The notes under the pieces are model-generated. The model ran no database searches and was not told where the DNA came from. It worked only from the letters and a program-made list of their open reading frames with translations. Shown piece by piece: positions 1 to 64,000 of a stretch of DNA of 64,000 nucleotides. Position numbers and translations under genes: made by a program. The DNA comes from Panopea generosa (taxonomy: Eukaryota; Mollusca; Bivalvia; Adapedonta; Hiatellidae): positions 52,689,388 to 52,753,387 of the forward strand of contig CM055911.1 in assembly GCA_029582155.1 (NCBI GenBank). The letters are read 5' to 3'. Position 1 is the stretch's first letter. Each line of letters opens with the position of its first letter.

Positions 1-56
1 ATCAGACCCGCGATCTCCCGATTCTGGGTCCGAGGTTTGACCACTAGACCACGAGC
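1..56 (-). repeat. tRNA-derived SINE head, cut by window edge
   Basis: Read on the minus strand, this has the A-box-like GTGGTCTAGTGGT followed by a B-box-like segment, the promoter of a tRNA-derived SINE. It resembles the heads at 5300, 34060 and 51450. The 3' body lies outside the window. Confidence 0.5.
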
Positions 57-409
57 TCTACAAAACCCCTAAGCCTTAGTACTTTTCTATGTTCCCAGCT
101 GTATTGTATTCTTGCGCGTTTACTATGCAGCAGATAGTTTAAATTTCCATTCATTATATGGAAGGCGTCAAAAACTGAAAAAAAGCTTTATCGTCAGGAT
201 TGAAACTATAAGGATTTTTTCTTCTGCTTTATTAGCAACAAAATAATGTTCAATCTTGCACAAATCTTACAAAAAGTCCAGGACTTTATTCGGTGTGTAC
301 GTGATTCGACATTCGTTGCGCATGCATAAAAAAAACCCAACTTAATCCTATATCAAACTTATCCAACAGGGCGTCGTTTTAAAAGAACAAACAGCAATGT
401 TGCTATATA
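57..409. other. unannotated AT-rich stretch
   Basis: No splice-flanked open frame, tandem repeat or element match was seen between the SINE head and the dispersed element at 410. Confidence 0.4.
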
Positions 410-605
410 ATTGACATGACACAGACTGACAATCAAACAGGTCGGTAGTCCAATCAACGATCAGATCTTGGTTACTACGCCACCATTTTCCTTAGACAAA
501 CAAACGATGCCTAAATAAACTCTACATTGTATTTACTTGGACAAAAAATGCCACGTGGCCAGTGGGCGGAGCGGCAGTCGTTCTCGTGTCAAGTCAATAA
601 TATCC
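410..605 (+). repeat. dispersed element family A, copy 1
   Basis: Shares with copies at 5630 (minus), 32510, 35175 and 46793 an ordered set of blocks: a start like CTGTCAATCAAAC, then CCATTTTCCTTAG, then TTGTATTTACTTGGACAAA, then GGCCAGTGGGCGGAG. No coding capacity and no clear terminal inverted repeats were seen, so it is a non-autonomous interspersed repeat of unknown class. Confidence 0.8.
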
Positions 606-994
606 AATAGTTACACTTTGAATCCTAAGTTACCATGATATGAAGATTTTACCCTATATAGATAGTTCTGTCTGAAACTTAATATTCAAGAAAATATTAA
701 TAATTTTCCTTAAACTCGTAAAGTCATGTTAGATTTTGAAATATAACGGGAAAAAATATTAAAAAGTACATATATTTCTGTCGTGCCGTTAATTGCTAAT
801 TAAAATACAGTGAGCACTTTTTGTCACAAATGACCACAAACGGGTGTCTTTCCCACATTTACAAGGGAAAATCCCTTTGTAATATAGAAATGCTGTGGCC
901 AAATGATAAACTTAGCCAAAGTTATCTACATATTACTCCCAACAATCAATTTCTGATTATTACTGGGAGACGCGATTATCAGTAATTGTTCTAG
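606..994. other. unannotated AT-rich stretch
   Basis: Nothing recognisable was seen. Short open frames here lack codon structure or flanking splice sites. Confidence 0.4.
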
Positions 995-1072
995 AATAAA
1001 CAATGATTGATAGATTGATTGATTGGTTACTTGATAGATCAATTACCGACTGAGCTAACCGGGCCCGGCCTA
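995..1072 (-). repeat. SINE family 2 fragment, internally deleted
   Basis: A GATT-rich tail lies directly beside a minus-strand tRNA head (ACCGACTGAGCTAACCGGG in plus orientation). The roughly 200-bp body found in complete family 2 copies is missing. Confidence 0.55.
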
Positions 1073-1352
1073 GAAAAAAGGTCGTCTTTGTTACTTAATT
1101 TAACTAACAACGTTTTCGTGAAAGTGGATAACATAAACGTGCAATTTTTATTTGCTTTGTTGGTAAAGAATTGAAAAGGATTTTAAAAAATCAGTAAAAT
1201 AACTAAAATTTAATGAAGCGGAAAATAATATGGTGTGTGCATCTTAAACATGCGTGTAATTAAATCATTATTACTAAAAAAGTAGTGCATATTTTATATG
1301 CATTGACGGGTTATACCTACCGCATTTATCTGAAACGTTCAACATGATTTTA

Positions 1353-1492
1353 ACCGCAGCGGTGGTCTAGTGGTAAAGCGTCCGTCTTGCATGCGGACGG
1401 TCGTGGGTTTAATTCCTGGCCGTGTCATATCAAACACATGAAACATAGTAGAAGGAGCGCTCAGCATTGAGAGGAAAGTTCTAGGTCTAGAT
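1353..1492 (+). repeat. SINE family 1, 3' truncated
   Basis: Begins with the tRNA-like head GCGGTGGTCTAGTGGTAAAG and a B box near GGTCGTGGGTTTAATTCC. The first part of the family body follows (GCGCTCAGCATTGAGAGGAA), then it stops at a family 2 SINE. Full copies are at 26743, 39976 and 46853. Confidence 0.8.
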
Positions 1493-1494
1493 AA

Positions 1495-1780
1495 GCATTT
1501 ATTAAATGTTTAGCGTATTTTTATGCCATTTAGAGCTAGCAGACGATATGTTAACCTCACCACTCTTTCCTGGGGTTCTTTTAACTAGTACTCGAACACA
1601 TCCCATTTCCGCAAGAAACTGATAACTTTCCCACCCGAATCAGCGGTGAGAGACGAATGACGAGACACACTCTCGTATATCATTACTTACGGAGACTGTG
1701 GCCGGACGGGGATTCGAACTCGCGACCCCTGAATTGATAGCAAGACGCGCTACTGACTGAGCTAATCGGGTCAGGCAACA
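1495..1780 (-). repeat. SINE family 2 copy
   Basis: The tRNA-like head is at the high-coordinate end (minus-strand GCTCAGTCAGTAGCGCG and GGTTCGAATCCC-like B box). The body contains the family blocks seen at 24488, 34511 and 42447. It directly abuts a truncated family 1 SINE. Confidence 0.8.
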
Positions 1781-1798
1781 TGTTTGAAATGGGTGGGT

Positions 1799-1827
<29 letters not shown>
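1799..1827 (+). repeat. G homopolymer, about 29 bp
   Basis: An uninterrupted run of about 29 G, preceded by GGGTGGGTGG. The length may be unreliable in an assembly, and such a run can form G-quadruplexes. Confidence 0.95.
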
Positions 1828-1829
<2 letters not shown>

Positions 1830-2669
1830 GAGCGGGGTGTAAGATTGAGTCATTAATTTAAGCTACACATCATCTATCAAAATCGGAAACGAAATAAAAG
1901 TACCTCATATTAGTATTTGTACTCCAATCGTGAAACATCGGGTATTTCCGTAATCTCCGTATAATACGCTTGCGTAGCATAAACGCTGAGGTGATCAGAA
2001 TGGTAATACGACTTTTATAGACTTGGATAGACCCGTAAACGTAGCGAACAGATATGGGGTCTATCTTGTTAAAGCTTCATAAAACAAAAAAACTTACGTA
2101 CATAATCGCGTTAACTTAATATTTGACAAAACACTGGCAAGTGCGTTATTCTCGGAGTTAGTATGCAAATGAAGGGAACCGGTTAAACCTTTCTTAAGTC
2201 GGACTTTATGCTTAAGTCATAGCCCTTCTTATGATCAAACGTTAATATTGTCTTTATCACCGCCAAATGATCATACGCGACATGGACTATTTTGTATTCC
2301 TCGAATTTCATTTTTCCGTGTTCTTTATATGCACCAAATGGAACAATAAATATATATTTTAGACATCAATTTGTCATTTTTTGACATTTTGCATAAAATA
2401 AGTCTTACGCTACAATACTATCAACCAAATTAGGCAGGCAAATGCATATTTATCAAAACCCAGATATCGTTTTTTTCCTTCAATATTATGCTGATTTATA
2501 CAGATGTCTGGTCCATTTTATGTGCGTTATCAATGTATTAAACATGTCAAAAGTATAGTTCAAGTATTTGAGATCCTGTCGTTTTTCTACTGTTGAAATG
2601 AATAGATGAATAAATGGGGTTTTACGGTACGTTGATAAATACTAGAAGGTATATTTTGTGTGCGCACAT
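1830..2669. other. unannotated AT-rich stretch
   Basis: No exon-like frame or repeat match was found between the G-run and the 22-bp minisatellite. Confidence 0.4.
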
Positions 2670-3300
2670 GTTACAAAATGTTTGAGACGATGATGAAAGT
2701 CGAAACAACGATAATTAAAAGTCAAAACGCCGATGGTGAAAAGTCGAAACCCCGATGGTGAAAAGTCAAAACGCCGATGGTGAAAAGTCAAAACCCCGAT
2801 GGTGAAAACGCCGATGGTGAAAAGTCAAAACCCCGATGGTGAAAAGTCAAAACGCCGATGGTGAAAAGTCAAAACCCCGATGGTGAAAAGTCAAAACCCC
2901 GATGGTGAAAAGTCAAAACGCCGATGGTGAAAAGTCAAAACCCCGATGGTGAAAAGTCAAAACGCCGATGGTGAAAAGTCAAAACGCCGATGGTGAAAAG
3001 TCAAAACAAAATGATGGTGAATAGTCAAAATAAAACGAGGGTGAAAAGTCGAAACAGCGACGGTGAAAATTACAAAAAAAAAGATGGTGAAAAGTCGAAA
3101 CAACGACGGTGTAAATTACAAAAAAAAAAACGATGGTGAAATGCCGAAACCTCGATGGTGAAAAGTCGAAATTCCGATGGTGGAAAGTAAAAATAAAAAC
3201 GATGGTGAAAAGTCAAAACAAAATGATGGTGAAAAGTCAAAACAAAACGAAGGTGAAAAGTCGAAACAACGATGCTGAAATGCCGAAACAATGACCGTAA
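2670..3300 (+). repeat. 22-bp minisatellite
   Basis: About 28 units of roughly CCGATGGTGAAAAGTCAAAA. Period 22 is measured from GATGGTG starts at 2732 and 2754. The 5' half alternates CGCC and CCCC variants, one shortened unit lies near 2805, and units after 3005 are diverged and contain A-runs. The minus open frame over 3070-3384 is only the repeat read through. Confidence 0.95.
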
Positions 3301-3547
3301 ATCAAGGATTTTCACAGTAAAACAATCCATATAGAAAGAAAATAATTTTCCCATAGCAGGAAATTTAATCGACATAAAACGCACACTAACTGGAAAGTTG
3401 GCTTGCTTGTTTTTTTTTAAACATATTGCAGTGACACCCGTATTTTTTTTAAGTCCTTAATTACTCATAAAAACCAGCGCTATATTAATACCAGCAGTAT
3501 GTGCTATGTCAGCTTTTGCTTTTCTTATTTGCAGTATCTGCACTAAG

Positions 3548-4155
3548 TAATGATGCATCCAAGCAAGTTTCATAAAATTCCAACATGGGGTTGTAGAGAA
3601 ATTGTGTGGACAAGAATTTGGTCACAGACAGAATCAAAACGCCATAACTCCGTGAAAAATCATCGAACCGGAACACAAAGACAATATGCGCATCTGCACT
3701 TAGTAATGATGCATCCTAGCAAGTTTCATTAAATTCAAACCTGAGCTTGTAGAGAAATAGCACGGACAATAATTTGGTCACAGACTCAATAAAAGGGCCA
3801 TAACTCCGTAAAAAATCATCGAACCGGAACTCAAAGACAATATGCGCATCTGCACTTAGTAATGATGCATCCTAGCAAGTTTCATTAAATTCAAACCTGA
3901 GCTTGTAGAGAAATAGCACGGACAATAATTTGGTCACAGACTCAATAAAAGGGCCATAACTCCGTAAAAAATCATCGAACCGGAACTCAAAGACAATATG
4001 CGCATCTGCACTTGGTAATGATGCATCCTAGCAAGTTTCATTAAATTCCAACAGGAGGTTGTAGAGAAACGGACGGACGGACGGACGCACGCACGCACGC
4101 ACGCACGGACGAAGCAGCAACTATATGTTTCCCCTCTCTGGAGGAGCATAAAAAC
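3548..4155 (+). repeat. 156-bp tandem repeat with GGAC/GCAC tract
   Basis: TAATGATGCATCC recurs at 3548, 3704, 3860 and 4016, an exact 156-bp period. Units carry GGCCATAACTCCGT and ATCATCGAACCGGAA. The last unit runs into (GGAC)n(GCAC)n and a tail ending in GGAGGAGCATAAAAA. Related fragments lie at 23010 and 27720-28370, so this is a tandemly grown member of a dispersed repeat superfamily. Confidence 0.9.
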
Positions 4156-4564
4156 CAGCATGTGATTTGTCTGATAGAGAAGAAAACAAAGAGTATTTGA
4201 ATATTAAACGCACATTTTATTAGTTTTTTAGCCAATATTCTAACAAATGGTCATTAATAATTTAATACTGATAAAATTTCAAACAAAATTAACGAAATTA
4301 ACATTTGACCTGAACGATATGTACATTCTAGTGTGAAAACAATTAACAAAAACAACAGCCATACGATGTACGTCAAACAAATCTCAAAGTCAACTAACAA
4401 GTAATACATGAAATAATAATTACAATATTTGATATAGTAAACTGATTTTAAATTTGACAGTTTTTATCATAGAGTTAAATGAAATAAATAGAATAAATAT
4501 TATTCTTATTAATATGTAATATTGGCACATACGTTTTAGGGTTAACAATAATAAATAATTGACT

Positions 4565-4745
4565 GTTTTCAAACCATATTCTAATTATTCATATGTTCGA
4601 CTATTCGGACTGTTTGTAATGAATACATGGGGCTCTTCTTCTGAATATTCATATATTCGAATATTCGGACTGTGTATAATGAATACATGGGGCTCTTCTA
4701 CTGAATATTCATATATTCGAATATTCGGATTGTGTTTAATGTATT
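4565..4745 (+). repeat. 60-bp tandem repeat, three units
   Basis: Three near-identical units contain ATTCATATATTCGAATATTCGG and AATACATGGGGCTCTTCT, so both strands show an open frame with a 20-residue periodicity. No start context, splice sites or conservation pattern support a gene. Confidence 0.9.
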
Positions 4746-5260
4746 GGCTCTCAATGTCTTGTTTTACATGCACACTGCATGTGTAAAACCACCGTCGTGA
4801 GTAATACATAGGCTCCTAATATATTGTTTTACATGAAATTTAATGATAAAGGTGTACCCGAACTCACCCTTGTCCCATTGGATTTTCCTTCTAATCTATA
4901 TCGTGAATAAAACATATGCCCTCAGTATCTTGTTTTACATGACATTGATGTGTACCTCACCTCCACGTCCCATTGAAATGTCCTTCTTAGTTCTACCGTA
5001 ATTAAACATAGGCCCTCAATACCTTGTTTTACAAGTATAACAGACGTGTGAAACATCCATTGATTTTTTATTCTTATTGTTATAAAACATTGGCTACCAA
5101 TATCTTGCTTTACATGACATGTGAAAAATGAAGGTGTAATCCCCTTTCTACCCCTCACCTCTTGAATTTTCCTTCTCGTTCCCTCACATTACTTTGTTTA
5201 ACATGTAAAACACCAATTGGACTTTCCTTCTTATTTCTATCGTGAATAAAACATCTACAC
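4745..5260 (+). repeat. degenerate tandem repeat of about 90-110 bp
   Basis: TCTTGTTTTACATG or close variants recur about every 100 bp, each followed at a variable distance by CCTTCT and by TAAAACATAGGC-like segments. The units are much diverged from each other. Confidence 0.7.
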
Positions 5261-5299
5261 GGTTGTTATTCATAGTTTTAGTTTATACTTATCTAGTTT

Positions 5300-5485
5300 A
5301 ATTCGATTGTAAAACAAGTTCTTACAACTTAGACAAATCACTCTCGAAGTGTTCCTGGGTAGAACCAGTACAAAGCATATACGGAAAAAAGTGTCTTGCT
5401 CAAGGACACCACACGTAACCGTAGCGGAGGATCGAACCCATGATCATGGGTTCGGTGCTCTACCACTGGACCACACGCTCCACAC
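5300..5485 (-). repeat. SINE family 3 copy
   Basis: Minus-strand tRNA-like head at the high end (GTGGTCCAGTGGTAGAGCAC) with a GGGTTCGATCC B box. The body includes TTGAGCAAGACAC and CTACCCAGGA blocks (minus sense). Sister copies are at 34060, 51450 and, in plus orientation, 22522. Confidence 0.85.
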
Positions 5486-5629
5486 TAGATGGCGCTCGGC
5501 AGACTAAATTAGTAATATGTTTGTGTTGTTTCGTCTTTCGATATTCGATAGATTAACATCACCCTATGTACTTCCAATACTGAAGAGTTGAACATTGACG
5601 ATAAAAAAAACAAATATCTAATTAACTCC

Positions 5630-5812
5630 ACTCTTAAAATTGACCTGACGTAAGAACAACTTTCGTTCCGCCAGCTGGCCACGAAGCAGTTTTTGTCCAA
5701 GTAAATACAATGCAGCGATTACTTAAACATCATTGGCTTGTCTAAGGAAAATTGCGGCAGAGCAACAAATAATTAGATTATCGCCTTTTTAATTGACAGC
5801 CGGCGTCAAGCC
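5630..5812 (-). repeat. dispersed element family A, copy 2
   Basis: The reverse complement contains GGCTGTCAATTAAA, TTTTCCTTAGACAAG, TTGTATTTACTTGGAC and GTGGCCAGCTGGCGGA in the same order as the copy at 410. It is diverged by substitutions only. Confidence 0.8.
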
Positions 5813-5994
5813 GATTCCGTTATGCACTTGTGTAAATTCGGTAACAGTCTGTTAGTAAGGTATATCACGAATATTTAGTTACTTGGTGATATATGTTTCC
5901 AATATAATATACATAATGAACTGTTTAGAATGTGGTATAGTCTACACATTTAATAGCGGCCGACCGTCCTATGTACAGTCATTCCTTTCGTTTT

Positions 5995-6295
5995 ATCATT
6001 ACATTGACCGTCTTAAAACATGGTGTTATGTTAGTCCGTGACTTCTCGTGTTATGTTGGTCCACAGGACTCTCGTGATATGTTAGTCCGTGGCTTCTCGT
6101 GTTATGTTGGTCCACAGGACTCTCGTGATATGTTTGTCCGTGGCTTCTCGTGTTATGTTGGTCCACAGGACTCTCGTGTTATGTTTGTACGTGGTTTCTC
6201 GTGTAACGTTGATCCAAAGACAAACTCGTGTTATGTGATCGATGGTTTCTCATGTTATGTTGGTCGATGGTTTCTCGTGTAATGTTGGCCCGTGG
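5995..6295 (+). repeat. 51-bp minisatellite
   Basis: About six units of a 51-bp repeat made of two related half-units (GTCCGTGGCTTCTCGTG and GTTGGTCCACAGGACTCTCG). The plus open frame shows a 17-residue period from the repeat and has no gene context. Confidence 0.9.
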
Positions 6296-7894
6296 ATTCT
6301 CAGGTTGTGATTGTCCCCGAAGGATTCTAATGTGATTGCTTACGTATCTTACTACTTTTATTGTTAAAGGTAAACGTGCTTATATTGTTAAGCTACGCTG
6401 TCGGCTGCTCTCCTGCGGAATTTTTAGTCGTCGTGGTCGTAGAACTGTCTTTCGAAATACGAAATAAAACCATCACCTGAAATACGAGTTAAAACTGAAT
6501 GAACTGATTGTCAAATAACATATCAGGTATATACGTTTACCATATAGACTTGTTGCCAGATACAGTTTCATAATGTACATATAATAGTTATTTTTTCTAA
6601 GTTTATTGTTTGTTTGTGAGTGTGTGTTTTCATGAAAACGTTTGAAAATCACAAATTATTGGATTTGGTTTTACAGATATCAGAATTTCCGGGGGTGGGA
6701 GGGGGGCCTTCCGAACCCCCATCAGCGATGACACCATATTCCATAGTCACTTCCCACGTCTTGGGTTTGAAATCCGGTGGAGATTCGTTTATTTCTTTAC
6801 ATACACTGTATACACTTTTGTGTGAGCTTTTCTTTTTATGTCTGTGTATGTAATGAAAATCTAAACACAGTTAAATACAATTCTGTGTTCAGATGTAGTC
6901 AGATGTATATAACGTTTTATTCAAACAGATACTCGCACAATAGCTAACTCACACACATTGTTAAAGTAACTGGTGTGCATGATCGTTTCATTATCGTCGG
7001 TTTTAATCTACCTAAGTCAACATAACAAAAAGATAATTACTTTGGGCAGTGTTTTTTTGTTTTATGTTGAAGGCTGACGAGCTACACAAAAGTCATTTGC
7101 TATTTCAACAGAATATCGAATTCAAGTACATTACATAGCTTATTGTTATTTGACAACGAAGTCGTATAAGGAGGAAATTATTTTTGTTTGTTTCGATTAT
7201 TATTGTATACTTTATTGTGTTGGCGTGATAATCTGTGTCATTGGTTAACATGAATCTTTATCTACATACAACCACGTGGTGTAATGTGATAGTCACGATG
7301 GGGACTCCGGCGCACCATACCATGACTGTTGTTTTTTCAGACATGGTATCGGACCGGCTATTATCAGATGTAAGCAATCTACACCAACTATTTCGTTATC
7401 AATCCGCCATAGTTTTAAAATCACACTACTTACTTGAACTTACCCAGTTAAATGGTTTTTTTTGCGTTATCAAAGTTTTCCCCTCTCACACCATGTCTAG
7501 GTACTCAGGTACCAGTGTAAAAAACCAGTGAAAGTTTCTTTTTTTTTAATGCATTTTATAGTTGTTAATAAAAACTTTGAAAATGCACGAACTATTTTGG
7601 AGTAACTAACATTAATAATTAATTCTAAACATCCACTAGGTTGCGCCTTTGATGTTTACGATATCGCCATTTTGTAGAGCTGGGGAGGGGGAGGGGGAGG
7701 GGGTGATATTACCTAACCAGCGGGAGGTCAGGTGTCCAATACAACCTTCGTTAAGTAAAACGATCCTATGATATAAGTACAGGTCAAACGAAATTTGTAA
7801 TGCTATTTCAAACATGCACTTGAAGGTTTTTTTGCCTGATTGCCTGACAATATATATATATATATATATGTCAAACCCAACGGTTTGTACGACG
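6296..7894. other. unannotated stretch with one GC-rich patch
   Basis: A GC-rich patch at 6680-6790 can be read on either strand and is preceded by TTTTACAG on the plus strand. Its C-rich style resembles common bivalve interspersed repeats. A GGGGAGG-rich run lies at 7680-7710 and an (AT)n tract at 7850-7870. No gene is supported, but the unseen 3' exons of the minus-strand gene at 8971 could lie here or further left. Confidence 0.35.
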
Positions 7895-8277
7895 TTCAGT
7901 TAAATCCATCCATCCATCCATCCATCCATCCATCCATCCATCCATCCATCCATCCATCCATCCACCCACCCACCGACCCATCCATCCATCCATCCATCCA
8001 TCCATCCATCCATCCATCCATCCATCCATCCATCCATCCATCCACCCAATATCCATCCATCCATCCATCCATCCATCCATCCATCCATCCATCCATCCAT
8101 CCATCCATCCATCCATCCATCCATCCATCCATCCAACATCCATCCATCCATCCATCCATCCATCCATCCATCCATCCATCCATCCATCCACCCAATATCC
8201 ATCCATCCATCCATCCATCCATCCATCCATCCAACATCCATCCATCCATCCATCCATCCATCCATCCATCCATCCAC
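7895..8277 (+). repeat. (CCAT)n microsatellite
   Basis: About 380 bp of CCAT repeats broken by a few CCCAATAT and CCAACAT interruptions that recur in the same order, indicating internal block duplication. All open frames across it, on both strands, are artefacts of the four-base period. Confidence 0.98.
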
Positions 8278-8324
8278 TAAAACTGGCTATAAACGTCATT
8301 TCTATATATTATACCCACTGACCC

Positions 8325-8690
8325 TGTTTTGCCAACTGATATATATCATCAAGTTTAAACATGTAAAATACTGTATTGAAAAGGGATTTCCCAATTACGG
8401 CTACGCGCCAAGGTTACACTAAAATAAAATTCCCACTTAAAAGTGTTACATAATTTGTGACATGTTAAATGAGTCGCTTGATATCACTTTGATTTCAATT
8501 TGATCCGTAATACAGGTCTGCGCGTGGTAAAATTGCTTCATCTTAGAAAGAGTCCGAATAACGATACGACGGTCGTCTAGCAGTATTTAAAAGTCGTCTA
8601 TTTTTAGAAATGGAAATTCCTTCCAAGTTTACCACTCCGATTTAAATAGCGATTTTGTCACATTTTGATGGATTTCACAGACTATTGTTA
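8325..8690 (+). repeat. dispersed element family G, copy 1
   Basis: Shares with 23960, 26030 and 59150 (minus) the ordered blocks GGATTTCC, GGCTACGCGCC, AAATGAGTC, TTAGAAAGAGTCCGAAT and GATTT..ACATTTT. No coding capacity was seen. Confidence 0.8.
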
Positions 8691-8749
8691 CTTTCATTAT
8701 TTTTTTTTATTTTATTACTATTATCATTATAATTATTATTATTAAAATA

Positions 8750-8754
8750 ACCAC

Positions 8755-8811
<57 letters not shown>

Positions 8812-8845
8812 TATCACCATCGTCATCATCATCATCATCATCATT
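8750..8845 (+). repeat. (CAT)n microsatellite
   Basis: An ATC/CAT triplet run with few interruptions, in the putative third intron of the minus-strand gene. Confidence 0.97.
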
Positions 8846-8970
8846 GTTGACTACGCTTCATACTGATTCTTCACAGTGTGATTTATCAAAGTTGTAATTG
8901 ATTTAAATTTTAAACTAAAAATTACAATTCTGATAAATAGACAATTAGTTAATTGGTATATTCAACTCAC

Positions 8971-9060
8971 CATTAACGTCAAACAGTTCAGCCACCCATT
9001 TGTAGAGGTCGTCATTACGTTTTGCACACATATCCTCGACCAATTCAGCTACAAATACAC
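8971..9060 (-). CDS. coding exon 3 of an unrecognised secreted-protein gene
   Basis: Seen: on the minus strand the exon is preceded by CCTGTTTCAG and followed by GTGAGTT. Entering in phase 1, it stays open for 90 nt and encodes residues 88-117, including D97-M-C-A-K-R and a Trp-containing amphipathic segment (D105-L-Y-K-W-V). It leaves in phase 1 again, so at least one more exon is needed. Inference: the segment is probably helical, and Cys99 could pair with Cys66 from exon 2. No terminal exon could be recognised between here and the window start, so the 3' end of the gene is unknown. Confidence 0.7.
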
Positions 9061-9204
9061 CTGAAACAGGGATGATACTATCACATATTTGTACTTTATT
9101 CATTAAATTCAATTCAATTCATTTATTCATTTATTCATTTATTTGTCTATCTATTTATCAATTTATTTGTGTATTTTTATTACATATTCTACACCGACCC
9201 AACA

Positions 9205-9372
9205 CAACAGCGGTGGTCAAGTGGTAGGTCGTCCTCCTCGTTCGCGGAAGGTCGTGGGTTCGATTCCCGTCGACTTAAAAAACAGTACAAGAAATTCCTC
9301 TCTTAGCGCTCAGAATGCAAAGGATAGTTCTAGGTATGACCGGCCCGGTGTAAGCGAATGTATAATATGACT
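9205..9372 (+). repeat. SINE family 1, plus-strand member of a convergent pair
   Basis: tRNA-like head CAGCGGTGGTCAAGTGGTAG and B box GTGGGTTCGATTCCCG. The body continues through GTTCTAGGTATGACCGGCCC. It lies tail to tail with the inverted copy at 9380, inside intron 2 of the minus-strand gene. Confidence 0.85.
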
Positions 9373-9379
9373 GTCACAT

Positions 9380-9550
9380 TATACTGACACCGGGTCGTCC
9401 AGACCTACAACTATCCTTTGAATGCTGATCCCCAAGCGATGAAGTTTTTAGTAACACTTTTCAAGTCTTTGGTATGATCCGGCCGGGGATCGAAACCAGG
9501 ACCTTCCGCATGCGAGATGTACGCTTTACCACCAGACCACCTCTGCGATG
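9380..9550 (-). repeat. SINE family 1, minus-strand member of a convergent pair
   Basis: The reverse complement starts GCAGAGGTGGTCTGGTGGTA and carries a B box (GGTTTCGATCCCCGG), then the family body. Fewer than 10 bp separate it from the plus-strand copy, so a transcript of the intron could fold into a long hairpin. Confidence 0.85.
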
Positions 9551-9990
9551 TTTGCGCCGGTGGTTTACAATGTATACAGAGACAGCTGTTCAACAAAAGT
9601 ATTACAAAAATAGACAAACTGTTGATACTAATAATATCTCGTATTCAAACTTGTGGACCACGCATGTATATTACTTTATGGGGAAAATTTCGAGTTGCAT
9701 TTTAAATGTACCAATAAGCTACAAGTTTCAGAACATGTCAAAATTGCACCGATATTCAATTCGTAAAAATTAAACGTTCACAACTTTGTTTTTTTCTAAT
9801 TCAAATTATAACTCAAGTAGTACACAACTAAAGAAAAAAAATAAAGTGCTAAATAAGACATTTAATCCACAAATGTTTAGCACTGGTTCTACCCAGGAAA
9901 TCTTCGAGTGCTATTTGTTAAAATAAAACAATAGCAACTACTGATTTTTTTATAAAAAATATATAAAAAACCCAAAACAAACGTGCATAC

Positions 9991-10088
9991 CTTTAATTTG
10001 GTCTATCTTGGATCGCATGACCTGGTAGAAGTATTTCCGTCCTTTAAAACTTCTGCAGAGTCTGTGAATTGCAAAATGGCGAACTGAC
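9991..10088 (-). CDS. coding exon 2 of the same secreted-protein gene
   Basis: Seen: minus-strand acceptor AATTCCAG and donor GTATGC bound 98 nt. It completes the split codon Thr55, encodes residues 56-87, and ends with one base of Gly88. It is rich in basic and aromatic residues: H59-F, R64-L-C-R, K70-G-R-K, Y74-F-Y. The G71-R72-K73 triplet has the form of a prohormone amidation and cleavage site, but it may be chance in so basic a stretch. The phases match exons 1 and 3 exactly, which is the main evidence that this is a real gene. Confidence 0.7.
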
Positions 10089-10257
10089 CTGGAATTATTA
10101 AATGATTATTTTATAACAAAAGATTGTTAATAAATTTTGCAAAATATTCGAAAAACAGATCCTGCTGTTGTAGACAAATTGTAAATCGTTTGTGCATGGG
10201 TGAGTAAATCAAGTTTAAAATATAATGTGTTTGTCAAAAATCTCATATTATTACATT

Positions 10258-10398
10258 TATTAATCATCATTATCGTCATCATCATTGCCATCGCCATATT
10301 ATTATCATCATCAGCACCATCACCATCATCGTCATCATATTCACCACACTCATCATCATCATAATTATCGTCACCATATTCACCACACTCATCATCAA

Positions 10399-10440
<42 letters not shown>

Positions 10441-10477
10441 AATTATTATTATCATTATTATTATTATTATTATTATA

Positions 10478-10509
<32 letters not shown>

Positions 10510-10510
10510 A
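10258..10510 (+). repeat. (CAT)n/(TTA)n compound microsatellite
   Basis: A CAT/CAC triplet run grading into TTA/ATT repeats, in intron 1 of the minus-strand gene. The His/Tyr-rich open frame over it is an artefact. Confidence 0.97.
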
Positions 10511-10661
10511 TCGTTTTGATTTCCCTAATTTCGCAAAGTTTTTCTTATTTATTATTCATTAAAGGATATTTTTTATAACTTTAAATAACACGTGTTTCTA
10601 GCTATGAAACACTATTTAACAATGACTACCACCAACTGTTTTGTTAAAGTACAGTACTTAC

Positions 10662-10825
10662 GTTTTAAGGACATGATCAGTTGTCTTATGTTTTGATTCC
10701 TCGGCACCATCTTGAAACTTAATTGCATTTTCATCGTCCAGTTTGATAACGTATCCTTTTGAGATTGTGACCACTGCCACTAAAACGCTAACATACAATA
10801 CCACCTTGCATACCGAGTTTTCCAT
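10662..10825 (-). CDS. start exon of an unrecognised small secreted protein
   Basis: Seen: an ATG at 10825 opens a 164-nt frame ending at the donor GTAAGTAC. Residues 1-24 form a clear signal peptide: short N region, hydrophobic core V8-V19 (VVLYVSVLVAVV), then T-I-S-K-G. The mature N-terminus is acidic and hydrophilic (residues 29-47, D/E-rich). With exons 2 and 3 it gives 117 residues with Cys66 and Cys99 in the mature part. Inference: an extracellular or luminal protein, possibly a peptide precursor or helical ligand. I do not recognise the family. The start was chosen because it is the first Met in frame and directly precedes the hydrophobic core. Confidence 0.72.
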
Positions 10826-11307
10826 TTTATCTGCTCAAATGTTGATATAGTTCTGATGAATAAACTAAATCCTAAAGAGAACGAAAATTTTACTTTTTAA
10901 GCAAAGGTGTCAAACGTACAGACTTCTCAATCGTTGTTTAGTAGTTTAGTCCCTTTCTACGATGCCGGTAATGATGTTACACTTTCTTCAAACGTGTCCC
11001 TTCTATCCAATTAAAAAGAAAGATACTCCGCTTTTTTATCTCTTTTCTACAATGTAACAATACACGTTAAATCATCTAGTACACCGACACTACTAGTAAC
11101 CAATTAGTAAATAAATCGTTATCCCTTTCCTTCAACGTGATCCGGAAGACAGACAAACTACGCGCGCATCAATCTAATGTGTCGCTAATCTTCAAAGTGA
11201 AATAAAGAATATCCGCATTTGTGTGCATTTGCTGCGCATTCGCTACCATTGAAACGTGCTCGCTCTGACAAGATGGAAGGCTATACTGAAACCTGCAGCT
11301 GGTGTCC
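10826..11307. other. 5' flank of the minus-strand secreted-protein gene
   Basis: No element or second frame was recognised. It should contain the 5' untranslated region and perhaps a leader intron of the gene starting at 10825. Confidence 0.35.
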
Positions 11308-11315
11308 CATTTATA
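11308..11315 (-). promoter_or_regulatory. candidate TATA box
   Basis: The minus strand reads TATAAATG within a GC-richer context (GCTGTATAAATGGGACACC), about 490 bp upstream of the ATG at 10825. Position and form suit a core promoter with a long or spliced leader, but single TATA matches are common in AT-rich DNA. Confidence 0.25.
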
Positions 11316-11669
11316 CAGCGATAAAAATGGACAAAAACCCACCTCCAAACCACATAACTGAGCTATTACGATAGCTTAGCACAATGACTTCGCTGAATCT
11401 CAACTTGCCATTTCCCATTTCGATGAGTATAAACTGAAAGTCAGTTTGGTGATATCTCAAATGGAAATGAAATATTAATTTGTATAAAAAAGTTTCTAAT
11501 AGATCAGATAAAATTCAAATATGAAATTGAATCATCAATCATATCGAAATATGTTCAGCCGTTGTAGGGCTATAAAGAAATTAATAAAAAATATTTTATG
11601 ACACGGGTTTTGAAATATGATAAAATGACAAAATAATAAAATAGGACATACTACTGGCTTTGGTTTGGT

Positions 11670-11800
11670 AAAGAAAATTGTAAGCCCTGTATGTACCTTT
11701 GTACTGTAGACCGTCGTACTTATTTGTTGGTTTGGTAAAGAAAAGTGTAAGACCTGTATGTACTTTTGTATTGTAGACCGTCGTACTGATTTGTTTAAGT
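11670..11800 (+). repeat. 67-bp tandem duplication
   Basis: Two copies of a segment containing CCTGTATGTAC and TAGACCGTCGTACT; TAGACCG starts at 11707 and 11774. The overlapping minus open frame is explained by the duplication. Confidence 0.85.
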
Positions 11801-11844
11801 CCCTCTTTACGTATAAAACAGGTAAGATTTTTTTGAATGGGAGT

Positions 11845-12045
11845 TAACGGCCTTTTCAACACATTTCAGGTTATATATGGCTTATCTAGGCCGAGGAAAG
11901 CCTAAGAATGAATCCGAGTAGAACCACTGTCTTTCTACCAGTAACTGGCAAACTTCCTCACATAAAATCTTTTCAGTGAGCGGGACTCGAACCTACAACC
12001 TTAGCGGTGAGAGGTAAGTGATCTAAACTCGGTCACAGAGGACGA
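11845..12045 (-). repeat. SINE family 4 copy
   Basis: The minus-strand head at the high end has a B box of form AGGTTCGAGTCCCGCTC. The body carries AACTGGTAGAAAG and the tail block CCTGAAATGTGTTGAAAAGG. It matches 13590 and 26455 in order. Confidence 0.8.
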
Positions 12046-12424
12046 TCAAAACAAGAACTTGCCATTAGTACATATATACATGTAGTTGTACAAGGAAATG
12101 TGATACAACTTGAATGGGTCATAGTGAGAAACTGACGTTTGTGCAAATATCACTAGACACCTACACCTGACTAACACAGTTTCCTTTTACTGGTGTAAAA
12201 GCAACCCAGTTAATGCTTCCTCAAGTCATGAATATACAATCAATCTCAACCTTTCGCAATGAACCAAAGAAATAAGTATGAACGGTTAAATGAAAATAAT
12301 CTCAAGGCAAAACCCCCATCAAGATGCAAGATGCAACGAATCTAATCTTTGTATACCAGGGTCAATGGAAGAAACAAAGCAGCAAGAACCAAAATATCAT
12401 TGCAAATGAGCTACGTTTTTCATT

Positions 12425-12604
12425 GTTTTGGATAAAATAGCTACGAATTTAGACTGGTACGTATGCATTCCTTTATCAGTAAAGGTTCTAAGTCCGTAGT
12501 GGTAAGTTCTTAGACTGGTATTTGCCTACCTTACCATCAAGAAATAGCTTAGAATGGTGTTTGTTAGTGTTGATTAGACTGGTATATGTCTACCTGTGGT
12601 GTAT
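12425..12604 (+). repeat. AGACTGGT degenerate tandem repeat, left part
   Basis: AGACTGGTA/T-type words recur about every 35-70 bp with TACC-rich spacers. The same word set resumes after 12836, so the family B element at 12605 appears to have split one array. Confidence 0.65.
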
Positions 12605-12830
12605 CCCAGAATCTGATATCTACCGATTCAGGTCTTCAAACCACCAATCAAAACAGCAGGAACTTCTATGCCTGTCCCACAATTCATAGCAATTTGATGC
12701 TTACTAAGTTGTTACGTCATCAAACTTTCAGTTGAAGCAATTAGTTAACTGACCAATCAACGTGCTCAATTGTGGCTTTCCCAACATTGATATTTAACGA
12801 ACCCAACCGGGAACGCTGGGTCCGTACTAC
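12605..12830 (-). mobile_element. family B MITE-like element, copy 1
   Basis: Ends read CCCAGAATCTGATATCTACCG on the left and, reversed from the right, a CCCAGCGTTCCCGG-like end: an imperfect inverted repeat with CCCAG at both tips. The interior has family words TTTCAGTTGAAGCAA, CCAATCAACGTGCTCAA and CCCACAATTCATAGCAATT. Related copies are at 21050, 29645, 33063, 52150 and 55345. Confidence 0.8.
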
Positions 12831-12835
12831 AGACT

Positions 12836-13060
12836 ATATTACAGAGAATAGTTTTGTTAATAAGTAGATCGATAAGTCTTAGTAACAAACACCAGTCTTA
12901 GAATAGTTTCACTGGTAAATATATAGAAACATTCTTAGACTGGTGTTTGATATTCAGGGGTAAATCATGACACTGGTATTTTCATCAAAAGTGGAGACAA
13001 AGGTTAATTTACTGTCAAGGTTTAGTTCCTGGAATAGTGTTTGATTAACAGGAGCAAAGT
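12836..13060 (+). repeat. AGACTGGT degenerate tandem repeat, right part
   Basis: Continues the word set of 12425-12604: CACCAGTCTTAG, CTTAGACTGGTGTTTG, ACACTGGTATTTTC. Confidence 0.6.
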
Positions 13061-13589
13061 TTTCCGACTGTTTTAAACCAGGCTTTATGCCATGGCGAAC
13101 AAGGTTTGTAGTGTTGTTCATCATACGCGACCGGGACTACTTTTTATTCTTCGAACACTACAAAGATAGCAATCAAATTAAGACGGCGTATGAATATTGA
13201 TTAAAGACCAGCTATCCGTAGTTTTAAGTACTTTGGTCGTTTATATAGGACTAGGTCCTTGTTAATAAGTGTGTTTTTGTTTTTAAACTGGGGTGGGCTA
13301 ATTTCAGTTGGATTTTTTTCGATCTGGTGTGGTTTCTGGCATTTATTTAAAATGTTCGTATTTGTTGTTTAATGGTTGTTTAATGGTTTATGCTTTTTTT
13401 CCTAAAGATTCATAACAGGTCTCAAAATAGTACAAACACATTTAGTGGTTACTTTCTATATCGTAGTCTATCAAACTCAACCCAAACTGATGCATTGTTA
13501 TATTATCATATGTCGTAGGTTTCTTGTTAAATTCAAATAAGAAAATTCATTGTATACAGCTGACCTCATTTACATATAACAGTACATTA
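13061..13589. other. unannotated stretch
   Basis: No element match and no exon-like frame was seen. Confidence 0.35.
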
Positions 13590-13875
13590 AAGGGTCTTCC
13601 TTGACCCTTTGGTCTAAGGCGCCCTCTCAAGACCACTGACCTCTCACTACCGAGGCCGTAGATTCGAGTCCCGCTCGGTCTAAAAAAGTTATGTGATAAA
13701 GTTTGCAAGTTGCTTGCGAAAGTGCGGAGGTTATATTTCAAAATAATTCTGAGGTCTTGATATGTCATACGCCTACATAAACTGTATTGTGTTTGGGTAT
13801 GCCACATATATGTACGGGTATAACCTAAAATGTGTTGAAAAGGCGTTAAACACCTTTAAAAAAACAACAACCAGA
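13590..13875 (+). repeat. SINE family 4 copy
   Basis: Leu/Ser-type tRNA-like head (GGTCTAAGGCGCCCTCTCAAG) with a B box AGATTCGAGTCCCGC. The body and the tail AAATGTGTTGAAAAGGCGTTAAAC agree with 11845 and 26455. Confidence 0.85.
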
Positions 13876-14559
13876 TTAAAATATTTGAAATTGTTGGTAC
13901 GCTCGACCGGAAATAAGGAGATTTAACAGTAATTAGTGCGCATGACCGGTAATGGACTGGTTCAGTGATTTATTCGCCTGCTGTGACACGATCGTTTATG
14001 TCGTATTATTTGCGTTGGCACCGAAGTTGTGAAGAGCAGCAGAGTTTAATTATAATTGAGAATATAAACTTTCACATTCGAACACGTGGTCACGTTACGG
14101 TCAATCATCTTGTATTTAGTTTTAATCAAAACTATATTTTGTTCCCAAATAGTAAACATTGATGTTGTAAATAAAATTTATTTAAGCTATCAAATAACAG
14201 TTGTGAAAATGATTAAGAAAAATGTAACATGAATTAGTTTAAACTTAGACAACACGTAAACGTTAAGTCTGGTGCATGTGGCCGTGACTTTAGTATTAAA
14301 TTATATCTATACCTAAACAATACATGCTTAATGACCTGTGTATACTATAGGATGGAGCATACTTGCGACCGTATATCAGATGTTTAAGTGTCGCAAATAT
14401 TTTTAACGGTGACACCGGTACTTAACCCTATTCTAACGCACATATATGTTTTGACCTTAAAATTCGTTGCTGATAATCGAGCGGCTGGTGTTCAAATTGA
14501 AAAGCCGAATGACGCATATCAGCAATTGATACACCATAAAAGTAGTTTCTGTTAAAAGA
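13876..14559. other. unannotated stretch
   Basis: Contains only short open frames without splice context. Confidence 0.35.
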
Positions 14560-14705
14560 TCAAACTAAATCGTTAAACTGTTCAAAACATTTGATTTAAT
14601 TATATTTTACTGCCAAATGTGTACAAGTACATTGCAGTTGGGTCGGGCTACAAGTGATACCCGTATTCGTTACGGCCCTTCCCTAAAACTGAGTTTACAA
14701 ATATA
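14560..14705 (-). mobile_element. LINE 3' untranslated end
   Basis: The minus strand reads AGGGAAGGGCCGTAACGAAT, then a C-rich GCCCGACCC word, then AT-rich sequence with TTTGGCAGTAAAATAT. The same order occurs after a reverse transcriptase remnant at 29318-29390 and again at 47970, so it is taken as a LINE 3' tail. It may belong to the relic at 14950-17390 on the same strand. Confidence 0.6.
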
Positions 14706-14816
14706 ATGAATATGGCTGAACATATATGATAACATATATTAACATAGAGTTTTTAGTTAACTAATGTTGCCTTTTACAAATACCGTGACACGCACGCACA
14801 GAGAAAAAAAGGAGAC

Positions 14817-14819
<3 letters not shown>

Positions 14820-14863
<44 letters not shown>

Positions 14864-14892
14864 AGGGAGGGAGGGAGAGAGAGAGAGAGAGT
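14820..14892 (+). repeat. (GA)n microsatellite
   Basis: About 73 bp of GA/GAGA with a GGGAGGGAGGG interruption. Confidence 0.97.
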
Positions 14893-14949
14893 TGTTATGT
14901 AAGTACCAGTGTGCGATTGTGGGTGGAGTAAATGTCGTTTAAGTTCATG

Positions 14950-17390
14950 TAAAAAATTAAAGTTGATATACTAGAAGCGATTACACGCTGCAGTAAATCT
15001 TTGAATCGATCTGAAGATATGCACATTTTCTTCGTGCAATAAGTTGTCACTTCCACAAAGCATCGACTCTAAAGTAATAACACCGTTATTTTGTAGAGAT
15101 GTAAACACGTGTTGACGTTGAACAGTATAGATAAAATAATATCAATTTTTTACGTTCACGTCTATGCGAAAGCGGTTCTAAAGATGATTCTTGATAAATA
15201 CTATATTTACTGCAGAATATAGGTAAACCTGTAGCTATTCTGGCTGCTTCAAGTTGAACAGATTCTAATAACTCGGACTCAGCCACAGTACAACCGTCCC
15301 AAAGTTCACAAGCTTTTTCTAAGATTGGTAAAATAAAACATTATATTTTTGTTGCCGTGTACGTATTTAAGTTTTGGAAGAACAGAAACTTTTTTTTCAT
15401 ACAAGATGTGAATATTGAATTAATATGTGTAACCCATTTACTATTATTGTCAAAATGTACTACAAAATGTCTATGTGTGTTGTTTAATTCAAGCGGTGTG
15501 TTATCAAACAAAATTTCCAACTCTGGGTTTCTGGTAGTGTTTCAGATAAACAGTACTTCTGTTTTACTATCATTAAATGTTGTTAACCAATCCTTGGACC
15601 AAGTATTTAACTTATCTAGGTCAGGATTTATAGTTGTTTCAATTATATGTATAGAATCTGAAGAGAAGGATAATGATGTATCGTCTGCAAAAAGCCGTGA
15701 CAGATTATTAAGATAAATCAGCTATAGTATTTATATAAACAAGAAATAAAAGTGGACCAAGCACAGAACCCTGGATCACTCCAGTAGATATGTCACCAAG
15801 ACATTATGTTTCATCATTTACCAGAACCTTTTGTTTTCTAAATAACATATATATCTTATTTTTCATGAATGTAGGTTTCCTCTTATACCATAAAGCATAT
15901 AATTTATGAAATAGTCCTTTGTGTCATACTCTATCAAAAGCCTTTGATACATCACATAAAACAATACAAGTATGCTGCTTGTTTTCTAGAGCTCTGCATA
16001 TGTTATCATAAATTTCAATAAGTTGATAAACTGTACAATGTTTAGGCATAAACCCAGATTGATATTTATAAAATACTGAATTATCCAGCATGAAGTTATC
16101 ACGTGAATATACTTAAACAGACTACGTTCAAAACCTTTTCCAACATAGGAGAGCAAGGATACAGGTCTATAATTAGATATCTCGTGTCGATCATCTTTTT
16201 AAAATAATGGACGTACAGTTGCTTGTTCCCATGATGAGGGTTATTATTTGCTGTTTAAAGATAAATTAAACAAAATTTGGAGTGGGACACATACTGGCTG
16301 AGCTGTGTTTTTAACATGTAATGACTAATAGTATCACTACCAGAAGCTTTACCTAATTTTAGATTGTTCAAGTCGTCCATTTCGTCAGTTTGTTCGACAT
16401 GTATTAAAGTAAGAGTATTCAGATTTTTTTCTTCAATATTAGGTTATTTATTATTTTAATTGTCAATAGATGATATTGAACAAAAATATTTATTTAATAA
16501 TTCGGCTTTACATTTATCATCCATTATTATATTATTATGACATTGACCAATCAGAGGTGGGATAATATTACTAGACCCTGAATCTTTCATAAGTTGACGA
16601 ATAAGTTTCCAGTATGATCTTGGGTCAGGGTGAAAATATTGGTCTATCATACCCTTAATATTTTTTTTAAAAAAAGGTTGTTTTGCGTATGTCTTCATAT
16701 TATTAACTTTGTGCATTTGCTGTATAAATGTTATTATATTCTGGTTTGTATTTGATAATCTGGACTTTTTGTGCAGCTTATCATTAAGTTTTATTTTGTG
16801 TCTTAATTCCGACGTCGTCCATGGTTTATCATTTTGACGAATAATTACAAAGTTTATTTGGAATACATTCTTCAGCCAAATCTAGATAGTTTGAGGTAAA
16901 ACCGTCACAAGCTTCATCTATATAACTACATGATGTTAGAATACCAGACCAGTCAGTACCAATTATTTTCCTATTTAAAAGATCAAAATTTGCCCTTTTG
17001 TTCAACAATACTTTTCGTTTGTATGTTACTTTTAATAGTGAATACATTTCGATATACACAAAAATTGCGTCATTATCGCTTTTGCTACGATCGACTTGGA
17101 TAACGGATGCTCCTATCCATTTACATTTTTACTAATAATGGCTAGATCAATAAGCCTCGTACTGATTTCTGTAGAACGGATGAGTTCTATAATTGGATTA
17201 TTCATGTCAAATGTAGACATCATAATTGGCAATGCGTGACGGTTATTTACAGATAACATGTGAACGTTTGAATCGTCTAAAACAACAACATGTGGTGTAT
17301 AATCGTGTCTCCTATCTACTGATGCAGTAACCTGATTCCAAAAGAATGAACTTGAGTTTAAAGGCAGATAACAACAAACAACAAACTAGA
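14950..17390 (-). mobile_element. decayed CR1/Jockey-type LINE (endonuclease end, RT)
   Basis: Seen in minus-strand translation, with frameshifts and stops. At 17090-17390 is the C-terminal part of an apurinic-type endonuclease (a DDSN motif, then a TRLIDLAI segment, matching the DFN and TR..LID pattern). At 16456-16716 is the linker with a PDPRSYWKLI motif. The reverse transcriptase has D-V-S-K-A-F-D-R-V near 15955, Q-G-S-V-L-G-P-L-L-F near 15760, and the catalytic F-A-D-D-T-S at about 15690. A C-terminal RT region ends near 15086. An in-frame TGA stands where VWH is usual. Known: such LINEs carry endonuclease and RT in ORF2. The copy is 5'-truncated and inactive. Confidence 0.85.
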
Positions 17391-17394
17391 ATAT

Positions 17395-17639
17395 TAAATT
17401 CAGGGAAATTCACATTTACAATTTTTTACATTTTCAAATACAATTTACATAAAAATCGACAAATAGATTTGGTTATCTATTAAAACTACGACGGTATAAC
17501 CCGGGAAATCACAGGGAAGTTCTGAAGGGTGTCGGAAGTAACAACAAGGCCAACACAAAATAATACTGTGGTTCTGGAAACATGCTGGAAAAATAGGGTA
17601 GGTAGGAAAAATATTTTTATTTTTTAAAATTATTTTGGC
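17395..17639. other. unannotated stretch
   Basis: A short stretch beyond the truncated LINE 5' end with nothing recognised. Confidence 0.3.
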
Positions 17640-18215
17640 TAAACAGAACCTGAAGTATGAATAGATGAATTGGATACCACTACCATACAGACCATAAGAA
17701 GAGGAAATAATGTAGCTAAACATCTTTGGTTGTACAATTCTGAGTGTCTTTTGTTATATGATCTGACATTTAAGCTGTAGAATTTTTCAATGTACAGCTG
17801 CATACAGTTAGACCAATATGGTGGAAAAACTGTAACACCTGACATGCGGAAAAGTACTTTTTGTGAAGACAAGCCACTTGCCATCATTTCGAGCTTTGAA
17901 CAGAGTGGCTGAAAGATTTTAACTGTTACTTTTAATAAAAGCTTTTTACATATTTTTAAACTGTAATTTTGAATGTATGAGCAAGATTATGATCCAGCTT
18001 CACAAGGTTGGGATCTGACAACTGAACAATATCATGAAATCAAATTGAATTCTTTGAACACCTTTTATAGAGAGCTTCCCACGAACATCCATGCCAAATG
18101 TCAACTTCCATCAATTGGTTAAGGAGGAGATGTTGTTTGAAGTAAATGTGAACTGATAACGGATGGTTAGTGGTTACAATAGCTCACCCAGAGCATGTGC
18201 TCAGGTGAGCTAAAA
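17640..18215 (+). repeat. interspersed repeat ending in CAGGTGAGCTAAAAA
   Basis: Ends with AATAGCTCACC, a short loop and GCTCAGGTGAGCTAAAAA, which can form a hairpin (GCTCACC/GGTGAGC). I associate this terminus with interspersed repeats common in bivalve genomes, from memory. No full second copy exists here, so its left limit is uncertain. Confidence 0.45.
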
Positions 18216-20064
18216 AGGACATGCCTACTATTGCGTTTTAAAATCTAAATAAATTATAAAGTCTGACAAAATAAAAGAGCAACCTTTTAATATTGAACTT
18301 TATAAATGATTTTAAATATCTTTCTCTTCTTTTTTTAATTTTTGCTAACTTTCATAACATACAATACTGGCAATGTCAAGCCTACAAAGCTATTCATTCT
18401 ATCCAAGAGAACTTGGCAATATGATAAATAAATGCAGTCTATTATAGCCTTCAAAAATCTAGTCAACTTTATTTCAAATATTAAAACCCAACATATTTGA
18501 TCTTAATTGTTGCTTTCAATTCTATATTTAAATAATGCCAAAGAAAATTATACGCTGAACCTATACAAACAAAGAGCAATAAGTTTATTACTATAATACC
18601 CCACCCTCATTTTTCTTTACCGTAAGCTCGATTTAAATATCAACTTTTACGTTTTCATAGAAGAAATTTATATACATACAGTTCCAGTTATTGTCAATCT
18701 ACGAAATATTTATTAAATAAGCAGAAGCTAACGCTGACATTATACATAACGCGATCGATCGCGAATTATCTGCAAAAACATAATCAGATTTTGTCACCAT
18801 TTTGGCAAAGGGAGATAATTTTATGCTCTTCATAATGGAGGATTTGAAGGACACCCGCGACATACGTCATCGTCTATTTTTTTTTATCTTTGCTCAGGTG
18901 CTTGGTAAGAAACGTGTACCTTGGTCGTAGTTATCCGACCAATCAGAGCGGTTATTAAAACTAGACTAATTTATATTCAAAGCTATCCACCAATCACATT
19001 AGAGGAAACAATATAGAAATTTGAATATGCATGAGTGGGTTTCCGAAGTCACAATATCGGGCATGTGGTGTGATAAACACCGCGGGGTCAATTGTTTCTA
19101 CTGATTAGTTACGGTCTATAAACAACTGTTTGACGTATCGAATTGAGATATTTGTAGATCTGTGTATTGTGAAAACTAGCATGTCCGATTTTTTAAGACA
19201 AGCCCGACGGGCAATAAAACTTTGAAAAAGGCACATGCCCGGATCTAGATTTGACATCACCGGGCATCGGGCTATCGTATTCTTGGAGTACTGAATTATG
19301 TTATGGTCAGAACTGTTGCCGCAGAAAAAGCCTATTTTCCAATATCGCGAAAACCGTTTTGCAAGCAGCGCTCGTAAGAATTATACATTCGTGAAATTTT
19401 TATAGGATTTACTAAATACCGTATTCGCGTATCGGAAACGGGAGAGTTGTCGATTCGGCTGGTTACAGCCAGCAAATGCCATAAAATAATTTAGGGTCGG
19501 GGCCAAAAAGATAGCATCGGTCAGGTTACTGGAACCACAGTATTATTTTGTTTTGGCCTAACATACAGATAAACATTCGGAAAAACGGTAGAATATTTCT
19601 TATTTTCCCCTTATTTTTTTCTTTTATGACTTACTGATATTTGAAATTATTCCAGTTCAGTTCGACAACTATTTATACTGGCTCAAATTGTCGCCAATCT
19701 TGTTAGAAGTTGAGTTTTTCGACAACCGACTGCGGGTGATTTTGCAACATTAATGATTTCGAGACAGCGTGCTTCTCTTGTTTCTTTATTTTCTAGTTAG
19801 CTATTTTTGGACAGACTGCAATAGATCTTGACGGTGAAAAATTCACTTGAATACATGTACAACGATTGTATTCACACTAATTGCTTTTTACTCGTGGCGA
19901 CATCATTTCTTTTCTCCCCACTTTTAAGAGCATTCATATATATATCATTTCATTGTCTTCAAATAGACCCCAATTTTGGATATTTTGATATAATTTATCT
20001 GAGCTGAATTGCAAAATACCTTTCATTAAATCGCTGTTATTGTTTTTTAGCAGGTTCCATCGGA
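18216..20064. other. unannotated stretch with CCAAT boxes and palindromes
   Basis: Contains a 14-bp perfect palindrome CGCGATCGATCGCG at 18750-18763, two CCAATCA words near 18939 and 18989, and GC hairpins (GCCCGACGGGC near 19202). A run of GGGCAT words at 19200-19270 resembles bivalve interspersed repeats. No gene frame was recognised. Confidence 0.35.
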
Positions 20065-20285
20065 TCTATGGGATCGAGCCCACGTCATCTGGTGTGAGCA
20101 ATCGACTCTTTGACAACCACAACACGTCGCTTGTAACTGTGTAGTTATACTAATTTATTGTTGCCGATTTGCTAATATAGTTGAACTTGTTGGATTTTGA
20201 GAGGCATGAGGTCGAGTTGGGGATCGAACCAGAAAACCTCTAGCGAGATAGGCAATCACTCTATCCACTACGCCAACGCCTCACT
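20065..20285 (-). repeat. two tRNA-like minus-strand sequences
   Basis: 20065-20135 has the B-box-like GGCTCGATCCCAT in minus sense. 20205-20285 has GGTTCGATCCCCAACTC and 7-bp ends that can pair (GAGGCGT with ATGCCTC), like an acceptor stem. The T stem pairs poorly, so the second is more likely a SINE head or tRNA pseudogene than a working tRNA. Confidence 0.45.
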
Positions 20286-21049
20286 TTTAATTGTTTTACT
20301 AATACATGTAGTTGCTATATGATACAGTTCAGCCTTGAACCCAAACGCACTTGTATATAATATGGGGCACTTGTACCGTTAGCATACTTGTATACGATTA
20401 AACTGTAACAATAGATACAATTGTAACACAAATAGATACGTCCGTTGCTATTTTAATTATTTTAATTTTTGTTAACTCGTTTTTATTCATATCCTACTGC
20501 TAAAGTACACACGTGATATTGCAATTACGTTTTTTTCAAAAATCACTTATATACATCACGTGATGACCTTTCTTACAGTTAAATATTAGTAAAAATGTAA
20601 TTTTAGACTCAGTCAGTCATGTATGTATGTATGTTTACCCTCGCCTGTTGAACTAGTCATTTTGCGAACAGGATAAGATAATTTTTAAAAAAAAAAGGTG
20701 ATTCTTGTAAACTTGTATGATTGATAGATGATTGATGAATGATGATTGGTGATGACTTCATACTAAGTAGTTTGATTTTTTAAATTGTGGATTTCGAGAT
20801 TAATAAATTTAGCAGTTATCGTTGTTTATGTATCTACTCATATATTTTATGCAATTAGACAATTAAATAATTGATGACTAATTAATAGATATAACGATTT
20901 ATTTATTTTACCTGATGCAGCCGTTTATATCATAACCCAATCACGTACGTACCGTTATCCGCCCATCAGGTCTGAAACCTGAGTGCAGTTATGGTTGTTT
21001 ACTATTTAGTCAGTCATGTAAACAAACTTGAGACGTCATGATAGTGTAT
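20286..21049. other. unannotated AT-rich stretch
   Basis: Short GATT/TGAT-rich runs near 20718-20760 only. Confidence 0.35.
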
Positions 21050-21240
21050 CCCTGATATCTCCTGGTCTGTTTAAAATCCAGTGAAAAGCTGGGAATCAGT
21101 TTATGCCTATCCCGCAATTCACAGTTCTTTAACGCTCATTAAACTGTGATGACATGCCTCTTCCGCTTAAGGAACTAACCAATCATCGCGCGGATATCTA
21201 ACTACGTGACGGACCTAAGCAGGGAGAGCTGGGTGCGGTA
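21050..21240 (-). mobile_element. family B MITE-like element, copy 2
   Basis: Starts CCCTGATATCTCCTGG and ends CAGGGAGAGCTGGG, imperfectly complementary ends. Interior words TGCCTATCCCGCAATTCAC and ACCAATCATCGCGC match the copies at 12605 and 55345 in order. Confidence 0.75.
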
Positions 21241-21961
21241 TCCATTCCAAGAAACTAAAATGCAGGACTATTATTCCGGACCTTAGTAGAGGTAAAGCCA
21301 CGGTTCCCTTTTACTAACCTTTTCAGGGCTTTATATTGTTGTGATTTATTTATTCCTACCATGTGTTAAATAGTCAATATATTATAAATCACAACTGTAC
21401 ATGGGATGTTAATACCAAATTTCTAGCAATTTCTCTGCCACTTTACAATTGATGGGTCGAATCGCACCAGGGACGAATTGTTGACATAATATTATTACAA
21501 TACCGAAGGATGCCATAGTTGGCTATGTATGATTACTCTGGAAAGTGATACCTCGTTAATACTCAATTGGGTAGTATCACAAAACTATTAAATAAGAAAC
21601 AAACTTAATCAAGGTATATTTTTCTATATAATTGCAGATCTTGAAGCAGTGAAGAATTTGACCCTAGACACATCACTGTGTTTTGGACAAAAAGGTTACA
21701 ATGGAGCCTGATAAAAAACGCCAAAAAAAAATCCCACACAAAACAACTCATATTCGACCAAAAACTTAATAAATCCTTTTTTCGCGTGCGTGGCTTATCA
21801 CATATATTAAAGACCGGGTATTTGCTACACGCCTATGATATCAATAACAACATAACACCAATATGCTATAACTAGACGAGCGGTTAAGACGATTCTATAC
21901 ACGTTACATATAGTTTTCAGTGCAGTCACTCATAGCGAACGAAATTCAGCTTTTAAGCAGA
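21241..21961. other. unannotated stretch
   Basis: A TTGCAG at 21634-21639 is followed by an open stretch ending in TGA near 21703; this could be a small terminal exon, but nothing supports it. Confidence 0.3.
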
Positions 21962-22057
21962 ATGGAAGAACTTATTTTTTCCAAGCTGTCTTCTTTCGAG
22001 GAACGAATGCAGACTAAGCAGAGAGAGCTATCCCAGTATCAGCTTTCAAAAATTTAG
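21962..22057 (+). pseudogene. 31-codon fragment, possibly gag-like relic
   Basis: An ATG at 21962 opens 31 codons rich in Glu, Lys, Gln and Ser (M-E-E-L-I-F-S-K-L, ending Q-L-S-K-I) before TAG. The composition and the EERMQTKQRELSQYQ helix recall the N-terminus of gag-like proteins beside tyrosine recombinase elements in marine invertebrates. This is from memory only. No recombinase follows. Confidence 0.25.
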
Positions 22058-22059
22058 TC

Positions 22060-22521
22060 AATCGTTGGAACGTTTGAATGTCGGGCCTCATTCCTTGTGG
22101 ATATATGGTTTAATATATATATATATAATAATTTATATAAACATTTTAAATAAAACATACTGAAGTATTAGAAAATGCCGAATAAGTTCTACAAAATGAA
22201 AAACGAACATGAATTAATTTAAATATAAATTACTTGAATTTTAATGTAACGTGTACAGAATCATCCGGTAGGATGACAAAAAAAATGTACATGTATACAT
22301 TCCACGCTATACTTATGAAACGCGTGAAATAAATATTATCGGTACTTTCAAGAATTTGATTTTATAAGAATTTATTCAAATGTTAAAGGGGAAGTGTAAC
22401 TCTTCTTGAAATACTATGCGGAGTAGCACGCTTTAAAACAGAAGGGAACCAACCCTCGTTTAAACCTGGGTTATATCTCGCTTGGACTGAAAAACAAGTA
22501 TAATATTTCAACTTGAACTAT
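22060..22521. other. unannotated AT-rich stretch
   Basis: An (AT)n patch near 22115; nothing else recognised. Confidence 0.35.
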
Positions 22522-22645
22522 CATGTCGGACCGCGTGATCTAGTGGTAGAGTATCGGATAGATGACAGGAGGGTCGTGGGTCCGATACTCCATTACGGCT
22601 AGTAATATTGTCCTTGAGCAAGACAACACTTAAAGAGTTGAGGAA
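22522..22645 (+). repeat. SINE family 3, plus-strand fragment
   Basis: Head GACCGCGTGATCTAGTGGTAG with a diverged B box (GTCGTGGGTCCGATACTCC), then TTGTCCTTGAGCAAGACAAC, the family 3 body word. Confidence 0.75.
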
Positions 22646-22649
22646 CGAG

Positions 22650-23009
22650 ATGTTTTCCTTGTTGTCAATCCATTGTTGTCGCCCCTCTTATTATTTCAAT
22701 ATGAATTGCTCCAATTAGTCTGTAAGACAAAAACTCCCATGTTACAGTCAGTTTACTTATATTATGGTGGTGTAACCTGTTTTCGATCACTTAAGAATCG
22801 CCGTTAAATAGTTTAATGCAAAACGGATGTTGACACCAAATGCATATACATGTGTATAATTATCATATTTAATCTCAATGTCTATATTAAACACTTTTTT
22901 TCAACATAAACATTGATATTCAAATTTCTTCCCTTCGAAAGATCGATATTCAATTTTATTATATTTTAACTATAAAATAATACTTTTCTACCAAAAAGAA
23001 AACAAATAC
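22650..23009. other. unannotated AT-rich stretch
   Basis: No element or frame recognised. Confidence 0.35.
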
Positions 23010-23425
23010 ATGGCCATTGCCTTCACCATTCACCTTGACCTTTGTCGAACAGACACAAATCAGTCGCATGACACATCGTCTTGTCCTAGTGAACATTTGT
23101 GCCAAATTATTTAAAATTGCAATCACAAGTAAAGAAGATACGACCCGGACAAGAGGAAATACAGTGTATACATTGGATTTTCAAACACTTGACTTTGAGC
23201 TATGACCTTGAACTTTGATGAACAGACACAAATCATTTGCATGACACATAGTCTTGTCCTAGTGAACATTTGTGCCAAGTTATTTAAAATTCCAATCTCA
23301 ACTGAACGAGATACGATGAGGACAGCATCGGACGCACACATGCACGGACGCGCAGAAATACGGACGCTCGGACGGACGCAGCCCATTTCTATATCCCCTC
23401 GAGCGGTAGCGGGGGATAAAAAATG
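23010..23425 (+). repeat. 173-bp tandem repeat with GGAC-type end
   Basis: Two units: GAACAGACACAAATC starts at 23047 and 23220, and both carry CTTGTCCTAGTGAACATTTG. The second runs into a GGACGC-rich tract and a tail ending in GGGGGATAAAAA. It is similar in plan to 3548-4155. Confidence 0.85.
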
Positions 23426-23429
23426 GACA

Positions 23430-23959
23430 TAGTGAGAAATACATTTTACAGGTCTGTATCATAACATATCTTTCTTACCTGTATTATTTTTGACTAAGTG
23501 GATACTGTTTGTAAATGTTGACATTTGTGTAGGAAGTTGAAATACGCGTCCACAATATTCGTAATGTTTGCAAATGATCATGCGAATTCAGGTTGTGATC
23601 GTTAACAGGTAACGACAACACACCAATGATTCGTTTGAAACACGTATTCTTGTTCGTTATGCGTTTTGTTTCAAGAAATACTAATGACTTACCTAGATGG
23701 CGCTAGCGTAGTGTTAAACAATGTTTTAAAATACAATGTTTCCCAAAGATCAGGTGCACGACATTTTAACTATCTTTGTTTTTCATACATGGCTACGTTT
23801 AAACATATTCTATTTTGCATTTTGTTTGACAAATTAACATATTTTTCTTCTCGTCATTGGAATGAAAGAGAGAAAAGTTTCAAAATCAAAGGGAATTTAT
23901 CAGGATCATTTTCAAAATTTTAAAGTAGGCTTAAAACATATTTTCCCAATCTATATATA
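23430..23959. other. unannotated stretch
   Basis: An 85-codon plus frame at 23666 lacks splice context and recognisable features. Confidence 0.3.
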
Positions 23960-24165
23960 ACCACTGACCCGTATTCCCAAAAGAATATCTTTTTAAACAT
24001 ACCAAAAAATATAAATACTAAAATAGAGAACTCTTAATTTGGGCTACGCGCCTGGGTAAGACTCAAATAGGGTTTCCGCTTAAAAGAGCAACATATTTTG
24101 TGACGTATTAAATGAGTCACATGATTTAATTTTAATTTTAATTTGATCTGTTATTTACAGGAGCG
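23960..24165 (+). repeat. dispersed element family G, copy 2, 3' truncated
   Basis: Carries TTGGGCTACGCGCCTGGGTAAG and TTAAATGAGTCACATGATTT as at 8325 and 26030, but ends before the TTAGAAAGAGTCCGAAT block. Confidence 0.8.
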
Positions 24166-24487
24166 GATCCAGGATTTCAATTTAGAGGGGGTACAACACA
24201 AAATCTGAACGGGCACACATGTGAATTTTAATAAAAATAGGAGTTTATTGGGTAGAGGTTATGTACTGTCACGTATAGTGTATGTTACATACCAAAATCA
24301 TACGGATTTTATTTATTAATGAAAATGAGATGCTTTTTATCAATTTCGATAATTTTTTTTTTTAAACATTTATAGCTTTTTCCCTTTTACTCAACACGAA
24401 CATCAACCCATGTTTTAAAATGGTTTTTACTTCTGTAACAATTATCTCCCTTGCATGTTAATATTTAGTTGTTGTAAAACATTACTA
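24166..24487. other. stretch beginning with a GGAGCGGATCCAGGATT word
   Basis: That opening word is, from memory, common in invertebrate interspersed repeats. The rest is AT-rich and unrecognised. Confidence 0.3.
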
Positions 24488-24775
24488 AGCATTGATTGAA
24501 TATTTAGGCTTCATTCTTATGCCATCGAGGGCAAACAGACGATCAGTAAACCTAACCACTGTTTTCTGGAATCCTGAAAGGTTAACCAGTACTCGATAAC
24601 ACCCCACCACCGCAAGTAACAGATAGCTTTCCCACTTGAATCAGAGGTGAGAGACAAATAATAAGGAGACACAATGTCGTATATCAATCATCACAGAAAC
24701 TTGCCGGGTGGGGATTCGAACTCACATCCCCTGGATTGATAGTCAGACGTGCTACCGACTGAGCTAATCGGGCAC
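24488..24775 (-). repeat. SINE family 2 copy
   Basis: A TGATTGAA tail lies at the low end, then body words AACAGACGATCAGT, GTTTTCTGG, CCGCAAGTAAC and GAGGTGAGAGACAAAT. The minus-strand tRNA-like head GCCCGATTAGCTCAGTCGGT is at the high end. Confidence 0.9.
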
Positions 24776-24989
24776 GATTTGTATAACATTAGGGCGAAAG
24801 ATCTAGTGGTCAATGCCAACATGCTATATACGGTATACAGTTTTGATGATGGAGAGACACATTCGCAGACGTATTTGGTAAACTTTCTCACATTAAAGTG
24901 GTATAACTGGGAACTGGGGATAATTTTATATAGAAATGAACATTTTTCTTTATAAATCAAAAACATTTTCGTGAATTTTCATCGCTATG

Positions 24990-25350
24990 TGATAATTTAC
25001 GTGAACATTTGAAACGAAAAAAAATCAGTGAATTATATGATACAAATCATTCATTAATAGGTAAAATTTACATACTATTACAAAATTAAAGTGCAATAAT
25101 GTCTCTCGGAAAATTTATAGAAAGCGCGCTTAAAACAGTCTATTTTTCATTGCACTGATGAAAAAATATGTTATAATTCATTTTATTTTGTACTGTTGTT
25201 TTGGTTTTCATTTTTTTTGTCTTCGCTGTTGAATAATGTCATGAAAGTTTCTTTATATATGTATTGAAGCAATTGCGATTATGATAAAATAGAGACTGAT
25301 AAGCCTTATTAGGCTGGGTATTTCTTAACATTTATTAACGTTAATGGTAA
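24990..25350 (+). repeat. dispersed element family F, copy 1
   Basis: Matches the reverse complement of 53525-53895 over about 360 bp: AAGCGCGCTTAAAACAG, TGTCTTCGCTGTTGAATAATGTCATG, and a terminal hairpin AGCCTTATTAGGCT followed by GGGTATTTCTTAACATTTATTAA. No coding capacity was seen. Confidence 0.8.
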
Positions 25351-25364
25351 TGTTGTAAATATGA

Positions 25365-25670
25365 AAGAGTTGGTTAGTGGTCCTGTCGTTATGACCTTGA
25401 ATTGCAAACCCAGGGGTCGCAGGTTCAATTCCCCGCCCCCCGCCCCCCACCCCCCGCCCCCCCCCCCCCCCAACTAAAAATAATCACCAGTCTTTCGGAT
25501 GGGACTTTAATTGTATCGTGTATCGGTGCTTAACAGCGGGCACGTAGAAGAACCAGGGACGCTACAAAATTGTATTCTGCACAATCCTCCAAAAACCTAA
25601 AATTAATAATACTCTTCGGGAGGCGTCGCCCATATGAGAAACCGATGGCGACGATAAATAAAGTCCTCAT
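25365..25670 (+). repeat. SINE family 5 with poly-C expansion
   Basis: tRNA-like head (GTTGGTTAGTGGTCCTGTCG, B box GCAGGTTCAATTCCCC), then a C-rich run at about 25430-25471. The body and tail (GGGACGCTACAAAA, GGAGGCGTCGCCCATATG, CGATAAATAAAGTC) are shared with 33160-33335. Confidence 0.75.
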
Positions 25671-26029
25671 GGTTGTTACCCTGACTTGTATTGTACCCGT
25701 CACTTTAATAAATAATATAATATATAACACACTTATCAAATACATGTGGTACACATAGCTTTACATCTCAAGAAGTTTCAGATAGTTTAATGTTATTTTA
25801 TTTCAATATATCATGAAATGGGGTCAGGTGACAAGTTCTGCCAACATTAGATCTAGTCATTCAGAGACATGAATTTTCTGGGTCATAAATTTTCAGAGAC
25901 ATACATTTTCAATTTTGCTGTATTAATGGGAATACATTGTATATCAGAATTTTTTCAAATTTTAAAAATTGTCTCTAAACACCTTTTTTTCAAATAGAGC
26001 ATCCCTTAATATTCTCACTGAGTCCATAT
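25671..26029. other. unannotated stretch
   Basis: TTTCAGAGACAT words repeat twice near 25860-25905; nothing else seen. Confidence 0.3.
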
Positions 26030-26400
26030 TGTTAAAAGGATATCTATTTTTAAATATGCCAAAATAAAATATAGGAAAAGGATTTCCTAACTTGGGCTAT
26101 GCGCCTAGATAAGGCTTAAAATATATTTCCTGCTTAAATTGTAACATATTTAGTGAAATGAGTCACGTGATTTCATTTTGATTCCAATTTGTTCTATAAT
26201 ACACGTTTTCAGATAGTAAAACATGTTACATCGCTTAGAAAGAGTCCGAATGACGATGTGAAGGTCGTCAAGCAGTACTAAGTGCTGTCTAATTTTAGAA
26301 TGGGGATTTCGTTTCACGTTAACCACGCGATTTAATTATTGATTATGTAACATTTTAAAGGATTTGACATACCAAACCATTCGGATTTTATTATTAATTC
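26030..26400 (+). repeat. dispersed element family G, copy 3
   Basis: The fullest plus-strand copy: GGATTTCCTAACTTGGGCTA, GCGCCTAGATAAGGC, AATGAGTCACGTGATTTC, CTTAGAAAGAGTCCGAATGA, then GATTTCGTTTCACG and TGTAACATTTTAAAGG. Confidence 0.85.
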
Positions 26401-26454
26401 ATTACTGATGATTTTTATCTATTTTATATATTTAGACATTTATTATTTCCTGAT

Positions 26455-26715
26455 ATGTGGGACCTCCGTGGGCGAGTGGTCTAAGGCACCGTCTCAAGAT
26501 CACTTACATCTCACCGCTAAGATCGTAAGTTCGGGTCCCGCTCGCTCCGTAACTTTTATTTGAGAAAGTTTGCCAGTTACTTGCGGAAGGACGATGGTTC
26601 TACTCAGTTCGATTCGGGCTGAGGTCTTCCTTCACCAAAATAACTAATATGCCATATATAACCTGAAATGTGTTGGAAATGGTGTTAAACCCCATTCGAA
26701 AACAAAGCCTGATAT
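26455..26715 (+). repeat. SINE family 4, near-complete copy
   Basis: Head GGGCGAGTGGTCTAAGGCACC with B box AAGTTCGGGTCCCGC, then GTTTGCCAGTTACTTGCGGAAG, GATGGTTCTACTCAG, and tail CCTGAAATGTGTTGGAAATGG. Confidence 0.9.
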
Positions 26716-26742
26716 ACTCCCTTAAAAGGTACAACGATATTA

Positions 26743-27046
26743 GACCGCAGCGGTGGTCTAGTGGTAGAGCGTCTGCCTCGCATGCGGAATGTCGTGGGTT
26801 AGATTCCCGACCAGGTCATACCAGACTTTAAAAAGTGTACTAGAAGCTTCCTCGCTTGACACTCAGCATTTAAATGAGAGTTCTTGGTCTGGTCGGCCTG
26901 GTGTCAGTATAATGTGACTGGGTGAAGTATCATATCGTGTCTACGGCACGATACTCCAGTGTGACAGCGCTCAGAATACTGTCTCAAGTAGACACAGCAT
27001 CAGCAGCAGCATCATCATCATCATCATCAGCAACAACAGCAACAGC

Positions 27047-27089
<43 letters not shown>

Positions 27090-27092
27090 TCA
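26743..27092 (+). repeat. SINE family 1 with CAG/CAT/CAA tail
   Basis: Head GCAGCGGTGGTCTAGTGGTA, B box GTCGTGGGTTAGATTCCCG, body GCTTCCTCGCTTGACACTCA, and a second conserved domain with GATACTCCAGTGTGACAGCG and CTGTCTCAAGTAGACAC. The 3' tail expanded into triplet repeats ending (CAA)n. The plus open frame at 26922 is this tail. Confidence 0.92.
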
Positions 27093-27484
27093 TTAAATAT
27101 CGAGTTTCAATTTAACTACCTAGTAAAGGAATTTAAATCACCTTGAATACGTATCCAGTGTATTAAAGTGAACGGTGTGCCACATAATAGATATATCATA
27201 TATCAGAATGCGGATAGTTTTTCTTCTATATTTGATTTATCGCCGTAACGGGATATAGTTTGATTGTATAGGTAAACATCGCCAGTTTGTACTTTTATAT
27301 AGAAACAAACGGAATGCACTAAAATAGATTATTCATGAAATGTTCACGATTTGTTGATATAACTGAAGTCAGGTAACAGGTAATTTGTATATTTAAATTC
27401 TTTGATATTACTTTATGACTAAATAGATTTAAATAATTTATGAGTTGGCAAATACGTAACAGATGATTTCTTACTGCATAAAAA
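27093..27484. other. unannotated AT-rich stretch
   Basis: Nothing recognised. Confidence 0.35.
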
Positions 27485-27575
27485 CAACTCGAACCCACGA
27501 CCTCAGTGGCTAGAGGGTATTGGTCTTAAAACAGAGTCTTTGACCAAAAGGCCATGGAGGACCCTAAATATTTGT
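27485..27575 (-). repeat. tRNA-like SINE head
   Basis: Minus sense reads CCATGGCCTTTTGGTC and GGTCGTGGGTTCGAGTTG, as in Leu/Ser-type heads of family 4. No body follows. Confidence 0.55.
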
Positions 27576-27719
27576 TAGTTGTTATGAGACAACCGAGTGA
27601 ATAAATGAGTGATCGAGTGAATGAGCGAGTGAATCCAGTTAAGCGAAAAACTGTGCCCCCCACCTCCCCCACAACTCATGCAGGCGTGAGCCTCGGACTC
27701 ATCTTAAATGTTATTGTTA

Positions 27720-28370
27720 AAGCCAATGAATTTGAGGACTAAAATCATCGAACCGAAATGCCAAACAGATATGCACAACAAGACCTCAAACTGATTCTTT
27801 CCAGCAAGTTTCGGCTAAACCTGACGACCTCAGACGTTAGAGGAGTAATATAGGTCAGATTTTTAATTCGAAAATGCAAATGGACGTGATTATTTCCAAA
27901 ATCATCGAACTAGGCGGCCTGTCGTTTATTTTACTATATTGGTCGTTAAACTCGTCTTGTTAAACAGTTTAAGTTTAATATTCTATTAATAGACATGCAA
28001 ATGTATAAATAGTACTGTCATATGAATATGTGATACATTGGTTAAAATATGCTGTTTTATGTTTTAAATACAGTCTCTTACAATTCTTTAAAGAATGACA
28101 GGGTTATTTGTTAAATGTAAATATTGTTTTATTTTATATTATACATCTACTGTGTATTAACCCTGATGAGACTTAAATAAAGAATTAAATAAATAATAAC
28201 TAGAACACAAAAGGAATGTGCGAAACGAGACCTCACACTGATCCTCCCCGGCAAGTTTCGACCACACATGCAGGAAGAATTTTCCTCCCGAGATTTTGTG
28301 ACAGACGGACAAACAGACGATCCGAAAGACGAACGTTGCTTACGAGAAGTTCATTGCGGGGATAAAACTA
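27720..28370 (+). repeat. diverged ATCATCGAACC repeats and possible LINE tail
   Basis: 27745-27920 and 28200-28370 carry ATCATCGAACC, TTCCAGCAAGTTTCG/CCGGCAAGTTTCG and an ACAGACGGACAAAC stretch ending GGGGATAAAAC, related to the 156-bp repeat at 3548. Between them, 28120-28190 ends with GATGAGACTTAAATAAAG and short A-rich repeats, suggestive of a LINE 3' end. Confidence 0.55.
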
Positions 28371-28419
28371 TTTTTTCATAAAAACCAACAACAAACTATT
28401 AGCTACCTAACCCTTGTTG

Positions 28420-28689
28420 CTTAAACCTTGAGATCTAACACTGCTGACACTAAAAACGCCATGAAATCAGTACACAAAATCAAAAGAAAAGGTGTTAAAA
28501 TTGAAAAAAAGAGTTTACCCTTCAGTGGCACACTGTACTGGAACTGCTATCATGGGGTAAATGTTTTAATCCAGCAGTACTGTTCTAACCTCCCAATGGC
28601 GTTCTGTAAAAACAAATAACACCTTAAAGTAGCGCCGGTATGTACAGACAGATGGACAGACGGATGGACGTTTACTTTTAATCAATGTG
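28420..28689. other. unannotated stretch ending in a GGAC-type tract
   Basis: A 63-codon plus frame at 28428 ends where ACAGATGGACAGACGGATGG starts. This is the same arrangement as other GGAC-tailed repeats, so the frame is probably repeat body. Confidence 0.4.
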
Positions 28690-29400
28690 AGGCTTTGCCT
28701 CATCTTATGTTTAATAACACCCCAGTCACTTTTGTTAACAATCACAAACATCTTGGATTAACCTTAAGTAATTAAGCAATTAGAGCAATATTATATGGCA
28801 ACTCTAATCTTGTATACATACGATGATAATATTAAAATATTAAAAGCTGTACAACAGTTTATTAAATCTTCAAAAAGATTTGAATCCCGAGTACGTATTA
28901 AGAAATACTTCATAAAAAGCATTGTTATATCCAATAAGATAGAAAGAAAAGCTGTTTATAACTATTGACAAACATTTATAATCAATTTTGATATCTAGAA
29001 TGTTTAAAAAGTTATTTTAATGACAACAATGCTGAGCATACCGGGTTAACTGTTTTATTGTTGTGCTACAAGTCTGCATAGTGTCTAAATGCATCTATTG
29101 CATCTCTATTCCTTCTCCAGTCTTCTATTTTTTTCTAACCCTGTAAGAACTAAATTAATTGGTATTACTGATTTTTTATTATTATTTCAATTGTTATTAA
29201 CTGATGGATAATTGTGTACACACTGTTATTAGTCTCTTATCATTTTGCATTAACTTTAACCCTTTATCATGTGTTATACCATTTCAAGTTTTTTTCTTCA
29301 ATTATTTGTAATATTTCAGGGGAAGGGCCGTAACTAATGTTGTGAGAACTTGTGGCCCAACCCCATTGGTGCAAATATAAATGTAATGAAATATGGTTAA
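28690..29400 (+). mobile_element. LINE fragment: RT C-terminus plus 3' untranslated end
   Basis: 28705-28770 translates to an F-N-N-T-P-V-T-F-V-N-N-H-K-H-L-G-L-T segment, the HKHLG motif that follows the RT active site in many LINEs. Stops follow. 29318-29390 carries the 3' tail GGGAAGGGCCGTAACTAATG and GTGGCCCAACCCC also seen at 14560 and 47970. Confidence 0.75.
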
Positions 29401-29644
29401 ACAGAACTGACGGACGGACAGATGGAAAACAAATCGACCATGTCATAAGTATAGGGAAACAGAAAGTTCGTTAAAATTTGACTAAAGTTATTATATCTAA
29501 GAAATAGTTTGTTGATACACATCAAACGAGAAAACAAGAGATTGTTTGCTAGTAATTAAAACTTATTATTAACTTTTTCACAAATAATTAGATTTCCTGT
29601 TAGTTCAATATACATTGAAAAGATTACATATATCTGTTAGTCTG

Positions 29645-29800
29645 CAGAACCCAGCTCTTCCGATTGGGTCCATTTAATTACAACACATTTGAGCACGTTG
29701 ATTGGTCAGTTGCTTCAGAGAAAGTTTGAATGACGTCATAGTCAATTGCTATAAATTGTGGGCTATAAATTGTGGGATTGGAATGACAGATGAAAAATTA
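29645..29800 (+). mobile_element. family B MITE-like element, copy 3, right end lost
   Basis: Starts ACCCAGCTCTTCCGATTGGG, then GAGCACGTTGATTGGTCAG and AATGACGTCATAG. Near 29752-29775 a short tandem duplication of CTATAAATTGTGGG stands where the terminal part should follow. Confidence 0.75.
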
Positions 29801-30234
29801 ACACGTGTGCAAAATATGGAAAGATCATCGGACTTAAAACAAATCCTGTGTAACTTCGTTTAGAAATATTTTCAAAATGGTTCATAGTTGTTGTGATTTC
29901 TTGCTGCAGAAGTTGGCATAGCACATTCTGCAATAAGACATCACTGGTGTTAAAAAGTGACTTTTATAGGATTTCATGTATTTATGAGCATTTGAGGACT
30001 TCTTGTTTTTTAAAAATCTTAAGGTGTCACAGCATCCTCTTTTTTAAAAAAAAACACAACAAAACAAGCTGGTCTACCTACCAGTTAGTGTGCATTTTTA
30101 TGTGGGTATACATTCCTGCAATGAAAAAAAAAATTAAAAAAAATTGTATGTAGAATTCTTTTTTTACCATTGAAATCCTAGATCCCACTACTTAACTCCC
30201 CGCGCCTTTGCGGTTGGTGTTGACTACTAAGTTT
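29801..30234. other. unannotated stretch
   Basis: A-runs near 30050 and 30125. The open frame at 29893 has no supporting context. Confidence 0.35.
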
Positions 30235-30425
30235 TATTTTTAACGCCATCGAGGACTTACAAACAATCGGTCTACCGAGCAACTGGGCTACAGGCTGGTT
30301 AATCAGTACTCGAGCATACCAATCTCCGCAAAAAAAACCATATCGCTTTCCAACTTAAACCAGCCGTGGCATACGAATGACAATGAGACACAAGGATACT
30401 ATATCTGTGGATGATAATATAGCAA
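30235..30425 (-). repeat. SINE family 2 fragment without head
   Basis: AACGCCATCGAGGACTTAC, TTAATCAGTACTCGAGCATACC, and ACGAATGACAATGAGACACAAG align to the family 2 body. The tRNA head is missing at the high end. Confidence 0.7.
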
Positions 30426-30569
30426 ATAATTTATAATGGCCTAATGACTTCCAAGAGCAAACATTTATTATATAAAGTCGCCAAACTTACAAAAGAAGTC
30501 TTCGATACTCATACAACTATTTTGAATGATTTAATTACTTTGTAAAATCAATGACTTATATAGGGAAGG

Positions 30570-31015
30570 AAAAACAACTGATTGAGATGTTATGAACCCT
30601 CGCGTATTCACGCAAAATATCGCGAAATCTCATTTTCAAATATCTTAACTACCATTCATTTCAGAAATACAAATCAAATTATTTCCTTTCACAATGTAAT
30701 TCTCAACAAAACGAGACCATGCCAGGTTAAATATGTTTAAAATTGTTAGTACTTACGATTACAAAATTTGTACACTGCAACTAAAAAATCAATATTTTCT
30801 TTTACTTCAAACGGCAATATTTTAAATTCAAAATTATTTCGCGTGTTTAAAACATTATAAAACATCTAAGATTACACACAGCTTATATTGTATGTAAAAG
30901 AAATCAGTTGCCTGTGAAATTTGAATGACTAATTCACCAAATTATTAATTCTGCGTAATGCTATTTTATCAACATTTAGTAGAGAGATACAAGTTTCCTA
31001 TCCTTCTATATAAGT
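30570..31015 (+). repeat. dispersed element family H, copy 1
   Basis: About 440 bp match 49075-49490 in order: CTGATTGAGAT, TATTCACGCAAAAT, CGAAATCTCATTTTCAA, AAATCAGTTGCCTGTGAAAT, GCTATTTTATCAACATTTAG and GCAAGTTTCCTATC-like ends. No frames are shared, so it is non-coding. Confidence 0.85.
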
Positions 31016-31654
31016 CCTTGGTAAAATGAATAATAATTTTGTCGTTTAATTTTTACATAATTTGATTTGTATTATTTTGTATGTTGAATGGATGGGAATA
31101 ACAGCTGCAGTAGACATTAAACAAACACCATTTCACGTAAACATAACAATATGGATCATGGCACGCAGCGCAATACAAAGAAAATCTACCCGAGTATCAG
31201 TCACACGTAACTCACAGTAACTGTAATTTGTTTTGTTTGTTTAGTCTTTTATTGTCGTGTATGTTACATTATTGTCATTGTCATACATTGCTCCTATTTC
31301 ATCTTCTTTATACTAAAAAAACATGTATATTTTCGCTAAATCGTGAAAATGCCGCCCCACTCCAACCCGCCGCCGCTAGCTAACTAAAGTTCATAACCAA
31401 ACAAATTGTTCAAGACTACTGTTATACTACCCTATCTGTAAATGTAAGATTTAAATGTTCTATGCTTCATGTTGTTTAACTATGTATTTGTATGTGATGG
31501 CAGCTGAGTAGATATAAAGGATACTGACTGATACTGAATACTGTATATGTTGCTGTCTTTGCCGTATCTCATGTCACGCTATTTTGTAAATGATCAAAGG
31601 CATCATAGTTATGTTGCCGATTTGCTGATAAACGTATATCAAACACCATGGAGA
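31016..31654. other. unannotated stretch
   Basis: No frame or element recognised. Confidence 0.35.
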
Positions 31655-31737
31655 TTGTGGCCGGGTGAGCATTCTAAGTCATGACTCCAGAATTGATAGT
31701 TGGACGCGCTACCGACTGAGCTACATGGCCCGTTTCT
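31655..31737 (-). repeat. SINE family 2 head only
   Basis: Minus-strand head at 31695-31735 (GTAGCTCAGTCGGTAGCGCG) plus about 40 bp of adjoining body. Confidence 0.7.
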
Positions 31738-31744
31738 CACAAGT

Positions 31745-31932
31745 ACACTGAGTTGAACCTGTGTAAGCGGTCACCTCTACTGAGCAGCCATTTGTCTTAA
31801 GCAGTCACATTTGACATATCCAATGTCTTTGTTTTCAAGGCGAATCAATCTGTTTTAATCAATAACCTGTCTTAAAAGGCCCACTTTTGCTCATTTCCTT
31901 GACTGGTTGCTCAAGACAGGTTTGACTGAATA
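31745..31932 (+). mobile_element. family K MITE, copy 1
   Basis: Left end GAACCTGTGTAAGCGGTCACC and right end (reversed) TTCAGTCAAACCTGTCTTGA form imperfect terminal inverted repeats. Interior words CCTGTCTTAAAAGGC and TTGACTGGTTGCT recur at 34354 and 47598. Such ends are typical of Tc1/mariner/pogo-derived MITEs. Confidence 0.8.
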
Positions 31933-32509
31933 TTTATATCAAGATTAAATTAAGATCTATTACTATAATTGACTTTTTATTATGGCGTTTGAGTTTTTCA
32001 ATATAACTTATGTATTATTGAGACTCCTTTAAAATTTGCAAAGATGTACATTTTAATTGCCCCTAAACCGCGGGAAATATGCTTCATTAAACACTATCAC
32101 ATCAACTTATACAGAATACAGAGTTCTGTATTTTGTATTCTATATTCGTATTCTGTATTCTGAATTCTGTATTCTGTATTGATAACTGCAACGTCCTTAT
32201 ATGCAACATTTTAGCATTTCCATTTCTTCAGATGATCTCGCTATATTACTCAAATAATTATATAATTGTCTAAAAGAAAAAAAAAGAAAGAATAATATAT
32301 TAACTGAAACGATCTATTTATATGAATCACTCTAAAGTTTCCTGAACACAACCATTTTTTATGTTGTTTTTGAGAAGCAATCGTGACACCTGGCGTAAGT
32401 GGCCAACTCTATCCACCGTACTACCACATCGCTTGTACAACTGCTCCACTCGTATTTATTTTACATTTATACACCTTCTCTCAGATACACTCTTACTAAT
32501 TGAAATAAA
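31933..32509. other. stretch with a TATTCTG mini-array
   Basis: 32108-32185 is built of ATTCTGT/ATTCAGA words in both orientations, giving imperfect palindromes. No gene was seen. Confidence 0.5.
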
Positions 32510-32705
32510 CATAACGCAGGCTGTCAATCAAACAAGTCGATAATCCAATCAGCGATCGATATCATTTGGATGGCCGCCATTTTCCTTAGTCAAGCGAATG
32601 GTCTTTAAGTAAACATTACATTGTAATTGCATTGTATCTACTAGTACAAACAACGCCAAACAGTCCATGGGTGGAGCGTAACTCGATCTCGCGTCTGATC
32701 AATTA
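32510..32705 (+). repeat. dispersed element family A, copy 3
   Basis: GGCTGTCAATCAAACAAGTC, GCCGCCATTTTCCTTAGTCA and CTCGATCTCGCGTCTGATCA in family order. Confidence 0.85.
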
Positions 32706-33062
32706 GGTACACGAATACATGGGTAACCTGAACAATTGCAAAGCACTTTATACTTTCTATAATTATATTTAACGTTTTTCTGTACTCTTCCTGAATGCCG
32801 AATTAAAGTGCACTTCCCCGCTCAAATATTTATTTTGTTATTCCGCATACAACAGAGTTCTGCTATTTTCGTCAGACAACGAGACTCCGCTCGGGATGTA
32901 CGTGTATATCGTGTAACAGGCACTCAATTTTATATCCTTAGTATTAATTGTAGAATTGCATACAGATATGGAATGTCAATAAACCGCCCAGACATTGTAT
33001 AGCTCAACTTGAGAATGCACTCAAACCTTTTTAATTACAAACATGATTATATCAAATATGTA
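32706..33062. other. unannotated stretch
   Basis: Nothing recognised. Confidence 0.3.
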
Positions 33063-33125
33063 GGGCGGATCCAGCTCTCCCGATTGGGTCCGTTATATAG
33101 CAATGTTGGAAAAGTCACATTTGAG
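33063..33125 (+). mobile_element. family B MITE-like element, left-end fragment
   Basis: CCAGCTCTCCCGATTGGGTC, TAGCAATGTTGGAAAAG and TTTGAGCACATT match the left third of 55345, then similarity stops. Confidence 0.7.
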
Positions 33126-33159
33126 CACATTAAGCTAAAAATACTTTAACAAAAATCAA

Positions 33160-33335
33160 GGTCACTTGTATCGGTGATTAACACCGAGCATGTTAAAGAA
33201 GCAGGGACGCTACAAAAGGTATCTCTGCACTATCTTCCAAAAATCTAACATTTTTAATGTTCTTCTGGAGGCGTCGCCCATATGGAAAATCGTTGGCGAC
33301 GATCAATAAAGTTATCATCATCGTTAAATGTCTCA
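33160..33335 (+). repeat. SINE family 5 body and tail, no head
   Basis: GGGACGCTACAAAAG, GGAGGCGTCGCCCATATGG and GACGATCAATAAAGTTATCAT align with 25515-25670. Confidence 0.75.
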
Positions 33336-34059
33336 TTCGGACCACCTCGCCGATTATCCTATTATAAATACTGAAGGATAACGGAATTGGCCGATTATCT
33401 ACGATTGGTTGATGTGTATAATGGACTCAACCGATTTAGAAACGCAAAAGTTGTATAATGATGATTTTAACAGTTTTAACACAATTCAAATTAATTCACA
33501 TTTCACACACAACAATAATAATATAAAACGCAAAATGTGCGCAAATTTTATTGATATATCGCAATAAATTAGTTTTTGTTACACTATATCGCCGGAATAA
33601 GATTTTATTCACCATATATATACCAAATAAAACTTATTTTGTTACACTAATGGTTGCGGTTATCAGGTTATTACTTGTGTAATAAAAGAAAAAATCCTTA
33701 TAAAAGTATTTTTCAACCGTCCAAAAAATAAAATACTAACCCTAAACACTTAACTAGACACTTAACCACCCATTCGTGTGTGCGGACGGACGAACATGGG
33801 TAATACTACATGCCCCAATTTCATAGCAGAGATAAATCAATGATCCTGTTTTATAATCAAATGTCAATACATGTACCAAACATACGCTTACACTTAGGGT
33901 TAACGCCGCGACCCTTGGTGTAACAAAACTCTTTTTTGTGTATATACATCTATTTATAGGATAGTTTGACGAATAGTCTGATATTGTAATACAATTTAAC
34001 CAGTAGTCTACATTACATTGAAATGACACCAGGAAGTTGGTTGGTTTAAACTTATTCAT
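33336..34059. other. unannotated stretch
   Basis: The minus open frame over 33754-34104 runs into the neighbouring SINE and has no domain or splice evidence. Confidence 0.35.
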
Positions 34060-34256
34060 TTTACTTCGATTGTGAAACAAGTTCTTACAACTTAGACAAA
34101 TCACGCTTGAAGTCTTCCTGGGTAGAACCAGTACAAAGCATAAACGAAACGGAAAAAATGGTCTTGCTCAAGGACACCACACATAGCTGCGGCGGAGGAT
34201 CGAACCCACGACCTTCTGATCATGGGTTCGGTGCTCTACCACACGACCACTCGCTC
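34060..34256 (-). repeat. SINE family 3 copy
   Basis: Near-identical in order to 5300-5485: CAAGTTCTTACAACTTAGAC, TGGGTAGAACCAGTACAAAG, TGCTCAAGGACACCAC, and a minus-strand B box at GGATCGAACCCACG. Confidence 0.9.
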
Positions 34257-34353
34257 GAAAATTGGTTTTGGTGTACATGTGATATTTAAATCGAAGTTAA
34301 TGAACTTATAAATATTTTACTATGTACATATATAATATCTAAGATGAACTGTC

Positions 34354-34799
34354 ACAGTGTATAGCCAAACCTGTCTTAAGCAGCCAATCAAGGGAAGGAG
34401 CAAAATTGGCCTATTAAGACAGGTTATTGTTTAATGCAAGTTTGTTTGCTCTGAACGCATACAAATGGAAAATAACAAATGTGGCTGCTTAAGAAAAATG
34501 GATGCTTATACATTGATTGATTGATTGAATATTTAGCTTCATTTTACACCATCAGGTGCTAACAGACGATCAGTTAACCTAACCACTGTTTCCTTGGATT
34601 AACCAGTACTCGAGCACACCCCATCTCCGCAAGTAACTGATAACTTTCCGACTTGAATAAGTGGTGAGAGACGAATGATAATGAGACACAATGTCGTATA
34701 TCAATCATCACGGAGACTGTTGCCGTGAAGGAGATTCGAACTCACGACCCCTGGATTGATAGTCAGACGCGTAACCGATGCTTATACACGTTTGACTGT
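34354..34799 (+). mobile_element. family K MITE, copy 2, split by a SINE
   Basis: Left end CAGTGTATAGCCAAACCTGT and right end (reversed) TACAGTCAAACGTGTATAAG. The two parts, 34354-34510 and 34777-34799, rejoin into one family K element when the inserted SINE and one target duplication are ignored. Confidence 0.85.
34511..34776 (-). repeat. SINE family 2 inserted in a family K MITE
   Basis: Flanked by the 10-bp direct repeat GATGCTTATA at 34501-34510 and 34777-34786. Its TTGA tail is at the low end and its tRNA-like head at the high end, slightly shortened. This is a textbook retroposition product. Confidence 0.9.
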
Positions 34800-35174
34800 A
34801 TGTTATAAACAGTCTCTAATATAAAACGAAATATTTGAAGATCCTACGGACTTGGTTTGGTTTATATAATAATTAAAAGTTTAAATTTCAACTTGTAACA
34901 TAATAAATTGATTACTTTTTTTATATCTAATTAGTTAAATTGCCTTATAAAGAGAGAACGTAAAAAGGAAAGCCTCCGAAACTTCGTTCGAAGCGATCGG
35001 TGATGACACGTGACCAGTGTGCACGTATCTGCTGCGAAACGCAGTTAAATACATGATTCCATTCAAGTTTGCTTTATTAGATAAATAAGTAATCAATTAG
35101 GGGTGTATAGAAATGATTTAGCAACAATTTATATAAAAAGATAAATATTTGAAAAATAAGCTTTATTTCTTATT
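34800..35174. other. unannotated AT-rich stretch
   Basis: Nothing recognised. Confidence 0.35.
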
Positions 35175-35332
35175 AACCTGACACAGGCTGTCAATCAAAC
35201 CAGTTGATAATCTAATCAGCGATCGATATTGATTGCTACGCCATCATTTTCCTTAGACAATCTCAGGACGTCTAGGTAAACACTACATTGTATTTACTTG
35301 GACAAACACTGCCACATGGCCAGTGGGCGCTA
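35175..35332 (+). repeat. dispersed element family A, copy 4, joined to a satellite
   Basis: Follows the family from CACAGGCTGTCAATCAAACC to GGCCAGTGGGCG, then changes abruptly to the 33-bp satellite where other copies continue with GAGCGG and a CTCG-rich end. Confidence 0.85.
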
Positions 35333-35337
35333 GACGA

Positions 35338-38300
35338 CCCATAAATTAACAGCTATGCACAGTGAGACGACCCATAAAATTACAGCTATGCACAGTGAGA
35401 CGACCCGTAAAATAACAGCTATGCACAGTGAGACGACCCATAAAATTACAGCTATGCACAGTGAGACGACCCGTAAAATAACAGCTATGCACAGCGAGAC
35501 AAACCGTAAAATAACAGCTATGCACAGTGAGACGACCCGTAAAATAACAGCTATGCACAGTGAGATGACCCGTAAAATTACAGCTATGCACAGTGAGACG
35601 ACCCGTAAAATAACAGCTATGCACAGCGAGACAAACCGTAAAATAACAGCTATGCACAGTGAGACAACCCGTTAAATAACAGCTATGCACAGTGAGACAA
35701 CCCGTTAAATAACAGCTATGCACAGCGAGACAACCCGTAAAATAACAGCTATGCACAGTGAGACGACCCGTAAAATAACAGCTATGCACAGTGAGACGAC
35801 CCATAAAATTACAGCTATGCACAGTGAGACAACCCGTTAAATAACAGCTATGCACAGTGAGACAACCCGTTAAATAACAGCTATGCACAGCGAGACAACC
35901 CGTAAAATAACAGCTATGCACAGTGAGACAACCCGTAAAATAACAGCTATGCACAGTGAGACAACCCGTAAAATAACAGCTATGCACAGTGAGACAACCC
36001 GTTAAATAACAGCTATGCACAGTGAGACGACCCGTAAAATAACAGCTATGCACAGCGAGACGACCCATAAAATAACAGCTATGCACAGTGAGACGACCCG
36101 TTAAATAACAGCTATGCACAGCGAGACGACCCGTAAAATAACAGCTATGCACAGTGAGACGACCCGTAAAATAACAGCTATGCACAGTGAGACGACCCGT
36201 TAAATAACAGCTATGCACAGTGAGACGACCCGTAAAATAACAGCTATGCACAGCGAGACAACCCGTAAAATAACAGCTATGCACAGCGAGACGACCCGTT
36301 AAATAACAGCTATGCACAGTGAGACGACCCGTAAAATAACAGCTATGCACAGTGAGACGACCCATAAAATTACAGCTATGCACAGCGAGACAACCCGTTA
36401 AATAACAGCTATGCACAGCGAGACAACCCGTTAAATAACAGCTATGCACAGCGAGACAACCCGTAAAATAACAGCTATGCACAGTGAGACAACCCGTAAA
36501 ATAACAGCTATGCACAGCGAGACGACCCGTAAAATAACAGCTATGCACAGCGAGACGACCCGTAAAATAACAGCTATGCACAGCGAGACGACCCGTTAAA
36601 TAACAGCTATGCACAGTGAGACGACCCGTAAAATAACAGCTATGCACAGCGAGACAACCCGTAAAATAACAGCTATGCACAGCGAGACGACCCGTAAAAT
36701 AACAGCTATGCACAGCGAGACGACCCGTTAAATAACAGCTATGCACAGCGAGACAACCCGTAAAATAACAGCTATGCACAGTGAGACAACCCGTAAAATA
36801 GCAGCTATGCACAGTGAGACAACCCGTTAAATAACAGCTATGCACAGTGAGACGACCCGTAAAATAACAGCTATGCACAGCGAGACAACCCGTAAAATAA
36901 CAGCTATGCACAGTGAGACGACCCGTTAAATAACAGCTATGCACAGTGAGACGACCCATAAAATTACAGCTATGCACAGTGAGACAACCCGTTAAATAAC
37001 AGCTATGCACAGTGAGACAACCCGTTAAATAACAGCTATGCACAGTGAGACGACCCGTTAAATAACAGCTATGCACAGCGAGACAACCCGTAAAATAACA
37101 GCTATGCACAGTGAGACGACCCATAAAATTACAGCTATGCACAGTGAGACGACCCGTTAAATAACAGCTATGCACAGTGAGACAACCCGTTAAATAACAG
37201 CTATGCACAGCGAGACAACCCGTAAAATAACAGCTATGCACAGTGAGACAACCCGTAAAATAACAGCTATGCACAGTGAGATGACCCGTAAAATAACAGC
37301 TATGCACAGTGAGACGACCCGTAAAATAACAGCTATGCACAGCGAGACGACCCGTAAAATAACAGCTATGCACAGCGAGACGACCCGTTAAATAACAGCT
37401 ATGCACAGCGAGACGACCCGTAAAATAACAGCTATGCACAGTGAGACGACCCGTAAAATAACAGCTATGCACAGTGAGACGACCCGTAAAATAACAGCTA
37501 TGCACAGCGAGACGACCCGTAAAATAACAGCTATGCACAGTGAGACGACCCGTTAAATAACAGCTATGCACAGCGAGACAACCCGTAAAATAACAGCTAT
37601 GCACAGTGAGACGACCCGTAAAATAACAGCTATGCACAGCGAGACGACCCGTAAAATAACAGCTATGCACAGTGAGACGACCCGTTAAATAACAGCTATG
37701 CACAGCGAGACGACCCGTAAAATAACAGCTATGCACAGCGAGACGACCCGTAAAATAACAGCTATGCACAGCGAGACGACCCGTAAAATAACAGCTATGC
37801 ACAGTGAGACGACCCGTAAAATAACAGCTATGCTCAGCGAGACGACCCGTAAAATAACAGCTATGCACAGTGAGACGACCCGTTAAATAACAGCTATGCA
37901 CAGTGAGACGACCCGTAAAATAACAGCTATGCACAGTGAGACGACCCGTAAAATAACAGCTATGCACAGTGAGACGACCCGTAAAATAACAGCTATGCAC
38001 AGTGAGACAACCCGTAAAATAACAGCTATGCACAGTGAGACGACCCATAAAATTACAGCTATGCACAGTGAGACGACCCGTAAAATTACAGCTATGCACA
38101 GTGAGACGACCCGTAAAATAACAGCTATGCACAGTGAGACAACCCGTAAAATAACAGCTATGCACAGTGAGACGACCCATAAAATTACAGCTATGCACAG
38201 TGAGACAACCCGTTAAATAACAGCTATGCACAGTGAGACGACCCGTAAAATAACAGCTATGCACAGTGAGACGACCCGTAAAATAACAGCTATGCACAGC

Positions 38301-38458
38301 GAGACAACCCGTAAAATAACAGCTATGCACAGTGAGACAACCCGTAAAATAACAGCTATGCACAGTGAGACGACCCATAAAATTACAGCTATGCACAGTG
38401 AGACAACCCGTTAAATAACAGCTATGCACAGTGAGACAACCCGTTAAATAACAGCTAT
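35338..38458 (+). repeat. 33-bp satellite, about 94 units
   Basis: Unit of form ATGCACAGTGAGACGACCCG plus TAAAATAACAGCT, repeated about 94 times without a visible indel. On the minus strand it gives one frame of 1061 codons (11-residue period V-H-S-C-Y-F-T-G-R-L-T). On the plus strand it gives M-H-S-E-T-T-R-K-I-T-A broken by TAA in about 26 units. Variable sites are few and recurrent: AGT/AGC, ACG/ACA, CGT/CAT, AAA/TAA, ATA/ATT. In the minus frame all of these change the residue, which argues against selection on that protein. Taken as non-coding satellite DNA kept uniform by unequal exchange or conversion. Confidence 0.95.
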
Positions 38459-39597
38459 GCTCCAGTCTTCGTGTAACACGACTCTCAGGCAAAATTATGA
38501 AATATGACACAGGCGTAGGTGGACCGGGCATAAATCAACTGTTTATATGAAATAGTCATTCATGTATTTAAGTGGCATTCTCATTCAAACCACTGAAGAT
38601 CTGATAACATTATTATTCAAATTTTATCTTTATCGAAATGCGGATGTACATATATATGTATAGAGATATGTTTTCAAAGTGATGACGTATTGTGCGCGTC
38701 ACTCTGGTTTCCCGTTTCATACCACAACTTCTGACACGAAGACTGGTGCATGGTAGTTAACTATTGGTACTATTTATACAACTCTTTAAATTCATGAGGA
38801 AATGCCACGTATCCAAGAAAGGTTGCACAATATAACGTTAAATGCTTATCATATTTGAAGAATCATTATTTATTTATGAACATGGATATACGTTATCGGT
38901 ATCATGTTCATATTTATCGTTCATGTTATTTGCTCAATTAACTTTTAAATTGCTTTCTTTCAGCCACCAATATGTATGTATATAGATATATGAATTTTAT
39001 GAAGTCAGTTATACACACACGTTATGTAATCATTACCACTCAAACATCCATGCGTATACACTTTGATGTATTACAGCTTCTCGCTAAGTATAGGCGACTT
39101 ATAGGCCCATTTCGAATAAGTGCGTAGAAATGGAATAGTTCAAGTCTTCTAAAGAGGCCGCACCTATAACGCCGATATTTTTTCGATCTTAACAGTAAAA
39201 CTGTATATTTATATCAAACTGGATATTCTGTTCAATAACTTATTTTGTCGTATTTTGTCTCTGTAATGTACAATTCTTTAATTTTGTTGACACAGTACTA
39301 ACTCGCGCCCCTCGATAAAGTCACTCATTGGCCAGTATCGGGTTATGCTAAAACATTGACTAATTGAACGGAAAATACCGACCTCTGTATTAACGAATTT
39401 CGCATAAATAATATAAACTACAAGGACGGAATCAACAATTTTCTTGGAATGGGAACTCCCTCTTTGTGTTTCAATAAACTCATTTACTGGACAGAAAGAC
39501 AGGTGGTGCATTTTTGAGTCAAAAGTCTCCTTTAAATTTAATAAAATATTGCAATCAGTGTATGACTTTGTAAAATTATGCCTTAAAGCAAACGGGT
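38459..39597. other. unannotated stretch right of the satellite
   Basis: Contains an inverted repeat: CCAGTCTTCGTGT at 38462-38474 and its complement in ACACGAAGACTGGTGCATG at 38732-38750, the first copy directly at the satellite edge. No gene was seen. Confidence 0.45.
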
Positions 39598-39810
39598 ATA
39601 CAGTAGAACTTCGTTGGCTCGAACACGGATAGTTCGAACATCACATATAGCTCGAACCACTTACCCAGTCCCAGCTGAATTCCTATTCCAATGAATGTCC
39701 ATGTACATGGATGGTATGATGTTGAACAAAACTTGGCTAGAAAAACCGTTAACTCGAACTATTTTGTCCAGCTCCGTCTGGTTCGAGCCATCGAAGTTCT
39801 ACTGTATTTC
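39598..39810 (+). mobile_element. pogo/Tigger-type MITE with TA target site
   Basis: Ends are CAGTAGAACTTCGTTGGCTC and, reversed, CAGTAGAACTTCGATGGCTC: about 24-bp inverted repeats with one mismatch, flanked by TA on both sides. The interior repeats the CTCGAAC/GTTCGAG theme. Length is about 210 bp with no transposase. These ends match the widespread CAGTNGAACCTCG class of Tc1/mariner-pogo elements (from memory). Confidence 0.9.
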
Positions 39811-39963
39811 TGACTATTTTGACAGGTATATGGGAATTTGAAAGGGTGGAACATAATCTCCTTTACTTTTTATATTATCCATCAACAATGTAGCTGAACT
39901 TATCCAAGATGATAATACAACTTATATCTCTGTCAATTAACAATCTGCAGATAGTTATACTAT

Positions 39964-40272
39964 AACTTGCTGATTTAGACCGCGGCGTGGTCTAGTGGTA
40001 GAGCGTCTGCCTCGCATGCGGAAGACCGTGGGTTCAATCCAAGGCCGGGTCATACCAAGGACTTTAAAAATGGTACTAGAAGCTTCCTCGCTTGACGCTC
40101 AGCATTTAGAGGAGAGTTCTAGGTCTGGTCGGCCCGGTGTCAGTATAATGTGACTGGGTGGAGTATCATACCATGTGTCTGTGCGGCATGATACTCCAGT
40201 GTGACAGCGCTCAGAAAACTGTCTCAAGTAGACACCGTCGCGATATGACTGAAAAATTGTGTAAAGCGACGC

Positions 40273-40369
<97 letters not shown>

Positions 40370-40379
40370 CTTGCTGATT
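39964..40379 (+). repeat. SINE family 1 with (AAC)n tail and target duplication
   Basis: AACTTGCTGATT occurs at 39964-39975 and again at 40368-40379. Between them lie the head GCGGCGTGGTCTAGTGGTAG, B box GTGGGTTCAATCC, two body domains (GTACTAGAAGCTTCCTCGC; GACTGGGTGGAGTATCATAC), the 3' motif AAAGCGACGCTAAAC and about 33 AAC units. The poly-Asn and poly-Cys open frames are this tail. Confidence 0.95.
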
Positions 40380-40539
40380 CTGCTGCCGGATTACAGCTCA
40401 TGCTTTATAAATTACACAGTTATTGTAAAATATGGAATATGACAGTAAATACAAGTGAAACAGTTGCCATGGTATGTCAACTGGGTAACCTTAGAGGTAG
40501 TACTGAGTTCCATTATAACAGCGTTAAGCAAACTTTTTG

Positions 40540-40665
40540 TTTTGCATGGGGTATACCGCCATGTTCAACACATTTCATATTATATATGACATCCAGTTTT
40601 ACTGGTTGAGGATTACCTCAGACTGAGTAGAACCGACGTCCTTCCACAAGTAACTGGCACACAAG
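40540..40665 (-). repeat. SINE family 4 tail fragment
   Basis: CATGTTCAACACATTTCA, CTGAGTAGAACCGACGTCC and CAAGTAACTGGCAC align to the family 4 body in minus sense. The head is absent. Confidence 0.7.
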
Positions 40666-40684
40666 ATTACTATTGTTACTAACT

Positions 40685-41650
40685 TTACTTACCTCGGAGC
40701 TACCTTAACGTCAAATTCAACATTTTATTAAAGACAGAAAAATCTAGCAGGCCAAGCTCCAAAAGCTACATTTACCCTAAACTCATTATTTGATATTGTC
40801 GCTCTGAACATGATTGAGAAAATAAAATTGTTTGACAGTATGATACTAACTGTATTAATAAACTTATGGCTCTGAAGTTTGGGGATTTCATTCAGCTCCA
40901 GATATTGAAAGTTTGTATATTAAATTTTTAAAGCAAATTTTAAAAAATGAGAAATGGAAATCCAAATTCTGCTGATTTGGGGAAATTAAGAAAGGTTTCT
41001 TTTACTGTGGTTAGGAAAAGAAATTATATTAAAGTTTTGGTAAAGAATAAATTACAGCCAGGTACTTGGCACCAACAATATTCAATGATCAAATCAATAG
41101 TAATATCCGCTCGTTATGGGCGATAGGAGTTAAAGACATTTAATGATGTCTTTGGTTTTACTTCTTATGGCATGAAAATACCATTTCTTAATCGCAGTCA
41201 TCTAAATTGATAGAAATTTTTACAATCAATATCATCAAACATAGTATAACACATTAACGGATTCCCCTTAATTAACTACATACAAAACCATTAAGAACAA
41301 GTTTTGTATTAAAAAGCACATCATGTGTTACACATAATAGTCATAAAATTGCATTAACTACATTCTGGTGTTCTGCAATTAAGCTAGCAATAGAAGAGGG
41401 TAGATTTAGAAACGATCCCAACGTAAATACACACACAGCAGCATGAATGTCATCGAAGATGAATACCACTTTGTTTTAGTTTGTCCTAGTTATCGTGATA
41501 TAAAAAATGCCTGTCTTCCAAAATACTACTGTCACTGACAAACATTCCAAAAATTAATGTCGTTATTTATCACAGACAAATCAAAATTGTTAATAACATT
41601 TGCTAATCATGTTTACTTTTCAATGTTTCAGCGTGAATGTCCGACTTAGT
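40685..41650 (+). mobile_element. LINE fragment: RT C-terminal region
   Basis: Interrupted translation gives N-F-T-Y-L-G near 40690, then a G-Q-A-P-K-A segment, then E-V-W-G-F after a frameshift near 40880, and a late cysteine-histidine segment (I-E-D-E-Y-H-F-V-L-V-C-P) near 41460. This order is typical of the RT C-terminus and terminal CCHC-like region of CR1/RTE-type LINEs. Several stops make it a relic. Confidence 0.75.
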
Positions 41651-42358
41651 GATCTAAAGATTTAATTTATCATTTACATAAAATGTTCATGAAAATTATT
41701 TTTAACAGTACTGTACAATATACTCACATAATGCCCTTTAATCCAAATCGAATGTCACTTTATTATTTCCGATATTAATTCACTTGCAATTGTTATACAT
41801 TAAGAGTAAGCACGATGTACAGAACTAATTCTAAGTTCCCTTGACCTTACACATGGCGGCCATCATAACATGTGACTGAATATAATAAATAATAAAAGCA
41901 CGTGCCGTATAGTAGTGATAGGAAAGTGCAACAACAAAAGCACGTGAATTGTGTTAGTGTGGATGATGTTCATTCAGCCGAAACTCGAGAATCTATTTAT
42001 AGTACATTGAATGACCTGAACTGCGTTCAGTTCAGTTAAACTTAAAGCTAACAAATGTTCCTGGACACTGGCTCAATCTCATATTAGCAAGCAGTACGCG
42101 ATACGTTTAGGGAACCAGGCATTAAATGTTTGCTGTTTAACGGTGCTGAACGAAGCCAAGGATTGTGATTGATTCGTTTGCTTTATATTGTGCCATATGA
42201 CTCGTTGTGTGTTTTGGCAGGGTTAGCGGGACAATATAGGGTTGACTTATCAAATGTTATTATTTCATTTATTAATCAACCATTAAAACACTATGTTTAT
42301 GTCAGTGGCCCGCAGGCACCATTATACACATAATATAAATATTTAGATGTGTTTCCCT
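41651..42358. other. unannotated stretch
   Basis: A TTCAGTTCAGTT word near 42024; no gene or element recognised. Confidence 0.35.
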
Positions 42359-42719
42359 TATAAACCGAATACGCTAGTGTGAAACTACGTCGTTCTATTT
42401 ATAGTTAGACTCGTCCAATACAGGTAGGTAACACATTAATATTGAAGCCGGGCCTGATTAGCTCGGTCGGCTACGCGTCTGACTATCAATCAAGGGATCG
42501 TGAATTCGAATCCCTGCCCGGCAACAGTATCCGTGATGATTGATAAACGACGTTGTGTCTCATTATCATTCGTCTCTCACCGCTGATTCAAGTGGGGAAG
42601 TTATCAGTTACTTGCAGAGATGGGGTGTGCTCTCATGAAACAGTGGTAAGGTTAACTGATTGTCTGTTAGCACCCGATGACACACAACTGACGCTAACCA
42701 TTCAATCAATAAATAAATA

Positions 42720-42758
<39 letters not shown>

Positions 42759-42888
42759 CAACATTTATATTGAATCTATTGTAATATATAATTTATGTAA
42801 CAGATAAATGTACTATCATCCCTAATACGGTAGGTTCCATCTAACAATAGAATGACGTAGTTTCAAAATAGCATATTCGGTTTATACA
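42359..42888 (+). mobile_element. element with about 48-bp inverted ends, split by a SINE
   Basis: 42359-42408 (TATAAACCGAATACGCTAG, GAAACTACGTCGTTCTA) is the imperfect reverse complement of 42841-42888 (TAGAATGACGTAGTTTC, GCATATTCGGTTTATA). Without the inserted SINE the element would be about 200 bp. No transposase was seen, and the target duplication is unclear. Confidence 0.7.
42447..42760 (+). repeat. SINE family 2 with (AATC)n tail and target duplication
   Basis: Complete plus-strand copy: head GCCGGGCCTGATTAGCTCGG, B box GAATTCGAATCCCTGC, body, then (AATC)n. It is flanked by a 14-bp duplication, ACATTAATATTGAA at 42433-42446 and ACATTTATATTGAA at 42761-42774, with one mismatch. Confidence 0.93.
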
Positions 42889-42989
42889 GGTTGTACCGAG
42901 TTTATTAAATTCTATATTTCCCATTTATTTTCATAACGTTGTCTGAGTTTATGTGTGGATATGTTTGTAAGTATTTATACGTTGCTATA

Positions 42990-43620
42990 TATATCTATCT
43001 ATATCTATTGTCACATAGACTCGCAATAGAGACCGGAAGGTGACATAAACCACAATATATACCCGTAAACGAACGTAAATGCCTCTTGTGTAATACACTT
43101 GAGGACGAATTTCACTTCATTCTTGATTGTCCATAGTACCAAATATATGTAATAGATATATCAAACCATATTATTGGAAAAAAACTAACATACCAAAAGT
43201 TATAAAACTATTGAGTAATAAAAATGTAGGTACAATTCGTAAAGTATCCATGTACATTTTTGAAAGTCAAAAAAGAGAAATGAATAATTTTATTCCACTT
43301 AATCGTTTCTCCTCTACACTATAATACTATATGTATTTTCAGTAGTATTTATTAAAAATGTGTATTTATTTATTAGAAATGCGTACTAGTATCTAACATC
43401 GACAGATTGTTGTTGTTTATAAATTACAGAACCACGTTTTCAACCATTATATATAGACTAGATTTAACACTATTCATGACAGATCTGTTAAGACTGTATA
43501 ATAAACATGAAAATGTATACAACTTAAAGTTTAAATTTAACGATATTTTTCATTACAATGTGTTGAATCTGTCTCAGATAATCATTTGTATCATTAAAGT
43601 TTAAATTTCACTTTATTCGC
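42990..43620 (+). mobile_element. LINE 3' fragment
   Basis: 43078-43137 translates to R-K-C-L-L-C-N-T-L-E-D-E-F-H-F-I-L-D-C-P, the C..C...ED..H....C motif at the C-terminus of CR1/RTE-type ORF2. After that the frame breaks repeatedly. The following open frames on the plus strand are the decayed C-terminal end and tail. Confidence 0.75.
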
Positions 43621-44929
43621 GGTTTTCACGTAGACAACTACAATTTAATGATACATATTCAATAGAATAAGCTACCTCAGAGCCGTTGTGAATCAACGTA
43701 AGATACGTTTAGGTACCAGTACAAGCAATCACAAAGTACAAATCGTAAGTGTATAGTCATTATCTAGTAAAAATACAGGATATTTTCCTTAATATAATGT
43801 ACAAAATATTTCGATGAATTTTACTGTGTCGCAACAGCATCCGCTTTGAAACAATTGTTTTTATCAATGATATACCCGCCGACAGAAGGTGTGACGGTGG
43901 TTCACCCGTTGGAATGATTCAGTTCAATCCGGATACAGATATACGGTAATAAAGTTAAAAAAAAAGAAGACCAAAAAAATGTATAAATACTGAATCAAAA
44001 GAACAGAGAGTTCAAACAGAAAATATCTGCTTTTAGTTAAACATATTGAATTCACTGTAATTTGGAGGAGATTTTTACTGGCAGTATTTTTGTTAGTAAG
44101 ATTTATTGCAGATACTTTATAAAGGTAAATTTCTCGTTTCGATTATTTACTATTATAAGTCTTTCACATTTAACGCTGTTTTTTATGACTTTTCTACAAA
44201 CAGGTTTAAAATATTTTTGTTTTGATTTTTTGGGCAGGATACTTGTTGAGGTGATATAAAGATTATTATTTTAAGATGAAATATGTTCTCGAGAATAAAA
44301 TATTAACTTGTATTTACTCCTAACATGTAACTCAGTTTGTTTTATTGCAAATCATTCTTGCGTTTGATGCTAGTACCTCAGCTCAAATCAATTAAAAAAA
44401 ATGTGTTTATTGCAAATTGCAGTTAAATGATTTGAGATAAATTTTACCATTAGCTGCTCGAAACAGAACTAAGAAAATATTTTTTACAAAATATTTCTTA
44501 ATAATTTTATCTGCCAGTTTCTATATGTATATTTTTATCATTTAGCCCGTGAACGTTCTAATGTAGTAAGCCCCTTATACTGTTTTATCTGAAAATGTGT
44601 ATTGAGTATATACTGTACAGAACAGCTAACCCATCAATTTTGTGTTTCCAATATCTTCGTTAAAATATTGATAGGCGTTATCACAGTATATATACGACGT
44701 GAACAGACTGTTATGTATTGCTTTAAAACATATAGCAGTTTATTTCTTCAATGATTCAATTCCAAATTTCAAGGAAATTGGTTGATAATATTTGAGAAAA
44801 AACATAAAACCTCCAATACATAATTTGTTAGTTGGCGGGTTCGCTGTTCCGTTCAGTTTGCTATAATTAGTATATATACCTTCCAACATATATTTGTGTC
44901 GTTGTGTTTATGTGGTTGTTAACTTAATA
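43621..44929. other. unannotated AT-rich stretch
   Basis: No supported exon. The unseen 5' leader of the gene at 45630 could lie here. Confidence 0.35.
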
Positions 44930-45185
44930 ATGACCTTTGGACTCGCGTTCCAAGGCGGTAGACGCATCTTGTCATTTCGTCTGCATGCCTGCAAGTCCCT
45001 TTTTTTTTAAAGCAAAATAAACATCATTGCATTGTGTGTAGTTTTACTATTGTGATGACTGTGGTGGTCATTTGAATGTGTTGTGTTGGTGTGTTTGTTC
45101 ATGACCTTTGAATGTCACGTTTGAAGGCGGTACTCAACTGTTGTCATTTCGTTTGCATGTTTTATATAATCGGTTATAAAAGTTG
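44930..45185 (+). repeat. two-copy repeat upstream of the cysteine-rich gene
   Basis: ATGACCTTTGGACTCGCGTT..AAGGCGGTAGACGC..TTGTCATTTCGTCTGCATG at about 44931 recurs, diverged, at about 45100 (ATGACCTTTGAATGTCACG..AAGGCGGTACTC..TTGTCATTTCGTTTGCATG). The copies lie 170 bp apart and end about 450 bp before the ATG. Regulatory meaning is unproven. Confidence 0.7.
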
Positions 45186-45629
45186 CCATGCAAAACTTTT
45201 GTTTGTTGCCAAAATTATGATATGGAACGGTGCAATTTACAAAAATTGAAATCATCGGTGATTCATCTTTATACAGAGATCGTTTTAGTCTTTGTTTCGT
45301 AAAATTTCATAAACTATTAAGAAAATTATCTGCCAAAATGTTACCTGAAACGAACACTTTTCCTCCTCCGAAGTTAGACTAGATTGTGTTTGACATTTGT
45401 GTTACCTGTTTTCCTTTTCTTTAATTGCATATCAGTCCAGTAAAATCATGGAAGAAAGACAATTAAAAAAATAGAAAAATCACAAAACTTTATACGGAAC
45501 TACTAAAACAATGAGCATGAGAACCAGTCTAGAAAATCCAATATGGCCGAAAAATCCAAGATGGCCTCCCTACACGTGTATAGTTATAAGAAATACACAT
45601 GTATATATTTTGTTTGGCTTATTTTGCAG

Positions 45630-45899
45630 ATGAATAGCTTCACCTGTGTACAGATACCACTAGTTGTGCTGCTGATGGTGATTATTGCATTTAGCAAAGG
45701 AACACAAGGAACGTGTCTCTGTGAGATGGTCTCAAAAGAAACACAACTTCCTTTGGGGAACCGTTTAAGAAACAGGGGGATTTTTTGGCAGAACGCTTGC
45801 GAGGCGACCATAGACCCAACCCAATACAGACGTCGTTTCACTGATTCAGACACAAATGAACCACATACATGCTGTTGCCAGGCCATCTGGAAATACCAG
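45630..45899 (+). CDS. secreted cysteine-rich protein, exon 1 (with signal peptide)
   Basis: Seen: an ATG at 45630 opens 90 codons ending at a consensus donor (CCAG|GTGAGAC). Residues 1-27 form a signal peptide (core P10-L-V-V-L-L-M-V-I-I-A) with probable cleavage near G-T-Q-G27. The mature part has C29-L-C31, C57 and an unusual triple cysteine C81-C-C83, with basic stretches (R46-L-R-N-R, R68-R-R). The frame is also open from an upstream Met at 45543, but TTATTTTGCAG directly precedes the chosen ATG and may be a splice acceptor after a leader exon. With exon 2 the protein has 113 residues and eight mature cysteines. I do not recognise the family; an extracellular ligand or defence-type small protein would be a guess. 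Confidence 0.78.
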
Positions 45900-45908
45900 G
45901 TGAGACTG

Positions 45909-46100
45909 CTTTACCTCCATTGATAGAATGCGTTCCCCTATCTGATCTATATTTTAATTTACCTCCCTTGATCATTGATTTCCCCATTGGGCATATATTT
46001 TGATTTACCTCCCTTGACAACACTGGTTCCCCATTTTACCTATATTTTTTTTTGTATACCTCCATTGACAAAACTGGTTCCCCATATGACCTATATTAAA
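45909..46100 (+). repeat. 46-51-bp tandem repeat next to the splice donor
   Basis: Four diverged units starting TTACCTCCATTGA or TTACCTCCCTTGA (45911, 45959, 46005, about 46055), each with TTCCCCAT..GACCTATATT. It begins 10 bp after the donor of exon 1. Confidence 0.85.
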
Positions 46101-46104
46101 TGTC

Positions 46105-46280
46105 ATCTTATTTATATAGCATCGCTTTAGGCGACACAAGACCTAACAACGTAGACAAATATTCCTGGTTGTAACCAATATTTCACGTATTTGATTAAAG
46201 TATCCATCATAATGACACCACCCGTGATCACATGGGCGTTCAAACCCACAACCATCGGATTGTTGTGTTGGTTATGCTAT
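46105..46280 (-). repeat. degenerate SINE family 3 copy
   Basis: GACACAAGACCTAACAACG, TTCCTGGTTGTAACCA and a diverged minus-strand B box at CGTTCAAACCCACAACC keep family order, but many positions are changed. Confidence 0.5.
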
Positions 46281-46792
46281 AAAATCAAAATATCTAACGG
46301 ACAGTTTCTCTGCACACGTGATATAATAATTATATTTTTTTCAATGTTATTGTGTTAAACTATGTTAATTGTCACGTATCTTACATTTGACACGGAACGG
46401 CTGCCTATGGTTATCAATTTAGTTGGTCAAATGTATAAATAATACAGTTAAATTGGTAGAAAAGTATTCCATAATCAGATTAGATTTACTTTTAGCAAAA
46501 AGCAATACCAAACGATCTGTAGTTTGTACATACGTTTTGCATTAAAGACACATTTCAGAATTCTTTTTTCAGAAAGAATAATAATATTTACAAGTTAAAT
46601 CCTTCATACGTGAACATGCATAAAGGTCTAAATAAGGAGATGAACTGAAAACATTAAAACATTTAAACGATTTTACATAAATTTCCATTTCACGAACCTT
46701 TGAGAGTGTATATTTGTTGTTATTTTTTTCATAAACACGTGTTTGAAATAACCTATATAAAATATACATCTGTGAAAAAGAATTCACTTGAC
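46281..46792. other. unannotated intronic stretch
   Basis: Intron of the cysteine-rich gene; AT-rich with nothing recognised. Confidence 0.35.
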
Positions 46793-47290
46793 TTGGGCTG
46801 TCAATCAAACAAGTCGATAATCCAATCAGCAATCAATATTGTTTCCATGGCCTTGACCGCGGCGTGGTCTAGTGGTAGAGCGTCCGCCTCGCATGCGGAA
46901 GGTCGTGGGTTCAATCCCCGGCCGGGTCATACCAAAGACTTTAAAAATGGTACTACAAGCTTCCTCGCTTGATGCTCAGCATTTAGAGGAGAGTTCTAGG
47001 TCTGGTTGGCCCGGTGTCAGTATAATGTGACTGGGTGGGGTATCATACCATGTGTCTGCGGCATGATACTCCAGTGTGACAGCGCTTAGAATACTGTCTC
47101 AAGTAGACACCGTCGCGATATGACTGAAAAATTGTTGAAAGCGACGCTAAACATCATACAATACAATGTTTCCATGGCCGCCATGTTAATGTCTCTTAGT
47201 AAGCATTACTTTGTATTTACTGGACAAACAACGCGCCACGTGGCCAACGGGCAAAGCGATAGTCTCTCTCGCGTCAGGGCAATTGCTTAA
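46793..47290 (+). repeat. dispersed element family A, copy 5, split by a SINE
   Basis: 46793-46852 (GGCTGTCAATCAAACAAGTC) and 47167-47290 (GGCCGCCATG, TTGTATTTACTGGACAAAC, CACGTGGCCAACGGGC) rejoin as one family A element around the inserted SINE. Confidence 0.9.
46853..47166 (+). repeat. SINE family 1 inserted in family A, 13-bp duplication
   Basis: Flanked by TGTTTCCATGGCC at 46840-46852 and 47167-47179. Head GCGGCGTGGTCTAGTGGTAG, B box GTGGGTTCAATCCCCGG, both body domains, the 3' motif AAAGCGACGCTAAAC and a short ACAATACAA tail are present. It is the cleanest family 1 copy here and a useful reference for the family. Confidence 0.96.
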
Positions 47291-47597
47291 TGGAAGGTTA
47301 AACTGTAAATCCGCGCGTTCCGCGTAAAAGATCCCCTTGTTCCGAAGTAATTGGTTCCCTGCACGCATGATACCTATTAAAATAACGTTTTTGTGTTAAA
47401 ATACTTCACTGTATATGTAGATTGAAGGTTATTTCACCTACTTAATGTTAATTTACTTCTGCGTGACGATATCGGCCACGCGAGTGTCCAAAACGAATAT
47501 GTGTTTTGAGCTGTTCAGAAGTGTATTCATAACACCAATAAATATTCGTTATTGTATGTATATTTTGGTATAGTATAACATGATTGTGATAATTACA
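47291..47597. other. unannotated intronic stretch
   Basis: Nothing recognised between the family A element and the family K MITE. Confidence 0.35.
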
Positions 47598-47765
47598 ATC
47601 AAACCTGTGTTAGCGGTCACCTCTATTAAGCAGTCATATTTATTATTTTCAATGTTTATGCTTTCGGAGCATATTACCCTGTATTAAGCAACAGCCTGTC
47701 TTAAAAAAATACAGCTTTTGCTACATCCCTTGACTGGCTGCTTAAAAGAGGTTTTACGGTATAGC
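47598..47765 (+). mobile_element. family K MITE, copy 3
   Basis: Left AATCAAACCTGTGTTAGCGG and right GCTTAAAAGAGGTTTTACGG form imperfect inverted ends. Interior GCAACAGCCTGTCTTAAAA and CCTTGACTGGCTGCTTAA match 31745 and 34354. Confidence 0.85.
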
Positions 47766-47839
47766 ACTTGGCGAACGTGTCTTGACTACACGTGGAATCT
47801 TCCCTATAATGTTATCGTTTTCCTTATCTCTCATTTTGT

Positions 47840-48020
47840 GTTCTCCTTTTATCTAACCGCTATTATTATTATTATTATTTTTTTGCGTAATGAGTGAAAA
47901 GAACTGTTTACAACGGACATTTTATAATGTTATGCCATGTTTTATATCTGTATCAATTTTTTATTGGAAGAGCCGTAACTAATGTTTTTTAAGAACTTGT
48001 CGTTAGACATTACGGCAATA
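47840..48020 (+). mobile_element. LINE 3' untranslated end
   Basis: GGAAGAGCCGTAACTAATG, then AAGAACTTGTCGTTAGAC and CAATAAAATATG: the same tail order as 29318-29390. No RT remains in front of it. Confidence 0.6.
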
Positions 48021-48135
48021 AAATATGTTTAAACTAACTGTAATGGAAATGCTAAAGTTATAGAATAACGACCACAGTGATACAAACATGCAATTATCAA
48101 AAAATGACAATGAACAATCACTAGTTCACAAAATA

Positions 48136-48412
48136 TGATGCTCTCCTCCCAGCGCTTAAACTACGTGCTCCTCCCAGCGCTTAAACTACGTGCTCCTCCC
48201 AGCACTTAAACTACGTGCTCCTCCCAGCGCTTAAACTACGTGCTCCTCCCAGCGCTTAAACTACGTGCTCCTCCCAGCGCTTAAACTACGTGCTCCTCCC
48301 AGCACTTAAACAACGTGCTCCTCCCAGCGCTTAAACTACGTGCTCCTCCCAGCGCTTAAACTACGTGCTCCTCCCAGCGCTTAAACTACGTGCTCCTCCT
48401 ACCACTTAAACT
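48136..48412 (+). repeat. 25-bp minisatellite, about 11 units
   Basis: Unit CTCCTCCCAGCGCTTAAACT plus ACGTG, starting at 48143, 48168 and so on. Units are nearly identical with one recurrent variant (AGCACTTAAAC), so the array is young. It lies in the intron of the cysteine-rich gene, 270 bp before exon 2. Confidence 0.97.
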
Positions 48413-48681
48413 ACTCAGCAATACAAACAATATATCAATTTATATGAGTTATATCGTGATTTCTGTTAAAAAAGGCAATAAAAACTCAAATTTTGTACTG
48501 CGTAAAGTATGTTAAGCAGAATTGTTATTTAAAATAAATATTACTCTTTAAAATTATATATATTTATTTATTACGTATTATGTTAATAAATAAAATACTA
48601 ATTAAACAGCTGTATTTCACATACGTATCTATATATCTATAAAAAAATATATTCAATACAATTTTTTTCTTCTATTTCCAG

Positions 48682-48753
48682 GAACATCGAAGTGGGCGTT
48701 ACTTCATTCCTAACGTCATTGACTGTTTGGTTATCAACTGCCCAAGCTTTTAG
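48682..48753 (+). CDS. secreted cysteine-rich protein, terminal exon 2
   Basis: Seen: acceptor TTCTATTTCCAG, then 23 codons and TAG in phase 0, continuing exon 1 exactly. It encodes residues 91-113 (E-H-R-S-G-R-Y-F-I-P-N-V-I-D-C-L-V-I-N-C-P-S-F), adding C105 and C110. The Y-F-I-P...C-X4-C ending, a hydrophobic strand closing with two cysteines, suits a disulfide-locked C-terminus. No AATAAA was seen within about 150 bp after the stop. The phase match and the polypyrimidine tract make the joining convincing, although no transcript was available. Confidence 0.75.
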   Translation, partial: EHRSGRYFIPNVIDCLVINCPSF

Positions 48754-49074
48754 AAGTGAAGGTGCACCGTCGCATGGCATCTTTACTGGCAGAATAGCGA
48801 TGCAAATCTCATATTACCAATTTATTGAGATAAAAAATTTCAATATTCGTATGATGGCAGCTATATTTATACGTTTATTTTAAAATGATTTATATTTTTA
48901 TATTTATATGTTCATATTTTATATGTTTATTACTGTGAGCTCAAGTAGGTTGTATAGTTAATGCACATATCATTTGTTATATTCAAACATTTGTTATGTA
49001 ATCATACTGTGATAACATTTTGTTTAGGTCAGCAATAGTTTATATGACTCCAGCAATATTTTTATAGAGATAGA
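48754..49074. other. 3' flank of the cysteine-rich gene
   Basis: AT-rich; should include the 3' untranslated region. No clear polyadenylation signal was recognised. Confidence 0.4.
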
Positions 49075-49490
49075 CCAGTGACTGATTGAGATTTTATTAA
49101 CGCTCGCATATTCACGCAAAATCTCGTGAAATCTCATTTTCAATTATCCTAACTTCCGTTCATCTCTGAAATACAAATCCGGCAAAATTCTTTCTCTGCT
49201 CAATGAAATTCTCTACAAAATGAGACTATTCCCAAGCAATTGTGTTTAAAACTGTAGAATAACAAAATGATTACAAAATGTGTTTACTGCAATTAAAACA
49301 CCAAAAGAACTTGAAATTTTACTTCGAGATGCAATGTTTTTAATTCAAGACCACGTCTATTATTTTATGTATAAGAAATAAGTTGCCTTTGAAATCTGAA
49401 CGATTAATTAGTCAAATATTAATTCTTCGCATGCTATTTTATCAACATTTAGTAGGGAGATGCAAGTTTCCTATCGTTCTATATATATAT
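49075..49490 (+). repeat. dispersed element family H, copy 2
   Basis: Direct-orientation partner of 30570-31015: CTGATTGAGATTTTATTAAC, ATTCACGCAAAATCTCG, GAAATCTCATTTTCAA, AAGTTGCCTTTGAAATCTGA and ATGCAAGTTTCCTATCG. Confidence 0.85.
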
Positions 49491-49739
49491 GTAATTATTT
49501 GACTCTAGCTATTACATATATTTCATATCGTTTTTAAGCAACATCTGGAAAACAATTTGATTGAAATTAAAAAAGTGTTGATATACATTTATAAGAATAA
49601 GTGGGTCTTCTCGCAGACTTAAAATGAAGATGAGAAAATGGTACAAGCCTATTAAGATAATATATCTATTCAATTTTTTTTAATTATCAATACATTATAA
49701 TGTTAGAGTTAAATGTGATTGCATGTTTGAGTATGAGAC
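49491..49739. other. unannotated AT-rich stretch
   Basis: Nothing recognised. Confidence 0.3.
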
Positions 49740-49990
49740 CGACCGTAAAGAACTGCTTAACATATATGAGGCCCTCCCAGCGGAGTCCCTAATCCCTGGA
49801 TCTCTTAAAGTAATGGCCACTGTTGTCCAGATCTCCAAAAGTATTTGTCATAGTTACCAAAACGTGTTTTCCCTACATCTCTAAAATTAGACGTTTGATC
49901 CCTCGATCTCTGAGAGTAATGGCTAATGTTTATCATATCCCTAAAATAATTGACCATGTTCCCCCAAATCTCCAAAACCATTGGGATGGC
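49740..49990 (+). repeat. degenerate repeat of CCCT..ATCTCTAAA words
   Basis: Words such as GGATCTCTTAAAGTAATGGC, CCAGATCTCCAAAAG, CATCTCTAAAATTAG, CGATCTCTGAGAGTAATGGC and AAATCTCCAAAACCAT recur every 30-60 bp, suggesting an old tandem array. Confidence 0.5.
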
Positions 49991-50009
49991 CTAATTTAAA
50001 GACTTTTAA

Positions 50010-50330
50010 ATGCAATCTCCCATTAGCAATTGCAACTGGGACGCAAGACATAAAACTCCTGTTAATGACCGTATTTGCAAATGCTGTGACACTCATACAA
50101 CTGAAGATGAAATACATTTGTTGATATACTGTACGTTTAACACAGATTTACGTTACGAATTATTTTGCAAAGCTTTTAAATAACATGAAAAGCAAATTTA
50201 AATGTTTTATCTTCCCGTGAACAACTCAATATTTTAATGAACAGTGACACAATGCAATCACCTTACTTAGCATGTGCAAAGGAAGGAAACATGCTACATA
50301 CATTCAATATATAAATTAATCATCATCAAT
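50010..50330 (+). mobile_element. LINE 3' fragment
   Basis: 50058-50150 translates to R-I-C-K-C-C-D-T-H-T-T-E-D-E-I-H-L-L-I-Y-C, the same C..C...ED..H....C motif as at 41460 and 43080. It is short and then frameshifted. Confidence 0.7.
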
Positions 50331-51234
50331 ATTTGTAATGTGGGCACTATCCATATTGTATTATTATTTTTAAGGAATTTTATTCTTAATGTTAAAATAT
50401 AGAAACTTATAGAAAAGAAACATAGGGCAATCAGTGGTAATCACGGTATTCGATATTTTAAGACATTTCTTATCAACGCCATATTGCAATGTACGTACAT
50501 ATTATCAACGAAGTAATACAAAGAATCTTAATTAGATCTTATGGAAAGTTTGCATTGCCTTTTTATACATGACAATGCGCCGTTTATTGCGATTAACATT
50601 GGCTGAGCTAATTTTGATGCTTGTATATATATCTATATAACTAGAGTCTGGATAAAATTAACATTTTCTGTTATAATCTTATATTTTGGTTGTTGAATGT
50701 GTATATGTGATAGTAATAATAGTATATTAATACATTGTGCATGTTTATTTCATATAGTAACATAAAGTGATTATAATGTTTTGAAGTCTCGTTAGTCGGA
50801 ATAAAAGACCGGATATAGGAGTTTAATTGTACATTTATATGCTTTTATTTTAATTTGACTTTTATGTGTCACTAAAAAATGTTTAAGTCTAAGTCTTAAG
50901 TCTAATATTAACTTTGTTTGCTTTTATACTTAATATAATGTTTCTTGTTTTTGTTTTGTAAAATAATTACTGTAGCTATTTAAATCAATAAATTGTCTTT
51001 CTGCTTCTGTACTTAGTTTTCTCAGTATTCATTCAGGGTAAATTAGTTATACAAACATGTAAATAAAGGTCTCACATAACATAGCATGACAGTAGATTCT
51101 TGCGCCCAAGAAATTAGACCTGTGTAAATTATTTGGGTCTTATCTGTTGATGAAAATGAACAGAATTGTCGTATTTCTTTGTACATGTTAGAACATTGTA
51201 ACAATTTCATAAGTTATGCCAAATTTGGATGCCA
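50331..51234. other. unannotated AT-rich stretch
   Basis: AAGTCTAAGTCTTAAGTCTAA near 50884 only; no gene seen. Confidence 0.35.
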
Positions 51235-51660
51235 TTGGTACCGTACCGTTTAATGAAGCTATAATAGTCACAAGTTAAGATGCGTAGTGATACATTGCTG
51301 CGGGTGGTCAGAATTGTCACCAAACAATAAAAATTGTGAAAAAGCAATGATTTTTCTCTGCATATTAAGACCAACAGGGAACTATCTATGGAAATAAGGA
51401 ACTTTTAGAAACATTGGTAATGTGTTAGTTTACTTAACATTTATTTCTTTTATTTCGATTGTGAAACAAGTTATTACAACAAATCACGCTCGAAGTCTTC
51501 CTGAGTAGAACCAGTACTAAGCATATGCAGAGGATCTAACTCACGACCCTCGGATCATGGGTTCGGTGCTCTACCACTGGACCACGTGCTGCACGATGTG
51601 TTCAGTGTTACGAAAGTGTATAACATTGCAAAGTAAAAGTTGTGTGAGACGTAATCGAAT
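51235..51660 (+). repeat. dispersed element family I, copy 1, split by a SINE
   Basis: 51255-51425 (AAGATGCGTAGTGATACATTGCTGC, CACCAAACAATAAAAATTGTG, TTCTCTGCATATTAAGACCAA, GGTAATGTGTTA) and 51594-51650 (GATGTGTTCAGTGTT, AAGTTGTGTGAGACGT) align in order with 57235-57480. The interruption is a SINE. Confidence 0.75.
51450..51593 (-). repeat. SINE family 3 inserted in family I
   Basis: CAAGTTATTACAACAAATCACGC at the low end; minus-strand head at the high end (GTGGTCCAGTGGTAGAGCAC). ATGTGTT occurs on both sides of the wider insertion, a possible 7-bp duplication. Compared with 5300, a segment with the AGGACACCAC word is deleted. Confidence 0.8.
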
Positions 51661-52149
51661 CCGCACCACACAAACAGTACAGTTAATGGTGTGCGACCCC
51701 GGCACCCGGATAATGCGACAGCTCTACACATGGGTCTTAACTACCATAACGCCCCATTAGAGCAATAAGGTACCAAGAGTATATAAAATTAGAAGGTACT
51801 TGGTACTTTTTGAGCCAATGGGATTTAGAGACAATCAAGAGGACAATTGGATTAACTCTGTTTTGATTTTAGAAAGCATTAGGGATCCTTTTTTACTTTG
51901 GTTACGTGTTTTAAGCAAACCCACATCAGTGAAACTTCACACGTGTCTTAGCTACCACAAAGACCACACGTTCTTGATTTAAGATATAATTATGTTTCCT
52001 TTGTTATAAGATAATTGGTTTGAACTTTTATAAGATACTCCTATCTCATTACTATACATTTTAAACAAAATTATGGTCCCTTTTATATATGATTTTTTTA
52101 AAATTTTTATAACAATTTCCTATCTTGCTATAAACTTAGTCTGTAGTAC
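51661..52149. other. unannotated stretch
   Basis: Short plus-strand frames without domain or splice support. Confidence 0.3.
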
Positions 52150-52336
52150 GGTCTCAGCCCTACCAATTGGTCCGTTAAATAGCAATGTTGGGAAAGCCAC
52201 ATTTCAGCACGTTGCGTCATACGAAACTTTGATGACGTCACAGTTTAGTAAGCGTTCACTTACTATGAATTGTGGGATAGGCCCTGCTTTTTCATTGGTG
52301 GTTAATAGACCTGATACAGGAGACATCAGGTTCTGA
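52150..52336 (+). mobile_element. family B MITE-like element, copy 5
   Basis: CAGCCCTACCAATTGGTCCG at the left, TTTGATGACGTCACAG and ATGAATTGTGGGATAGGCCC inside, and GGAGACATCAGGTTCTGAG at the right end. Confidence 0.85.
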
Positions 52337-52609
52337 GAACGAATACTATTATATATGTTTGCCATACATCACTACAACGTCAATGTGTTTTCATTACCAC
52401 AAAGGGCACTCAAAGGGCGGCAAGGGAGGTAACTCACTTTTAATTATAGACAGCGTTATGGCCCCTTTTATTTTAAAAATATACTTTAAGCTTTATAACA
52501 AGCTAACATCTCATACCTACTTGACGAGAGCTGAAAATGACTAGACTGAATAATTGTTCTAAGGAAATCTAAAAAAACAACAATAAAATGGAAATATTAA
52601 AATTGTATA

Positions 52610-52714
52610 TAAATAATAATAATGATAATAATAATAAGATCAGTGAGATAACAATAATAAGACTGTAATAATAATAGTAATAATAATAATTATATTAATT
52701 ATATTATATTAATG

Positions 52715-52788
<74 letters not shown>

Positions 52789-52820
52789 TATAATAATAAT
52801 AATAATAATAATAACGAGAA
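52610..52820 (+). repeat. (AAT)n microsatellite
   Basis: AAT/AATGAT triplet repeats with AATTAT interruptions. Confidence 0.97.
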
Positions 52821-53524
52821 AAATCAGTTGGAATTTGAGGTCATGAACAACAAAATTAAACAAAATAATTATTGATCATTATTTATGTAACAATGCACAT
52901 CAGATATACGGATGTCAATATATATATATATATGGCTGGTATGCTGGGATCTTTTCCATCGAAGATATTTACTTTTAAACTCTAAAAGACTGACGATTTA
53001 TTTAAAAAGATCAGGGATGAAATTCATTTCAAATTACTGAATTCACTATTCTTCCCACTAAGCGTATAACTTGCTTCCGTTTCTTACTGGTTCCCCAGGA
53101 CTGGCTTAACTATAGTTAAAAGGTGATGTAGATGTTATAAACAACACATCTACAATCGAAACTACTCTAGTTTTATCATCATGGTTATAACCTAAAACTT
53201 ACGGATTTTTTCTGGATGTTCGACCCGCCAAAATGATAAAAAGACGTTTGTCGGGTGTTAAGTTGTCGTGTGGTGGTATCTGCGTCCTCGCCAAAACAAC
53301 AACTAGACATGACAGAAATTAGCCACCATACCTACGACATGGCAGACTATAGAAATCATAACAATAAACTGCATTCCTTCTATTATAATTGTCTAATTAT
53401 ATTATTATATGTATTAAATTATACTTTAGAAATAATCCGATATACAACATACACTTTATATATCGCTCACTGTTACACATGTACATAATGAAAGAAATCG
53501 CGATAATCGGTTATATACCATTCA
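52821..53524. other. unannotated stretch
   Basis: An (AT)n patch near 52920; no gene recognised. Confidence 0.35.
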
Positions 53525-53895
53525 TTTATTAAAGTGACAGGTACAATAAATGTTAATAAATACCCAGCCTAATAAGGCTTGTCAGTCACTTTTTGATCAA
53601 AATTGCAATAACTTCAACACAAATATTAAGACACTTACATGACATTATTTAACATCGAAGACAAAAAAGAAAGCCAAATGTACAAGAACAAATTTAATAC
53701 AATAAATATATAATTTTTTTATCCATCAATGCAATGACAAAAAACTGTTTAAATTTGCCTTGTTTTAAGCGCGCTTTCTATAAACTTTACGAGAGATATT
53801 ATGGCACTTATATTTTGAAAAAGTATGTCAATTTTACCTACACAGGAATGATCTATATCACATAATTCACCAATTTTTGCGTTCAAATATTCACA
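53525..53895 (-). repeat. dispersed element family F, copy 2
   Basis: Reverse-complement partner of 24990-25350. Its low end carries AATGTTAATAAATACCCAGCC and the hairpin AGCCTAATAAGGCT. Confidence 0.8.
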
Positions 53896-53899
53896 TTAA

Positions 53900-54865
53900 G
53901 TATCAAATTTAGGACTTTATATTATGAAATGAATTTCATCTTCAACATTGTTCAAATCAAACTGTTTACAATAGATCGGTCCCTTTGTAAACCAATATAC
54001 CGACCTAACTCGACTGCAGTAGGAAGGAAACCGGAGCGTAGTTGTGTAATATCTTAATAATTTGTTAAGATTCATTTAATATATAACTCGCACTAATATT
54101 CAAGTTTATTAACCGTATATAAACTAAGCTTTTTTTTCAGAATTAAAATCATTTGTCCATTTTGTCTTATATTTTGTAATAATAGATTACGCACATATTG
54201 GATAAATATGGTGTTATGAAAACTTCTTCTAAATAAGGAATTAAAGTCACATTCTTTATCAAGTTCTTTGCATACAGACTTGGAGACCAATTATTTTTAC
54301 ATCTTAAATAATCATATAATTACATTTTGTTAATCTATCATCAATTGCCATATTCTCCCCACCCCCATATATTTTATACACTTAAAATCACGATTATGTA
54401 GTGAGACAGTTTTAGAATAACGTTTGCGTCACCATGCCGAATATGCATAGTCCATTTTTGGTACTATTCTCGCATCATACACTTTACTGTGTGTAGAAAT
54501 TGGGCTATTAAAATTACATCATCAGCAAATAGTTAAATGTCGACAGATAGTTCAGGGTTCAAATTGACTGCTTTTTCAAGATTTTTTTTATTTCATTTGC
54601 AAGATAATTGATAAACATTGAAAACAGTGTTGGCGAAATAACGTCCCCTTGCTTGACACCACTACATATATCAAATAAATCTGTATATTTATCATTTACA
54701 TAAAAAGTGACATAACATTCGTCATATAAACGTTTAAGTGATTAAAAGAATTTTGCCCGATATACCCTTTTTAGAAAGTTATATATATAAAATATCTCTA
54801 TTTGCACCATCAAAACCTTTGCCATATCAACAAAGCACGTAACCGGGTAATCACGATGTCAATGT
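53900..54865 (-). mobile_element. LINE reverse transcriptase relic beside the receptor gene
   Basis: Minus-strand translation with stops and shifts shows C-F-V-D-M-A-K near 54835, K-K-G-I-S-G-K near 54765, a G-V-K-Q-G-D-V-I-S-P-T-L-F-S-like block near 54650, and L-F-A-D-D-V-I-L-I near 54525. These are RT motifs of an RTE/L1-like LINE, distinct from the CR1/Jockey-type at 14950. The remainder to 53900 is decayed C-terminal sequence. The relic starts about 15 bp after the receptor stop codon, on the same strand, so it probably forms part of that gene's 3' untranslated region. Confidence 0.8.
54587..54592 (-). terminator. candidate polyadenylation signal AATAAA
   Basis: The first clear minus-strand AATAAA downstream of the receptor stop, about 290 bp away, inside the LINE relic. 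It sits in an A-rich run and may be chance. Confidence 0.25.
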
Positions 54866-54877
54866 TTATATATTCTA

Positions 54878-55178
54878 CTAGCCCTCGGTGCTTATTTGGA
54901 TCAAAAACCAAGCTATCATAGCAACAGTGCAGAAACTGAACAAAACAAAGTTTATCTTGTCAATCATAATGCTCAAATCCTTGTAGGTGTAGTCGACACC
55001 ATCGTCATCTGATATGTCGCCTGCTTTCTTTTCGTCCCAGGCCGTTGGTGAATCAGTTTCATGTCCGCGAACGTCTACTAATTCAACAACGTCTTTACTA
55101 GGCATATCTTCTTTAGACTTGCTCTGGTTGTTATTGTCATTGTCCACGTTATTCTTAGATTTTTTCTCGTCTGCTCTC
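54878..55178 (-). CDS. nicotinic-type Cys-loop channel subunit, last exon (loop, TM4)
   Basis: Seen: acceptor TTTACAG at 55179, entry in phase 2, stop TAG at 54878. It encodes the cytoplasmic M3-M4 loop, hydrophilic and rich in Lys, Asp and Asn (N-V-D-N-D-N-N-N, D-I-S-D-D-D-G), a membrane-proximal helix (Y-K-D-L-S-I-M-I-D-K-I), and TM4 (N-F-V-L-F-S-F-C-T-V-A-M-I-A-W-F-L-I), with only eight residues after it. Known: this order is the normal C-terminus of nicotinic receptor subunits. The loop of about 90 residues is modest in length. The four exons visible total 837 nt, 278 residues plus stop. Confidence 0.93.
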
Positions 55179-55212
55179 CTGTAAAGATAGTATGGTGTTC
55201 CATTAGGGCTAT

Positions 55213-55254
55213 CGTGCTATCGCTTTGTCAACAGGTACAACATGCGATAGCACG
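55213..55254. repeat. 11-bp perfect inverted repeat in a receptor intron
   Basis: CGTGCTATCGC at 55213-55223 and GCGATAGCACG at 55244-55254, separated by 20 bp, about 35 bp upstream of the last exon in gene orientation. Confidence 0.85.
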
Positions 55255-55344
55255 ACAACATGATGTCATGACGATGATGAAACGTCATTATCATTGCTCC
55301 ATCACCATCAAGTTACCGTGCTGCCGTAGTAAAAAAATAAGACC

Positions 55345-55540
55345 AAACTGGGTCCGTTTAATAGCAATGCTGGGAAAAACACGTTTGAGCACGTTGATTG
55401 GTCAGTTGCTTCAACTGAAAGTTAAATGACGTCATATATATTTCTAAGCGTTCAATTGCTATGAATTATGGGACAGGCAAAGAATTCAATGCTTTTTATT
55501 GGTGGTTAATAGACCTGATTCGGGAGATATCAGGTTCTGG
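55345..55540 (+). mobile_element. family B MITE-like element, copy 6, fills a receptor intron
   Basis: ACTGGGTCCGTTTAATAGC at the left, GAGCACGTTGATTGGTCAG, AAATGACGTCATAT and GCTATGAATTATGGGACAGG inside, CGGGAGATATCAGGTTCTGG at the right. It makes up over half of the 378-bp intron and ends 16 bp from the upstream exon's donor. Confidence 0.88.
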
Positions 55541-55556
55541 GATAGTTTATACTTAC

Positions 55557-55713
55557 ACGTAGAATGCTACTTTCGATAGGAATTTCTTCATGAACTTTTG
55601 TAGAAACGGTGAAGGTTCGTAGCCCAAGTCCGCCGTGTGGGAGAGAAGTATTGAAACCACCGTTAGCAGGACTTCAGTGGCGCATACCAGAAATGTCGAC
55701 AGCAGGTATATAC
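55557..55713 (-). CDS. nicotinic-type channel subunit, TM3 exon
   Basis: Seen: minus-strand acceptor CTTTTCAG and donor GTAAGTAT; 157 nt entered and left in agreement with neighbours. It encodes TM3 (Y-L-L-S-T-F-L-V-C-A-T-E-V-L-L-T-V-V-S-I-L-L), then the start of the cytoplasmic loop (S-H-T-A-D-L-G-Y, P-S-P-F-L-Q-K-F-M-K-K-F-L). The usual basic membrane-proximal segment after TM3 is present. No lesions. Confidence 0.94.
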
Positions 55714-56213
55714 CTGAAAAGATTGTATTGTACTTTCTACAACCTTTCAACAAATTTTCATTCATACAACGAGCGGTTCTGTTTATGGCAGAATCTAAAA
55801 TACCGCAACACTGAAGTGTATTACCGTTCAAACATGATTAATGTACCCAGTATTTTTTTCAAATCTATATGGATGTGAAATTTATTCTTATGTACAATTA
55901 TATATTTAAATAGTATGCCATTCAATGTGACCTTCACCTTGAAGACAGTTGTACATTTTGCATGACACCACTATGTGATGAGTAAATATGCCTCGTTTTT
56001 TTTTAAATACATCCATATATACCAGACGTTTGAAGCGGAAACGATATACGTGTATAGGCTATAATAAATTATAAACAATGAAGTTCAGTGTGACATTGAC
56101 CTCGGGGTCCATGTCGCGTTCGGCAGATCGCTTTCATGTGATGTGTAACAGTTTTTTCAAAATCAATCGGTGCATACATGAGTTAGAAACACACACAAGA
56201 AATAAGTACTTAC

Positions 56214-56464
56214 TGAGAAGACAGATATTTTCCGATGTTGGAGGAATACTGTCCGATACAATGGTCAGAACTACAGAGAGGGACAGCAAAATCGTCAACG
56301 AAAATCCTACTTTTTCTCCACTTTCCACAGGTAACAGAAAAACGAACGTGCCGAGAAACGATAGGAATATAACCGGAAGTATCATGTTAAGTAAGTAGTA
56401 GGAGTACTTCCGCTTAAGGTTAATGGAAAAGTTCACGACCGGCATTGGATACCCTAGAAGTGTC
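56214..56464 (-). CDS. nicotinic-type channel subunit, TM1-TM2 exon
   Basis: Seen: acceptor TTTTTTCAG and donor GTAAGTAC bound 251 nt. After the pre-TM1 strand (V-V-N-F-S-I-N-L-K-R-K-Y-S-Y-Y) comes TM1 with the invariant proline (L-N-M-I-L-P-V-I-F-L-S), then L-L-P-V-E-S-G-E-K, TM2 (V-G-F-S-L-T-I-L-L-S-L-S-V-V-L-T-I-V) and P-P-T-S-E. Known: the S-G-E-K motif at the cytoplasmic end of TM2 is typical of cation-selective nicotinic subunits, while anion channels usually have a proline-alanine-arginine motif there. The loop C region just before (I-G-S-S-V-G-S-A-I-K-T-L-L-G-Y-P) has no adjacent cysteine pair, so this is not a classical alpha subunit. Confidence 0.96.
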
Positions 56465-57184
56465 CTGAAAAAACAGAAACAAATACAAATATTTAATGTG
56501 TGTTTTTTTAAGTGTTTGACAATAGTTTGAAGAAAATCTAGATGAAAATATTATAGTACTTGGATTAATCGTAATATATAAAGATTTAGACGTATATTCA
56601 ACGAATACGGCTTTTTTGACCCCACATATAACCAAGGGAGATATCTACGATATGATTTGCCACAGGGAATTAATTTGTCTCCCATTAGTTTTGAAGACAC
56701 GTGATGTAAGTTAATATTATTTCAAAGTGTAAATATCACTTAAATTATAAACTCAGGATAAATTTATATTTGTTACCCCCTCTTACCCACCAATGTGTAA
56801 TTTCTCTTTGCTCGGCTTTTACTTTGTACTTTCATCACGAGAGCGACCGGAGTAAGAGAAACGTGTTCCTGTCATGACTGGTATTTAAAGACTGCAGATA
56901 TTCGTTCGAAGGATCATGCTATTCCCAACATCCAATGCGGGATGGTGAATAGGCAGAGTACATACTTTTGAAGCTAGTACAATAATTGGACTTTATTCTG
57001 GACATCTGGTGTCGGGGTTTAGTTGATAAGTGACAGTAATTGTCAGCAAGTTAATTAGTTTATCCTCTCAAGGTCTCACTTATCAATTACCTCCCTTTAG
57101 TGACGGTAGCAAGATTATTGCGCCCGAAAAGTTAAAACATAATTTTTGTTGACAATGCTTCAAATGGTCCTTTTTCTTTGTACA
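56465..57184. other. unannotated part of a receptor intron
   Basis: No further exon or element recognised on either strand. Confidence 0.4.
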
Positions 57185-57420
57185 TATGAGTTCTGCCAAG
57201 TTAACGTGACATTGGGTACTGTTGGATAAATCTATAACAGTTTAAAGATGCGTTGCGATACACTGCTGCAACAAATGGACAGAATTGTCAAAAATGAAGG
57301 GGTGTCATCAAACCATCGAAATTGTGAAAAAAAAGCAATCTAGTCATCCCATGTTTTTCCTGCATATTTAGACCAACTATGGAAGCAAGACATTTTTAGG
57401 ACTATTAGTAATGTGTTCAG
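57185..57420 (+). repeat. dispersed element family I, copy 2, unique part
   Basis: AAAGATGCGTTGCGATACACTGCTGC, CATCAAACCATCGAAATTGTG, TTCCTGCATATTTAGACCAA and AGTAATGTGTTCAGTGTT align in order with 51235-51425 and 51594. Confidence 0.8.
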
Positions 57421-58080
57421 TGTTCCAGAAGAGCATATCTCTATATGTAGAACAGTACAACATTAATAGGTATGTGAGACGTCAAGTGTTCCAGAAAACA
57501 ATGTCTCTATATGTAGAACAGTACAAAATTAATAGGTGTGTGAGACGTCGAGTGTTCCTGAAGTGTATGTCTCTATATGTAGAATAGAACAATATTAATA
57601 GGTGTGTGAGACGTCCAGTGTACCATAAGTGTATGTCTCTATATGTAGAACAAAACAACATTAATAGGTGTGTGAGACGTCCAGTGTTCCTGAAGTGTAT
57701 GTCTCTATATGTAGAACAGAACAACATTAATAGGTGTGTGAGACGTCCAGTGTTCCTGAAGTGTATTTATCTATTTGTAGTACAGAACAACATTAATAGG
57801 TGTGTGAGACGTCCAGTGTTCCTGAAGTGCATGTCTCTATATGTAGAACAGATCAACATTAAAAGGTGTGTGAGACGTCCAGTGTTCCTGAAGTGTATGT
57901 CTCTATATGTAGAACAGAACAACATTAAAAGGTGTGTGAGACGTCCAGTGTTCCTGAAGTGCATGTCTCTATATGTAGAACAGAACAACATTAATAGGTG
58001 TGTGAGACGTCCAGTGTTCCTAGAGTGCATGTCTCTATATGTAGAACAGAACAACATTAATAGGTGTGTGAGACGTACAA
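57420..58080 (+). repeat. 66-bp minisatellite, about ten units
   Basis: Unit AGTGTTCCTGAAGTGTATGT, CTCTATATGTAGAACAGAAC, AACATTAATAGGTGTGTGAGACGTCC; TGAGAC starts at 57541 and 57607. Because 66 is a multiple of three, both strands show long open frames with a 22-residue period. It begins inside family I and lies in the intron between the two upstream receptor exons. Confidence 0.97.
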
Positions 58081-58803
58081 GGACTGAGTCAGCGCTTAGT
58101 TTTTGCTTCGAATGAAGCATAAAAATGAGTGAATGATACATGTCGCGAGAATACTCTTCCAGAGGGTTGCGAAAACTAGTAATGATGATGATGATGATGT
58201 CTTCGGGTGATGCTTGCGCTAAAATATTTAAATCATGCACGCATACATGCATATGTTAAAGTTAAATGATTGTCTTTATAGGGTACGTTTTTTTCAATTA
58301 TACAATATATTTTAGCAATGTATACAGCGTAATGATGTACTCGAATGACCCGTATGTTGGAACGATACCTGTGTTTGAATGATATATATGTGAATATATA
58401 TGATGCAATTAAATGAGTGTTTGAATAGCGTAAAATATTAACTGATTTTCTTTCTGAGTTTATAGTGCATAGAGGTATCAAAAAAGCATTTGTTCATGTA
58501 ACACTCAAGAGAATGATGGTTGTCTGCTCAGTGTGTACACTGTTAACACTGTAAAGTATTCATACCTCATTCCTAAGCTTCAATTTACTTCTCCTAAAAC
58601 TCTTTCAATATGTTCCAAAAAATTAATTATATAAAAAGAGTCATTCAAGTTATCAAAATGGCCATTAAAAATAAAGAAATGTATTTTTTAAATAAAAATT
58701 ATAGCCATTAATCGACTACCTTACGGAAACACTTCCATTTTCTTATGGTTGTTTACTTATTGAAAGATACTTTATTATTTTTTTAAACAACAAAACAACT
58801 TAC
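58081..58803. other. unannotated part of a receptor intron
   Basis: A short ATG/GAT triplet run at 58180-58200. No exon recognised. Confidence 0.4.
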
Positions 58804-58931
58804 TTAATTGCAGAGCCTACCGATGAGCCAATTAAATCCCATTCACCATTCACCTCGTAAATATCGGTATTTATTTCTGTACTTCCGGCGGCAAGATAAA
58901 GTTCAGCTGCATTGTACATAAAGGACGAAAC
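58804..58931 (-). CDS. nicotinic-type channel subunit, distal extracellular exon
   Basis: Seen: acceptor ATTACAG and donor GTAAGTTG bound 128 nt, phase 0 in and phase 2 out, the latter matching the TM1 exon. It encodes the post-Cys-loop part of the ligand-binding domain: F-M-Y-N-A-A-E-L-Y-L, then I-Y-E-V-N-G-E-W-D-L-I, the N-G-E-W signature that precedes loop C in nicotinic subunits. The Cys loop itself and everything N-terminal must lie in exons further upstream (higher coordinates); none could be recognised up to 64000. Confidence 0.92.
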
Positions 58932-59149
58932 CTGTAATATATTTATACATGTAATAATAAATTAAGAAAAACATTTTTTTTCGAATTACATGGTTAAATG
59001 GACCTTTACTATGTAACCTTGAAATGAATAATGTTTTGTTTTGTATGGAATTGTCTTAAAAAATAAAATTATTTTTAAAATAGATATAAGGGATACCAAT
59101 ATCATTATTATATAAAATCAACGATTTGTTATATCAAAGCCAACAAAAC

Positions 59150-59400
59150 GTGTCAAATTGGAGTTGAAACGAAAATCCCATTCTAAAAATAAATAGCACT
59201 TAAATACCGCTTGGTGACATTCGTATCGTCATAACAACTCTTTCTAAGATGTAACAAATTTTACAACGTGTAAACCTGTATGAAGTATCGAACTGAAATC
59301 AAAATGAGTCTAACGTAGGCTAAGCCCTTGTCAGGAAATCTATTTTCAATATATTATTTGGCATATCTAAATATATATGCTTTTGGCAATTCGGTATCAA
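59150..59400 (-). repeat. dispersed element family G, copy 4
   Basis: In reverse complement: TTAGAAAGAGTTGTTATGACG, TTGATTTCAGTTCGATAC, CTTAGCCTACGTTAG and GATTTCCTGACAAGGGC in family order. Diverged. Confidence 0.7.
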
Positions 59401-60671
59401 TGATCATATTTTGGCATGATATAATGAAAATATTTGAGCCACTTTGAAAAAGCCTGATATACTTCGTTAACATTAGATGTATGTATTATATTTTTCACAG
59501 TACAGAATAAATACATAGTTATGTATACATTGTACGTCTGTTATTCCTATGTTAAAATAGATTTCAAAAGAAGAGAGTTCAGTAAAAATTATGCGTCTGT
59601 TCTAATCCCAATATGTATTGTCATTGTATATGGTCAGCTACCACCATTGCGTTTTCCATAGACTTACATTATAACGTTTGACCAAACTTTCACAATTTCT
59701 ATCATTGGCGGACTAAAAAGTCCTATATCATATTAAAAAAATGTCCTAGACTCAAATTAAAATGTCCCCAAAATGGGGTCAAAAGTACCATATTTTACCT
59801 CTTTCAGCATGAAAAAAAGTAAATTTCACCAATTTTACTTTCAATGCAGTTTCCTTGATAAAATGAATTTAGTCAGTCACAGAAACATAATTCTAATTTC
59901 TTATTGACACAAACATAATAAACTTATATTTTATTGTGATCATTTGCCAGTGTAGCATTTTCATCCAACCAGAATTAAGCTTACTATAAAAATATATGCC
60001 CTGAACACCCCTATACTTTTCTCAGCCAATCAGAGAGCTCGTCTCAATGGTGAAAGCTGATCATTTACAGGCATACGTTGTAAAGTTTAAACTAAATACA
60101 TGAAGAAAAACAGAATAAGAGTGTTAGTAATATGTTTTCTATTCTAAGTCTCAAAACAAATCATTTGTGAATATTTAATGACAGCTGTGAGTGCTGACGT
60201 CTTCTGTGTGGTGAAATAAAACAAACAAAGACAAAACTAATATTGAAAAAAGGTCGCGAGCAGAGCGTATGCACGTAAATTTTATCGGGACAAGAAAAAC
60301 TAAGTAATTGTCAGTTTTAAGCAGTATGTGGATGAAAATTTTGAAAAAAGTGGATATGAATAACATCATTATGGCATAGTGTACTTTTGAGGCAACAATT
60401 TGAAAGAATGGTGAAGTTATTTTAGCTTTCTTCTAAACAAAGGATTGTGTCGAATATTTTCAAATCGCGTTAGCGCGCACGCTTTTCTGGACTTGTGTAT
60501 AGTGAATGGAATGTTGTGGACATCGCTCTCCATATATACGTTAATAGATATTTATTTGTGTTACGGATATGTTAATGTGTAAGGTTCAATAGATAAGGAC
60601 TAAAAGCAGCTTTCGGAGTAGAGAACTACAGGCAAGCACACTTTTATTTTTTCACAAACCGATATTTCAAT
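59401..60671. other. unannotated stretch, includes LINE ORF1 leader
   Basis: A CCAATCAGAG word lies at 60025-60034. The last part, from about 60590, is presumably the leader of ORF1. No receptor exon was recognised on the minus strand. Confidence 0.4.
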
Positions 60672-61754
60672 ATGCCTGCCAAAAAAGATCAAGGCCAAGC
60701 CCAGAGACGCAAGGTCCGGGGTGAAAGTAAATCAGGGGAATCTAAATCGGACGATTTAGATACAAGTGTCGAATCGAGCCCAGCCAAAGTCCGTTCAAAC
60801 GGATCAGAAATCCCAGAAGAGAAACATGACAACAAAGGACGGACACAACAACAAAACACAATTGAAACCATGTTCAAGAAAGGTAGAAATGAGAAATCCA
60901 GTGAAGAATCGGATTCCCTGAGCAATATTCTCAAATCTTTTGAAACCAAGCTAAGTAATGTAGCTTCACAAGAATATATAGAAAGTGCTCTTAAAAAGAT
61001 GCTCACAGAAGCTGTGTTTACACAAAAACTAAATGATGTAAAAGCAGACATAACACAACAAATAAAATCAGAGATCGACAAAGTGTACACACACATTGAA
61101 ACAATAAAGAAAAAAATAGTGGTCCTGGAATCCGAAGTAACAGAGCTAAAGAATACAATATCAGACATGGAAACGGAACAAGAAAAATTTTTCGAATCTA
61201 ACACAAAAATCAGAAAGGAAAATTCAGATCTTAAAAATACTATTGATGAAATGAAAATGTCCTTAAAAGCCAGAGAAAACGAAAACAATGAGATCGAGCA
61301 GTATACTAGAAGAAACAGTGTAAGAATATATGGTATTCATGATGATAACCCCAGGGAAACAGCTGAAGTGACGACGGAAAAAGTCGTAGAAATGGTTAAA
61401 AGACACCTATATATACAGATCAGTGCACGAGATGTTGATATAGCGCATAGAATGGGACAATTTCGCGGTGATGGAAATAGACCAATAATATGCAAGTTTG
61501 TATCCAGAATGGTGAAACTACGAGTAATACAAAATCGTAAAAAACTCAAAGGTAAAACAACAGTTATTAGAGAAGATCTCACGTTAAAAAATGCTAAAAG
61601 ACTAGAACTGGTCAGCAGGATAAGTAATGTTACCAGAGCATGGAGTGAGGAGGGACGCATATTAGCCATTATTGAAGATGGTAAAAAAGTTGTTGTGGAT
61701 TGCAAGACTGACATTTCTAGGCCATTAGTATACAGTCAACCACAGAGACGGTAA
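60672..61754 (+). CDS. intact LINE ORF1 protein (coiled coil plus RNA-binding domain)
   Basis: Role: ORF1 proteins of L1-type LINEs form trimers through a coiled coil and bind the element RNA in cytoplasmic particles needed for retrotransposition. Seen: a full 360-codon frame from ATG to TAA without interruption. Residues 1-80 are charged and disordered. About 85-210 is a long coiled coil with heptad-like spacing (I-E-T-I-K-K-K-I-V-V-L-E-S-E-V). About 213-300 is an RRM-like domain (R-R-N-S-V-R-I-Y-G-I near 214, D-I-A-H-R-M-G at 256-262, R-P-I-I-C-K-F at 270-276). A C-terminal domain follows (E-D-L-T at 301, A-W-S-E-E-G-R at 323). The strong coding bias and lack of lesions suggest recent insertion. 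No endonuclease or RT frame follows, so the copy is not autonomous. Orientation is opposite to the receptor gene. Confidence 0.9.
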   Translation: MPAKKDQGQAQRRKVRGESKSGESKSDDLDTSVESSPAKVRSNGSEIPEEKHDNKGRTQQQNTIETMFKKGRNEKSSEESDSLSNILKSFETKLSNVASQEYIESALKKMLTEAVFTQKLNDVKADITQQIKSEIDKVYTHIETIKKKIVVLESEVTELKNTISDMETEQEKFFESNTKIRKENSDLKNTIDEMKMSLKARENENNEIEQYTRRNSVRIYGIHDDNPRETAEVTTEKVVEMVKRHLYIQISARDVDIAHRMGQFRGDGNRPIICKFVSRMVKLRVIQNRKKLKGKTTVIREDLTLKNAKRLELVSRISNVTRAWSEEGRILAIIEDGKKVVVDCKTDISRPLVYSQPQRR

Positions 61755-64000
61755 ACACAGTTGCCGTGAAGAAAACTTTTCAATCATCAAAATAATTTTG
61801 TTTGTGTCACCTCTGTTTTTATGTATGCCTGTGTCTTTAGATTATAAAATACAGATCGATTAGTTTTCGACAGAACAAGAACTGAAACACATCAGTTTAC
61901 AATCGAACCGTGTGCACTCGTCTGGAAAATCCAAATCTATTTATAGTTATTATTGTCTTCTGCCCGGGTCAGTTTTTTTTATAAATTAAATAGTAATTTC
62001 AAGCAGGGTACCATTCTTTTTGGGTCATATCCGGTGAAAGTTTGGGCCATGCGGGATTTTCTACTTTGTTATTGTTTTCATCGAATACACACACATAACG
62101 ACAGATGTACAGTTTATTAATGTTTCAATTAATAAGTATTATGTATCACACCTTTTTTCAAATTGTTTCTATAAACCAGAGTATCAGTTAGTGTGTGAAA
62201 ATTAACTGAAACGTTTACACCATCAGAAATGTTATTTGCCAAACTTAGTACGGTATTACTCTACATATCACGCATACTGGGCATTAATAAATCCCAAAAC
62301 TGTTGTGATCTTTAGGTAACGAACACATTGAACAACAGACTGTCGAAATTACTATGAAACAGTCTTCGAAATAACAGCAATCTTACAATTTATAGCTTTT
62401 TATATTGTTAAAGTTTGAAACAAAAGTGGGCAATTTAAATTGTCAATTATAACATGTTACTATATGCTTCGTATCAAAATTAAATATAATGGCAAGGTAT
62501 TGGCATGTTCAGAGATAATTATTGCAGTATATCAATTGTACTATCACTACCATTTCATCAGTTTAACGCTGAAGTTGTATAGTTATGATGGCCCCAGATT
62601 TTATTTCATGTATCACAAGTGTCCAAGTCAAGAATAAACATGTTATTGTATGTTTAGGTTTTATTTGTATTAATATAAAAAGCAAATTAAAAGTTTACAA
62701 TTTTTCCAAAGCGATGGTCCCTTTTAATCAAATAGATATATTGTTAAAATCATTTGTTTCTTCTAATTTATTTTATAGGACACTTATGTGAAGGTTACTC
62801 TGGTGAATGTGTGGAATGTGTACCCAAGAAGTAACTGGTATACCAATTAAGAAGTTATTTATTGACTGACATAAGTTTGTGGGTTAAAGCACAGGGACGT
62901 GTCTATATGAATTCTATATAGCTATGTATAGAATAATGAAGTCTATACTTTGCTGTAAATGGTGATATAGATATAAGATTAACAATAGCCCCTGTGGATA
63001 AAAATGTCTAATATAATTTTTCGAACACTAATATACATTCTAATTGTGTCCTTAACAGGTAAATGAGCCATAGTTATAAACATATGTTTGTTTGATAATT
63101 ACTATAACTTAGTGATAAATATATCATAAGATATATATATGTGTATAAAATATATAATGAAGCTGGAATATCAATTTAAAAAAGTTGTTTAACAATGGAC
63201 ATGTATAGTGTGATTTAAAGTGTCTAATATTATTTTTCCTACACTGATATTTATGCAATTTCTAATGAACTTGTATCATGCATAAAATAATGTTTGATAA
63301 GTAAATCAAGGATAAATATGGATATAACCTGGTTTTAGTACCATACAAGATGAAGGAAAGTAACAATAATGTGAGGCAGATCTTAAAGAACACCTTGTCT
63401 TTTCGCTTTCGGACAAGGCTTCTAGTATAGATCTGAGGTATACATGTAGTTTTACCCCCTAATAAAACAAGAATAAATACAACATGATTCTTCTCTTCAA
63501 AGAAGAATTTTGTCTGAGTTATGTGGGAGATTTGGGTCAGAGGTTTATATATTTTGGCATTAAATTTTGGTTAACCTCATCTTGTATGGTTTGTATATGC
63601 CTGGGAGAGTATAGGGAACAACTAAAGAGGGTAACAAATTTAAGCAGAAGAAATGCTATTTTATGTTCAGTATTATTCAATTAACTGGAATATTTTATAA
63701 AGAACCTGTCAATAGACAGACCTAAAATGGTCAAATAGTTAAGTAACTAAAACATTATAGATGGTTAACTTATATTGTATTTAATATGATTAAGCCACTG
63801 ATAAAAAAAATACTGTGTTGTTCGTGAAAAGTTGTGTTAAAATCAGAAAGATATGAAGATATTGTAAAAGTTTACACAATATCTTGCTAGGTTGTTATTA
63901 TATATTATTTTACTAAATATGAACAGTTGTTATATGCCTACTTTTTCTCATTTTTATTTAGGTTCTGGATATAATATCAAAACTAGGGGTGCAGTTTAGA
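61755..64000. other. AT-rich end of window, no gene recognised
   Basis: Searched for LINE ORF2 on the plus strand and for receptor exons on the minus strand. Only short frames were seen. GGTACCATTCTTTTTGGGTC near 62008 begins a slightly GC-richer patch of unknown origin. Confidence 0.5.

Follow-up and report, generated by a model that had tools for sequence, protein, structure and literature searches.

A divergent family of predicted secreted proteins with an eight-cysteine framework in Panopea generosa

Introduction

Does a short split open frame in the genome of the bivalve Panopea generosa encode a working secreted protein, and what kind of protein would it be? In invertebrates, families of small, cysteine-rich secreted proteins that lack known relatives yield new hormones, cytokines and defence peptides. 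The frame lies in a stretch of 64,000 nucleotides (assembly GCA_029582155.1, contig CM055911.1, positions 52,689,388 to 52,753,387 of the forward strand), hereafter called the window and numbered from its first letter. A sequence-only reading of the window had proposed a complete two-exon gene for a signal-peptide-bearing protein with eight mature cysteines, including a triple C and a terminal C-x4-C, whose spacing fits no cystine-knot or defence-peptide pattern that can be named; on that ground it had suggested that the protein may be a lineage-specific ligand or effector.

Results

Structure of the gene and its predicted product

Coding exon 1 occupies positions 45630-45899 of the forward strand: 90 codons from the ATG, ending in W-K-Y-Q, which encode the probable signal peptide and all but the last two of the eight mature cysteines. 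Its last codon, CAG, is followed by GTGAGA. Coding exon 2 (48682-48753, same strand) is preceded by TTTTTTTCTTCTATTTCCAG and consists of 23 codons and a TAG stop, encoding EHRSGRYFIPNVIDCLVINCPSF with the last two cysteines (C-x4-C). The GT...AG intron between them (45900-48681) measures 2,782 bases, and the 45899/48682 junction is in phase 0, giving a spliced product of 113 residues. Exons 1 and 2 (mean G+C 0.45 and 0.43) are richer in G+C than the neighbouring 1-kb stretches (0.28-0.35), and none of their 14-mers appears a second time in the window, whichever strand is read. With its open frame, good splice sites and phase-0 junction, this looks like a complete spliced coding gene exactly where the sequence-only reading had placed it, and the DNA predicts that it is spliced in vivo.

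The term "two-exon" stands for the coding part; the transcript is probably longer. Directly before the ATG, TTTTGCAG ends in an AG (45628-45629, forward strand) that is probably the acceptor of a 5'-UTR intron. The same AG|ATG arrangement is found in all four genes of the family described below, which suggests a non-coding 5' exon for each. What had been called exon 1 would then come second in the transcript.

The N-terminus resembles a signal peptide, as had been claimed: a hydrophobic stretch, IPLVVLLMVIIAF, is followed by small residues before T-C-L-C, and by eye we place the probable signal peptide at residues 1-27 (45630-45710, forward strand). If cleavage occurs just before T28, a site likewise chosen by eye, the mature part counts 86 residues, with a mass of about 10.1 kDa and a calculated pI of 7.5. 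All eight mature cysteines, the triple C and the C-x4-C end are present in the spliced translation, with a spacing of 1,25,23,0,0,21,4, and the chain closes with C-P-S-F-stop, three residues past C-x4-C. A structure prediction of exon 1 alone reached a mean pLDDT of 47.9, insufficient for fold searching; its sole better stretch contains two strands predicted at mature residues 38-44 and 51-57.

The intron itself holds a tRNA-Ala(CGC)-like element (46857-46928), followed by a tail that we take to be SINE-like, and a 25-bp minisatellite (48143-48414). Elsewhere in the window, profile scans of eight stretches identified as the closest gene a Cys-loop ligand-gated ion channel (transmembrane exon at 56137-56550, reverse strand; PF02932, E 1.2e-13). 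The segment 54881-55216 (reverse strand) matched no Pfam family and resembles by eye the C-terminal part of that channel. No link between this receptor and the eight-cysteine gene is apparent. A 1,062-codon open frame at 35346-38534 (reverse strand), made of a short tandem repeat of the HSCYFTGRLTV type, is more likely to be a minisatellite than a gene. Another frame of 385 codons (60597-61754, forward strand), with a coiled coil and a RRNSVRIYGI stretch, presumably resembles a LINE ORF1 protein; Pfam matches for 60672-61751 were sub-threshold only. A tandem repeat at 57482-58255 is open on both strands (INRCVRRPVFLKCMSLYVEQNN / LTHLLMLFCSTYRDIHFRNTGR).

Three paralogues on another contig

We searched the whole genome (1.47 Gb in 39 contigs, the window lying on contig C18) with the window protein and found exon-1 matches to three genes on contig C14: C14c (24467888-24471396, forward strand; E 4.7e-7), C14a (24330368-24331067, reverse strand; E 2.2e-4) and, weakly, C14b (24443824-24445461, forward strand; E 2.56). 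These three genes form a loose cluster within about 141 kb, one of them on the opposite strand. Used as queries in turn, C14a recovered C14c (E 3.9e-10) and the window gene on C18 (E 4.9e-4), and C14c recovered C14a (E 2.0e-10) and the window gene (E 3.4e-7). C14b found itself and otherwise only the window gene, at E 1.64.

The three paralogues share with the window gene a hydrophobic, signal-peptide-like start directly after the AG, a C-x-C, a further single cysteine and the motif CCC-x2-[VI]-W-x-[YW]; one residue later, a GTRAG donor opens a phase-0 intron. In all four genes this intron thus begins three residues past the tryptophan. The E-values of C14b are not significant, and we counted it as a member because of its CCC-W core, its intron and the shuffle test given below. 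It remains the weaker member: its loops are shorter, and its second exon was assigned from position and pattern only.

For tandem paralogues beyond the window, which the sequence-only reading had thought worth seeking, there is a partial answer: the best candidates of four protein queries include neither a second family member on C18 nor near-identical tandem copies, and the relatives are those loosely clustered on C14. In all we recognise four members, the window gene on C18 and the three on C14, although relatives of greater divergence could have escaped the searches.

Several further matches were dropped after inspection by eye. C16 (E 4.37 with the window protein) lacks the signal stretch, the C-x-C and the CCC-W framework, or contains stops; C11 (E 0.24) and C22 (E 1.85), found with C14a, and C9 (E 0.095) and C12 (E 3.07), found with C14c, miss the framework and the signal stretch or likewise contain stops. 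The match C6 (E 3.5e-4 with C14a) was discarded despite its E-value because it has six stops and its frames resemble a repeat-like stretch of the window near 29854.

The CCC-W motif alone proved uninformative, since CCC-x2-[VI]-W occurs 50 times in the whole genome and 54 times in the reversed control. Among the 42 of these 50 matches that we inspected are the four family genes; by eye, the other 38 lack a signal stretch and a C-x-C at family spacing in the same frame. Five of the 50 fall within 6.3 kb on one strand (G000 C12:52381723-52388049); one of the five was inspected, and the cluster is probably a TG-rich repeat. Viral contigs (IMG/VR) gave six pattern matches and no relative by tblastn, a result that says little on lineage restriction.

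Second exons of the paralogues

To find the second exons of the paralogues, we looked downstream of exon 1 for an AG leading into an open frame that contains two cysteines before its stop. The presence of the two terminal cysteines in the paralogues was thus partly imposed by the search. Three patterns were used, the first being the looser (C-x2-10-C). Under a Markov model of the window, they yield 0.88, 0.47 and 1.25 chance stretches per 10 kb, respectively; a stricter figure of 0.1 applies with an added pyrimidine condition, absent from the first and second patterns as used.

For C14a, the first pattern gave one stretch, about 350 bases below exon 1. For C14c, the second pattern gave one unrelated stretch and the third two candidates, of which we kept the one similar to C14a. 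For C14b, the single stretch returned by the first, looser pattern was retained; the second pattern returned none and the third two others, which were not kept.

Three of these exons resemble one another: the similarity scores of C14a with the window gene and of C14a with C14c were each reached by 0 of 2,000 shuffles, and that of the window gene with C14c by 4 of 2,000. The exon 2 assigned to C14b is unlike the rest, as 1,223 (window gene), 792 (C14a) and 928 (C14c) of 2,000 shuffles reached its scores. Similar to none of them, it is regarded as tentative.

A conserved framework in divergent proteins

The mature proteins beat all 1,000 shuffles in each of the six possible pairs. Identity to the window protein is 30% for C14c, 27% for C14b and 26% for C14a. 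The cysteine spacing is 1,25,23,0,0,21,4 in the window protein, 1,25,22,0,0,21,4 in C14a, 1,24,22,0,0,21,4 in C14c and 1,13,16,0,0,23,7 in C14b. The framework C-x-C-x24/25-C-x22/23-CCC-x21-C-x4-C therefore describes the window protein and two of the three paralogues. C14b departs from it, with loops of 13 and 16 residues instead of 24-25 and 22-23, and with a C-x7-C end.

Invariant columns, in the numbering of the window protein, are M1, L11, C29, C31, C57, N76, P78, C81, C82, C83, W87, C105 and V107. Apart from C110, the final cysteine, which has a different position in C14b, they include every mature cysteine, seven in all, together with the tryptophan and an N-x-P. That identity is as low as 26-30% and yet these seven cysteines, the tryptophan and N-x-P are invariant suggests, from these alignments, old genes under constraint on their fold.

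The same comparison bears on whether the locus might not be a working gene at all, being instead a chance open frame or a pseudogene. Such a reading could draw on the region downstream, where no polyadenylation signal is close to the stop: neither AATAAA nor ATTAAA was found within 500 bases past it, ATTAAA first appearing at 49292 and AATAAA at 50800. However, four genes have open frames, the same intron phase and place, and conserved cysteines, which makes chance very unlikely. These homologous exons in three other genes lift the window gene above chance; a non-functional locus is scarcely credible, and we are highly confident that the gene and its family are real.

Comparison with known families

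The claim that no cystine-knot or defence-peptide pattern can be named for the window protein was borne out at E<=10, where it matched no Pfam family and no PDB chain. C14a and C14c are equally without any Pfam match at that level, and PDB searches with the family profile and with the C-terminal profile likewise gave no chain. C14b gave Pfam matches below the curated cut-offs, to ECSCR (E 0.018) and SIT (E 0.027), both of which begin in the hydrophobic signal stretch.

Canonical cystine-knot growth factors have a C-x(1-3)-C and later a C-x-C, and in IL-17 the C-terminal half carries the C-x-C that closes the cystine knot. The order in the present family is not that of the growth factors, with C-x-C first and C-x4-C last. 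One could nevertheless imagine a relict or diverged IL-17 or cystine-knot cytokine: by eye, W-x-[YW], an RY in three of the four proteins and C-x4-C in three of the four follow one another as in IL-17 cores. Among mussel IL-17 genes, two exons are the commonest structure (PMC8353272). Pfam speaks against it, with no match to the IL-17 family (PF06083) at E<=10 in any of the four members and, in three of them, no match of any kind. When a core stretch of IL-17A was compared with the four members, every score lay within shuffles (z -0.7 to 1.1; reached by 1620, 916, 999 and 297 of 2000 shuffles). Moreover, the window protein ends three residues past its C-x4-C, so the C-terminal half with its C-x-C is absent. 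We dropped the IL-17 reading, which we consider very improbable, on account of the shuffle scores and this missing half.

Finally, the framework turned up neither in word searches of one library of papers nor in passages of PMC8398477, PMC6425005, PMC8353272 and PMC4517768, a kind of search that cannot show it to be undescribed.

Discussion

We now propose a role for this protein, in steps that remain conditional. The signal peptide would direct it into the secretory pathway. The eight cysteines could pair as four disulphides, locking a small fold around the N-x-P-x-x-CCC-x2-[VI]-W core. Once released, such a small and stable extracellular protein would most likely, at a guess, act as a signalling ligand that binds some partner outside the cell, in the manner of a cytokine or a hormone. 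In broader terms, a disulphide-locked extracellular ligand or defence factor is the most probable identity, and none of the findings tells a ligand apart from a defence or structural protein. Taken on its own, the ligand role is tentative, and we lean slightly against it. The reading as a whole, of a working animal nuclear gene for a secreted disulphide-rich ligand of about 86 mature residues in a divergent four-member family, strikes us as an even call.

The charge and the copy number of the family bear on the choice between a ligand and a peptide antibiotic. Small, secreted, cysteine-rich proteins encoded by clustered and divergent paralogues are common among molluscan defence peptides, and the present proteins, with their diverged genes in a loose cluster, answer that description. 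They could act as humoral defence effectors: four-disulphide antimicrobial or opsonin-like peptides from haemocytes or mucosa. The calculated pI of the four mature proteins is merely 7.5-8.7, though, near-neutral to mildly basic; among the best candidates of four genome searches only four genes were recognised, without near-identical tandem copies, and no Pfam defence family was matched. Moderate pI and low copy number weakly favour a ligand over an antibiotic that would be strongly cationic and present in many copies, and we judge a defence effector somewhat unlikely.

Orphan cysteine-rich secreted proteins are also frequent in shell matrix, mucus, byssus, and egg or sperm coats, and on this general ground a structural or reproductive protein could be considered. 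By eye, however, the four sequences are free of repeats and low-complexity stretches, and nothing specific favours such a function, which we regard as distinctly unlikely.

Returning to the ligand, a bolder version has a slim chance of being right: the four genes may encode secreted ligands of a hitherto undescribed family, built on a novel disulphide framework (CxC...C...CCC...Cx4C), that act in signalling or immunity within a single molluscan branch. Its C-x-C and C-x4-C strands would then possibly pair in the reverse of the order seen in cystine-knot cytokines. By itself the family would be one more orphan; nothing found points to a new principle, and its interest lies in the unfamiliar cysteine framework. 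The family does have a clear signature, CCC-x2-[VI]-W with a fixed intron, which can be used to look for it in other molluscs.

Two known systems invite comparison. Invertebrate IL-17 proteins (PF06083) also have a C-x4-C after W and RY. They differ from the window protein in that there is no profile match, the similarity is not above that of shuffles, and the C-x-C sits at the other end. Like the predicted window protein, they are small, secreted and often encoded by two exons (PMC8353272). The second system is that of the novel secreted orphan proteins of aphids (PMC3574423, a paper in which the term "eight cysteine" occurs). Those are insect proteins for symbiosis, likened here by description; as an analogy of kind only, they too are orphan, secreted and belong to one lineage.
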